Positions 1 to 43,046 of a stretch of 43,046 nucleotides of DNA are shown piece by piece. The stretch spans positions 1 to 43,046 of the forward strand of contig JAUYAR010000179.1 in assembly GCA_030693415.1 (NCBI GenBank), written 5' to 3'. The notes beneath the pieces were generated by a model. It was given only the letters and a program-made list of their open reading frames with translations, did no database searches and was not told where the DNA came from. Source of the stretch: Candidatus Cloacimonadaceae bacterium (lineage in GTDB: Bacteria > Cloacimonadota > Cloacimonadia > Cloacimonadales > Cloacimonadaceae). A program made the position numbers and the translations under genes. Every line of letters begins with the position of its first letter. Position 1 is the stretch's first letter.

Positions 1-453
1 TCTCTAAACATCAGTAACTCCATATATGCTTATCTAATATGATGCCAATGTATTACTGATGCTGATTCTGTCAAGTAATTTCTCATCATTTATTTAGATA
101 CTATTCGTGTCAAGCATGGACTTTTTTCTATGGAGTCGTAATAGATCACTGATGACTTTATGGATATGATGCTCGTGATATATGAGTGGTAGGGGAAATA
201 GGCGAAGCCGAAAATATGGAACGCTGATGACGCGGATGATCATGACCTGATTGATTTTGGGAGACAACATCGCCCCTAAAGAAATCACCGACTTTGATAG
301 AGGGTGTTCCGGTAGATTCAGTCAGGATCATTCTTGCCCTTGTCTCTGTGCTGCTCTGTGTTTTGTTTCTGAAACCTAATAGGGAAATTTGTTCTGGACA
401 AAATCCATCATTTCTGGATAGCAGTTTCGACAATAAATACCAAGGATAGCAAG
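1..453. other. Gene-free left flank
   Basis: I see no convincing gene in this stretch on either strand; the short open frames lack ribosome binding sites and family resemblance. The DNA is repetitive at a low level. Around 222-255 there are several imperfect TGATGA/GCTGAT/CTGATT words, and around 343-363 a CTCTGTG word occurs twice. A similar CTCTGTG-rich patch lies on the other side of gatED (about 3880-3980). The last bases before gatE contain an AAGGA Shine-Dalgarno at about 442-446. No clear promoter could be assigned. Confidence 0.5.
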
Positions 454-2433
454 ATGGAAAATCCTTATCAACAAAATTGGCAAGCCAGTCGGGAACGGGT
501 CGGTTGGAGTCCTTTGAATGAAACCGCCGCCGAAACCTATCGAAGGATCGGTTTCAAATGCGGCTTGGAAGTGCATCAACAACTCTTGACCGCACGCAAG
601 CTATTTTGCCGCTGCCCTGCCGGTATCTATCACGATTTTGACAATTTTGACGCCGAGATCGTCCGCCACATGCGTCCCACACTTTCCGAACTTGGCGAAT
701 ACGATGGCACCGCGTTAATGGAATTCAAAACGCGCAAAAAGATCGTCTATCGCATCAAGAACGACAGTGCCTGCACCTATGAAGTGGACGACACGCCTCC
801 CTTTCCCATGAACCGGGAAGCTCTCTCACACGCGATGCAGATCGCGCTGCTGTTAAAAATCAAGATCGTGGGCGAGCTGCATCTCACACGCAAACAATAC
901 CTGGACGGAAGCATACCCACAGGGTTTCAACGCACCACGATTCTCGGCATCGAAGGCGAATTTCCCATATCCAACAAGACCATCCGCGTGATCCAATTTA
1001 GCATTGAGGAAGACAGTTGCCGCGAGGTTTCTGATCTTCGTCACACGCGTGTCTATTATGGAGACCGGCTGGGCATGCCCTTGGTCGAAACGGTCACTTA
1101 TCCAGATATGCTGACTCCTTATGAAGCGGCGGAAGCGGCGCAACACATCAGATTCATCTGTCGCAGCTCCGGAAAAGTCAGAACCGGCATCGGAGCCGCC
1201 CGCGAAGATGTAAACGTTTCCGTGACCGGCGGGACGAGAGTGGAGATCAAAGGCGTGGCGCATATCCGTTGGATCCCCAAACTCACTCACAACGAGGCTT
1301 TCCGCCAAGTGGCACTTTTGTCTATGATGTCCGATCTCAAAGCTAAAAAGATCGAAAACTGGAAACTTACAAGCCAAATCCTCAAGCTCGAGGATTTCAA
1401 ACACGTTCCGATCCCTGAAACCGCTTTGGCAGAGGGCTGGAAACTGATCGGAATCAATCTTCCCCAATTCAAAAATCTGCTCTCCTTTTTCACTTCCCCG
1501 GGAAGATGCTTTGCAGATGAGATTTCCGATCGTCTCAAGGTCATCGCCTGTCTCGAAAAGCCGAACATGCTGCACAGTGAAGAGCTTCTCCCAAATTTGC
1601 CTCAAAGCGCTTGGGATGTATTAAAGAAACTCCTCGGCGGGGGAGAGGACGACGCGCAAATCATCTTTTGGGCACCGGATGAAGATATCAAAACCGCGAT
1701 CGAGACCATCGAAGAACGCTGCAATCTGGCGTTTAAGGGGGTTCCGAACGAGACCCGCAAGTCCCTGCCAGATGGTACAACTCTGTTTGAGCGGGTCCTT
1801 CCCGGAGCGGACAGAATGTATCCGGATACAGATTCCGCGCCAATCCCCATTGGAGACGAGATGATCGAAAGCGCGAGAGCTAATCTTCCCACCGGACTTC
1901 AGGACAGATTGAATCAACTGAAACAGTGGGATGTCCCCCGCGACGCCTATACATATATTTTAAGGAACAACCTGATGCCTGTGATCGAAAAGCTGGCAAG
2001 CGAACATTTGCTGCCCGAACGTTTCCTCGCGTTGCTCTATGCGCACCATCTCAAAAGCTTGCAGGGGTATCGGGATCTGCCCTTTGATCATGGCAGGATC
2101 AACGATCTTCTGCGTTTTGCAAAGAATCGGAATCTGGCTTTGGACATACTGCCCGCCATGCTGAAAGTTCTCTTTGAAAACCCGAATATGCAGTTTTCCT
2201 CCATCCTCGAAGTACTCGGATTTCGCGAAACTCCGCGCGAAGAGATATTTGCACAGATACCCGTTCTCATCTCGATGTTTTCCAGGATTAAAAGAGTGAG
2301 ATATCTCGAAATGGAGGATAGAGCGATGCTCAAATGGATCATGGGACGCCTGCGCAAACCGGCTTTGGGAAACATCCCACTCGTGGAACTGAGCCAATAT
2401 GTGAAGCACCTGCGGGAGGAAAACCATGCTTGA
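454..2433 (+). CDS. gatE: Glutamyl-tRNA(Gln) amidotransferase subunit E (GatE)
   Basis: GatE is the kinase/transamidase subunit of the GatDE amidotransferase. It activates Glu-tRNA(Gln) with ATP and amidates it to Gln-tRNA(Gln) in the cytoplasm. The 659-aa product shows the GatB/GatE signatures: GLEVHQQL at residues 37-44, the cysteine-containing KLFCRCPAG at 49-57, YEVDDTPP, RKQYLDGSIPTGFQRT, EEDSCR, and REDVNVSV followed by VEIKGV. The length fits archaeal-type GatE, which carries an extra AspRS-like insert and tail domain compared with GatB; the CRCP form and the partner gatD also favour GatE. AAGGA lies about 7 bases before the ATG. It overlaps gatD by 8 bp, implying translational coupling and a fixed subunit ratio. 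The family is normally archaeal, which makes it notable here. Confidence 0.95.
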   Translation: MENPYQQNWQASRERVGWSPLNETAAETYRRIGFKCGLEVHQQLLTARKLFCRCPAGIYHDFDNFDAEIVRHMRPTLSELGEYDGTALMEFKTRKKIVYRIKNDSACTYEVDDTPPFPMNREALSHAMQIALLLKIKIVGELHLTRKQYLDGSIPTGFQRTTILGIEGEFPISNKTIRVIQFSIEEDSCREVSDLRHTRVYYGDRLGMPLVETVTYPDMLTPYEAAEAAQHIRFICRSSGKVRTGIGAAREDVNVSVTGGTRVEIKGVAHIRWIPKLTHNEAFRQVALLSMMSDLKAKKIENWKLTSQILKLEDFKHVPIPETALAEGWKLIGINLPQFKNLLSFFTSPGRCFADEISDRLKVIACLEKPNMLHSEELLPNLPQSAWDVLKKLLGGGEDDAQIIFWAPDEDIKTAIETIEERCNLAFKGVPNETRKSLPDGTTLFERVLPGADRMYPDTDSAPIPIGDEMIESARANLPTGLQDRLNQLKQWDVPRDAYTYILRNNLMPVIEKLASEHLLPERFLALLYAHHLKSLQGYRDLPFDHGRINDLLRFAKNRNLALDILPAMLKVLFENPNMQFSSILEVLGFRETPREEIFAQIPVLISMFSRIKRVRYLEMEDRAMLKWIMGRLRKPALGNIPLVELSQYVKHLREENHA

Positions 2434-3808
2434 TCTTTTCAAAGGCTATAAAGGCAGGGCGCTGGAAGTCCTAAAACACTTTCAAGCACGCGTTTGGGGA
2501 GACGCAAGCGTGGAAACCACCCGCGGCACTTTTCAAGGTATCATCCTTCCGAGAAGCGAAAACGACGACGATCAACACATCGTGATCAAATTGTCCACCG
2601 GCTACAACGTCGGTATCGACGTCAAAACGATACTGGACATGAAAGAACACGGATACAAAGAAGCGCATTACAAGATTCCGGAACGCGAATTTCCCTTCAC
2701 GCCGGGCTTGCCGAAAGTGAAACTCATCGGCACCGGCGGAACCATCGCCTCACGTCTTGATTATCGCACCGGAGCTGTGATTCCGGCATTTTCACCCGGA
2801 GAGCTATATGGTGCGGTTCCGGAACTTGCGGAGATCTGCAATCTCGAAACTGAAAAACTCTTTGCCGTCTTTTCCGAAAATATGGGTCCTGAACAGTATA
2901 AAAAACTGGCAATCACGATCGGTAAGGAGATCCACAAAGGAGTGGCGGGCATCATCATCGGTCATGGAACGGATACCATGCACCACACCGCGGCGGCACT
3001 TTCCTACATGCTGCAAGATCTTCCCATCCCGATTGTAATGGTAGGTTCGCAACGCTCCAGCGACAGACCTTCCTCAGACGCGGCGCTCAATCTGATGAAC
3101 GCATCTTTCGCGGCAGGACATTCGGACATCGCGGAAGTGATGGTTTGCATGTTTGGTCCCACCAGCGATGAATATGGCCTTTTACATCAGGGTACAAGGG
3201 TGCGCAAGATGCATTCCTCCTATCGCAGCACTTTCAGAACGATCGGAGAAGTTCCCATCGCCAGAGTGACCAGAGATTCAATCGTTCACATCAAGCAAAA
3301 CTATAACAAACGCCGCACCGACAAACAGGTGAAAGTCCTGCCTTTCTTCGAAGAACGCGTGGCGATCGTATATTATTATCCAAACATGCATCCGGACATC
3401 ATCGATTCCCTCACGGACAACGGCTATAAGGGCATCGTGATCGCCGGTACGGGACTCGGACACATCAACAAACCGGTCTATCCGGCTATCAAGCGCGCTG
3501 TGGAAAAAGGGGTGCACATCTATATGACCGTCCAAACCCTCTGGGGCTATGTCCACATGTTTGTCTATGACACAGGACGCGATTTGATGAGCATGGGCAT
3601 CGTCCCCGGCGAAAACCTCCTGCCGGAAGTTGCCTACATCAAGCTTGGCTGGGCACTGGGACAATCCAATGATCCTGAAATAGTTCGCGAATTGATGCTA
3701 ACACCCATTGCGGGAGACATTACCCCAGGAGAACCTTACAACGGATATCTCATCTTCCAAGGTGGTATTCCGGAAGTGGAGGAGTTTATCCGAAAGTACC
3801 ACAAATAG
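2426..3808 (+). CDS. gatD: Glutamyl-tRNA(Gln) amidotransferase subunit D (GatD)
   Basis: GatD is the asparaginase-like subunit that hydrolyses glutamine (or asparagine) and feeds ammonia to GatE. Seen in the 460-aa product: an N-terminal beta-barrel domain (about 1-85, with RGTFQGIILPR and HIVIKLSTGYNVGIDV), then a type-I asparaginase domain. That domain has the nucleophile loop GTGGTIAS at 102-109, the second catalytic loop GHGTDTM at 179-185, and GSQRSSDRPSSDA at 207-219. The N-terminal domain distinguishes it from plain AnsA. The start ATG lies inside the end of gatE with a GGGAGGA ribosome site just upstream. Together the two genes form a complete GatDE enzyme, with E before D. I saw no gatC, gatA or gatB in the window. 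Confidence 0.95.
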   Translation: MLDLFKGYKGRALEVLKHFQARVWGDASVETTRGTFQGIILPRSENDDDQHIVIKLSTGYNVGIDVKTILDMKEHGYKEAHYKIPEREFPFTPGLPKVKLIGTGGTIASRLDYRTGAVIPAFSPGELYGAVPELAEICNLETEKLFAVFSENMGPEQYKKLAITIGKEIHKGVAGIIIGHGTDTMHHTAAALSYMLQDLPIPIVMVGSQRSSDRPSSDAALNLMNASFAAGHSDIAEVMVCMFGPTSDEYGLLHQGTRVRKMHSSYRSTFRTIGEVPIARVTRDSIVHIKQNYNKRRTDKQVKVLPFFEERVAIVYYYPNMHPDIIDSLTDNGYKGIVIAGTGLGHINKPVYPAIKRAVEKGVHIYMTVQTLWGYVHMFVYDTGRDLMSMGIVPGENLLPEVAYIKLGWALGQSNDPEIVRELMLTPIAGDITPGEPYNGYLIFQGGIPEVEEFIRKYHK

Positions 3809-4358
3809 GTGGAAGGGTGTAGCGCAGCATGCCACTGCTGCGAAGGTGGAAAGGAGGAAGGGTTAGATAATTTCCTCATAATCATCTCTCTGACACTCTT
3901 TCTCTGATTCCTCCATTTCTCTGTGGTGAGATCAATCTCTGATCTTGCTCCGCTATTACTCCGCTATTTCTCTGTGTTTCAAAAAAAGAAGTCCCCCAAA
4001 AGAATAGTTCAGATTTTTATTGACAAGACAAGGCTGCTGATACATCTTGCCCTAAATGCCTTAATGATTTGAGAGTGAAATAGATATAGATATGATAAAC
4101 GAAACGGTTACACTGGCTGAAACCGAGGATAGCCCCTTTGGAAAAGACTTCGTGCGCTGTCATAGGATAGCTGCTGAGAGGTCTTTTAGTATTTTGGGAC
4201 ATAGCCCGCGTTTTCCATATTCACACACTCACTCACGAATTTTCATTTAATCGCATAACCAACAGCACATCAAAGCGTTACATTATTCGCTGCCTAAGCG
4301 AAGCGGCGAAGCTGCGAAAATCCCAAACACTGAGATTAGCTACAAGATTTAGAGTTTA
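3809..4358. other. Gene-free intergenic DNA after gatD
   Basis: These 550 bases carry no supportable gene. They contain a small hairpin (CGCAGCA 3823-3829 pairing with TGCTGCG 3836-3842) shortly after the gatD stop. A pyrimidine-rich segment follows with repeated TCTCTGTG and CTCCGCTATT words (about 3880-3980). A TTGACA word at 4020-4025 has no good -10 partner at the right distance. Confidence 0.5.
3823..3842 (+). terminator. Possible terminator hairpin downstream of gatED
   Basis: CGCAGCA at 3823-3829 is the exact reverse complement of TGCTGCG at 3836-3842, with a 6-base loop, 15 bases after the gatD stop. There is no T-run after it, so an intrinsic terminator is only a weak suggestion. 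It could equally be an mRNA 3-prime stabilising hairpin. Confidence 0.3.
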
Positions 4359-4700
4359 TTGGCTAACCGCGCAACACTAAACAAAGGACAACCATTGAAC
4401 AATCAACCCCTATCTCTGGATTTGAAATCGAAGCTCGAATTCCTCATGTGGGATTATAATGTTTCCGCGCAGGAGAGCTACGAAGTTCTGATTGGGGCAA
4501 GGGAAATGGCGGGTCACTACGATCAGTTCAATCTATTCAGAAAGGTTTTGGAAACTTACCCGTGGTTCACAATCATGGAGATGCTGCCCTTATCAAGGAT
4601 CAAAGAACTTCTAAACGATCAAGTAGTTTCCAAGCTGCGCTCAAAGCAATTACAAAAAAGATATGAATATATCCGCAACAGACTATCAGGCATTATATAG
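4359..4700 (+). CDS. Small protein paired with an AbiEii-type nucleotidyltransferase
   Basis: This 113-aa protein is predicted from a TTG start. It overlaps the following nucleotidyltransferase gene by 38 bp, which argues for a co-translated pair. The middle of the protein (EFLMWDYNVSAQESYEVLIG, then YDQFNLFRKVLETYPW) recalls small helical proteins encoded just before AbiEii-like genes in Bacteroidetes and relatives (DUF6922-like, from memory, not searched). The first dozen residues are not well supported: the TTG has no clear Shine-Dalgarno, and translation could begin further in. By position it could be the antitoxin or a specificity partner, but no helix-turn-helix is evident. Function is unknown. 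Confidence 0.6.
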   Translation: MANRATLNKGQPLNNQPLSLDLKSKLEFLMWDYNVSAQESYEVLIGAREMAGHYDQFNLFRKVLETYPWFTIMEMLPLSRIKELLNDQVVSKLRSKQLQKRYEYIRNRLSGII

Positions 4701-5379
4701 ACTGCAGGATCAGGCGATTGCCGTTTTGTCAGACGTTCTTGGAGGTTTCTACCTGACCGGTGGCACTGCCTTGGACCGTTTCTATTTACATCACCGATAC
4801 AGCGATGACCTGGATTTTTTCATCAACGCTGCAGATGACTTCAAAGACAGGGTAAACAAAATCTTCCGAAAGCTGAAAAGCTCCTTTGTTCTGGATGAAA
4901 GTCTCACTCTCGAGGCTGAGACATACACCAGATTTTACATTGCTGGTTTACCCAAACTGAAGATTGAAGTGGTAAATGATGTCCCAGAGCGTTGGGGAGC
5001 ATCTAACAAAGCAATGGGAATTGATATCGATAATCCTGCGAATATATTGTCCAATAAGCTCGGATGCATTATGAGCAGAGATGAACCCAAAGATGTCTTT
5101 GATATCATCGTCCTGGCAGAAACATATTCTTTCAATTGGAAAGATGTCTATACTCAAGCGATAAGCAAGCAGATAACCAACGAAACCGATATTGCCATGC
5201 GCCTAAATAGCTTTCCCGTCCATTGGCTCGAAGATGTTCCTTGGATCAAAAAGGCTTTTAATCCAAAAGACATTTCCGCTAAACTTAACAAAATTGCAGA
5301 TGATTTACTCTTTGCCAGGGATAATTCTCTTGGGCTGAACAAACCAAAGATCGAGAATGCCGTAACATCGCAAAGCTAA
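4663..5379 (+). CDS. AbiEii/AbiGii-type nucleotidyltransferase (possible type IV toxin)
   Basis: The 238-aa product has the hallmarks of the AbiEii/AbiGii nucleotidyltransferase family. GGFYLTGGTALDRFYLHHR carries the hG[GS] motif of the nucleotidyltransferase fold, followed by SDDLDFF, the paired acidic metal ligands, at roughly residues 28-53. Later, NILSNKLGC and EPKDVFDIIVL match the conserved K and RxKDxxDl-type segment of the family. Relatives act as toxins in AbiE abortive-infection systems, modifying tRNA or other substrates with nucleotides. It overlaps the upstream small gene, its probable partner. Its TAA stop at 5377-5379 takes two of its bases from the first unit of the heptamer repeat array, so the original C-terminus may have been altered by insertion of that cassette. 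Confidence 0.8.
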   Translation: MNISATDYQALYRLQDQAIAVLSDVLGGFYLTGGTALDRFYLHHRYSDDLDFFINAADDFKDRVNKIFRKLKSSFVLDESLTLEAETYTRFYIAGLPKLKIEVVNDVPERWGASNKAMGIDIDNPANILSNKLGCIMSRDEPKDVFDIIVLAETYSFNWKDVYTQAISKQITNETDIAMRLNSFPVHWLEDVPWIKKAFNPKDISAKLNKIADDLLFARDNSLGLNKPKIENAVTSQS

Positions 5380-5554
5380 TTGAGAATTACTGCTAATTGA
5401 GAATTGAGAATTGAGAATTGAGAATTGAGAATTGAGAATTGAGAATTGAGAATTGAGAATTGAGAATTGAGAATTACTGCTAATTGAGAATTACTGCTAA
5501 TTGAGAATTGAGAATTGAGAATTGAGAATTGAGAATTGAGAATTGAGAATTGAG
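5378..5554 (+). repeat. Tandem AATTGAG heptamer array, left arm
   Basis: Counting directly, the arm holds 21 copies of AATTGAG broken by three copies of the decamer AATTACTGCT. The order is 1 heptamer, decamer, 11 heptamers, decamer, 1 heptamer, decamer, 8 heptamers. The array is exact, with no point differences. It lies between the stop of the nucleotidyltransferase gene and the start of the four-helix-bundle gene, ending 8 bases before that ATG. Confidence 0.97.
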
Positions 5555-5562
5555 ATCGTCTG

Positions 5563-5913
5563 ATGCCTAAACAGAATCCTGTGGTCGATAAGTCATTTGC
5601 TTTTGCTTTGAAAGTTATAGAATTGTATAAGTACCTTACTTTGGAAAAGAAGGAATATGTCCTTTCAAAACAGTTTCTTCGATCCGGCACATCAATTGGT
5701 GCGAACGTTAACGAAGCAATTGAAGCTCAATCAAAAGCAGACTTCATTCACAAATTGTCTATAGCCCTTAAAGAAGCAAGAGAAACAAACTATTGGGTCA
5801 GGCTGCTTATAGAATCAAACTACCTTACAGCCTGCGATGCAATTCTATCCGACAGCACTGAACTCATCCGGATTCTTACTGCCATCATCAAAACCTCAAA
5901 AGAAAACAAATGA
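5563..5913 (+). CDS. Four-helix-bundle protein (S23/IVP family)
   Basis: The 116-aa protein matches the S23 ribosomal intervening-sequence four-helix-bundle family (TIGR02436 type). It has an aromatic-rich first helix (SFAFALKVIELYKYLT), then KEYVLSKQFLRSGTSIGANVNEA, the most conserved segment, then SKADFIHKLSIALKEARETNYW and a last helix. The family includes ORFs inside 23S rRNA intervening sequences and the Avd accessory protein of diversity-generating retroelements, but most free-standing members have no known role. Here it stands alone between two inverted repeat arrays, with no reverse transcriptase nearby. No ribosome site can be seen because the repeat runs almost to the ATG (GAGATCGTCTG precedes it). 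Confidence 0.9.
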   Translation: MPKQNPVVDKSFAFALKVIELYKYLTLEKKEYVLSKQFLRSGTSIGANVNEAIEAQSKADFIHKLSIALKEARETNYWVRLLIESNYLTACDAILSDSTELIRILTAIIKTSKENK

Positions 5914-5943
5914 TAATTCTCCACTTACGTAATTCCCCATTTT

Positions 5944-6052
5944 CAATTCTCAATTCTCAATTCTCAATTCTCAATTCTCAATTCTCAATTCTCAATTCTC
6001 AATTCTCAATTCTCAATTAGCAGTAATTCTCAATTAGCAGTAATTCTCAATT
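5944..6052 (-). repeat. Inverted heptamer array, right arm
   Basis: This is the reverse complement of the left array: CTCAATT units from 5949, ten in a row. Then come decamer AGCAGTAATT, one heptamer, decamer, and a final heptamer ending at 6052. Read inward from each outer end, both arms begin with the same 24-base pattern (heptamer, decamer, heptamer). The cassette is therefore a large imperfect inverted repeat around the four-helix-bundle gene. Confidence 0.97.
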
Positions 6053-6119
6053 ATTCCCCCACTAACCAACCGACCCATTAACCACCCGTTCCCGCCGCCT
6101 CACCCCATAATCCCCGCGG

Positions 6120-6148
6120 CATCCCGCCCGCATCTATATGCCGGGATG
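6120..6148. repeat. REP-like GC-rich hairpin
   Basis: CATCCCG at 6120-6126 is complementary to CGGGATG at 6142-6148, and the inner GCAT (6130-6133) can pair with ATGC (6138-6141), giving a stem with a small bulge. It sits in the roughly 200-base gap between the repeat cassette and the next gene. It could be an intrinsic-terminator-like or REP-like element, but there is no T-run. Confidence 0.5.
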
Positions 6149-6187
6149 AAAGGGAACAGGATAAATTAAGTTTTACTAAAATAATTC

Positions 6188-6214
6188 TTGACAAACCCCC
6201 GCCTCCGATAATAC
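6188..6214 (+). promoter_or_regulatory. Possible promoter for the 148-aa gene
   Basis: TTGACA at 6188-6193 is a perfect -35 word, and TAATAC at 6209-6214 is a fair -10 with a short 15-base spacer. It lies about 40 bases before the start codon at 6256. The spacer is shorter than optimal, so this is tentative. Confidence 0.35.
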
Positions 6215-6255
6215 TGGCGTCATCCCAAGGGGAAATATCAAACACGGAGGCTCTT

Positions 6256-6702
6256 ATGAAAGCCACAGTAAAGGTAATGCTGCCGGGCTACACGGGAAAT
6301 ATGAATGATATCACATTCTATTTCAACCGCAAGCTCAACTGCATGGTCGCACGCAAGAAAGTGATGCCAAAGTTCGTTCCATCACACGAACCAATGCAAC
6401 AGATCTTCGCATTTGCGCGTAGAATCGGTCTTTCGGAAGCTTACAAGCAGGATTGTAATCTCTACATCGACCGCTACAACCAAAAAAACCGCAAACATCA
6501 TCGGGCGCACAGCTCCTGGCCCAGCATTTTCGCCAAGCTAATGTTTGCCCAGCTTATCGCAAAACCAGATCTCGATCTGACCACGCTCACCCGTGACGCC
6601 GCGATCGCTCAAAACCTTCCCTGCCGCAGCATCGCCGCTTCGATCCAAGCCGGTTTGCTGGAAAAGGTGAGGGATGGGGAGATGCTGACTAATCCAATAT
6701 AA
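6256..6702 (+). CDS. Unrecognised 148-aa protein
   Basis: I do not recognise the family. The product is basic and soluble, with no signal peptide or membrane segment. It starts with a strand-rich part (MKATVKVMLPGYTGNMNDITFYFNRKLN). A central, probably helical part holds paired aromatic and basic residues (YIDRYNQKNRKHHRAHSSW), and the C-terminal part resembles a small helical domain (FAKLMFAQLIA, then SIAASIQAGLLEKV). The gene has a perfect GGAGG about 6 bases before its ATG and normal-looking codon use, so it is very likely expressed. It is followed by a strong hairpin (6717-6753), so it is probably a single-gene transcript. The basic character could fit nucleic-acid binding or a phage/mobile-element protein, but that is only a guess. 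Confidence 0.7.
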   Translation: MKATVKVMLPGYTGNMNDITFYFNRKLNCMVARKKVMPKFVPSHEPMQQIFAFARRIGLSEAYKQDCNLYIDRYNQKNRKHHRAHSSWPSIFAKLMFAQLIAKPDLDLTTLTRDAAIAQNLPCRSIAASIQAGLLEKVRDGEMLTNPI

Positions 6703-6716
6703 ACTCGATTCATTTG

Positions 6717-6753
6717 AGTGTGACGCGGGCAGGGATCCTGTCCACGTCACACT
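6717..6753 (+). terminator. Strong stem-loop after the 148-aa gene
   Basis: AGTGTGACG (6717-6725) pairs exactly with CGTCACACT (6745-6753). After one mismatch, a further seven pairs including one G-T wobble (6727-6733 with 6737-6743) close a GAT loop. The 16-pair stem lies 14 bases after the stop codon. No T-run follows, so it may be a terminator of a Rho-assisted kind or a stabilising hairpin. Confidence 0.55.
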
Positions 6754-6846
6754 TATACTGTAAAAACGATGATATCCCAATACCGAGCCAAACATCAATA
6801 GTGGATACATCAATATCATCTAAGCTCAAACAAAGAGCGAGGGAAA

Positions 6847-8319
6847 ATGTGCCCATCTCGTAACACAATCTATACTCTACTCTGGACAATGACTGTGGTA
6901 GCGTTATCATTCCTTTTTACCGGCTGTGATAGGACATCAGACGTGGAAAAGGGATCTCTTACCGGAAAGGTAATCCTGGTAAACGACACTGATGACCCCT
7001 CTCTCGATCCGGTCGATTTTTCTGGAGTTACGGTTGCTCTTTATCCTCTTGCGATATTAGATACTACGATCGTGAGAATTAACAACACATTTCCGGACAC
7101 AGGAATTCAGATTTCTCAAATGACGGAATTTGACCATCGTCTGCAAAACCCGATGGCTATAACGAGCACAGGTGCAGATGGGAAATTTCTGATTAAGAAA
7201 ATCCCGGTGGGGGCGTACAATGTTGTTTTTCTAAAGGAAGGTTGGTCTATCAAATACTTATTTTCGGTTGGAATAGTTCAAAATGATTTGGTAGATGTGT
7301 CCGAGAATCAAATCAAGCCGGCTGTATATTTTTCAGGATATGTCAGCGAATCAGTTACATTCAAAGCAGATAAAGTATATATAGTGACGGGAACTACTTC
7401 GTTTATCGCGCCTGTAACCATAGAATCGGGGACTCAAATATATGTTTCTCCGGACGAATCAATTAGGTTCCATGAAAATATGCAAATTAGTGGTGGGACA
7501 GGCGCCAATTTATATTGGAAAATGGGATCTGCGCATAATTTGTACACCAATTCTGCGACTGTCATAGACTCTAACTTATACTTTACTGCTTTATCTATGT
7601 ATGCAGGTAACATAAACCTTAATCATGGGCTTATTAGGCACGTTAGAGATGGTGTGAACTTTTTTTCAAATGGATCTTCTGCCTCCATGATGGACATCAA
7701 ACATTTTAGCTCAGGCTTCTCGTTTAACAATTGCGGAGGGTCTGCTACCCGTATAAGTGCCAGATATGGCAGTTTGAAGGCAATACAAATTCTTAGCCCG
7801 ACAGATTCTTTGACGGTCTCGCACAGCATTTTATATAAAACCCATGATGGTATATCAGCTTATACAGCCGGGAGAGCTCTGATAACCGACAACTATTTTC
7901 ATATCAACTACAATGCGATTCGAGCTGAGAATAACAATGGCACGATATCCCATAATGAATTCAATTTAAACCAGTTTGACATCAATCTATATTCTTCATC
8001 CTACACAATATCAAACAACAACTTTTATTACACAAAAGATACAACGATAGCCCCAAGAGGATTTGTCTTGGTTTCGCGCAACAATTTCTACAGAACAGGT
8101 AAGTACTTTGTATCGATAAGAAAACTTGGTGGCACTGTCTTTAGCTGGGTATATGCCAATGTAGATGCAAAATACAATTACTGGGCAGTAGCAGATATTG
8201 ATTTGTATATCTACGATGCACTCGACAACGCTCAATTCCCAGAATATCCCTGCCCGTTTTCCGTTATTTATCTTCCGAAACTCAACACAAAAAATCCATT
8301 TGCCGGGATTCGTAGATAG
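6847..8319 (+). CDS. Lipoprotein with regulatory-like and beta-helix domains
   Basis: The 490-aa product begins with a basic residue, a hydrophobic stretch (LLWTMTVVALSFLF) and a TGC lipobox, with Cys27 as the likely lipidated residue. It should therefore be exported and anchored to a membrane, probably the outer one. Residues of about 35-155 resemble a carboxypeptidase-regulatory or CNA-B-like beta-sandwich (GSLTGKVILVND, GVTVALYP, DGKFLIKKIPVGAYNVVFLKEGW). Residues of about 230-440 are rich in short N-N-F/Y repeats (ITDNYFHINYNAI, ISHNEFNLNQF, ISNNNFYYT) typical of a right-handed parallel beta-helix (NosD/pectate-lyase-like). Such folds bind or cleave polysaccharides, which would fit the neighbouring locus. 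No catalytic residues can be assigned. A GAGGG ribosome site precedes the ATG. Confidence 0.75.
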   Translation: MCPSRNTIYTLLWTMTVVALSFLFTGCDRTSDVEKGSLTGKVILVNDTDDPSLDPVDFSGVTVALYPLAILDTTIVRINNTFPDTGIQISQMTEFDHRLQNPMAITSTGADGKFLIKKIPVGAYNVVFLKEGWSIKYLFSVGIVQNDLVDVSENQIKPAVYFSGYVSESVTFKADKVYIVTGTTSFIAPVTIESGTQIYVSPDESIRFHENMQISGGTGANLYWKMGSAHNLYTNSATVIDSNLYFTALSMYAGNINLNHGLIRHVRDGVNFFSNGSSASMMDIKHFSSGFSFNNCGGSATRISARYGSLKAIQILSPTDSLTVSHSILYKTHDGISAYTAGRALITDNYFHINYNAIRAENNNGTISHNEFNLNQFDINLYSSSYTISNNNFYYTKDTTIAPRGFVLVSRNNFYRTGKYFVSIRKLGGTVFSWVYANVDAKYNYWAVADIDLYIYDALDNAQFPEYPCPFSVIYLPKLNTKNPFAGIRR

Positions 8320-8403
8320 ATTCTGCACACAAAAAATGAATTTGCAAATCAAGATAGCACAACAGTGTCTCGTCAAGCATTCCATGTCGTAAAAAAACAC
8401 ATC

Positions 8404-8471
8404 GTCATTCCAGCGAAGGCTGGAACTGGATTCCAGTTCCAGCCTTCGCTGGAATGACACGCTGGAATGAC
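8404..8471. repeat. Near-perfect 27-bp-arm palindrome plus extra half-site
   Basis: Positions 8404-8430 and 8432-8458 are exact reverse complements of each other around one central base. A third partial copy, GCTGGAATGAC, follows at 8461-8471. The core words GTCATTCCAGCG and CGCTGGAATGAC look like the dispersed hairpin repeats (REP/dRS3-like) known from many bacterial genomes. It separates the lipoprotein gene from the polysaccharide locus and lies about 25 bases upstream of that locus's likely promoter. Confidence 0.9.
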
Positions 8472-8492
8472 AAACGCACAGGCAAGCTTGAC

Positions 8493-8521
8493 TTGACAAT
8501 AGTGCATAATTATCATATTAC
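8493..8521 (+). promoter_or_regulatory. Likely promoter of the polysaccharide locus
   Basis: TTGACA at 8493-8498, a 17-base spacer and TATTAC at 8516-8521 form a good sigma-70-type promoter. The predicted start of transcription is only about 10-20 bases before an AAGGAG ribosome site (8533-8538) and the ATG at 8545. It is the best promoter I can see before the long colinear gene run. Confidence 0.5.
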
Positions 8522-8544
8522 GCCTCACCAACAAGGAGATCATA

Positions 8545-9273
8545 ATGAATAGCTATTATAGTAAGATAGATTCGGAAAGGTTTGGATTTAAAATCGCAAA
8601 GTTCGGCAATGATGTTGATAACGCAATCGATGTTGTGGATGAGCTTAAGCGGGACGGATTTAGACTGATTATTGCAAGGACGGAGTTTACAAATCTTAGC
8701 TTGATTAATACTCTTGAAAAAATTGGCTTTGTTTATAAGGATGCTCAGCTAACGTTTGGCTACGATATGAAAAGAGAATTACCTCTCCGATTAACAAGCA
8801 CGGTCATGATGCACCCATATCGAGATGCATTCCAAGATAGACTAATTCAAATCACGGAGAACTCGTTTCAAGAATATGGGCATTATTTTGCGGATGAGAG
8901 GCTGGATAGACATAGTTGTAGGCAGATTTATATTGACTGGGTTTATCGTTGTTGCACTGATAAGCTCGTATCCGATCATATGATAGTTGCCGTATTGGAC
9001 GAAGAACCAATAGGATATTTAGCGCTAAAAACAGTAAAGGAGAATGAGCAATTTCATTTAGCCGGTATTATTGGAGCTGTGTCCTCCAAACATCGCCATT
9101 TAGGTGTTTTTCGGATGATAAATATCGAGAGTCTGTATTTATCAAATAGTCTTGGAGCAGCGCATTATGAAGGAAATGTTCATTTGACAAATTTCCCGGT
9201 AATGAAGACGTACACCAGCTTATCATATCGGATTATCCGGTCTGAGATAACCTTACACTTATGGTTGGACTAA
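8545..9273 (+). CDS. GNAT acetyltransferase, WecD-like (TDP-4-amino-deoxysugar N-acetyltransferase)
   Basis: The 242-aa protein resembles WecD/RffC, which acetylates the 4-amino group of TDP-4-amino-4,6-dideoxygalactose. Seen: an N-terminal half with the substrate-domain pattern (FGFKIAKFG, then GFRLIIART), the GHYFADERLD segment at about 112-121, and a C-terminal GNAT domain. The GNAT domain holds the acetyl-CoA loop SSKHRHLGVFRM at about 180-191 and ends TNFPVMKTYTSLSYRIIRSE, a pattern typical of this group. Length is close to E. coli WecD (224 aa). It is the first gene after a good promoter, with AAGGAG before the ATG. A WecE-like aminotransferase three genes downstream supports a 4-amino-sugar substrate, though the exact sugar is uncertain because dideoxy-sugar genes are also present. 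Confidence 0.8.
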   Translation: MNSYYSKIDSERFGFKIAKFGNDVDNAIDVVDELKRDGFRLIIARTEFTNLSLINTLEKIGFVYKDAQLTFGYDMKRELPLRLTSTVMMHPYRDAFQDRLIQITENSFQEYGHYFADERLDRHSCRQIYIDWVYRCCTDKLVSDHMIVAVLDEEPIGYLALKTVKENEQFHLAGIIGAVSSKHRHLGVFRMINIESLYLSNSLGAAHYEGNVHLTNFPVMKTYTSLSYRIIRSEITLHLWLD

Positions 9274-9367
9274 ATTATGAATCACTATCGGGAGCAGATT
9301 CAGATCATTGGATACGTGATTTCCAAGGTATTCAGCTACATAACATGTTCTCGAGGAGTGAGCTAAA

Positions 9368-10297
9368 GTGCCAAACCTAATATCTGTGGTAATTCCATTA
9401 TACAATACAAGAGATTGCTTAGAGATGCTATATTCAAGGCTTTTAGAATCTTTAAATGAGACTCTCGCAGACTTTGAAATAATATTCGTAGATGACAACA
9501 GCCCTCAAGCAGATCACATTTTAATCAGCAAGATATCCAAAAAAGACGAACGGGTAAAACTGGTCAAACTCTCTCGCAATTTTGGGCAGCAAGCTGCGAT
9601 TTCTTGTGGAATTAGCTATGCAAAAGGGGATTGGGTTGTGGTGATGGACGCCGACCTTCAGGATCGACCAGAGGAAATATCAAGCCTATATCAAAAGGCT
9701 CTCGAGGGCTATGACATAGTATTCACGGAGGTCAATAGCCGGAGAGACAATATTATTAAAAAGCTATATTCCAAAGCATTCCATACACTGTTTGCATATC
9801 TTACCGGCAGCATGGCAAATTATGGAATGAGGAATTTTGGAATTTACAGCCGCAAAGTGGTTGATGCCTTCTTGACGCTTGAGGAGCAATTCAGAGGTTT
9901 TGCCCTACTTGTGAGGTGGCTTGGTTTCAACAGTGCAACGATTCAAATTCAACATGATAAAAGGGAGACGGGCAAATCCTCCTATGATTTCTCAACAGGC
10001 TTAAGCCTGGCTTTGGATTCCTGGGTAACGTTTTCGGATAAACCACTGAGAATCACTGTGTCGGCTGGTTTTTTAATATCGTTGATTTCGTTCATGATAG
10101 GCTTATTTTATTTACTAAGAGCTTTGTTAGGGTATCGGGTTGTGCTTGGCTGGACAAGTCTTATCCTTTCAGTGTGGTTTCTTAGCGGCTTTACTGTTTT
10201 TTGTATAGGTTTGATAGGTCTTTACATTGGTAAGGTGTTTAAAGAGACAAAGAAGAGACCTCACTATCTAATCGATTACACGGAGAATTTGCCATGA
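9368..10297 (+). CDS. Family 2 glycosyltransferase, ArnC/GtrB-like (undecaprenyl-phosphate sugar synthase)
   Basis: The 309-aa protein has a GT-A domain: ISVVIPLYN at the start, FVDDNSP, NFGQQAAISCGI, and the metal-binding DADLQDRPEE. Two hydrophobic helices follow near the C-terminus (about 230-255 and 265-290). This is the architecture of GtrB, ArnC and DPM1-like enzymes, which transfer a sugar from a nucleotide donor to polyprenyl phosphate on the cytoplasmic face. The start is GTG with GAGGAG about 8 bases upstream. Its stop overlaps the ATG of the next gene (ATGA), a small membrane protein that could flip the product. Likely donor: the TDP-sugar made by the neighbouring enzymes (inference). 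Confidence 0.88.
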   Translation: MPNLISVVIPLYNTRDCLEMLYSRLLESLNETLADFEIIFVDDNSPQADHILISKISKKDERVKLVKLSRNFGQQAAISCGISYAKGDWVVVMDADLQDRPEEISSLYQKALEGYDIVFTEVNSRRDNIIKKLYSKAFHTLFAYLTGSMANYGMRNFGIYSRKVVDAFLTLEEQFRGFALLVRWLGFNSATIQIQHDKRETGKSSYDFSTGLSLALDSWVTFSDKPLRITVSAGFLISLISFMIGLFYLLRALLGYRVVLGWTSLILSVWFLSGFTVFCIGLIGLYIGKVFKETKKRPHYLIDYTENLP

Positions 10298-10659
10298 AGC
10301 ATTTATATATATTTGGCACAATCTTGTTCACTGTGTATGGGCAAATGATCATCAAATGGAGAATGAGTTATTACGGAGAATCTCCTGTTGCGTTTCAAAG
10401 CAAGGTCACATTTCTGTTAAACTGCTTGGCGGATCCGTATATAATTAGTGGGTTTGCAGCAGCTTTTATGGCGTCACTTTTTTGGATGTCTGCCGTATCA
10501 GTATTTCCTTTAAGTTATGCATATCCATTTATGGGGTTAAATTTTGTGATTGTCCTTTTCTTATCGGCGTCTCTATTTAAGGAGAAAATCTCAGTTCCTA
10601 CTATTTTGGGGACACTGCTGATCGTCGCGGGAATTGCGCTTCTGAGTATGAAAAAGTGA
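10294..10659 (+). CDS. Small DMT/EamA-type membrane protein, ArnE-like
   Basis: This 121-aa protein has four predicted transmembrane segments (about 3-20, 45-65, 70-92 and 98-118). Its last part (FPLSYAYPFMGLNFVIVLFLSASLFKEKIS, shown here as the start of TM3 to TM4) has the pattern of small multidrug-resistance and EamA half-transporters. In the Arn pathway, ArnE/ArnF of similar size flip undecaprenyl-phosphate aminoarabinose across the inner membrane. Overlaps of 4 bp with both the upstream glycosyltransferase and the following gene imply tight coupling. A role as flippase for the lipid-linked sugar made by the preceding enzyme is inferred from context. Confidence 0.75.
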   Translation: MKHLYIFGTILFTVYGQMIIKWRMSYYGESPVAFQSKVTFLLNCLADPYIISGFAAAFMASLFWMSAVSVFPLSYAYPFMGLNFVIVLFLSASLFKEKISVPTILGTLLIVAGIALLSMKK

Positions 10660-10664
10660 AAACT

Positions 10665-11807
10665 ATGATACCCTTTAACAAACCATACTTGTCCACAAAC
10701 GAAGAACAATACGTGCTTGATGCTTTGAAGTCTGGAAGAATATGTGGCAATAATCAATACGCACAAAAAGTCTTCGGGCACTTGGAGCAAAAACACGGGC
10801 TGGAGAATTCTTTCCTGGTTCCGTCAGGCACATCCGCATTAGAAATGGGAGCTATTCTCGCTGATTTGGGTCCTGGTGATGAAGTGATTCTACCTTCATA
10901 TACTTTTAGCTCGACTGCAAATGCAGTAGTTCTTACCGGAGCAAAGCCGGTATTTTGCGAGATTGATCCGGGCACGATGAATGCCGATGTAGGGCATGCG
11001 GCTTCACTTGTTTCAGAGCGGACGAAGATGCTCTTGCCCATAGATTATGCCGGTATTCCATGCGACCTTGATGGCTTTTTATCCCTTGCTGAAATACATA
11101 ATCTCTCTTTGATGGTGGATGCCGCTCAGTCTTACGGAAGTTATTACAAAGGGCAGGCTTGTGGCAGCATGGGGGATTTGGCTGCATTCAGTTTTCATGA
11201 AACAAAGAATATTAGTTGTGGCGAAGGCGGTGCCTTGATCGTGAACAATCCCGAGTGGATTGAACGGGCTCATTTTTTACAGGAAAAAGGGACGGATCGC
11301 AGATTGGTGCTTTATGGTCAAAAAACAAAATATCACTGGGTGGATAAGGGATCAAGCTATTTGCTTTCTGACATCCTGGCAGCGTTGTTGTTGTCCCAAT
11401 TGGAGAGCGAAGACATCATTCATGGTTTACGCAGGAAGGTAGCGGATGCTTATTTTGAGTTATACAAACCTTATCGGGATTGGGATTTGATCAGCTTTAC
11501 ACCCTATGATAAATTTGAACAGGTGAACAACCATGCCTTTTGGGTTATATTTGACACAGAGCAGAAAAAAGAAGATTTTATCATGAGCCTCAAGGCAATG
11601 AATATCCATGCCTACATAGGCTACCTACCCCTGCATTCATCCCCAATGGGAATCAAATTGGGCAATGACATAAATGATCTTCCTATTACCCAAGATGTTG
11701 CATCCAGGATTGTGAGGCTGCCTATGTATGCCAGTCTCGCAAATGAAGGTCTGGATTACTGCCTTGAAAAAATGCAGAATGTAATGAAACAAATCTATGG
11801 AGAATGA
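10665..11807 (+). CDS. wecE: TDP-4-keto-6-deoxyhexose 4-aminotransferase, WecE-like (PLP)
   Basis: This DegT/DnrJ/EryC1 aminotransferase closely resembles E. coli WecE/RffA. It starts MIPFNKPYLS, then has PSGTSALEM, GDEVILPSYTFSSTANA, the PLP-ring contact VDAAQSYGS (Asp152) and the Schiff-base lysine in SFHETKN (Lys181), followed by CGEGGAL. It should convert TDP-4-keto-6-deoxy-D-glucose to the 4-amino-4,6-dideoxy-galacto sugar using glutamate, or act on the 2-deoxy version made by the next genes. I chose the ATG at 10665 because it gives the MIPFN start conserved in WecE. A GTG at 10656 overlapping the upstream stop is in frame and would add three residues. The stop overlaps the ATG of the next gene. 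Confidence 0.87.
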   Translation: MIPFNKPYLSTNEEQYVLDALKSGRICGNNQYAQKVFGHLEQKHGLENSFLVPSGTSALEMGAILADLGPGDEVILPSYTFSSTANAVVLTGAKPVFCEIDPGTMNADVGHAASLVSERTKMLLPIDYAGIPCDLDGFLSLAEIHNLSLMVDAAQSYGSYYKGQACGSMGDLAAFSFHETKNISCGEGGALIVNNPEWIERAHFLQEKGTDRRLVLYGQKTKYHWVDKGSSYLLSDILAALLLSQLESEDIIHGLRRKVADAYFELYKPYRDWDLISFTPYDKFEQVNNHAFWVIFDTEQKKEDFIMSLKAMNIHAYIGYLPLHSSPMGIKLGNDINDLPITQDVASRIVRLPMYASLANEGLDYCLEKMQNVMKQIYGE

Positions 11808-13282
11808 TGACCAAGCAAAGAGTGCATGAGCTGAAAAACAGACTCTCAAAACATCTTGGTGAGTATTCTCAGAGCGTCGAATTCGAAATGTTTTTTTCGG
11901 CTCTAATAGACTTTAATCCCTACAATTCGACGGAAGAAATCTTACAGTGGTTGAAAGAACTTAACAATACCCAATATTTTAGTGTTGAAGAGATTTCTTT
12001 TTCGGAATTACAACAATGGCATTTTGATAACATAACAGGAGATTTAAAACACAATAGAGGGAAATTCTTTAGCATAAGAGGTTTTCAGGTTTTTAATAGC
12101 TGGTCAGGAGAATTGCTTTGGGATCAACCAATCATCGACCAACCTGAGATCGGTGTCTTGGGCATCCTGTGTAAGAAAATGGATGGTGTCTTGTATTTTC
12201 TGATGCAAGCAAAAGCAGAACCGGGAAATATCAATACATATCAGATTTCACCAACTGTTCAAGCGACACGTAGTAATTACATGCAAGCGCATGGAGGTCT
12301 CAGCACCAGATATTTGGAGTATTTTAACGGTGTGGCACCGGTCAAGATTATATTTTATCAATATCAATCGGAACAAGGTGCAAGGTTCATGGAAAAAAGG
12401 AACCGGAATATCATTGTTTATGACGAATCCAGCTCTCTGATCGAGCTTAGTGAAAATCACAGATGGCTAACCATGGGGCAGATCAAGAGCATGATGGAAC
12501 ATGATAATACGGTGAATATGGACTGCCGGTCGGTGATTTCGCAGATCAGGTATTGGAATGAAGAGAATGTTCTTGATACTGAGAAGTTGCTTTGCATATT
12601 GAACGACTATCGGGACGTGATCAGCCGAAGCGACTTTTGGTTGAAGTCTGTGTCCCAGTCTTTTGCAATTCACAAATCAGACAATGAACTTAACGAGATT
12701 AAAAAAAAACTGGACTGGAAGCGGTTTTTTTGTTTTATGAGCAAAAAACCAATCTCTCTTAACGAGGTCAAGCATTGGAATATTGGAGATAAGACAATTG
12801 AACATATCTCTGCCAAATACTTCCAGGTTTTGGCTGTACGTATCAAGGCAAGCAATCGAGAGGTCGATGGTTGGGATCAACCCATTATGAGTCAGCGTCA
12901 TAATGGAGTGATCGGTATACTTGCTACGGATATCGGTGGAGAGATTCGTTTCTTGGTGCAGATGAAGATTGAACCTGGATTATACGATCTGGTTGAGCTG
13001 GCTCCGACCGTTCAGTGTATAGAGCAGAATTATGATTCTGACCCCAAGCCGAATTTCTTAGAGGCTTTTAGACGCGGACCGTTTATCTATGGGGCAAAAC
13101 AATCTGAGGAAGGTGGCAGATTTTACCGCGAATGCAGTAGTAACATCATAAAAGTGATCGACAGTGTTGATATCTCAGATGATCAGAACTATCTCTGGAT
13201 ATCGTTGAAACATTTGAAAGAACTGGTTCAGACGCAACAAATGCTAAACGTGGAACTGAGAAGCCTGTTAGCATATTTCTAA
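11804..13282 (+). CDS. NDP-hexose 2,3-dehydratase
   Basis: The 492-aa protein consists of two homologous halves, as in the NDP-hexose 2,3-dehydratase family (TylX3, EryBVI and SpnO type). The repeated core WDQPII-Q--IGVLGI occurs at about residues 105-125 and again as WDQPIMSQRHNGVIGI near 365. Each is followed by FL-Q-K-EPG and a -PTVQ- segment (SPTVQATRSNY and APTVQCIEQNY). These enzymes remove the C2 hydroxyl of TDP-4-keto-6-deoxyglucose to give a 3,4-diketo-2,6-dideoxy sugar, which a 3-ketoreductase must reduce; that enzyme is the next gene. The family is best known from antibiotic deoxysugar pathways, and its presence in a surface polysaccharide locus is less common. Start and upstream stop overlap as ATGA. 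Confidence 0.92.
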   Translation: MMTKQRVHELKNRLSKHLGEYSQSVEFEMFFSALIDFNPYNSTEEILQWLKELNNTQYFSVEEISFSELQQWHFDNITGDLKHNRGKFFSIRGFQVFNSWSGELLWDQPIIDQPEIGVLGILCKKMDGVLYFLMQAKAEPGNINTYQISPTVQATRSNYMQAHGGLSTRYLEYFNGVAPVKIIFYQYQSEQGARFMEKRNRNIIVYDESSSLIELSENHRWLTMGQIKSMMEHDNTVNMDCRSVISQIRYWNEENVLDTEKLLCILNDYRDVISRSDFWLKSVSQSFAIHKSDNELNEIKKKLDWKRFFCFMSKKPISLNEVKHWNIGDKTIEHISAKYFQVLAVRIKASNREVDGWDQPIMSQRHNGVIGILATDIGGEIRFLVQMKIEPGLYDLVELAPTVQCIEQNYDSDPKPNFLEAFRRGPFIYGAKQSEEGGRFYRECSSNIIKVIDSVDISDDQNYLWISLKHLKELVQTQQMLNVELRSLLAYF

Positions 13283-13293
13283 TAAGGACATCG

Positions 13294-14187
13294 ATGAAGA
13301 AGATAAGATTTGGAGTGATTGGCTGCGGGTATCAGACTACCAAGAACATGGCGCCTGCCATGGCAAAATGTTCATCAGTCAATATTCACGGTTTTTATGA
13401 TCTTGACTCCGGCAAAGCCGAAGAGATGGCAAAAAAATATGGTACGAGATCATACAACCACATCGAAGAGCTACTGAGTGATACTGAAATAGATGCCATA
13501 TATATTGCCACCCCGGTTTCCTCACATACAGAATTATCACTATTAGCAGCCGGTTATGATAAGCATGTTCTCTGTGAAAAACCGTTGGCATTAAACGACT
13601 CAGAAGCACAGAAAGTATCAGCACTTTTTAAGGAACTGAACTTGGTTTTGCTCGAGGGTTTCATGTATCAATACCACACACAGCATCAGTTTGTAAGAGA
13701 AATGATAGCCAAAGGGGAAATTGGGGTTCCGATTGTGTTTTATGCATGGCTTGGGTTTCCGCCCTTTCCTGCCACGGATTTTCGCATGATCAAGGAAATG
13801 GGTGGAGGCGCTTCATTAGACGCAGGATGCTATGTGAAACATGCAGCCGAGATGTTTTTTGGGCGTGCCCCTATCGATACTAATAGTGTAGTAGCTGATG
13901 ATGAATCCGGACTGGATATACACGGGTCGGTGCTCATGGATTTTGGCATGGGGCAAAGCGCCATTCTGAGTTATGGTATGGATAACTCGTATAAAAACTC
14001 ATATTCAGTTTGGGGTACCAAGGGAGAGATTACTCTTTGCCGGGCGTTTTCGATCCCAGAATATGAGATTCCGATTTGTCGTGTTGTAAATCAGGGGTTA
14101 GTAAGGGAGTATCAGCTAAAACCATGCAATCATTTTGTAGTGGAATTGGATCAGTTCACACAGATGATAGCAGATAAAGTATATTAA
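13294..14187 (+). CDS. NDP-hexose 3-ketoreductase (Gfo/Idh/MocA family), frameshifted near the 3-prime end
   Basis: The open frame encodes 297 residues of a Gfo/Idh/MocA oxidoreductase. It has an N-terminal Rossmann motif (FGVIGCGYQTTKNMAPA), ATPVSSH, the signature CEKPLAL, and a C-terminal sheet domain (GGGASLDAGCYVKH). With the preceding 2,3-dehydratase this is the classical pair for 2-deoxysugars (TylCII/SpnN type): NADPH-dependent reduction of the C3 keto group. The frame stops 30-40 residues before the usual end of the family, in FTQMIADKVY. The missing tail is found in the +1 frame (14186-14281, with the family-typical SSLENLRS), so one extra T at about 14184-14185 has truncated the gene, unless it is an assembly error. 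AAGGACATCG precedes the ATG. Confidence 0.87.
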   Translation: MKKIRFGVIGCGYQTTKNMAPAMAKCSSVNIHGFYDLDSGKAEEMAKKYGTRSYNHIEELLSDTEIDAIYIATPVSSHTELSLLAAGYDKHVLCEKPLALNDSEAQKVSALFKELNLVLLEGFMYQYHTQHQFVREMIAKGEIGVPIVFYAWLGFPPFPATDFRMIKEMGGGASLDAGCYVKHAAEMFFGRAPIDTNSVVADDESGLDIHGSVLMDFGMGQSAILSYGMDNSYKNSYSVWGTKGEITLCRAFSIPEYEIPICRVVNQGLVREYQLKPCNHFVVELDQFTQMIADKVY

Positions 14188-14281
14188 CGCTCCAAGATGT
14201 TGTTCAAGTTTGGAGAATTTAAGATCAGTACAAACTACTAAAAGCGCCGTAGGATGTTCATTAGAAAAACATTATGGATAA
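14186..14281 (+). pseudogene. Out-of-frame C-terminal remainder of the 3-ketoreductase
   Basis: Reading in the +1 frame directly after VY gives 31 residues beginning NAPRCCSSLENLRSVQ and ending LEKHYG, then TAA at 14279-14281. SLEN-R followed by a short helix and then a strand is the normal C-terminal end of Gfo/Idh/MocA proteins. The restored protein would be about 329 aa, the usual family size. Its stop would overlap the ATG of the next gene at 14274 by 8 bases, matching the coupled layout elsewhere in the locus. Confidence 0.7.
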
Positions 14282-15599
14282 TTTTAAGAAAGTGACTGCC
14301 TGGCTTTCAGAAGGCATGCCACTGAATGCAAAACTGACGCACGCCCGTAGATACGTGATGCTACTTGTTTGGCTACTGCCAGTGGTTGGGTATATATACA
14401 AGGCTCTGATCAACACATTGCACTTGAAACGTAGCGGTGATGAGGGTTTTTTTCTGAAAGAGCTTGGCAGGTTTCAGCAGGATGGGATGTGGACGTCCTT
14501 TTCTGATGGTATTTCCCATCTACATGTCTTGCTCGTCAATTTTTTAAGCTACTTTGTGGGACAGCCATTATTAGCCGGGCGAATACTCAGTTTGCTGCTA
14601 CTTCCTTTAGGATTTCTGATCGGTGTCTGGATTATAAGAAATCTCAGATTATCGCACGCAGTGGAGGTGTTGACCTTGGCAACGCTTGCTTATGTTCTGG
14701 TATTCAGCCAGTCAGGAAAAATGTTTTACCGTTTTCTGAGTGATCCGCTGATGATCGTGATTGCCTTGGGATCTATACTATACATTCAGCGGTATTGCAC
14801 GGAATACCGAATTAAGTATTTGATTAGCGCTGCCATACTTGCCGGGATGATGTTTTGGGTGCGGTCTTTTGCTCTGTTAATTTTTGGTGGAATGTTCGCT
14901 TTCTTCCTTTACTTATTCATTTTCCATAAACCAAGAGTAAAACACTTTTCTGCGATGCTATTGTTTATAACTATTGCCTCAAGCACTGCACTAATCGTCC
15001 AAATCCCCAGTATCCATAACAAGGGCAGGATTTCTTTTGAAGATAAGAGCGGCGATGGGGACTGGAACGAACGTAATTGGATCACAAGGATAGACAGAAA
15101 AAGCAATGGTGGTGTATTTTCCTACTTAAGGGTTACATGGGATAGGGTCGAACAATTCAAGCAAGAATACGGTGAACATAGCATTCCGAGATCGTTATCG
15201 GAGAGATTTGCCAGGGATCCGAAGTTTATGGTTGATAGCTTTGTTTCCAATATGGTTGTGAGGATACCGTATGTATTGTTGATCAGCATCGGATTTTACT
15301 TTTTGTTGTTGCTTGATTTGATTAGACGACCCAAGTGGTTGTTTTGGGATTTACAGAGCTCTTTCAAGCTGCTTTTGTTATCTGTTTTTGTTAGTGTTAG
15401 CTTGGGTCTTTCGCTGATCATTGTAAACTACATCGAGCATAGATGGCTCTTTGCGGCAGTATTTTGCGCCCTGATATTGTCATCGATGCACTTGGATAGA
15501 TCTGTGATGAGAAGATACCGCAAGTATTTGATTGGCAGTCAATGGATTTTTCTATTGTTGACCGGTGCTGCAGAATTGATCGGGTTAATCATAATTTGA
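14274..15599 (+). CDS. GT-C membrane glycosyltransferase (GT39/ArnT-like)
   Basis: The 441-aa protein has about 10-11 transmembrane segments. After the first one (about 28-48) comes a first periplasmic loop with the acidic pair GDEGFF (Asp56-Glu57), the hallmark of GT-C enzymes that use polyprenyl-phosphate sugars (PMT, ArnT, GT39, GT83). A larger soluble loop (about 250-310: DKSGDGDWNERNWITRID) is followed by more membrane helices. Such enzymes transfer a sugar from undecaprenyl phosphate to lipid A, glycan or protein on the periplasmic side. With the ArnC-like transferase and ArnE-like protein upstream it completes a lipid-linked sugar route (inference). The acceptor cannot be predicted. 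It is shorter than ArnT (about 550 aa). Confidence 0.75.
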   Translation: MDNFKKVTAWLSEGMPLNAKLTHARRYVMLLVWLLPVVGYIYKALINTLHLKRSGDEGFFLKELGRFQQDGMWTSFSDGISHLHVLLVNFLSYFVGQPLLAGRILSLLLLPLGFLIGVWIIRNLRLSHAVEVLTLATLAYVLVFSQSGKMFYRFLSDPLMIVIALGSILYIQRYCTEYRIKYLISAAILAGMMFWVRSFALLIFGGMFAFFLYLFIFHKPRVKHFSAMLLFITIASSTALIVQIPSIHNKGRISFEDKSGDGDWNERNWITRIDRKSNGGVFSYLRVTWDRVEQFKQEYGEHSIPRSLSERFARDPKFMVDSFVSNMVVRIPYVLLISIGFYFLLLLDLIRRPKWLFWDLQSSFKLLLLSVFVSVSLGLSLIIVNYIEHRWLFAAVFCALILSSMHLDRSVMRRYRKYLIGSQWIFLLLTGAAELIGLIII

Positions 15600-15681
15600 T
15601 AGTGCTGTTTTAGTTGATAATCGCAACCAATTAATGGCGTTAGGGTGTTCCGGTTACTGCCAAAAGTTATTTACAAATAGA

Positions 15682-15711
15682 TTGGCTTGCAAAAACATTG
15701 CTTTGAGCCAA
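15682..15711 (+). terminator. Intergenic stem-loop between sugar module and core locus
   Basis: TTGGCT (15682-15687) pairs with AGCCAA (15706-15711). Inside, GCAA (15689-15692) pairs with TTGC (15698-15701) around an AAACA-type loop. It lies in the 222-base gap before the aminotransferase at 15822, the longest gap between 9368 and 40592, so it may mark a transcript boundary. No T-run follows and no clear promoter was found after it. Confidence 0.4.
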
Positions 15712-15821
15712 ATTACGCCTACGGCTCGCGAGTATATATTCCATTTTCGCTTTATGCAGCATTTATTTATAACAAAGATTGCGGCGACAAGACCTTGTAA
15801 TTTACATTTTTAGGAGCAAAA

Positions 15822-16943
15822 GTGATATCGGTATTTGGATGTAAAACAGGAAATGAAGAGATTGCCCTGGTCACAGAGGTACTTAGATCCCAATGGCTGG
15901 GCTTGGGCAGGTACGTCGAAGAATTTGAAAGCGAATTTGCCAAGTATAGGAACCTTGATAGCTTTGTGATGGTGGATAGTGGTTCCAATGCCTTGTATAT
16001 GGCGATAAAACTCTTGGATTTGCCACCTGGGTCCGAGATCATACTGCCCTCTTTCACATGGGTATCCTGTGCACAAGCAATACTTCTGGCGGGACATAAT
16101 CCAGTCTTTGCCGATGTGGAAATTGAGAGCAACAACATCACTGCTGATCTGATTAAGCCGCACATCACCCCAAAAACTGCTGCTGTGATGGTGGTTCATT
16201 TTGCTGGTAAGCCAGTGGATATGGATCCCATTTTAGCCTTAGGTATTCCCATAATCGAGGATGTCGCCCATGCAGTATCCTCAAGCTATAAAGGGAGGAC
16301 CTGCGGGAGTATCGGAGACGTCGCGATTTTCAGCTTCGACGCAGTGAAGAACTTAACGGCTGGAGAAGGCGGCGGCGTAGCGATGAAAAATCCCGACCTG
16401 AAAGCCAGAGCAATGCAATTAAGATATTGTGGGATCGGCAAATCAGGTTTTGAGGCTGCTTCTTCCGGAGCTTCTCAAAAAAACAGATGGTGGGAGTATC
16501 ACATTCAGGAACCTTTTATTAAAATGCTGCCCAACAACATAACTGCCGCCGTTGCTTTGGCTCAACTGCGCAAGATCGATGACCTACAGGAAACGCGAAA
16601 AGTGTGTTTCGATCAATATCAATGCGAGCTAAAAAATGTAGGAGATATCTTATGTCCGCCAGATCCCGCATCTTATGAGGAACACTCCTACTTCACTTAT
16701 GTAATCAGGACAGCCAAACGTGATTCCCTCGCCAGATTTCTTCTGGATAAAGGGATTTATACGACGCTGCGCTATCATCCTCTTCATCTAAATCGCATAT
16801 ATGGCAGCCATGTGAGGTTGCCCAACTCTGAACTGCTCAATGAAACTGCACTAAGCATTCCCCTGCATCCCAATCTCAGCGAAAGTGATATGGATTACAT
16901 CATCTCAAGCATCAAGGAATTTTATGGAACAAACCACGTATAA
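15822..16943 (+). CDS. DegT/DnrJ/EryC1/StrS sugar aminotransferase
   Basis: This 373-aa PLP enzyme carries the family pattern: VDSGSNALYMAIKLLDL, EIILPSFTWVSCAQA, the PLP contact IIEDVAHAV (Asp147), the lysine in FSFDAVKNLTAGEGGG (Lys176), and a C-terminal half that ends with the HPLHLNRIYG segment. It makes an amino sugar from a nucleotide-linked keto sugar. It differs from the WecE-like enzyme upstream; with the adjoining cupin it could be a 3-aminotransferase of the FdtB/QdtB kind, but the specificity cannot be fixed by eye. The start is GTG with AGGAG about 7 bases upstream. It overlaps the next gene by 20 bases. Confidence 0.87.
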   Translation: MISVFGCKTGNEEIALVTEVLRSQWLGLGRYVEEFESEFAKYRNLDSFVMVDSGSNALYMAIKLLDLPPGSEIILPSFTWVSCAQAILLAGHNPVFADVEIESNNITADLIKPHITPKTAAVMVVHFAGKPVDMDPILALGIPIIEDVAHAVSSSYKGRTCGSIGDVAIFSFDAVKNLTAGEGGGVAMKNPDLKARAMQLRYCGIGKSGFEAASSGASQKNRWWEYHIQEPFIKMLPNNITAAVALAQLRKIDDLQETRKVCFDQYQCELKNVGDILCPPDPASYEEHSYFTYVIRTAKRDSLARFLLDKGIYTTLRYHPLHLNRIYGSHVRLPNSELLNETALSIPLHPNLSESDMDYIISSIKEFYGTNHV

Positions 16944-17379
16944 GATAAAGAAGAACAGACGAATAGTTACTAAGAACAGGCACGATCAGATCAACGGATA
17001 TCTGGTGCCGATAATTGATATCGGGGACGAGTTTATTTCTCCCGAACAGTTTCCACGGCAAGTATATCTTACAGTTGTAGATCCAGGCGAGATCAAGGGT
17101 CCGCACTTCCATAAAGAGCGCTATGCCATGTACACTTGTATCAAAGGCAATATCAAGATCGTTCTTAAACTTGAAGACAAATATGAAGTCCTTTTTTCCG
17201 GCGAAGATCACGATTATGCCACTTTATGGATCCCTGCCGGGATACCGACCGCGGTGATAAATATGGATATGGATAATCCGAGTTTCATATTAAACACTCC
17301 CAATCCCTCATTTCTCGAAACCCCCTTTGATGATCATAACGTGGAGTTTGATCCCTCAGTTCTAAATAACGATGCATGA
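16924..17379 (+). CDS. Cupin-fold sugar epimerase/isomerase-like protein
   Basis: The 151-aa protein is a single cupin domain. Motif 1 is KGPHFHKERYAMYTCIKGNI with two metal- or substrate-binding histidines. Motif 2 is LWIPAGIPTAVINMD, and a C-terminal segment (LNTPNPSF, then DDHNVEFDPS) resembles the end of RmlC. It is about 30 residues shorter than RmlC and most like RmlC-related or WxcM/FdtA-type proteins in polysaccharide loci. Likely role: epimerase or 3,4-ketoisomerase acting on a TDP-4-keto-6-deoxy sugar, next to the aminotransferase and rmlA. I chose the ATG at 16924, with AAGGAA upstream, rather than an in-frame ATG at 16885 lying deeper in the preceding gene. Confidence 0.72.
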   Translation: MEQTTYKIKKNRRIVTKNRHDQINGYLVPIIDIGDEFISPEQFPRQVYLTVVDPGEIKGPHFHKERYAMYTCIKGNIKIVLKLEDKYEVLFSGEDHDYATLWIPAGIPTAVINMDMDNPSFILNTPNPSFLETPFDDHNVEFDPSVLNNDA

Positions 17380-17437
17380 ATTTGGCTTCGACTGAGATTC
17401 AAGCCCCAATAATAACTAAAAAAGTAGAGGAAGTATT

Positions 17438-18307
17438 ATGAAAGGTATAATTTTAGCCGGTGGTGCAGGAACACGGCTTCACCCCCTGACGATCGCCGTA
17501 AGCAAGCAACTGATGCCAATATATGACAAGCCGATGATCTATTATCCGCTTTCAGTGCTTATGTTGGCGGGAATACAGGACGTTTTGATTATCACCACTT
17601 TGGAAGACCAGTCCGGTTTTAAAAAACTGTTCGGGGATGGAAGCCAATTGGGGATGAGAATTGAATATGCCGTGCAGCATGTTCCCAACGGACTTGCTCA
17701 GGCATTTGTAATCGGTGCTGATTTTATAGGAAAAGACAAGGTGTGCCTTATTCTTGGGGATAACATCTTCTACGGTTCAGACCTGCAATTGAAGGTAATG
17801 GGATGCACTGATCCAACAGGCGCAATAATCACAGCTTATCCGGTCAATGATCCAGAAAGATTTGGGATAGTTGAATTTGATGAAGAATTTCGGGTAATCA
17901 GCATTGAAGAAAAACCCATGTATCCCAAATCGAAGTATGCAGTCCCGGGATTGTATTTCTATGATAATAGTGTATTAAACATTGCCAGAGAAATAAAACC
18001 TTCTGCCAGAGGCGAATATGAGATCACAGATGTGAACCGGGTTTATCTCGAACAAGGTAAGCTAAGTGTTTTGCCATTGGGAAGGGGTATTGCCTGGCTG
18101 GATACGGGAACCTTTGAAACGCTTGTGCAAGCTTCGCAATTTGTGGAAATCATTGAACAAAGACAGGGATTCAAGATCAGTTGCATTGAGGAGATTGCTT
18201 ACAGAAAAGGATTTATCGATGATGAGCAGCTAATTAGATTAGCCGAACCGATCAGAAAAAGCGGATATGGGGAATATTTAATCAGCTTGCTGAAACGAGA
18301 GTTTTGA
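17438..18307 (+). CDS. rmlA: Glucose-1-phosphate thymidylyltransferase (RmlA)
   Basis: RmlA makes dTDP-glucose from dTTP and glucose-1-phosphate, the entry step for all TDP-deoxysugars. The 289-aa product starts [17 protein letters not shown] and continues [45 protein letters not shown] and [13 protein letters not shown], all standard for the short RmlA class (about 290 aa). GAGGAAG lies before the ATG. No rmlB (dTDP-glucose 4,6-dehydratase), rmlC or rmlD of normal type is present in the window, so the 4-keto-6-deoxy intermediate must come from a gene elsewhere. Confidence 0.95.
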
Positions 18308-18320
18308 TCTGGACAAGCCT

Positions 18321-19085
18321 GTGAAATTAGCTGTAATGCAACCTTATTTTCTTCCCTATCTGGGTGCATATCAGCATGTTTATGCCGTGGACAAATACAT
18401 CATTTACGGGAGTGTGAACTTTAGAAATAATGGATGGTTCAATCGGAACCGCCTAATGGAAAAAAATAAGGGACCACGATATTTCAATATCCCAATGATT
18501 GAAAGTAGCTTTCTTAAGACATTTAGAGATATAGAAGTTGACCCGTCACAGAGGTGGCGGGTAAAGCTATTGAGAACTATCGAGCTAAATTACAATAAAT
18601 GCGATTATTACGCTGTGACATTTGATTTGATCCGGGGAATAGTGCTGTGTGATTTGGTTCATCTGGATGAGTTTAATGCCAATTCGATGATCATGGTAAG
18701 CAAACATTTGGATATAAATACCCAGATAGTATTGGATCGTGGAAACTATGCGGCTATCGAAACGGAATTAGGAAGCAAATTTGATGAAACGATTGAATCG
18801 GGAGATATCGTAAGCCATGATCTCGATAAAAAAACTGCCCGAATTATCGAAATCTGCAAACAAGAACAAGCCGCTACTTATGTCAATCCGATTGGTGGTC
18901 AGGCTCTTTATTCAAAGAGTGTATTCAAAGCTAATGGAATTGAATTGTTGTTCTTGAAAACCAGAGAGATACGCTACAAACAGATGTATGATTCTTTTGA
19001 GCCCAATCTGTCCATACTCGATGTTTTGATGAACTGCGGAAAGGATCAAACAAAAGAACTAATCAAGGAATATGATTTAGTGTGA
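18321..19085 (+). CDS. WbqC family protein
   Basis: The 254-aa protein begins KLAVMQPYFLPYLGAYQHV and contains the WbqC-family features WFNRNRL, YFNIPM, RTIELNYNK and the C-terminal YVNPIGGQALY and LLFLKTREIRY. WbqC proteins occur in O-antigen and glycopeptide-type loci. Their biochemical role is not well established, but they are often encoded with a PLP aminotransferase, as here. The start is GTG, and its stop overlaps the GTG of the following gene (GTGA), so the two are probably made together and may act on the same sugar or an amino-acid-derived group. Confidence 0.85.
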   Translation: MKLAVMQPYFLPYLGAYQHVYAVDKYIIYGSVNFRNNGWFNRNRLMEKNKGPRYFNIPMIESSFLKTFRDIEVDPSQRWRVKLLRTIELNYNKCDYYAVTFDLIRGIVLCDLVHLDEFNANSMIMVSKHLDINTQIVLDRGNYAAIETELGSKFDETIESGDIVSHDLDKKTARIIEICKQEQAATYVNPIGGQALYSKSVFKANGIELLFLKTREIRYKQMYDSFEPNLSILDVLMNCGKDQTKELIKEYDLV

Positions 19086-20101
19086 CAACAATACATCAAT
19101 CCATCGGCGGGTATTTTGAGTTAGAGCTCCAAGAGGGGAACCAATTTCACCCTGATGCCATAGGGCTGAATAGCGCTCGAAATGCTTTGAGACTGATCCT
19201 AACTGATCGGAATATTAAAAAGATCTATATCCCTTTCTATACCTGCTCGGTGATATTAGATCCGATAATAAGTAGCGGGTGCAGTTATGAGTTTTATCAG
19301 CTTGACCGGGATTTCTTGCCAGATATCAGATTTGACGACATGGACGCGGGGTCTTTTTTTCTCTACACAAACTATTTTGGCTTGTGTGATAAGCAGGCTA
19401 TGGAAATCTCAAAAGTATGTCCGAATCTGATAGTTGATAATTCCCAGGCTTTTTTTTCCCGTCCGATAAATGATGTGCCAACCTTCTATTCCCCCAGGAA
19501 GTATTTTGGAGTCCCGGATGGGGCATACTTATACCCGGGTTCGATTGATGGCATTGACATACAGTCCATGCAATATTGCCACTCACATGCTCGATGCTCC
19601 CATCTGTTGAAAAGGATCGATTTGTCGCCTGAAGATGGGTATGGAGATTTTAAGGATTGCGAAAAGCTGATTTCAAGCGATGCCGTTTGTTTGATGTCAA
19701 AGTTGTCGAGGAGGATTCTTGGCGGTATTGATTACAATTTGATCAGCCAGCGTAGGAGAAGTAACTACCAAACACTGCACAAAGAACTGGGCTTTCTCAA
19801 TGAGCTTGAACTTGCCAATATCGATATAGCCGATTCAGCTCCATTGATCTATCCATTGTTGCTGAAAAACACCGGGTTCAAGGAAAGGTTAATCAGAGAT
19901 AAAATATACATAGCAACGTATTGGGATAACGTTTATCAGTGGACCGCCTCTGATTCATGGGAATGGTATTTAACGGATAATCTCATAGCCCTGCCCATCG
20001 ATCAACGCTATAATGAGTCCCAGATGAAAGTAATAATTGAGAAGGTACTCACCTTCCATGCCGATGATAATATGGAAAAACTAAGCGGAACAAATAATTG
20101 A
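19082..20101 (+). CDS. DegT-like PLP-dependent enzyme coupled to WbqC
   Basis: The 339-aa product is a diverged member of the DegT/fold-type-I aminotransferase group. Recognisable parts: LNSARNALRLIL (phosphate-binding region), IYIPFYTCSVILDPI, the PLP contact LIVDNSQAFFS (Asp119, Gln122), and SPRKYFGVPDGAYL, in which Lys140 is in the place of the Schiff-base lysine. It lacks the EGG-motif after the lysine seen in the other two aminotransferases here. It is coupled to WbqC by a GTGA overlap. The substrate is unknown; a role in making an amino-acyl or amino-sugar substituent is a guess. Confidence 0.72.
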   Translation: MTTIHQSIGGYFELELQEGNQFHPDAIGLNSARNALRLILTDRNIKKIYIPFYTCSVILDPIISSGCSYEFYQLDRDFLPDIRFDDMDAGSFFLYTNYFGLCDKQAMEISKVCPNLIVDNSQAFFSRPINDVPTFYSPRKYFGVPDGAYLYPGSIDGIDIQSMQYCHSHARCSHLLKRIDLSPEDGYGDFKDCEKLISSDAVCLMSKLSRRILGGIDYNLISQRRRSNYQTLHKELGFLNELELANIDIADSAPLIYPLLLKNTGFKERLIRDKIYIATYWDNVYQWTASDSWEWYLTDNLIALPIDQRYNESQMKVIIEKVLTFHADDNMEKLSGTNN

Positions 20102-21054
20102 AAACCGCACCAGTGTTTATTGGAACCCTAAACAGGTCGGACCATTTCAAGCAAGCCGTGGAGAGCTTAAAGCAGAATCAATTAGCCCAAGATACTCATC
20201 TATTTATTGGTTTGGATTATCCATCCAAGGATGAACACTATTCTGGGTACAATCAAACATTGGATTATCTTGAGAATATCAAAGGATTCAAAGAAGTTAC
20301 CGTATTCAAAAGATCGACCAACATGGGCGCAGCAAAGAACTTCAAAGATGGGCAGGACAATGTCCTACAGCTATATGACCGGATAATTATTTCCGAGGAT
20401 GACAACTATTTCTCTCCGACCTTTTTGGCATACATGAACGCAGGATTGGATAAGTTTGAATCTGATAGAAGGATATTCGGTATTTGCGGGCACAACTATC
20501 CAATCTCTTTTGAAAGTAAGTACTCTGGAAACTACTATGCTTGGCAGGGTGCATCAGTTTGGGGTTTTGGAACATGGCGAGATAGATATCAATCGCTGAA
20601 TTATACTATTAACGACCTATGCGCTTATTTGAGGAAGCCGGTAAACGTCATCCGCGCATATAGGATAGCACCGCATTATATCGCAAGTATGCTCGGCAAA
20701 GTTCAATCTAAGGCTGATTTTGATCCGTTTTCAGATGCTGTTATTAACCTGTATTTGAGAAATCACAACCAGTATTGCATCTTTCCCACCTTATCCAAAG
20801 TAAGGAATTTCGGACATGATGGAACTGGGCTTCGCAGCGGCATTATTCAGGGGGATAATCCCTTTGTGACACAAGCAATTGATGATGCAACCAGCTTTGA
20901 GTTTCAGTCCAATACAGAGGAGTTATTTGAGAATCCAGCCATAAATAGAATGCTGTTTCGTTATTTTTATCGGGGACCTATGCAAAGCCTAAAAACCCTA
21001 TGGGCGTTATTGAAGTATTATATTGGAAACAGAGCTTGTGTTCGGAAAACTTAG
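20098..21054 (+). CDS. GT-A glycosyltransferase (family 2-like)
   Basis: The 318-aa protein begins with a strand pattern for a nucleotide-sugar transferase (APVFIGTLNRSDHFKQAVES) and has FKRSTNMGAAKNFKDG. The likely metal-binding motif is ISEDDNYFSPTF (EDD in place of DxD). Downstream, GASVWGFGTWRDRYQ is a conserved acceptor-side element in related O-antigen transferases. No membrane segments are evident. The start is TTG and overlaps the preceding stop (TTGA), a pattern seen at several junctions in this locus. It presumably adds one residue to the lipid-linked repeat unit on the cytoplasmic face. Confidence 0.8.
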   Translation: MKTAPVFIGTLNRSDHFKQAVESLKQNQLAQDTHLFIGLDYPSKDEHYSGYNQTLDYLENIKGFKEVTVFKRSTNMGAAKNFKDGQDNVLQLYDRIIISEDDNYFSPTFLAYMNAGLDKFESDRRIFGICGHNYPISFESKYSGNYYAWQGASVWGFGTWRDRYQSLNYTINDLCAYLRKPVNVIRAYRIAPHYIASMLGKVQSKADFDPFSDAVINLYLRNHNQYCIFPTLSKVRNFGHDGTGLRSGIIQGDNPFVTQAIDDATSFEFQSNTEELFENPAINRMLFRYFYRGPMQSLKTLWALLKYYIGNRACVRKT

Positions 21055-21119
21055 TTTCTCCCCCAAAAAATGCAAATTTGATTACGCAAACAAACGGACG
21101 ATAAACCGGCAGAATTTAT

Positions 21120-22658
21120 ATGTCTAACCGATTGATAATCAACAACAGCATAATCCTCTATATCCGGATGCTTGTATCTACATTCATCGGAATTTTTATG
21201 TCCCGATATGTTCTGAGAGCTCTTGGCGTATCGGACTATGGACTGTATAATGTAGTCGGCGGGATTGTTACCTTAATGGCATTTATAAATACGGTAATGG
21301 TATCAACGACTTACAGGTACATTGCACATGAAACCGGCAAACCGGATGGCAACGTAAACAAGATATTCAACGTAAGTCTTACGATACACATTGTAATATC
21401 ATTAGTAGTTGTTCTGGTGGCATATAGCATTGGCTTGTTTTACATTGTGAACTATCTGAATGTTCCTGAGGGGAAGCTTTCTGATGCAGTCTTTGTATAT
21501 TGTTTTTCCTTGTTAAATATAGTATGTGTAATCTTGGGAACGCCTTTCCAGGGATTACTGATATCTAAGGAGAAGTTTTCGATAACGGTGCCGATCGAAC
21601 TTTCCACAAAGTTCATCAACCTTGGCTTGGTAATACTCCTGAATTTTTTGCCTGGCGACAAACTGCGGATTTATGCAATATTCGTCACTATGGTGCATCT
21701 TTTAAATCCTGTTTTGTATGTACTATACTGTTTCCGTAAATACTATCAGGAAGTTAAGTGGAAATTTCAGAAAGAGTTTGGTGTTTATCGGGGCATGATT
21801 CGTTTTTCTGGCTGGATAATGTTTGGAGCTGCGGCTTCAGCCGGAGAGCATCAAGGCTCAGCGTTGATCATCAATCGGTTTTTTGGCACAACTATGAATG
21901 CAAGTTTCGGAGTCGCCAACCAGGTGGGATCAATGGCCAGGATGTTTACTCATGGTTTAAGCCATGCCGTGGTTCCCCAGATTACCAAGAGCCACAGTGC
22001 GGGAGATCATCCCAGATCAGAACAGCTTGTGATGTTGGCATCTAAATACTCTTTTTTTTTACTACTTATTCCTGCGCTTCCGATTCTACTGGAGACAAAC
22101 TATATTCTGGGAGTATGGCTGACAATTGTGCCTCCCTATACTAGTATTTTTATACAAATGATGTTGATCAAGGAATTGATTCAGTCATCTAAAGCGGGGT
22201 TACCAGCCTTGATCCAAGCTTCCGGAAACATCAAGTGGTTTCAGATTATTACAAGTGCTACATCCCTGATGGTATTACCGATTTCCTTTATCGCGTTTAT
22301 GCTAAATAAACCACCCTACTTTATTTCACTTATATTTACTATTACTTCGTTTGTGACATTTGTCACCACCCTGATTTTGATGAGAGTGATCCTGGATTAC
22401 GATGTTCCCTTGTATCTAAAACGGTGTTTTTCAAGAATGCTGGTGGTCACGCTGTGCATGCTGCCTCTCTTAGCGATAAACAAACTGCTTGTTAGTGGAG
22501 CTTCCAGATTTTTTATTACTTTGGTTGCCTCGGAAATCTGGTTGGTTTTCATGGTGTACTTAATTGGCATGGAAAGGGATGAACGCACTGGAATGCGCAA
22601 ATACCTTCTTTCAATCTCACAGACAATCAAAATCCGGATCGGTGTTGGCAACAGATGA
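21120..22658 (+). CDS. wzx: Oligosaccharide repeat-unit flippase (Wzx)
   Basis: The 512-aa protein has about 12-14 hydrophobic segments. Its N-terminus (IILYIRMLVSTFIGIFMSRYVLRALGVSDYGLYNVVGGI) is split here into its recognisable pieces: FMSRYVLRALG, then SDYGLYNVVGG. These are characteristic of MVF/PST-family lipopolysaccharide flippases of the Bacteroidetes type. It would move the undecaprenyl-diphosphate-linked repeat unit across the inner membrane. Together with the polymerase at 24049 it indicates Wzx/Wzy-dependent assembly rather than an ABC export route. Its stop overlaps an 11-codon mini-ORF (22655-22690) leading into the next gene. Confidence 0.9.
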   Translation: MSNRLIINNSIILYIRMLVSTFIGIFMSRYVLRALGVSDYGLYNVVGGIVTLMAFINTVMVSTTYRYIAHETGKPDGNVNKIFNVSLTIHIVISLVVVLVAYSIGLFYIVNYLNVPEGKLSDAVFVYCFSLLNIVCVILGTPFQGLLISKEKFSITVPIELSTKFINLGLVILLNFLPGDKLRIYAIFVTMVHLLNPVLYVLYCFRKYYQEVKWKFQKEFGVYRGMIRFSGWIMFGAAASAGEHQGSALIINRFFGTTMNASFGVANQVGSMARMFTHGLSHAVVPQITKSHSAGDHPRSEQLVMLASKYSFFLLLIPALPILLETNYILGVWLTIVPPYTSIFIQMMLIKELIQSSKAGLPALIQASGNIKWFQIITSATSLMVLPISFIAFMLNKPPYFISLIFTITSFVTFVTTLILMRVILDYDVPLYLKRCFSRMLVVTLCMLPLLAINKLLVSGASRFFITLVASEIWLVFMVYLIGMERDERTGMRKYLLSISQTIKIRIGVGNR

Positions 22659-22690
22659 ACAACATCAACGCCTTAAGGGGAGGAGTATGA
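22655..22690 (+). other. Eleven-codon mini-ORF linking wzx to the next glycosyltransferase
   Basis: An ATG at 22655 overlaps the wzx stop (ATGA). The frame codes for MNNINALRGGV and ends in a TGA at 22688-22690 that overlaps the ATG at 22687 (ATGA again). The Shine-Dalgarno of the next gene (GGGGAGGAG) lies within it. This could be a translational relay or mere chance. Confidence 0.35.
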
Positions 22691-23952
22691 AGATTCTTTG
22701 GATCACTAATGTCATGTTTCCTGATGTCTGCCGATATATGGGAATTTCTCAGCCTATCTCCGGCGGTTGGCTATTTGCTCGAGCAAAGCAACTGGCTCAA
22801 ATCAATGATATTACACTTTCCGTAGCCACGGTCTATAAAGGGAGACATCTTATTGAATTGGAGATTGAAAATATCCATTACTACTTGTTACCGGTACGAA
22901 GAATGGATACTTATCAGAAAAGTCTGGAACAATTTTGGGGCGATATTTGCAGGAGTTTTCAGCCGGATATCGTGCATATCAATGGAACCGAATATCCATT
23001 TGGACTGGCTTGCATGAGAGCTTACAGGGACACCAAGTACGTAGTTTCTATCCAGGGACTGGTGTCTGTGATCGCCAGATACTATTTTGGCGGTATAAGC
23101 GTCCGGGAGATCCTTATGACTACTAATCCGGTTGAGCTACTATCAGGGAGATCGATGTTTTCTGGAAAGCGGAATATGGGCAAGCGAGGAAAATACGAAA
23201 CAGAGTGTATCCTGCGAGCGGATCTAATCAGTGGAAGGACAACCTGGGATCTGGCTCACGTTCGGTCGATAAGTCCACAAGTTCAATATCATTACTGCAG
23301 CCGGACTCTTAGGGATATTTTTTACGAGTCCCCCAAGTGGAGTATCGAAAAGAAGAAACGCTATTCGATCTTTCTCAGTAAAGGCACTTCACCCTTCAAG
23401 GGTCTGCATATTGCTATCAAAGCTGCGGCAATTCTCAAAGCGGAGTATCCTGAGATCATTATCCGTATTGCGGGAAAGGATATGTTGAAACGTAGCAGTT
23501 GGAAAGATAAACTGAAGTTTAATGGCTATCAAAGATACATACTGAAGCTTGTGAAAGAATTGAAGCTGTTTAACAATATACAATTTACTGGGCCTTTGAG
23601 TGAACAGCAGGTAGCCATGGAACTGTTAGACTCGCATATATTTGTTTGTCCCTCATCGATTGAAAACAGCTCGAACTCCATTGCTGAGGCTCAGATTCTC
23701 GGCGTTCCCACCGTTGCTTCCGATGTAGGGGGTAACATGGATATGGTGGAACATGGCATCAGCGGTTTCATTTATCGCTTTGAGGAAGTTGAATTGTTGG
23801 CTCATTACATCAAGCTAATATTCGATAATGACAATATTGCAATCATGCTATCTGCTCATGCTATAAAGGCTGCCGAAATGAGACATGACCGCCAAAACAA
23901 CCTGATCGCGGATAATGAAATGTATAAAATGATTAATAATGGGGACGCTTGA
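22687..23952 (+). CDS. Glycosyltransferase, GT-B fold (family 4)
   Basis: The 421-aa product starts MKILWITNVMFPDVC. It has an N-terminal domain with a conserved glycine-rich loop (ISGGWLFARAKQLA), VHINGTEYPFGLA and SIQGLVSV, and a C-terminal donor domain (SKGTSPFKGLHIAIKAAAIL, then CPSSIENSSNSIAEAQILGVPTVASDVGG). The C-terminal part carries the E-x7-E motif of GT4 enzymes that bind the nucleotide sugar. The upstream part of the open frame (from 22564) overlaps wzx and is not used; GGGGAGGAG before the ATG at 22687 decides the start. It probably extends the repeat unit in the cytoplasm. Confidence 0.88.
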   Translation: MKILWITNVMFPDVCRYMGISQPISGGWLFARAKQLAQINDITLSVATVYKGRHLIELEIENIHYYLLPVRRMDTYQKSLEQFWGDICRSFQPDIVHINGTEYPFGLACMRAYRDTKYVVSIQGLVSVIARYYFGGISVREILMTTNPVELLSGRSMFSGKRNMGKRGKYETECILRADLISGRTTWDLAHVRSISPQVQYHYCSRTLRDIFYESPKWSIEKKKRYSIFLSKGTSPFKGLHIAIKAAAILKAEYPEIIIRIAGKDMLKRSSWKDKLKFNGYQRYILKLVKELKLFNNIQFTGPLSEQQVAMELLDSHIFVCPSSIENSSNSIAEAQILGVPTVASDVGGNMDMVEHGISGFIYRFEEVELLAHYIKLIFDNDNIAIMLSAHAIKAAEMRHDRQNNLIADNEMYKMINNGDA

Positions 23953-24048
23953 TGCTACGTGTGAAACCTGATTATAGGTTGTGTTTTATGGACAAGAGAT
24001 CATTGCTATTTTGGGATTTGGTAAACTGCTGGACTTTACGGGCTTAGT

Positions 24049-25365
24049 ATGAGACTGCGAGATATCGAGATTATCATTGTTTGTGTTTTTCTCTTGCTAA
24101 CCATAGCAGAATTCATCCAGGTTGCCGTCCAGTTTAGGTTGTTTGGTCCGAATTTATTGCACTATCGGATCTGGCAGTACTTAGTTGTGATTGTTATTTT
24201 GTTAAACAACCCGAAGGCGTTTACCACCAAATCCATGCGAATTATGTATCTATACATGGCAATCTATTTTCTTTTGGCAGCGGTAGGGCATTACGTATCA
24301 GAAAGATATGAAATCGTTGGTACCAGCACCCTCAGTGTGCTGCCCATATCGCTTGGTGTAGTTATCCTGATGAAGGAGCACTATTTTCGCCCAGAGAAAC
24401 TTCAAGATTTGCGTCTTGTAATTAGGTTTGCATGGTTGGCATACATACTTGCGTGTATTACAAGCTTGGTAGTAATATTTCTATATCCTGCCTCAGTTCG
24501 AGGAACTGAGGCAGGATTCTTCAGGGAAGAAGCGAGATCATACCGGGGTTTTGGATTGGGAGGTTATGGATTCTTTTCATCCTTACCATTCTTAATCCCA
24601 ATTCTATTTTACCAGTTTAAACACAGTCTTCAGGAGAATTGGCGTAAGTCCGTGTATTTGGCGGCTTTGATCGGCTTGTTTTTGTTCACGGTGTATAAGG
24701 GTGTCATAGTAGCTCCCTTTCTGCTCGCAGTATTCGCACTGATATTTTCTCAGTTGGGGAGAAGAAGATTTAAAGCCAATATAATTGTTTTTATCATCTT
24801 GGTGATTGTGTACGTTTTACTACCTAACCAGATAATCGGAGGTGCGTTTTTAAGCGTAGCCGATGTCGTTCCAAATCGAGACATGAGCAACAAATTTAGG
24901 GACATTGGCACATCTTACATTTCTGGCTTGGATATAGTGGAGGCAGAGGAAGGCTCTACCAACACGGTAGAACATAGAGCCTCAAGGATCATGATTAATA
25001 TTGAGCAGTTTTGGAAGAATCCCTTGATCGGTGCGGGAACTGCTGGCAATCCACATCTTTACTGGCTGAACCTTCTCGCCCAGTTTGGATTGATCGGAGC
25101 TTTTCCGCTATTTTGGTTAATCTGGGTTCAATTTGGTTATCTAAGACGATTTAGCGACGATTTCAAGTTCTATTATATCCTGAGTTTTGTTTCGTATGTT
25201 GCTTTGCTCTTTATCAAGGCATCGGGCGGATATCACTTCTATCTGGCCATCTTCTTCATTGTCCCCGGGTCATACTATTTAAATAATAGTTTTTACCCTA
25301 ATAGTCCCGTCGAAACCGACGGATACACGCACGAAAGCCCCAAAAGTGCCCGCAATATTGCGTAA
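24049..25365 (+). CDS. O-antigen polymerase-like membrane protein (Wzy candidate)
   Basis: The 438-aa protein has about 10-12 transmembrane helices and a large hydrophilic loop (about 270-330: SNKFRDIGTSYISGLDIVEAEE, then EHRASRIMINIEQFWKNPLIGAG). This is the layout of O-antigen polymerases and ligases of the Wzy_C/WaaL kind; the loop's W-K-NP-LIG-G segment is typical. No other polymerase candidate exists in the window, so it is the likely Wzy, polymerising the flipped repeat units in the periplasm. The sequence contains a perfect 13-bp hairpin within the coding region (24487-24515). Confidence 0.75.
   Translation: MRLRDIEIIIVCVFLLLTIAEFIQVAVQFRLFGPNLLHYRIWQYLVVIVILLNNPKAFTTKSMRIMYLYMAIYFLLAAVGHYVSERYEIVGTSTLSVLPISLGVVILMKEHYFRPEKLQDLRLVIRFAWLAYILACITSLVVIFLYPASVRGTEAGFFREEARSYRGFGLGGYGFFSSLPFLIPILFYQFKHSLQENWRKSVYLAALIGLFLFTVYKGVIVAPFLLAVFALIFSQLGRRRFKANIIVFIILVIVYVLLPNQIIGGAFLSVADVVPNRDMSNKFRDIGTSYISGLDIVEAEEGSTNTVEHRASRIMINIEQFWKNPLIGAGTAGNPHLYWLNLLAQFGLIGAFPLFWLIWVQFGYLRRFSDDFKFYYILSFVSYVALLFIKASGGYHFYLAIFFIVPGSYYLNNSFYPNSPVETDGYTHESPKSARNIA
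24487..24515. repeat. Perfect 13-bp inverted repeat inside the polymerase gene
   Basis: CCTGCCTCAGTTC (24487-24499) and GAACTGAGGCAGG (24503-24515) are exact reverse complements separated by GAG. The sequence is in frame and encodes PASVRGTEAG. The stem is GC-rich and would fold strongly in the mRNA. Confidence 0.9.
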
Positions 25366-25412
25366 AACATGCACATTAATCTTTCTTATAAATAAGAACT
25401 ATTTGGAGTACT

Positions 25413-26375
25413 ATGGTCAGCCTTGATACTGTGCAACGGAAGAAAATATATCTGGCGGGTCATTCTGGTATGGTAGGTAGGGCTACCTTGACTGAATTGA
25501 CAGTAAACGGATACACAAATATACTTACCACGCCTCCAGATTTTGATCTCAGGCGACAGGATCTGGTAAACAGATATTTTGAAATCCATAGACCAGAATC
25601 AGTAATAGTAGCAGCCGCAAGGGTTGGGGGTATTTTGGCGAACAGCAGGTACCCTTATGACTTTATTATCGATAATCTGTTGATCGAAGCAAATCTGATA
25701 AATGCTGCAGTGAAGTTTAATGTACCGGATCTGATATTTTTGGGAAGTTCCTGTATTTATCCCCAAAAAGCTTCTCAGCCCATTAAAGAGGAATCTTTGT
25801 TGACGGGTTCGCTGGAGCCGACAAATGAGTGGTATGCCATTGCCAAGATTGGAGGGATAAAGCTCTGCCAGGCTGCGAACCGGCAATTCGGCTTGAATTA
25901 TCTCTCTCTCATGCCAACCAATTTGTACGGAGAAGGAGACAATTTCGATCTCCAGACAAGCCATGTGCTGCCTGCAATGCTCAGGAAGTTCCATGATGCA
26001 AAACCAGATGGCTCAGTTCAGCTTTGGGGGACAGGGTCTCCAATGAGGGAATTTATGCATGTACGAGATTTGGCGAAAGCCATCAGATTTGTGCTTGAGC
26101 ACGAATGTCCAGAAGATATCTATAATGTGGGTACCGGGGAGGACATATCCATCAGAGATCTGGCAAAAATGATCCAAATGACAGTTGGTCATGAGGGTCC
26201 AATAGTGTGGGACAGTGGTAAACCAGACGGCACTCCGCGTAAACTACTCGATGTGAGCAGGCTTCATTCAATGGGCTGGAAGCATACGATAGAGCTGGAA
26301 GATGGCATTGCCGCAACCTATAAATGGATGATTAACAACACAAAGACATTACGGGAAGTGAAACATGGAAGCTAA
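25413..26375 (+). CDS. fcl: GDP-L-fucose synthase (GDP-4-keto-6-deoxymannose epimerase/reductase)
   Basis: Fcl/WcaG converts GDP-4-keto-6-deoxymannose to GDP-L-fucose with NADPH. The 320-aa product has the SDR glycine motif [10 protein letters not shown] at residues 15-24, [14 protein letters not shown], the catalytic serine region LGSSCIYP, the YxxxK pair in WYAIAKIGG, and [10 protein letters not shown], all diagnostic for the family. GGAG precedes the ATG. It overlaps gmd by 11 bases. The order fcl-gmd is the reverse of the common gmd-fcl arrangement. Confidence 0.95.
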
Positions 26376-27417
26376 GGTCGCATTGATCACCGGCATCACC
26401 GGGCAGGATGGCTCGTACTTGGCAGAACTATTGCTGGATAAGGGATACATCGTCCACGGAATCATCAGAAGAGCCAGTTCCTTCAATACTCAACGCATAG
26501 ATCATCTATTTAGTAACCCACAAATTTACAACCAAAGAATGTTTTTGCACTATGGTGATCTGACTGATTCAAGTAATATTAACCGTCTTATTGAAAAAAT
26601 CAAACCGGTAGAAATCTACAACCTTGGTGCGCAAAGCCATGTTCAGGTATCATTTGAAGTTCCGGAATATACTGCGGAGGTTGATGCAATCGGAACTTTG
26701 CGGTTTCTTGACGCAATCAAAGAAAGCGGTATCAAATGCCGATTTTACCAAGCTTCAACTTCCGAGCTGTTTGGCAAGGTGCAGGAGATTCCACAGCGGG
26801 AATCCACACCATTTTATCCCAGGAGTCCTTATGCAGTGGCAAAACTTTATGCATACTGGGCAGTTGTAAATTATCGGGAAGCTTATGATCTATATGCGTG
26901 CAATGGAATACTCTTCAATCATGAAAGCGAACGCCGTGGTGAAACATTTGTCACAAGAAAGATCAGCGTGGGTGTGGCAAAAATCATGCTGGGGAAGCAA
27001 AATTATTTAACCCTCGGAAATATTGATGCCAAACGTGATTGGGGATATGCACCCGAGTATGTTGAAGGTATGTGGCGAATGCTGCAACAAGAAATAGCTA
27101 GCGATTATATTCTTGCCACAGGTGAGACTCACACGGTTAGAGAGTTTATAGTGGAGGCATTCAGATATTTTGGAGAGGAGCTTGTCTGGGATGGAACAGG
27201 CGTTGATGAACGGGGATTTTTAACCTCCAACGGTAAGCAGGTGGTGCATATCGATCCAAGATATTTCAGACCAACGGAAGTCGAAATCCTGATTGGAGAC
27301 AGCAGTAAAGCCCAAGCAGAATTGGGATGGAAATCACAAACTACATTCAAGGAGTTGGTCAATTTGATGGTCTTGTCTGATTACGAGAGGTTGAAACCAG
27401 TCCCAGGTCGCCAATGA
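26365..27417 (+). CDS. gmd: GDP-mannose 4,6-dehydratase
   Basis: Gmd makes GDP-4-keto-6-deoxymannose, the substrate of the Fcl enzyme encoded just upstream. The 350-aa protein shows [59 protein letters not shown], the catalytic [26 protein letters not shown] (YxxxK) and [17 protein letters not shown], a complete set of Gmd motifs, at normal length. The next gene starts in an ATGA overlap with its stop. GDP-L-fucose (or GDP-rhamnose) is therefore one building block of the polymer. Confidence 0.96.
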
Positions 27418-27998
27418 TAAATCGACTGTCAACAATTCATCAGCAATTACGCCTCTATTTCCAACGGTTGCTATCCAACGCTTATATGTTTGGGTATAGC
27501 TATCTGATTGGTTTACGAATTACTAAATGCAACTTTTATGGTCTTCCGTGCTTTAGGTTTGCGGCAGGTTCATCAGTTCAATTCGGTATGGGATGCACAT
27601 TTCGTTCAAGTCATCTATCCAATATGATTGGGATTAATCATCAATGCATTTTCAGCACATTCAGTAATAATGCTATCCTGAGCATAGGCAAGAACTGTGG
27701 TTTCAGCGGAACCGTGATAGGTGTCTTTAGCAGAGTAACCTTAGGTGACAACGTGAGATGCGGAGCAAATACTGTGATCACCGATGGCGACTGGCATTCA
27801 AAAGATTCCCGGGTAGGGAATCCGTTGCCGATCTACATCGAAGACAATGTATGGATAGGCCTCAATGTCCTGGTCATGAAAGGCGTCACAATCGGGCAAA
27901 ACTCGATCATTGGTGCAGGAAGCGTAGTGACCAAGGATATTCCGGCAAATGTGATTGCTGCAGGCAATCCTTGCAAAGTGATAAAAGAAATCAAATGA
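27414..27998 (+). CDS. Hexapeptide-repeat acyltransferase
   Basis: The 194-aa protein has a helical, basic N-terminus and then a left-handed beta-helix of imperfect hexapeptide repeats ([27 protein letters not shown]). The CoA-binding end is characteristic of the family: [40 protein letters not shown] and NPCKVIKEI. Catalytic histidine candidate: DGDWHSKD. It resembles WcaF/LacA-type O-acetyltransferases and could acetylate fucose or another residue. ATGA overlaps join it to gmd before and the glycosyltransferase after. Confidence 0.88.
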
Positions 27999-29185
27999 CA
28001 ATGAATACAGGATGTGTAAACAGGATAGTTTTCTTATCCGGTTCGGGCTTTCCCGATAACAAGTCAGCCTATGTTAACAAGCTTACATTAATGTCAAAAG
28101 CCTTACTTGAATCGGGATACCACACGGTAATATTGTCCAAATCGGCTTCAAAAAATCAGTCGGTAAAACGACACGGATTTCATGAAGGGATCGAGTATTT
28201 ATATCTATCGGGAAACAAGAGTAAGATAGGGCGGGTTACACAGTTTTTATCGTATTTACGAGCACATTACAGAGAGTTGGTCTATCTTATCCGCCTAAGT
28301 AAGCGCTCGGTGAAGTGCGCATTAATCATGTCATACACTCCTGCCCTAATGGTTATTTATTATTGGATTGTCGCAAGAATTCTGAAACATAAGCTCATAA
28401 TCAGTATCATGGAGTATCACCTCAGCACTGCTTCAGGGTTTACCAAAAAGGTAAATGCGTATTTCTTTGACCATTTATCTTATGGATTTTGCGATGGTGT
28501 AATTCCTATCAGCCATTATCTTGAAGATGTTGTTAGAAAAAGATTCACTCACAAACCCACATTGATCCTTCCGGTTCTTGCCGATTATCATATTTCAGTG
28601 GATACCGCTGACTCTCTTACGTTAATCTCGGAATTAGGAGCGCAAAAGTACTTCCTGTATTGCGCGGGGATTGGTTATAGAGATACTTGTGAGTTTGTGA
28701 CTCGTTCCTTTATCGAGCTTGGCAACCCTGATGTAAAGCTTGTAATGGTCTTGTCCGGTCATCCGCGTAGCATTGCAGAGTTCCGGAATCAATATGAGAA
28801 ATATGGCAACATAGTGGTGCTAAGCGATCTTACGTATAGTCAGCTTTATTCATGCTATCAAAATGCACTGGCGCTTTTAGTTCCTTTGCGTGAGCAGCGG
28901 AAAGACGAAGCCCGCTTCCCACAAAAGATTGCCGAGTATTTATCGAGCGCGAGACCGATTATCACGAACGGTTTTGGGGAGATTAATTTCCATTTCAGGG
29001 ACAAAGATAATGCTTTTGTTGTAGACAACTATAATGAAAGTATGTTTTGCGAGGCAATGAATTTTGTTCTCAATAACCCCAAAATTGCCGAAGGTATAGG
29101 TCTTAGGGGAAGAGAATACGGTCTTAGTCATTTCCATTATCAGGTTCACTCTACCAGACTCATGTCCTTTATCGAATCATTATGA
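27995..29185 (+). CDS. Glycosyltransferase, GT-B fold (family 4-like)
   Basis: The 396-aa product begins [20 protein letters not shown] (ATG overlapping the upstream stop). Its N-terminal domain resembles family 4 transferases ([29 protein letters not shown]). The C-terminal domain has [10 protein letters not shown] and [25 protein letters not shown], followed by [19 protein letters not shown], where K-x-x-EY replaces the more usual EGxP motif. It presumably adds a sugar to the repeat unit. An open frame extends upstream to 27758 inside the acyltransferase, but the ATG at 27995 fits the coupling pattern. Confidence 0.85.
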
Positions 29186-29252
29186 AATTAATCACATGCA
29201 GTCTCTACTTTAAAGTGCTCTTTCATAAGGCATGAAACACATTGATATCTGA
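29182..29252 (+). other. Two overlapping mini-ORFs before the CapA-like gene
   Basis: An ATG at 29182 overlaps the upstream stop and opens a 17-codon frame ending at 29235. Its stop overlaps another ATG (29232), which opens a 6-codon frame ending at 29252, past the TTG at 29242 assigned to the CapA-like gene. As at 22655-22690, a chain of ATGA overlaps spans an intergenic gap. Confidence 0.3.
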
Positions 29253-30351
29253 TCCTCCATCCGTAAAGCTCATGTTTTTAGGCGATATAAGCCTCAATGA
29301 TGACTACAATAATCTATATGTTAGCGGTGAGAAACCTTTTCTGGCAGTTGGTCACATGCTCAGGGAAGCGGATTTGGTTGTCGGCAATCTGGAGTGTTTT
29401 TCAACGGGAAACCAAGGTGAAAATGTTCTCAAAGAATACAACCTGAAGGCAAATCCAGAAACCTTAAACTATCTATGTGATCTCAAATTGGGATTGGTTG
29501 GGTTAGCAAATAATCACGCGTACGACAATTTGGATAGTGGATTTCAGAGGACGATTGAGTTTCTGCGGGACAACAAAATCGCCTATATCGGAGCAGCACT
29601 TGATGGGCGTGAGCATATTCCCTACATCTTTGAAGCTAAAGGTATCAAAATTGCCATTTTCAATTACGTAGCAATGGACACAAACCCAAGAATTCCTGCT
29701 GATGCAAAGGTGAAACTCAATTGGTTCAATACGGATAAAGTAACCAAGGATATAGCCCTCTTACGCGCTTCGGTTGATCATATTGTGATTTTCCCTCACT
29801 GGGGAGGTTTGATGGAAGGATCAATGTATCCGGATCGGGAGTTATTACAAACCGCCAAAATGCTGATTGTTGCTGGGGCGGATTTGATAGTCGGGCATCA
29901 TTCACATACCATCCAGCCGTACGAAATCTATAGAGGGAAATACATATTTTATAGTCTTGGCAATTTCTGCTTTTCGGATATCGTAAAAAAAAATGTCAGA
30001 TCCCAATCTGATTACGGCAGAACACGCCATTCGGTAATCCTTGACATAGTCTTTTCCAAGATTGGATATACGGTGTGTCCGAAACCTATAACCAATAACA
30101 ATTGTTATATTGTTTGCGATTCACCCTCGGGTATCTTCAACATTCCAAATCTGTCTAAATTCAGAATCTTGTATGATAGCCGAATTGTCTGGGGCATCTA
30201 TTATTTTTACGAGAAGAATATCTATAAAATCATCAGATACTTTTTTTCCAATCAGCGTAATCCTCTGAGGCAGTTGTTTTCCATCAAGCCGTATTTGATG
30301 AAGAAAACCATGACAAATCTGCTGCGCACGATTTTCAAAACTGGCCGATAA
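29242..30351 (+). CDS. CapA family metallophosphatase-like protein
   Basis: The 369-aa protein has the CapA/PgsA metal-dependent phosphatase-fold motifs in order: FLGDISL, VVGNLECF, GLANNHAYD, FPHWGG and VGHHSHTIQP, then YFIFYSLGNFCFS-like (here YIFYSLGNFCFS). CapA proteins are needed for poly-gamma-glutamate capsule and turn up in polysaccharide loci; their precise reaction is not well established. There is no signal peptide. A basic and aromatic tail (about 310-369) may touch the membrane. The assigned start is TTG at 29242 with weak AAGG upstream; ATG at 29272 is in frame but would cut into the first strand. A frame slip just before it cannot be excluded. Confidence 0.83.
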   Translation: MISDPPSVKLMFLGDISLNDDYNNLYVSGEKPFLAVGHMLREADLVVGNLECFSTGNQGENVLKEYNLKANPETLNYLCDLKLGLVGLANNHAYDNLDSGFQRTIEFLRDNKIAYIGAALDGREHIPYIFEAKGIKIAIFNYVAMDTNPRIPADAKVKLNWFNTDKVTKDIALLRASVDHIVIFPHWGGLMEGSMYPDRELLQTAKMLIVAGADLIVGHHSHTIQPYEIYRGKYIFYSLGNFCFSDIVKKNVRSQSDYGRTRHSVILDIVFSKIGYTVCPKPITNNNCYIVCDSPSGIFNIPNLSKFRILYDSRIVWGIYYFYEKNIYKIIRYFFSNQRNPLRQLFSIKPYLMKKTMTNLLRTIFKTGR

Positions 30352-30443
30352 CGCCGTATCAGAAAATGATTTGAAGTGCGCTGAAACTATGTTTACTCAC
30401 AGAATTTCGTTTAATTTTAAGATCAAATTATGGAGCACACTTT

Positions 30444-32201
30444 ATGCGTAAGACTTGGCATCTATCGAACATATCAATGAACAATTCGATTGGCGGTCAA
30501 TATAATACGGAAATTCCGGTGTGGGAAAAGTTGTGCGATAATGGCTTTACTGTGTACATTGATGGCTATATCATGCCTCGATGCGCCTATTATCAGGATT
30601 TGAAACACCTGAATCAAGTGGAATTGGCGGAGTATCTATATAAAAAGCACGGCAGAGATTTCGTAAAATTTATCAAAGGTGTTTTTTGTGTAGTTATATT
30701 ACACAAAGACAAGTTTCTGGTATTTACAGACAGGCATAGTATCAACAATTTTTTTGTTTATCAAAAAGCAAACTCATTTATCGTAAGCAACTCCATGGAT
30801 TTGATATCAGCCAGAGTTGAGCTTGAGGTGGACAAGGAAAATGCCGCTACCTTTACCTTATTGTCTCATTTTATCAATGGGGCAACGATGTTTGAAAATG
30901 TAAAATCGTCAACTCCTGGGATGTACATTGAATATGATGGGACTCTGCTAACAGCATCCAACTATTGGCAGGTATCTGACCTCCTAAAAAAAGACAGAGA
31001 GATATCCCTACACCCCTACAATAATTATGCAGATCAGTGGAATGATCTTATCGGCAATTATCTGGAATACTTAAAGCCCTCTGGTGTTTCCATTACTATA
31101 ACCGCTGGCAACGACAGCCGGATGGTACTTGCCTCTTTGTTGGCTCACGGCACTAAAGTTCATGGCTTCACTTACGGGAATCCAGAATCTTATGAAGCGG
31201 TAATCTCCAAAAAGGTTGCTGAAGCCGGAGGATTTGCACACTCACAGTATTTTGCGGAGCATCCCGATGCAAGCTGGATGGAGAAAACTGCCGCCAACTT
31301 GGTTGAATTAGGGAACTCAATGGTTAGTATTCAACGTGCCCACAGATATGATGCTTATGATGCAGAGCATAAGTATTATCCGGATAATAACATGATATTT
31401 ACCGGTTTGATGGGCGGAGAATATATAAAAAAACCCGGGATAAACTCACCGGCACTTCATCCTTTAATTCACGAAATAGGCAAGTATAAAAGCAAATCAG
31501 AACTTTTTCACTTCATCACAAAAAAATTAGTAGCATTGAGTATTCGCACGGATGTGGTTGATGTCAAGAAAGTGTGTGATCAGCTGCTTGATTTTATGAA
31601 TCTTGCCAAAGGATATTCTGATAGTGAGCGTTCGTTCATTTTTTTATACCTGTACTACGGGTGTGCGCATCATTCACAGGATTCCCGCATCTTGTCGCAC
31701 TTCTACGATTATCCCGTCAGTCCTTTCATGGATATCGATTTCCTCCAGATGCTTGCAGGATACAAACAGTGGTATGTCAACAGCACTCAGAGTGCTTACA
31801 ATCGCTTATTTCACTCCGAGTTTCTTGTTGCCATTACACATATATTAGCACCGCAGTTATCCCAAGTTCCTTACGGGAAAAGAGGTAAATATACGGCGGC
31901 AGATATGATGTCAAAAAGGATTAAATACGTGATCGATAGGATTAGATATATTTTTATCAACGACAGAAAAAAATACCCTCGGAGTTTTGTAATTGGAAAA
32001 TGGATGTATGACTTTTGCAAAAAAAGGCTGGCTTGTTTTGACACAGGACCCGGAGATATATTTGTAAGGGATATGCTATCTGAAAAACTCGAATTGCTCA
32101 GGGGAATTACGATTGAGGCAGATTGGCAATCAATCACTAACCCTGTCAACCTTCTTATGAACGAGGAACGTTTTGAGAAAAAAAAAAGTAGCCATTCTTA
32201 A
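30444..32201 (+). CDS. Asparagine-synthetase-like amide ligase lacking the glutaminase cysteine
   Basis: The 585-aa protein has the two-domain AsnB layout. Residues of about 35-175 form a class-II glutaminase-like fold (FVKFIKGVFCVVILHKDKFLVFTDR, then FIVSNSMDL). From about 195 on there is an ATP-pyrophosphatase domain whose PP-loop reads ITAGNDSRMVL (residues 219-229; SGGxDS in AsnB). The start is MRKTWHLS, so the N-terminal cysteine that releases ammonia from glutamine is absent. Enzymes that lost it, such as beta-lactam synthetase, use another amine. AsnB-like proteins also occur in exosortase-linked polysaccharide loci. The next gene, an ATP-grasp ligase, overlaps it by 29 bases. It likely forms an amide on a sugar carboxylate or amine; the substrate is unknown. 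Confidence 0.8.
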   Translation: MRKTWHLSNISMNNSIGGQYNTEIPVWEKLCDNGFTVYIDGYIMPRCAYYQDLKHLNQVELAEYLYKKHGRDFVKFIKGVFCVVILHKDKFLVFTDRHSINNFFVYQKANSFIVSNSMDLISARVELEVDKENAATFTLLSHFINGATMFENVKSSTPGMYIEYDGTLLTASNYWQVSDLLKKDREISLHPYNNYADQWNDLIGNYLEYLKPSGVSITITAGNDSRMVLASLLAHGTKVHGFTYGNPESYEAVISKKVAEAGGFAHSQYFAEHPDASWMEKTAANLVELGNSMVSIQRAHRYDAYDAEHKYYPDNNMIFTGLMGGEYIKKPGINSPALHPLIHEIGKYKSKSELFHFITKKLVALSIRTDVVDVKKVCDQLLDFMNLAKGYSDSERSFIFLYLYYGCAHHSQDSRILSHFYDYPVSPFMDIDFLQMLAGYKQWYVNSTQSAYNRLFHSEFLVAITHILAPQLSQVPYGKRGKYTAADMMSKRIKYVIDRIRYIFINDRKKYPRSFVIGKWMYDFCKKRLACFDTGPGDIFVRDMLSEKLELLRGITIEADWQSITNPVNLLMNEERFEKKKSSHS

Positions 32202-33237
32202 AAACGAAGATGCTTTCGATCACCTTGGATGGGTAGCTGCTTGCATGCTACACCCAGACGACTTAGAGTTTGAGATCATCGAGATTACACGCTATGATTG
32301 GTTGGATCAGATCAAAAGATTCAATCCGGACTTATGCCTCCTAAAGCCTTCAGGAAGAACCGAACTATATCGAACTCTGTACCAAGAAAGAACTGATATT
32401 CTTGTAAACGAACTTGAATTGATGACCATTCCCTCGTATCAAGAACTCCGCATCTATGAAAATAAAAAGTTCTTTGCTTATTGGGCGGCTGTGAACAATC
32501 TGCCTCATCCGCAAACCTGGGTGTTTTACTGCCGGCATGAGGCACTACGAGCTGTGAAGAGCATGGGATTTCCGATTGTAGGCAAAAAGAGCATCGGTGC
32601 CTCTGGAAATGGAGTCCGCATTATATATGACATAAGAGGATTGGAAAAATATATCTCAGCAGCATTTTCATCGGGAATAGGGTCTCGAACTGGTCCAAAA
32701 TTTAACAAGGGGAAACTTTTCAGCAGATTTTGGGATAAACTGATACACCCCAAACAACTCAGAAATCGATTGAATGCTTATAAGATGATTGCTTCTGACA
32801 AACAGAAGGGATTTGTAATTTTACAAGAATATATTTTGCACGAGTTTGAATGGAGAGCGGTTCGAATCGGAGATTCTTATTTTGCGCATAAGAAACTGAA
32901 AACTGGGGAAAAAGCATCTGGCACATTACTCAAGAGCTACGAAAATCCACCTTTGGATCTACTTGATTATGTCCGGCAAATAACTGAGCGTTTTGGATTT
33001 TTCTCGGTTGCTATTGATCTGTTTGAGACCAGTGGGAGCGAATATTTGATCAATGAGATACAGTGTATCTTTGGACAATCAGATTCATATCAAATGATGG
33101 TAGATGGCATCATCGGAAGGTATATCTGGCGCGAAGGTTCGTGGGTTTTTGAGGCAGGTGATTTTGCCGTTAATGGCTGCTATAATTTGAGATTGGATTG
33201 GGTGTTATCTAAGAGAGATGAACCCCGATTGCCTTAG
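32173..33237 (+). CDS. ATP-grasp ligase
   Basis: The 354-aa protein shows the ATP-grasp fold. It has an N-terminal pre-grasp domain, then the glycine-rich lid FPIVGKKSIGASGNGVRI (residues 133-150), LQEYILHEFEWRAVRIGD with the adenine-hinge and metal region, and the acidic end SVAIDLFETSGSEYLINEIQ, a D-x-n-E-x-N type metal site. It would activate a carboxylate as acyl phosphate and join it to an amine, for example to attach an amino acid to an amino sugar or uronic acid. The start is TTG with GAGGAAC about 5-8 bases upstream, inside the preceding AsnB-like gene, so the two are probably coupled. Substrate unknown. Confidence 0.82.
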   Translation: MRKKKVAILKNEDAFDHLGWVAACMLHPDDLEFEIIEITRYDWLDQIKRFNPDLCLLKPSGRTELYRTLYQERTDILVNELELMTIPSYQELRIYENKKFFAYWAAVNNLPHPQTWVFYCRHEALRAVKSMGFPIVGKKSIGASGNGVRIIYDIRGLEKYISAAFSSGIGSRTGPKFNKGKLFSRFWDKLIHPKQLRNRLNAYKMIASDKQKGFVILQEYILHEFEWRAVRIGDSYFAHKKLKTGEKASGTLLKSYENPPLDLLDYVRQITERFGFFSVAIDLFETSGSEYLINEIQCIFGQSDSYQMMVDGIIGRYIWREGSWVFEAGDFAVNGCYNLRLDWVLSKRDEPRLP

Positions 33238-33261
33238 CCTATTAACACACGGTAGGACTAA

Positions 33262-34185
33262 TTGAGAGTTTTGTTTGTTGTTACCGGAAACAAGGGTAGA
33301 TTGAGTTATGTTTTCGAAAATCAGCTAAGAACTTTGGCGCCTCACCTATCTGAATACAAGATACATTTGATACAAGGCAAGGGGGTCATTGGTTACCTTA
33401 GAAATGTTAAGCCTCTCAATATAACTATTAGGAACTTCAAGCCTGACTTGATCCATGCCCATTATTCCCTTTGTGGATTTATCGCAGCGCTATCTTTCTT
33501 CAGACCTATTGTAGTTTCCCTGATGGGCAGTGATTGCCGCAACAAACTTTCAATCTATCTAATCCGCTTCTTTAATAACGTCAGATGGTCATATACTATT
33601 GTAAAAAGCAACGAGATGGCTAATATCCTATCGCTCCGCAAAAGGACTTGTGTCATCCCCAATGGTGTAGATTTTGATAGATTCCCATTTATAGATAAAG
33701 ATGTTGCCTGTAAAGAAGTTGGATTCGATCAATCAAAGAAGAACATCATTTTTGTGTCCAATCCGAATCGAGCAGAGAAAAATTTCGCCATTGCTGAGAA
33801 GGCAATATTGTTGCTTGAGGGAGAGGATTTCGTACTTCATGCGATATACGAGATACCGCATTCGATGATAAATATATATATGAGAGCAGCGGATGCCATG
33901 ATCTTGACATCATTCCATGAGGGCTCTCCAAACGTAGTTAAGGAGGCAATGGCATGTGGTTTACCAATAGTGTCAACGGATGTTGGAGACGTTAAGCAAA
34001 ACACTAAAGGGCTTGATAACTGTTTTATTGTTGGCATGAATATACATGAAATTGCTGCCGGATTGAGAAATGCAGTCAATTCCTCAATATCGAAGGAAGG
34101 GAGATTGAATCTGATCAAACTTGGTTTGACAGCAGGCAATGCTCGCGATGCGATTCTGAGGATCTACGGCACACTGAAAAAATAG
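33262..34185 (+). CDS. Glycosyltransferase, GT-B fold (family 4)
   Basis: The 307-aa enzyme begins with VLFVVTGNKGRLSYVFENQL. It continues DLIHAHYSLCGFIAAL, VVSLMGSDCRN, IPNGVDFDRFPF and VSNPNRAEKNFAIAEKAI, and carries the donor-site motif EGSPNVVKEAMACGLPIVST (E-x7-E). This is a clear GT4 domain, somewhat shorter than the usual 350-400 aa. The start is TTG, with a TAGGA-like ribosome site. It probably adds a residue to the lipid-linked unit. Confidence 0.87.
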   Translation: MRVLFVVTGNKGRLSYVFENQLRTLAPHLSEYKIHLIQGKGVIGYLRNVKPLNITIRNFKPDLIHAHYSLCGFIAALSFFRPIVVSLMGSDCRNKLSIYLIRFFNNVRWSYTIVKSNEMANILSLRKRTCVIPNGVDFDRFPFIDKDVACKEVGFDQSKKNIIFVSNPNRAEKNFAIAEKAILLLEGEDFVLHAIYEIPHSMINIYMRAADAMILTSFHEGSPNVVKEAMACGLPIVSTDVGDVKQNTKGLDNCFIVGMNIHEIAAGLRNAVNSSISKEGRLNLIKLGLTAGNARDAILRIYGTLKK

Positions 34186-34193
34186 AGGCACTA

Positions 34194-35012
34194 ATGAGGA
34201 TAATACGTCGGTATTATAACTACTTGCGTTATGGGATCAGAAACAAGTACTTACGCCCGAATATCAAGTATAAATTGCACGCATATAACAAGGACTATTC
34301 GGACAGAATATGCAGTTTTTTCCAAACCTGTAATTTGAACATTGCGGTAGTGTTTTCGGGCTTGAAACAGGTTCGCTACAGTCTTGGTGCTGAGGATCCC
34401 TATAGTCATGTAGATACAATTCTTAACAACTCATTTGAAACAGTTATTGTCCCTACCTTCACGCCAGCGGTTCTATATACTGGCGTGTTTGATGTTTCTG
34501 CTACGGAGAGTGAGAGCGGAACTTTTTCGCAATTATTCTTAAAGAGTGCCGAGGGGAGGACTCTCAGTCCATTTAAAAGTTTCGCATTGAAAGGATTGAT
34601 GACGCCAGAATTACTTAGTCTGCATACTTTCAACGATTATATAGCAGGCGGGATGTTCCATTTTTTCAACTCTAATGATGTTGTATCCGTTAATGTGGGA
34701 ACAATGGACATCAGATTTGGAACAATTCACTATCTTGAAAGTATGTGTAATCTTCCCTACATTCGACATAGAGATGTTAGAATAAGGGTGATTGATTCAA
34801 ATGGGATATCCAGATCGAGTGAATACTGTCATCTTGATTATAAAATTAGAGTGAAGTTTTCCCGAGATAAAATAGAAAGAGATTTGCACAGAGCAGGCAT
34901 TATCAAGGTCTTGATAATCAACGACATGATTGTTCGCATAATTCCAGAGATAGACTGTTCTGATTACCTAATCAAGCGCCTGAAAGCAGATCCCTATTAT
35001 CTTGTGGATTAA
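34194..35012 (+). CDS. AAC(3)-fold N-acetyltransferase (sugar-modifying)
   Basis: The 272-aa product follows the pattern of aminoglycoside 3-N-acetyltransferases (antibiotic_NAT family): YSHVDTILNNSFETVIVPTF, then the TESESGTFSQLFLKS region and GRTLSPFKSFALKG. Further on come GTIHYLE (His179) and LPYIRHRDV. In true AAC(3) enzymes the middle motif is RSxHPxxS; here it is RTLSPFKS, with Ser125 in place of the histidine. Members with this change occur in polysaccharide loci and presumably acetylate an amino sugar. Drug resistance is not implied. The gene lies between a glycosyltransferase and a deacetylase. Confidence 0.75.
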   Translation: MRIIRRYYNYLRYGIRNKYLRPNIKYKLHAYNKDYSDRICSFFQTCNLNIAVVFSGLKQVRYSLGAEDPYSHVDTILNNSFETVIVPTFTPAVLYTGVFDVSATESESGTFSQLFLKSAEGRTLSPFKSFALKGLMTPELLSLHTFNDYIAGGMFHFFNSNDVVSVNVGTMDIRFGTIHYLESMCNLPYIRHRDVRIRVIDSNGISRSSEYCHLDYKIRVKFSRDKIERDLHRAGIIKVLIINDMIVRIIPEIDCSDYLIKRLKADPYYLVD

Positions 35013-35020
35013 AGCAAACA

Positions 35021-35896
35021 ATGTTAAGAGTAGCGTTAACTCATGATGTCGATAGAGTAAGTAAATCCTATCAATACCTCACTAGATCGATTCGTTCCAT
35101 ACGCAAATGTGATTTTGGCTCATTGCTGTTAGAGTTGAAGTCTCTTAAGGAGCATAAGAAACCATATTGGAATTTTGAAGATATTATGGAAACAGAAGAA
35201 AAACTAGGAGTGAGATCGACCTTTTTTTTTCTGATTGAAAGCATTCCCTTCAAGTTATGTAGCCCCTCCGAATGGAAATTATCGCTGGGTCGCTATAATA
35301 TAGACAATAAGAGGCTCGGAGAGGTAATAACGAATCTTAAGGAGCAAGGTTGGGAGATAGGTTTGCATGGATCCTACCGATCATACAACAATGCGGATCT
35401 TTTGCGCAAGGAAAAAATGCAACTGGAGCGCGTTGTCGGACATAATGTTATTGGTATTCGTCAGCATTATTTGAATTGGGGAGACGATACTTGGGGATTT
35501 CAAAAAGCTGTGGGCTTTAGATACGATTCCACGCTTGGATTTACAAACAAGATCGGATACTACAAAGATTTATCTTCTCCATTTCAACACGTTGACGGGG
35601 GAGTAATTGAATTTCCATTGGCGATCATGGATTCCTGCTACATGGAAACTAAAGATAGAATTAATGAATTGAATAGGATAGTCGAACAAACCGATCGTTC
35701 AAATGGAGTTCTGGTTTTAAACTGGCATAGCAACAGTTGGAATGATTTTGAATTCCCAGGATACAAGAAAAACTATTTACAGATTATCCAACGGCTGCTT
35801 GACAAGAACGCAGTTTTCAAGACATTAGGCGAGTTTTGTCGAGACTACGAAAATATCGATCTACAAAGTAAGGCGGTTAAAAAGCAAAGCCAATGA
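35021..35896 (+). CDS. Polysaccharide deacetylase-like protein (CE4/NodB fold)
   Basis: The 291-aa protein begins MLRVALTHDVDRVSK; THDVD (His8-Asp9-Asp11) is the first CE4 metal-binding motif. The second is IGLHGSYRSYNN (His116), and the later part has GIRQHYLNW, FRYDSTLGF and VLNWHSNSW. These are the landmarks of the deacetylase-like group often found in exopolysaccharide loci next to FemAB-like proteins. It would remove N-acetyl groups from an amino sugar, on the polymer or a precursor; the lack of a signal peptide favours a cytoplasmic substrate. Its stop overlaps the next ATG (ATGA), coupling it to the FemAB-like gene. Confidence 0.83.
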   Translation: MLRVALTHDVDRVSKSYQYLTRSIRSIRKCDFGSLLLELKSLKEHKKPYWNFEDIMETEEKLGVRSTFFFLIESIPFKLCSPSEWKLSLGRYNIDNKRLGEVITNLKEQGWEIGLHGSYRSYNNADLLRKEKMQLERVVGHNVIGIRQHYLNWGDDTWGFQKAVGFRYDSTLGFTNKIGYYKDLSSPFQHVDGGVIEFPLAIMDSCYMETKDRINELNRIVEQTDRSNGVLVLNWHSNSWNDFEFPGYKKNYLQIIQRLLDKNAVFKTLGEFCRDYENIDLQSKAVKKQSQ

Positions 35897-36912
35897 AAGA
35901 GTTCAAGATAATTCAAAGTTCAGAAGTTTCCCGGAATGCGTGGCAGGAGTATGTCGAAAACCACCAATATGGGACAATCTTCCACTTACCATATATGTAT
36001 GATGTATATAAAGCATCCGCCAATCACGATGCATATGCTTTTTTTGCAGTTGATGCAAACAACAATATAAGAGCTCTGTTGTCTGGCTATCTCCAAACCA
36101 TAAAGTCTGGATTTTTATCTTCCATAACAACACGCTCTGTTATGTTGCAAGCACCTATATTCAGCTGCACAGAAGCATTGAGAGCGTTGTTGAAACACTA
36201 TCAAAGCTGTATGAAAGCGAATGCAGTGTTTTCAGAAATTAGGAATCATTACATGGACAAAGATTACACAGATGTTTGCACGCGGGAAGGTTTTCAGTGG
36301 GAAGGACATTATAATATCCTTAAGATAATACCAGAAAAAGAAGAACAACTTTGGAAAGATATCAGCCGAAAAAGAAAGGACGGTATTAATAAATCAAAGC
36401 GATTCGGTTTTATCTTCGGCTGGGATAATGAAACAGAGATTTCAGGGGCATTTTACAAATTGTTAAAAAATCAATATTCTAAACTGAGACTTCCAATTCC
36501 TGAGAGCGATTTTTTTCATAATTGTATCAACTTCGACACGCAATCGTACTGTAAATTTTTTAATCTCTTTGACGGACAAGGAATGAGCATATCCTTGATG
36601 ACATTTCAGTTCAAAAGCATTCTACATGTTATGTATATTGGTATTGATCAATCACCGGAATTCATAAAGAAGCGTCCGGTGGACTTTTTCTACTATCAAC
36701 TGCTAAGATGGTGTGTCGAGAATAAAATCAGTGTCTTTGATTGGATGGGAGCAGGGAAACCGGGAGCACACTATGGAGTTAGAGACTTCAAATTGCAATA
36801 TGGTGGTGCTCTTGTAGATGTTGGCAGATTTCTGTCTATCCACTCAGCTACCAAGTATATATTGGCGAAAACAGGATTCAAAATGTTACAATCGCTAAGG
36901 AGACGGCATTGA
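35893..36912 (+). CDS. FemAB/GNAT-like acyl or aminoacyl transferase
   Basis: The 339-aa protein has two GNAT-like halves as in FemAB and BioF2-like proteins. It has LWKDISRKRKDGINKSKRFGF in the middle, an FFHNCINF helix, then the typical C-terminal motif HVMYIGIDQSPEF followed by PVDFFYYQLLRWCVEN and the diagnostic FDWMGAGKPGAHYGVRDFKLQYGG. FemAB enzymes transfer an amino acid from aminoacyl-tRNA to peptidoglycan precursors, while polysaccharide-locus relatives probably acylate sugars. In exosortase-linked loci a similar protein accompanies a CE4 deacetylase and an AsnB-like protein. ATGA and TTGA overlaps tie it to both neighbours. Confidence 0.85.
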   Translation: MKEFKIIQSSEVSRNAWQEYVENHQYGTIFHLPYMYDVYKASANHDAYAFFAVDANNNIRALLSGYLQTIKSGFLSSITTRSVMLQAPIFSCTEALRALLKHYQSCMKANAVFSEIRNHYMDKDYTDVCTREGFQWEGHYNILKIIPEKEEQLWKDISRKRKDGINKSKRFGFIFGWDNETEISGAFYKLLKNQYSKLRLPIPESDFFHNCINFDTQSYCKFFNLFDGQGMSISLMTFQFKSILHVMYIGIDQSPEFIKKRPVDFFYYQLLRWCVENKISVFDWMGAGKPGAHYGVRDFKLQYGGALVDVGRFLSIHSATKYILAKTGFKMLQSLRRRH

Positions 36913-37994
36913 ATATACTCATTGATGTTGGGCATCCTGCCCATGTACATAACTTCCGTAATCTATACCATGACCTGATCAAAAGGCATGAGATTGTGGT
37001 AACATGTAAATCAGTTCCTATTATCATTAAGCTTCTCAAGACTTACAATATACCGTACATTGATCTTGGAGAAAAAGGATCGCACATCGCTGATAAGTTT
37101 ATCCGGCAAATTGGGTTTAACCGCAAGATCCGCGCGATCATTCATGAGCGAAATATAGATGTGGCAATGGGATTATCATTTTCAATAATATATGCCACGA
37201 AGCTCACAAAAGCTACATCCTTGCTCTTTGATGATGATGATCAAGAGCCACAGCCTTTGACTGCTAAATTTGCCTCACCCTTTGCGGACTTTATCTTATC
37301 TCCTGATGTTTTGTCTTATGAGAAGCTCAAGAACGCACTATATTACCCAGGGTATCATGAAATTGCGTATCTACATCCAAGAGTATACAAGCCCAATTCT
37401 GATCTGCTAAGCAAGTATGGTATTCGAGAAAATGAAAAGTACTTTGTACTTAGATTCAGCGCTTTTAAGGCACATCATGATATTCATGCATCCGGGATGA
37501 GTGTGGCACAAAAGCACACACTTGTTAATATGTTGTCAGAATACGGGAGGGTTTTTATCACGATGGAATCAGAAATTCAGGCTGAATTTGAACAATATCG
37601 CATGCCGATTGAACCTCATGAAATGCACGATTTTCTCCACTATTCTCAATTGTTGGTATGTGATGGGCAAACTATGTGCACGGAAGCTGCCATGCTTGGA
37701 GTACCTTCTTTCCGATGCAATTCCTTTGTAGGGAGAGTAGCTGTTCTTGAGGAGGAGGAGAAAAAATACGGGTTGACTTATGCCTTTTTACCTCGACAAT
37801 TTGATTGGATGCTGTATAAAATCGAAGAACTTATAAAAACGGCTAACTATAAAGAAACTTGGCAGTTGAAAAGACAACGTTTGTTGGAAAATAAAATCGA
37901 TGTTACTGCTTTCTGGGCTTGGATAATTGATAACTACCCAGATTCATTGGAAGAGATTAAAAAACCGAATTTTGATTTTGGAAGATTTAAGTAA
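36909..37994 (+). CDS. DUF354 family glycosyltransferase-like protein
   Basis: The 361-aa protein begins MNILIDVGHPAHVHNFRNLY, the signature of DUF354. It also has FDDDDQEPQ, LSPDVL, YPGYHEIAYLHP, FVLRFSAFKAHHD and a GT-B-like donor segment near QLLVCDGQTMCTEAAMLGVPSFR. DUF354 proteins are GT-B-fold relatives of UDP-GlcNAc 2-epimerase and MurG and are widely found in archaeal and bacterial surface-glycan loci. They are probably glycosyltransferases, but unproven. Here it is directly followed by wecB, a common pairing. The start is TTG overlapping the upstream stop (TTGA). Confidence 0.85.
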   Translation: MNILIDVGHPAHVHNFRNLYHDLIKRHEIVVTCKSVPIIIKLLKTYNIPYIDLGEKGSHIADKFIRQIGFNRKIRAIIHERNIDVAMGLSFSIIYATKLTKATSLLFDDDDQEPQPLTAKFASPFADFILSPDVLSYEKLKNALYYPGYHEIAYLHPRVYKPNSDLLSKYGIRENEKYFVLRFSAFKAHHDIHASGMSVAQKHTLVNMLSEYGRVFITMESEIQAEFEQYRMPIEPHEMHDFLHYSQLLVCDGQTMCTEAAMLGVPSFRCNSFVGRVAVLEEEEKKYGLTYAFLPRQFDWMLYKIEELIKTANYKETWQLKRQRLLENKIDVTAFWAWIIDNYPDSLEEIKKPNFDFGRFK

Positions 37995-38021
37995 TATTAA
38001 CTGGAAAGAAAGGATACAAAT

Positions 38022-39083
38022 GTGAAAAAAATCGTGACGGTTGTTGGTGCAAGACCTCAGTTTATTAAGGCAGCACCAGTTTCAAGAGTAATTCGTGATT
38101 TCTACGATGAAGTTTTGGTTCATACTGGTCAACACTACGATCAGAATATGTCGGAAGTCTTTTTTAGGCAACTGAACATACCCCACCCAGACATCAATCT
38201 AAATGTTGGTTCAGCAAGTCACGGCGAACAGACAGCGGGGATAATACTAAAATTGGAAAAAGTGCTTCAGGATGAAAAGCCCTCTTTGGTAGTTGTGTAC
38301 GGAGATACGAATTCGACCTTGGCGGCATCAGTTATTGCTGCTAAGATGCTGATACCTGTTGCACACATTGAAGCTGGCTTGAGGAATTTTGATATGTCGA
38401 TACAAGAAGAAATCAATCGGGTCGTAACGGATAAATTATCCACTTATTTATTTGCCCCAACTAAGACAGCTGTAAAGAACCTCACATCGGAAGGGATAGT
38501 TTCAAATGTGTTCCACACAGGAGATGTCATGTACGATGCACTATTGTATGGATTGCAGTGTGCTCAATCATGTTCGGATATTTTGATTAGACTGAATCTA
38601 GTTAGTAGAGGGTATTGCCTTGCTACTATACATCGTGCAGAGAATACAGATAATTATGACAACTTGAGGAATATTATTGCAGCGCTTGGGCAATTCGACG
38701 AAAGAGTCGTTTTTCCTATTCACCCGCGAACTAAAAAGGTCATTGATAGTAATAATCTTGACATTCCCGATAATATCCTCCTAATGCCTGCGGTCGGGTA
38801 TTTTGAATTCATCCTTCTGGAATCGAATGCCCGGATGATTGTTACAGATTCTGGGGGGGTTCAAAGAGAGGCATACTGTTTAAAAGTTCCTTGTATTACA
38901 ATTTTTCCAACCACATCCTGGGTTGAAACTGTCGAGGATGGGTGGAATAAACTTGCACAAGCTTCAACGGCTTCAATATTAGACACATATAACTCAACCT
39001 ATGATCTGTCTCGCCATAACTCTCATTTTGGGAATGGCAACGCCGCGCTGGAAATTGTAAATATCATTAAGGAGTACATTTAA
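38022..39083 (+). CDS. wecB: UDP-N-acetylglucosamine 2-epimerase (WecB)
   Basis: WecB interconverts UDP-GlcNAc and UDP-ManNAc in the cytoplasm. The 353-aa product starts KKIVTVVGARPQFIKAAPV and has VHTGQHYDQNMS, VYGDTNSTLAA, HIEAGLRNFD, EEINRVVTDKLS, ATIHRAENTDN, FPIHPRTKK and TDSGGVQREA, the whole set for non-hydrolysing epimerases. The length (353) is near normal (about 370). The start is GTG with GAAAGGA upstream. ManNAc, or a uronic acid made from it, is thus likely in the glycan, although no UDP-ManNAc dehydrogenase (WecC) is in the window. Confidence 0.95.
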   Translation: MKKIVTVVGARPQFIKAAPVSRVIRDFYDEVLVHTGQHYDQNMSEVFFRQLNIPHPDINLNVGSASHGEQTAGIILKLEKVLQDEKPSLVVVYGDTNSTLAASVIAAKMLIPVAHIEAGLRNFDMSIQEEINRVVTDKLSTYLFAPTKTAVKNLTSEGIVSNVFHTGDVMYDALLYGLQCAQSCSDILIRLNLVSRGYCLATIHRAENTDNYDNLRNIIAALGQFDERVVFPIHPRTKKVIDSNNLDIPDNILLMPAVGYFEFILLESNARMIVTDSGGVQREAYCLKVPCITIFPTTSWVETVEDGWNKLAQASTASILDTYNSTYDLSRHNSHFGNGNAALEIVNIIKEYI

Positions 39084-39728
39084 ATGTCTTTTGTGAATAA
39101 GATGAGGCGGGTATTGATATTGGCTCCTCATACTGATGATGGGGAATTTGGGTGCGGAGCCAGTATAGCAAAACTAACAGAAAATGGTTGCGAGGTGTTT
39201 TATGGCGCTTTTTCAATTGCTGAGGAATCAGTCCCTCATTGTTTTCCATCCAATATTCTCGAAACTGAGGTGAGAGAAGCAACGAAAATACTCGGTATTC
39301 AGCCAGACAATTTGATCCTCTTTAAGTACAAAGTACGCAACTTTGCAATTGAAAGACAATCAATATTGGATGATTTGGTTTTGCTCAATAAGGATATCTC
39401 TCCCGATCTTGTATTTATGCCCTCATTAAACGATTTACACCAAGATCATCAAACAATAGCAGCTGAGGGGTTAAGGGCATTTAAAAAAACAACTATCCTT
39501 TGCTATGAACTACCATGGAACAACGTTGTATTTTCTAATAACTGTTTCATATCATTCAATGAAAATCACCTCGCGACTAAAGTCAAAGCCCTCGATTGTT
39601 ATAAATCGCAAAAACATCGAAATTATGCATCTGAAGAGTTTATTAGAAGTCTTGCAATTACCAGGGGCACTCAGATTGGAACCAATTATGCGGAAGTCTT
39701 TGAGGTAATTCGCTGGGTTATCAATTAG
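39084..39728 (+). CDS. PIG-L family deacetylase
   Basis: The 214-aa protein has the zinc-binding signatures of the PIG-L/LmbE family: LAPHTDDGEFGCG (His16, Asp18-Asp19) near the N-terminus and DLHQDH (Asp117, His119, His122). Family members deacetylate N-acetylglucosamine-type substrates such as GlcNAc-PI, mycothiol and bacillithiol precursors, and sugar nucleotides. Here it could free an amino group for the acyltransferases encoded in the same region. AAGGAG lies 9 bases upstream of the ATG. It directly follows wecB. Confidence 0.9.
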   Translation: MSFVNKMRRVLILAPHTDDGEFGCGASIAKLTENGCEVFYGAFSIAEESVPHCFPSNILETEVREATKILGIQPDNLILFKYKVRNFAIERQSILDDLVLLNKDISPDLVFMPSLNDLHQDHQTIAAEGLRAFKKTTILCYELPWNNVVFSNNCFISFNENHLATKVKALDCYKSQKHRNYASEEFIRSLAITRGTQIGTNYAEVFEVIRWVIN

Positions 39729-39758
39729 TCTGCTTTCACAAAGAATGTGGTGAACAAT

Positions 39759-40592
39759 ATGAAGTATGAGATAGCTAAAAAAAACGTCAGAATACTGGCG
39801 GATGAAATCAATATAGGGAGTAATGTTCGATTTGGTGAGAATGTAAATGTGGAATTGAGAGGAGTTTTTTCGGTTGGGAACAACTCATCAATTGGGCGCA
39901 ACACTACGATTTTGGGCAATAATGTAAGATTCGGCTCCCACCTATTCTTAGGACCGGGTGTAAGTATTGGCGGTGGTGGCAGACAACATCCAAATGCAAG
40001 CTTAACAGTCGGAGACAGGTGTTCGATCTATGCGAATCTAATCAATGTTTGTGAAGAGGTCTATATCGGTAATGATGTTGGGCTCTCTCCTGAAGTTGCA
40101 ATCATAACCCACGGTTTTTGGCTTAGTGTTCTTGATGGATATCCGATGAAGTTTTCAGGAGTGAGTATCGGGAATGGCGTTATTATAGGTTATCGATCAG
40201 TAATTCTTATGGGGGTTGAAATTGCGGACTATTGCGTTGTTGGATCACAATCTGTTGTCACAAAGAGCTTGGATAAAAAGGGGATATATGCCGGCGCCCC
40301 CGCTAAGTTTTTGGCTGAGATTCACCCTTTGCCGCCAGAGAGAAGAATTGAAAAAATGGAAGAGATGCTCATTGAATATGGTAAAATTGCTCAATATCAT
40401 GGAATTAAGCCAAGAATAAAGATGATTTATCCACTTATTTTCATCAACGAATTTCAGATAAACGTTGAAACACTTGATTATGAGGGTGTCGAAGATAGAG
40501 AAACGGATGATTTCCGAGATTATGTGAGAAAATGGGGTATCCGAATCTACACAGATCGGGCATTTGTAAATTGTTATACAGTTGAGATATGA
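39759..40592 (+). CDS. Hexapeptide-repeat acyltransferase with C-terminal extension
   Basis: The 277-aa protein (281 from the GTG at 39747) has a long left-handed beta-helix of about 130 residues (INIGSNVRFGENVNVELRG, then GNNSSIGRNTTILGNNVRFG). Next come the likely catalytic histidine in ITHGFWLSV and the acetyl-CoA part (GVIIGYRSVILMGVEIADYC, VVGSQSVVTKSLDKKGIYAG, APAKFLAEI). A roughly 85-residue extra C-terminal region (RRIEKMEEMLIEYGKIAQYH, then YTDRAFVNCY) resembles the tail of some nucleotide-sugar acyltransferases. It could N- or O-acylate an amino sugar. I prefer the ATG at 39759, as the GTG at 39747 has no Shine-Dalgarno; neither is well supported. Confidence 0.82.
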   Translation: MKYEIAKKNVRILADEINIGSNVRFGENVNVELRGVFSVGNNSSIGRNTTILGNNVRFGSHLFLGPGVSIGGGGRQHPNASLTVGDRCSIYANLINVCEEVYIGNDVGLSPEVAIITHGFWLSVLDGYPMKFSGVSIGNGVIIGYRSVILMGVEIADYCVVGSQSVVTKSLDKKGIYAGAPAKFLAEIHPLPPERRIEKMEEMLIEYGKIAQYHGIKPRIKMIYPLIFINEFQINVETLDYEGVEDRETDDFRDYVRKWGIRIYTDRAFVNCYTVEI

Positions 40593-40899
40593 AACAGAAT
40601 AGGTATAACGAGGTTTCAGAACCTATAAGGGCTTCTGTGTTATTCCATCTCCTATTAGTAAGTTACCCTAATATTGAGAATAGATCGAAAGGATCAACAT
40701 TGAGTAGCGTGTTTTGTACAGATTGAGTGATATAATTCATTCAAGCGCGTCCTATCTTCTTTTGTGCAAGGATTCACTCTATCAGCGAGAGATATCCAGC
40801 GCCATTATTAGAAATCGTAAGGCATTCTTTTCAACCCGATCGGAGCAGCCTAAGGCGCTCTTGCACAATCTTGGTTTCCCAAAATCTATTAAAGTGTAA
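40589..40899 (+). pseudogene. Broken small ORF (two frames)
   Basis: An ATG at 40589 overlaps the upstream stop (ATGA) and opens a 45-codon frame (MKQNRYNEVSEPIRASVLFH to VFCTD) ending at 40726. From 40714 a different frame, after a TTG, reads a further 61 residues (YRLSDIIHSS to LGFPKSIKV) to 40899. The start position mimics a coupled gene, and the second part has a protein-like composition. I read it as a gene interrupted by a frameshift, or as a decayed remnant. I recognise no family, and chance cannot be excluded. Confidence 0.35.
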
Positions 40900-40914
40900 A
40901 GGGCGCACACAGCC

Positions 40915-41673
40915 ATGATGAGAGATTTTACAATACTAACTTATACTGAAGTTATTGAAGCCCTTCTGCAGAGCGGATATGCTTTTCGGACATTGCATGA
41001 TTATCTAATGAAACCAAGTGGCAAGAGTGTGATATTGAGACATGATGTGGACAGGGCACCACTTAACTCCATGAGATTCGCACAAATCGAACACGATAAG
41101 GCGATTCAGTCCACGTATTTTTTCAGAATAGTTAGGCAATCATATAATCCGCAGATTATCAAACAGATAATTATGCTTGGCCATGAAGTCGGTTATCATT
41201 ATGAGGATCTGGACTTGTGTAATGGCGACTTTGAAAAAGCCTATGACTCCTTTAGGGTAAACTTAGACAAACTTAGAAAACTCTATCCAGTTGTAACAAT
41301 CTGTATGCATGGCAGCCCTCTATCAAAGTATGATAATCGCTCATTATGGCAAAAGTATGATTACAAATCACTTGGGATCATCGGTGAGCCATATTTTGAC
41401 ATAGACTATTCCAAGCTATTCTATATCACCGATACAGGGAGAAAGTGGAACTATCGCGAGGTAAGTTTTCGAGACAAAGTTGATAGTTCGTTTAAACTTG
41501 ATATCAATAGCACTAAGCATCTGATTTCTTTGATTCAGAATGGGGAGTTGCCAGATCAATTAATGATTAATACACATCCCCAACGGTGGAATGATGGATG
41601 GGCTAAGTGGTTGAGGGAGCTGGTGATGCAGAGAGTGAAGAATCAGGTGAAAAAGACACTCACTCGTAAGTAA
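40915..41673 (+). CDS. Polysaccharide deacetylase-like protein (CE4/NodB fold), second copy
   Basis: The 252-aa protein has the first CE4 metal motif in VILRHDVDRAP (His43-Asp44-Asp46), then STYFFRIVRQSYN, GHEVGYHYEDLD (His and Glu at the active-site strand), ICMHGSPLS and LMINTHPQRW near the end, a possible substrate-histidine segment. It differs clearly from the deacetylase at 35021, sharing only the HDVD and histidine motifs. No signal peptide is seen. It is the last gene of the colinear run, following the broken ORF. The initiator is one of two adjacent ATGs (40915 or 40918); AAAGGG upstream is a weak ribosome site. Confidence 0.8.
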   Translation: MMRDFTILTYTEVIEALLQSGYAFRTLHDYLMKPSGKSVILRHDVDRAPLNSMRFAQIEHDKAIQSTYFFRIVRQSYNPQIIKQIIMLGHEVGYHYEDLDLCNGDFEKAYDSFRVNLDKLRKLYPVVTICMHGSPLSKYDNRSLWQKYDYKSLGIIGEPYFDIDYSKLFYITDTGRKWNYREVSFRDKVDSSFKLDINSTKHLISLIQNGELPDQLMINTHPQRWNDGWAKWLRELVMQRVKNQVKKTLTRK

Positions 41674-41735
41674 GGTAGGTAGAAAGTCCAGATTGATCCT
41701 GATATTTAGTAGAGTAGAAGCTGGTAACTGAAATG

Positions 41736-41759
41736 AGATTAGATTAGATTAGATTAGAT
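41736..41759. repeat. AGATT pentanucleotide microsatellite
   Basis: AGATT occurs four times in tandem (41736-41755), followed by AGAT. It lies in the 265-base gap between the deacetylase gene and the epimerase gene. That gap otherwise shows no gene and no clear promoter. Confidence 0.9.
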
Positions 41760-41938
41760 GTGGCGCATCATAAACTGGCTTTTACCTATTAACAGTTTTC
41801 ACATTAGAAACTTAGCCCTTGATTTAATTCAGCACTGTAGCAGGGGGAATATCATTGGACATGCAAATTATTATTATCACTCCGCGCTTTTGTGAGCTAT
41901 GTATCTGCATAACTCAGCGTGGAGCATAAGGACGATAC

Positions 41939-42868
41939 ATGACATTCTTAATCACCGGCGGTGCCGGGTTCATCGGTTCTAATATTGTAAAAGAGCTCCT
42001 CATTCGGGGAGAGGAAGTCCGGGTTTTGGACAACTTCGCTACCGGGAAAAGGGAAAATATCCTTTCCCTCAAGAGAAGCCCGAAACTAACTATGATCGAA
42101 GGGGATTTGCGGAGCTTTCACATTGTCAGATCAGCCGTCAAGGATGTCGATTACATCCTACACCAGGGTGCCTTGCCTTCGGTGCCGAGATCGATCAATG
42201 ATCCGATTACTTCCAATGACGTGAATATCCTCGGGACCTTGAATATCCTCGAAGCGGCAAAGGAATTTGGCGTGAAAAGGGTGGTGCTGGCATCATCCTC
42301 ATCTATTTACGGCAACAGCGAAAACCTACCCAAGATCGAAACCATGCCGATCAATCCGATGTCGCCTTACGCGCTCACAAAATACGCACAGGAGCGTTAT
42401 TGTCAGATATTTTATCAGCTCTATGGTCTGGAAACCGTTTCGCTGCGCTACTTTAACGTGTTTGGACCCAATCAGGATCCTACTTCTCAATACAGCGCAG
42501 TGATCCCCAAATTCATCAAACTGATCATGCAGGACAAAGAACCCATCATCTATGGCGACGGATCTCAATCCCGGGACTTCACCTATGTGGAAAACAACGT
42601 CTGGGCAAATATCCAGGCTTGCACTGCAAGAAAAGCGCCCGGAGAAGTGATCAACATCGCCTGTGGGCAAAGATACACTCTGATCGAACTGGTGCAGATG
42701 ATCAACGATATTCTTGGCAAGAACATCGAACCACGCTTTGAACCAGACCGTGCAGGGGACGTGAAACACTCTCTGGCGGGGATAGACAAGGCGAGGGAAC
42801 TACTGGGGTATGAGGTGAAAGTGGATTTCCGTGAGGGCTTGGAGCGGACGATAGATTTCTTTAGATAG
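41939..42868 (+). CDS. UDP-sugar 4-epimerase (extended SDR, WbpP/GalE-like)
   Basis: The 309-aa protein is an extended short-chain dehydrogenase. It has FLITGGAGFIGSN at residues 3-15 (NAD binding), GDLRSFHIV, HQGALPSVPRSI, the active-site SSSSIYGNSE with YALTK as YxxxK, and then RYFNVFGPNQDPTSQYSAVIP and YGDGSQSRDFTYVE. The PxSxYS and SQYSAVIP pattern is seen in UDP-GlcNAc/GlcNAcA 4-epimerases such as WbpP, so that is preferred over plain GalE. It could also supply other C4 epimers. AAGGA lies before the ATG. Codon use is visibly richer in G+C than the preceding 33 kb and similar to gatED, so it may belong to the core genome and not to the inserted locus. Confidence 0.87.
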   Translation: MTFLITGGAGFIGSNIVKELLIRGEEVRVLDNFATGKRENILSLKRSPKLTMIEGDLRSFHIVRSAVKDVDYILHQGALPSVPRSINDPITSNDVNILGTLNILEAAKEFGVKRVVLASSSSIYGNSENLPKIETMPINPMSPYALTKYAQERYCQIFYQLYGLETVSLRYFNVFGPNQDPTSQYSAVIPKFIKLIMQDKEPIIYGDGSQSRDFTYVENNVWANIQACTARKAPGEVINIACGQRYTLIELVQMINDILGKNIEPRFEPDRAGDVKHSLAGIDKARELLGYEVKVDFREGLERTIDFFR

Positions 42869-42933
42869 AACTCTGATGACATGATTAAAGTGATTTACCT
42901 GATTTACTAGTAGAGCGTCCCATAATTAACGTT

Positions 42934-43046
42934 CTATAATTGAACTTCATTCATTTTATACTTCCATCTAAACACGACCGGTGTTTTATTGATTTCATCC
43001 AACCCTTGGTAGATGCGTTCGACCAGTTCTTGCTTTGATCCAACTC
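42934..43046 (-). CDS. C-terminal end of an IS630-type transposase (partial)
   Basis: On the minus strand, from the right edge, an open frame of 36 residues ends at a TAG on 42936-42934. It contains KQELVERIYQGLDEINKTP followed by VVFRWKYKMNEV. That segment, with PVVFRWKY close to the C-terminus, is typical of IS630-family transposases as I remember them. The gene is cut by the window border, so completeness and terminal inverted repeats cannot be judged. It marks the right boundary with a mobile element. Confidence 0.65.
   Translation of the reverse strand, partial: VGSKQELVERIYQGLDEINKTPVVFRWKYKMNEVQL

Follow-up and report, generated by a model that had tools for sequence, protein, structure and literature searches.

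A Cloacimonadota surface-polysaccharide locus encodes a putative lipid-linked 4-aminodeoxysugar transfer module

Seven colinear genes open a polysaccharide locus

We confirmed seven open reading frames between positions 8545 and 15599 of a contig from a Cloacimonadota MAG, all on the + strand and in the single colinear run of the original prediction. A large O-antigen/exopolysaccharide locus opens with them at its 5′ end; Wzx and several further glycosyltransferases are also encoded in the window (the whole 43,046-nucleotide stretch analyzed here). The seven genes and an RmlA gene for precursor supply are as follows, with the evidence for each in brackets:

8545..9273, + strand: GNAT-type N-acyltransferase with weak likeness to WecD, proposed for N-acetylation of the 4-amino sugar (NF008212; homolog in G008)
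9368..10297, + strand: GT2 polyprenyl-phosphate glycosyltransferase of the ArnC/GtrB/PgfS type, with C-terminal membrane helices (profiles, PDB homologs, DADLQD motif)
10294..10659, + strand: small DMT/EamA protein of the ArnE/ArnF type, candidate flippase of the lipid-phosphate-linked sugar (EamA and ArnF/ArnE profiles; 4-bp overlap with the GT2)
10656..11807, + strand: WecE-type dTDP-4-keto-sugar 4-aminotransferase (NF008687, PDB, tree clade)
11804..13282, + strand: NDP-hexose 2,3-dehydratase of the EvaA type (two PF03559 repeats; EvaA structure)
13294..14187, + strand: Gfo/Idh/MocA sugar 3-ketoreductase of the KijD10 type (KijD10, 3RBV)
14274..15599, + strand: polytopic membrane glycosyltransferase, PMT_2/GT-C-like (weak PMT_2; first hydrophobic segment followed by a DE motif)
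17438..18307, + strand: RmlA glucose-1-phosphate thymidylyltransferase (TIGR01207, 467 bits, above the cut-off of 361)

The start–stop overlaps first described for the whole run proved overstated: three of the six junctions overlap, by 4 bp each (GT2/DMT, DMT/WecE and WecE/2,3-dehydratase), and the other three are gaps of 94 bp (GNAT–GT2), 11 bp (2,3-dehydratase–3-ketoreductase) and 86 bp (3-ketoreductase–GT-C). Because serial overlaps join the GT2, DMT, WecE and dehydratase genes, with the ketoreductase and then the GT-C gene following, the sugar-making genes lie inside a frame that begins with GT2–DMT and ends with the GT-C.

The genes for a TDP-2-deoxy-4-aminosugar are present

The predicted WecE-like 4-aminotransferase and the 2,3-dehydratase/3-ketoreductase pair for 2-deoxysugars are all strongly assigned. 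The aminotransferase scores 421 bits against NF008687, above the equivalog cut-off of 375, and 362 bits against TIGR02379, below the cut-off of 435; its nearest PDB entries are 4PIW and 6BLG. The ArnB profile, at only 183 of the 631 bits needed, is a far poorer fit than WecE. Both PF03559 repeats are matched in the dehydratase (E = 7e-127), which also matches EvaA (4J7G, E = 5e-89). The top PDB match of the ketoreductase is KijD10 (3RBV, E = 3e-38), and the EKPL lysine and the DAGCY tyrosine are both kept in that alignment. The ketoreductase C terminus is ~20 residues shorter than those of its relatives, and a possible lost C terminus is seen in another reading frame, perhaps the result of a frameshift; this possible damage counts against the overall reading given below.

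An RmlB is encoded outside the window in the same genome (G000:C139:7042-8064; 476 bits, above the cut-off of 365), and the route is complete at the gene level: RmlA, RmlB, 2,3-dehydratase, 3-ketoreductase and 4-aminotransferase. RmlA and RmlB would supply TDP-4-keto-6-deoxyglucose, which the dehydratase and ketoreductase would convert to TDP-4-keto-2,6-dideoxyhexose. The WecE-type enzyme would then aminate C4, by WecE precedent giving an axial, galacto-type amine. We rejected a DegT gene and an FdtA-like gene at 15822–17379 as route members (for a 3-amino sugar): a 222-bp gap separates them from the module, and the aminotransferase does not belong to the WecE clade.

Lipid-carrier and transfer genes

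The GT2 is, as proposed, firmly of the ArnC/GtrB-like kind. It matches PF00535 (E = 7e-30), its best NCBIfam profile is PgfS (228 bits; equivalog cut-off 500), with ArnC at 179 bits, and its crystallized homologs include GtrB/sll0501 (5EKP, E = 3e-54) and ArnC (9HWJ, E = 1e-45). It contains a DADLQD motif and hydrophobic segments at 226–292, the C-terminal membrane anchor that multi-component transmembrane glycosylation systems require of their polyprenyl-phosphate GT2. Its substrate cannot be read from its sequence, which is equally distant (32–36% identity) from ArnC and from the GT2s of two other phylum genomes, G035 and G050; this, too, counts against the overall reading.

The small DMT protein passes the EamA cut-off (30.8 versus 28.2 bits) and resembles ArnF (43.5 bits, E = 4e-11) and ArnE (35 bits, E = 1e-8), both below the profiles' own cut-offs; its local alignment to ArnE scores z = 12 over shuffles. 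The ArnE-like label is thereby upheld, and the protein is, by these resemblances, a candidate for the flippase expected in multi-component transmembrane systems.

The two outermost genes are assigned less firmly, and the weak identity of the GT-C and the barely WecD-like character of the GNAT are further observations that count against the overall reading. A GNAT-type gene is present where a WecD-like acetyltransferase had been predicted, and the likeness to WecD itself is weak: NF008212, the sole WecD profile match, gives 22.5 bits, far below the cut-off of 219, the profile search returned no Pfam match, and pairwise comparison with E. coli WecD shows no significant similarity. A homolog in G008 (29% identity, E = 6e-15) passes the PF00583 cut-off and adjoins a DegT aminotransferase. 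An AF2 model of the GNAT alone has a pLDDT of 35.

For the last gene, the prediction of an ArnT-like GT-C transferase holds tentatively as to a polytopic, weakly PMT_2/GT-C-like protein (20.0 bits, under the PMT_2 cut-off of 26.1) and fails as to ArnT, since neither hhalign nor pairwise alignment detects similarity to the E. coli protein. Its single homolog, L015, scores 26.7 bits, just over the same cut-off, and hhalign relates the window protein to the PMT_2-type proteins of G018 and G029 (E = 1e-4, probability 56%). That homolog, the only one in the phylum, is from G017, where its gene shares 4 bp with a wecE. A scan over genomes of 84,980 species returned this locus alone; no homologs were found in plasmids. 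AlphaFold modeling of the GT-C with its single homolog gave a pLDDT of 40, too low to establish a fold, which likewise counts against the overall reading.

Sub-blocks of the module recur, regrouped, in the phylum

We compared gene order across 125 genomes, all from Cloacimonadota. The original prediction had staked itself on recurrence of six genes (GT2, DMT, WecE, 2,3-dehydratase, 3-ketoreductase and GT-C) as a unit; this exact unit is absent from all the other genomes of the 125, a uniqueness that counts against the overall reading, whereas its sub-blocks do recur in other groupings.

Four genomes of the phylum carry the 2,3-dehydratase: that of the window, G035, G050 and G015. In G035 and G050, dehydratase, ketoreductase and WecE genes stand immediately before a DUF6044 gene, with a GT2 and a PglD-type acetyltransferase upstream; a dehydratase/3-ketoreductase/WecE cassette thus adjoins a GT-C-like protein, with a polyprenyl-phosphate GT2 in the locus, in three of the four. 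The WecEs of these three loci form one clade (support 100/100) apart from other WecEs, the pattern that a common 2-deoxy substrate would predict. The dehydratase and ketoreductase genes of G015 lie beside Wzx-like and FdtB-like genes with no adjacent GT-C, an arrangement that counts against the overall reading and suggests that 2-deoxysugars can enter ordinary repeat units too.

The frame recurs as well: GT2–DMT–GT-C trios lacking sugar genes are found in G018 and G029, and G115 and G116 combine GT2–DMT with a PMT_2 protein, which indicates that the frame functions as a unit in the phylum. A related amino-sugar operon, PF03706–GT2–PglD–WbqC–WecE–DUF6044, is conserved across much of Cloacimonadota and complete in ten genomes. 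DUF6044 adjoins WecE at most loci of the phylum, and adjacency of WecE to a GT-C-like gene is kept in many genera. Together, the cassette beside DUF6044, the overlap in G017 and the ten-genome operon repeatedly tie WecE to a GT2 and a GT-C. The genes, their order, the families of the GT2, WecE, dehydratase and ketoreductase, and this recurring coupling in other genomes are direct observations.

Relation to known systems

At the level of gene logic, the module shares with the L-Ara4N (Arn) system of Enterobacteriaceae (arnBCADTEF) a 4-aminotransferase, a polyprenyl-phosphate GT2 (32% identity to ArnC), an ArnE/F-type DMT and a GT-C-like transferase. It differs in taking a TDP-2-deoxyhexose route instead of UDP-GlcA decarboxylation, in its single DMT gene, in a GT-C-like protein that is not detectably ArnT (GT83) and in a putative acetyltransferase where Arn has formylation and deformylation; no match to arnA- or arnD-type families was found among the module proteins and the other window proteins scanned (part of the window ORFs). 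By this analogy, the name 'Arn-like module' suits the mode of action and not the family: the module would work in Arn fashion, yet is no Arn system.

The Gtr, CsbB–GtcA–YfhO, YkoT–YkoS and C. youngae pentofuranose systems likewise unite a polyprenyl-phosphate-sugar synthase, a small flippase and a GT-C-like transferase in one locus and add Glc, Gal, GlcNAc or pentofuranoses (PMC11127046, PMC8035078), whereas the operon described here has a multi-step aminodeoxysugar pathway built in. With the pathways by which antibiotic producers make TDP-2,6-dideoxy-aminosugars (EvaA, KijD10) it shares a 2,3-dehydratase and a 3-ketoreductase, predicted here to act on TDP-4-keto-6-deoxyglucose; those pathways belong to natural-product clusters, whereas this one lies in a Gram-negative surface-polysaccharide locus with WecE and membrane transfer genes. 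The module appears to be a new combination of known parts.

A proposed route to a surface glycan

We consider it probable that the module makes an Und-P-linked 4-amino-2,4,6-trideoxyhexose, flips it and moves it extracytoplasmically onto a surface molecule, most likely as a polysaccharide side branch. The amino sugar would probably be acetylated by the GNAT, loaded onto polyprenyl phosphate by the GT2, flipped by the DMT protein, probably as a homodimer, and transferred outside the inner membrane by the GT-C-like protein; most likely it would be added, as a side branch, to the surface polysaccharide that the downstream genes specify. All of these reactions are inferred, as are the precise identity of the sugar, its acetylation, the part of the DMT protein as flippase and the choice of acceptor. 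This core of the original prediction is the reading that the gene set favors most, and it is strengthened by the cassette beside a GT-C-like gene in three of four genomes and by the phylum-wide pairing of WecE with GT-C-like proteins; its weaker points are the GT-C and GNAT assignments.

The strongest competitor, which we regard as unlikely, divides the locus into two adjoining functions: the cassette would make a TDP-aminodeoxysugar for a cytoplasmic glycosyltransferase of a Wzx/Wzy repeat unit, and GT2–DMT–GT-C would be a Gtr-like system for glucose or another common sugar. The G015 locus, the trios lacking sugar genes, and the Wzx and other glycosyltransferases of the window all fit such a division. 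However, the sugar genes sit between the DMT and the GT-C with 4-bp overlaps, G035 and G050 have the cassette beside a different GT-C-like protein, and WecE–GT-C-like adjacency persists across many genera. Delivery of the lipid-linked aminodeoxysugar to surface proteins, as in the Pgf system, is less probable still: the top profile of the GT2, PgfS, belongs to a surface-protein glycosylation operon of S. mutans (PMC5856776), but its score is far under the equivalog cut-off and the module heads a Wzx-containing polysaccharide locus. ArnT-like modification of lipid A with a positively charged sugar, the original alternative acceptor, is very improbable, for although LpxC in the genome implies that lipid A is likely made and the DMT and GT2 resemble ArnE/F and ArnC, the GT-C has no detectable ArnT similarity, acetylation would abolish the charge, and the O-antigen context favors a polysaccharide.

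A broader reading is that Cloacimonadota possess a phylum-wide, undescribed lipid-linked 4-aminosugar surface glycosylation, combining WecE, a polyprenyl-phosphate GT2 and a DUF6044 or PMT_2-type GT-C. The window would hold its 2-deoxy version, the first route to place an antibiotic-type 2,4,6-trideoxy-4-aminohexose on polyprenyl phosphate for transfer beyond the cell. We advance this tentatively, at slightly less than even confidence. If the proposed transfer does take place, a class of sugar familiar chiefly from antibiotics would serve as a surface decoration, delivered by a carrier-lipid system of a kind for which Glc, Gal, GlcNAc, pentofuranoses and Ara4N have until now made up most of the sugar range.

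A PF19510 match was found in B. subtilis; we take it to be YkoS, and DUF6044 to be the YkoS family. YkoS is listed as the GT-C partner of YkoT, and DUF6044/YkoS-type proteins stand without an assigned substrate in the same review (PMC8035078). Our search of the literature found no paper on DUF6044. Their position in Cloacimonadota, where each is encoded immediately behind a WecE aminotransferase, yields a hypothesis about their substrate that can be tested. The PF03706–DUF6044 operon shares a GT2, WecE, acetyltransferase and GT-C-like protein with the module; in its standard form it lacks the 2,3-dehydratase and ketoreductase and has another flippase candidate and GT-C family, and its WecEs are 31–38% identical to that of the window. 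A weak literature search, in which enzyme names with commas were unsearchable, found no publication on 2,3-dehydratases in O-antigen loci. Plasmid-borne 2,3-dehydratases, uninformative about surface polysaccharides, belong nearly all to Streptomyces and other actinobacteria, the exceptions being single records from Serratia and Hoeflea.

Gene content and predicted sugar

The window comprises the whole of contig C179, part of a 2.8-Mb MAG that is 99.8% complete, and the seven-gene module occupies the 5′ end of its large polysaccharide locus. Downstream, the locus carries a DegT/FdtA-like pair, RmlA, WbqC, Wzx, GMD/fucose synthase-like genes, glycosyltransferases and a WecB-type epimerase.

Genes of the module, with strand, assignment and support
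8545-9273, +, GNAT acetyltransferase: WecD match 22 bits, weak
9368-10297, +, GT2: PgfS 228 bits, ArnC 179 bits, strong
10294-10659, +, DMT protein: family assignment safe
10656-11807, +, WecE: above one of two WecE-type cut-offs, strong
11804-13282, +, 2,3-dehydratase: EvaA, E 5e-89, strong
13294-14187, +, 3-ketoreductase: KijD10, E 3e-38, strong
14274-15599, +, GT-C-like: PMT_2 20.0 bits, cut-off 26.1, weak

The seven ORFs form the colinear run first noted, on one strand, with start-stop overlaps at only three of the six junctions (+94, -4, -4, -4, +11 and +86 bp, in order); 222 bp separate the GT-C-like gene from the next gene. By established pathway chemistry, RmlA (at 17438), RmlB (outside the window at G000:C139:7042-8064, above its profile cut-off), the 2,3-dehydratase, the 3-ketoreductase and WecE would yield TDP-4-amino-2,4,6-trideoxyhexose, named here without C3 hydroxyl position or D/L series. 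The GNAT, whose WecD-like character reduces to the weak 22-bit match, may acetylate this amino sugar. The 3-ketoreductase C-terminus is ~20 residues shorter than expected, and another frame of 14150-14273 encodes ILTLQDVVQVWRI, which resembles the missing tail present in relatives; a sequencing or assembly error, or a frameshift with genuine loss, could account for the short end.

Comparison with the Arn system

The solved structural homologues of the GT2 are GtrB and ArnC, and the module's WecE shares 41% identity with its E. coli namesake and 28% with ArnB. The GT-C-like protein aligns with PMT_2-type proteins at an hhalign E of 1e-4 (probability 56%), and its homologue in another genome scores 26.7 bits to PMT_2, just above the cut-off that the window protein misses. 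A conserved Asp-Glu follows its first hydrophobic segment, where the proposed catalytic Asp of GT-C enzymes sits (PMC11127046). We looked for similarity between this protein and E. coli ArnT and detected none. The module would work as the L-Ara4N (Arn) system does, by making, flipping and transferring a polyprenyl-phosphate-linked amino-deoxysugar outside the inner membrane, but it is not an Arn system, given its different sugar genes and lack of ArnT similarity.

Relatives across the phylum

Among 125 Cloacimonadota genomes, the 2,3-dehydratase occurs in four. Gene order is WecE, 2,3-dehydratase, 3-ketoreductase, DUF6044, Wzx-like in G035 and RmlA, 2,3-dehydratase, 3-ketoreductase, WecE, DUF6044, Wzx-like in G050. 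Upstream in both genomes are a GT2 resembling ArnC/PgfS and an acetyltransferase resembling PglD. In G015, Wzx-like, dehydratase, ketoreductase, FdtB-like and RmlA genes stand in that order, with no adjoining GT-C (in these relatives the Wzx-like label reflects length, hydrophobic N-terminus and position). Three of the dehydratase loci also carry a WecE, and these WecEs form a single clade apart from all others (support 100/100), consistent with a common 2-deoxy substrate. The window GT-C has a homologue in one other genome, G017, on Candidatus Cloacimonadota contig JAAYJN010000040.1, where it overlaps wecE by 4 bp at the contig edge. G018 and G029 carry GT2-DMT-GT-C trios without sugar genes. 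The GT2-DMT-PMT_2 trios at L032:8226-10785 and L033:1564-4144, with few or zero intergenic bases and no sugar genes nearby, would be stand-alone three-component glycosylation systems of unspecified sugar.

DUF6044 occurs in 22 of the 125 genomes. Among 21 loci examined, ten have the complete order PF03706 membrane protein, GT2, PglD-like, WbqC, WecE, DUF6044; five more show WecE then DUF6044 before the contig end or edge of the compared stretch; two are without WecE; G035 and G050 are the variants that include the 2-deoxy genes; G091 has GT2 then DUF6044; and the G082 locus is incomplete. The conserved operon (PF03706, LPG synthase TM; L066-L080, e.g. L075:4093-10015, L011 and L012) appears to be a lipid-linked aminosugar system that has not been described. 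In L075, genes for MaoC, HpcH/CitE, a protein that matches no Pfam family and NadA stand before it and may supply an unusual acyl group. PF19510 (DUF6044) is also detected in B. subtilis, its member there being YkoS. YkoS is listed as GT-C partner of YkoT, with sugar and flippase given as unknown (PMC8035078). Thus, a WecE aminotransferase gene in this phylum is habitually accompanied by genes for a polyprenyl-phosphate GT2 and a GT-C-like protein. The window is a regrouped version of that pairing, with different flippase, acetyltransferase and GT-C parts.

The main alternative is that the dehydratase-ketoreductase-WecE cassette supplies cytoplasmic repeat-unit assembly while GT2, DMT and GT-C separately contribute a common sugar. 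This is less likely, since the cassette is inserted between DMT and GT-C and is repeatedly paired with a different GT-C-like family. The most probable acceptor for the module's amino-deoxysugar is the polysaccharide encoded by this locus, with protein or lipid A less likely.

Other features of the window

Within the polysaccharide locus, a DegT aminotransferase and a cupin with a weak FdtA match (30 bits; 15822-17379) possibly make a second sugar, of 3-amino-3,6-dideoxy type. WbqC is followed directly by a 339-aa protein, aminotransferase-like by eye and without Pfam match (18321-20101), and an aminoglycoside 3-N-acetyltransferase-family protein (PF02522; 34194-35012) probably acts on a glycan amino sugar. 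An AbiEii-type nucleotidyltransferase (PF08843; 4359-5379), overlapped by an upstream 113-aa ORF, is arranged like a type IV toxin-antitoxin pair. Glu-tRNA(Gln) amidotransferase GatDE is generally considered archaeal; archaeal-type GatE and GatD are encoded at 454-3808 (458 and 504 bits, above equivalog cut-offs), and GatE exceeds its cut-off in 42 of the 125 Cloacimonadota genomes.
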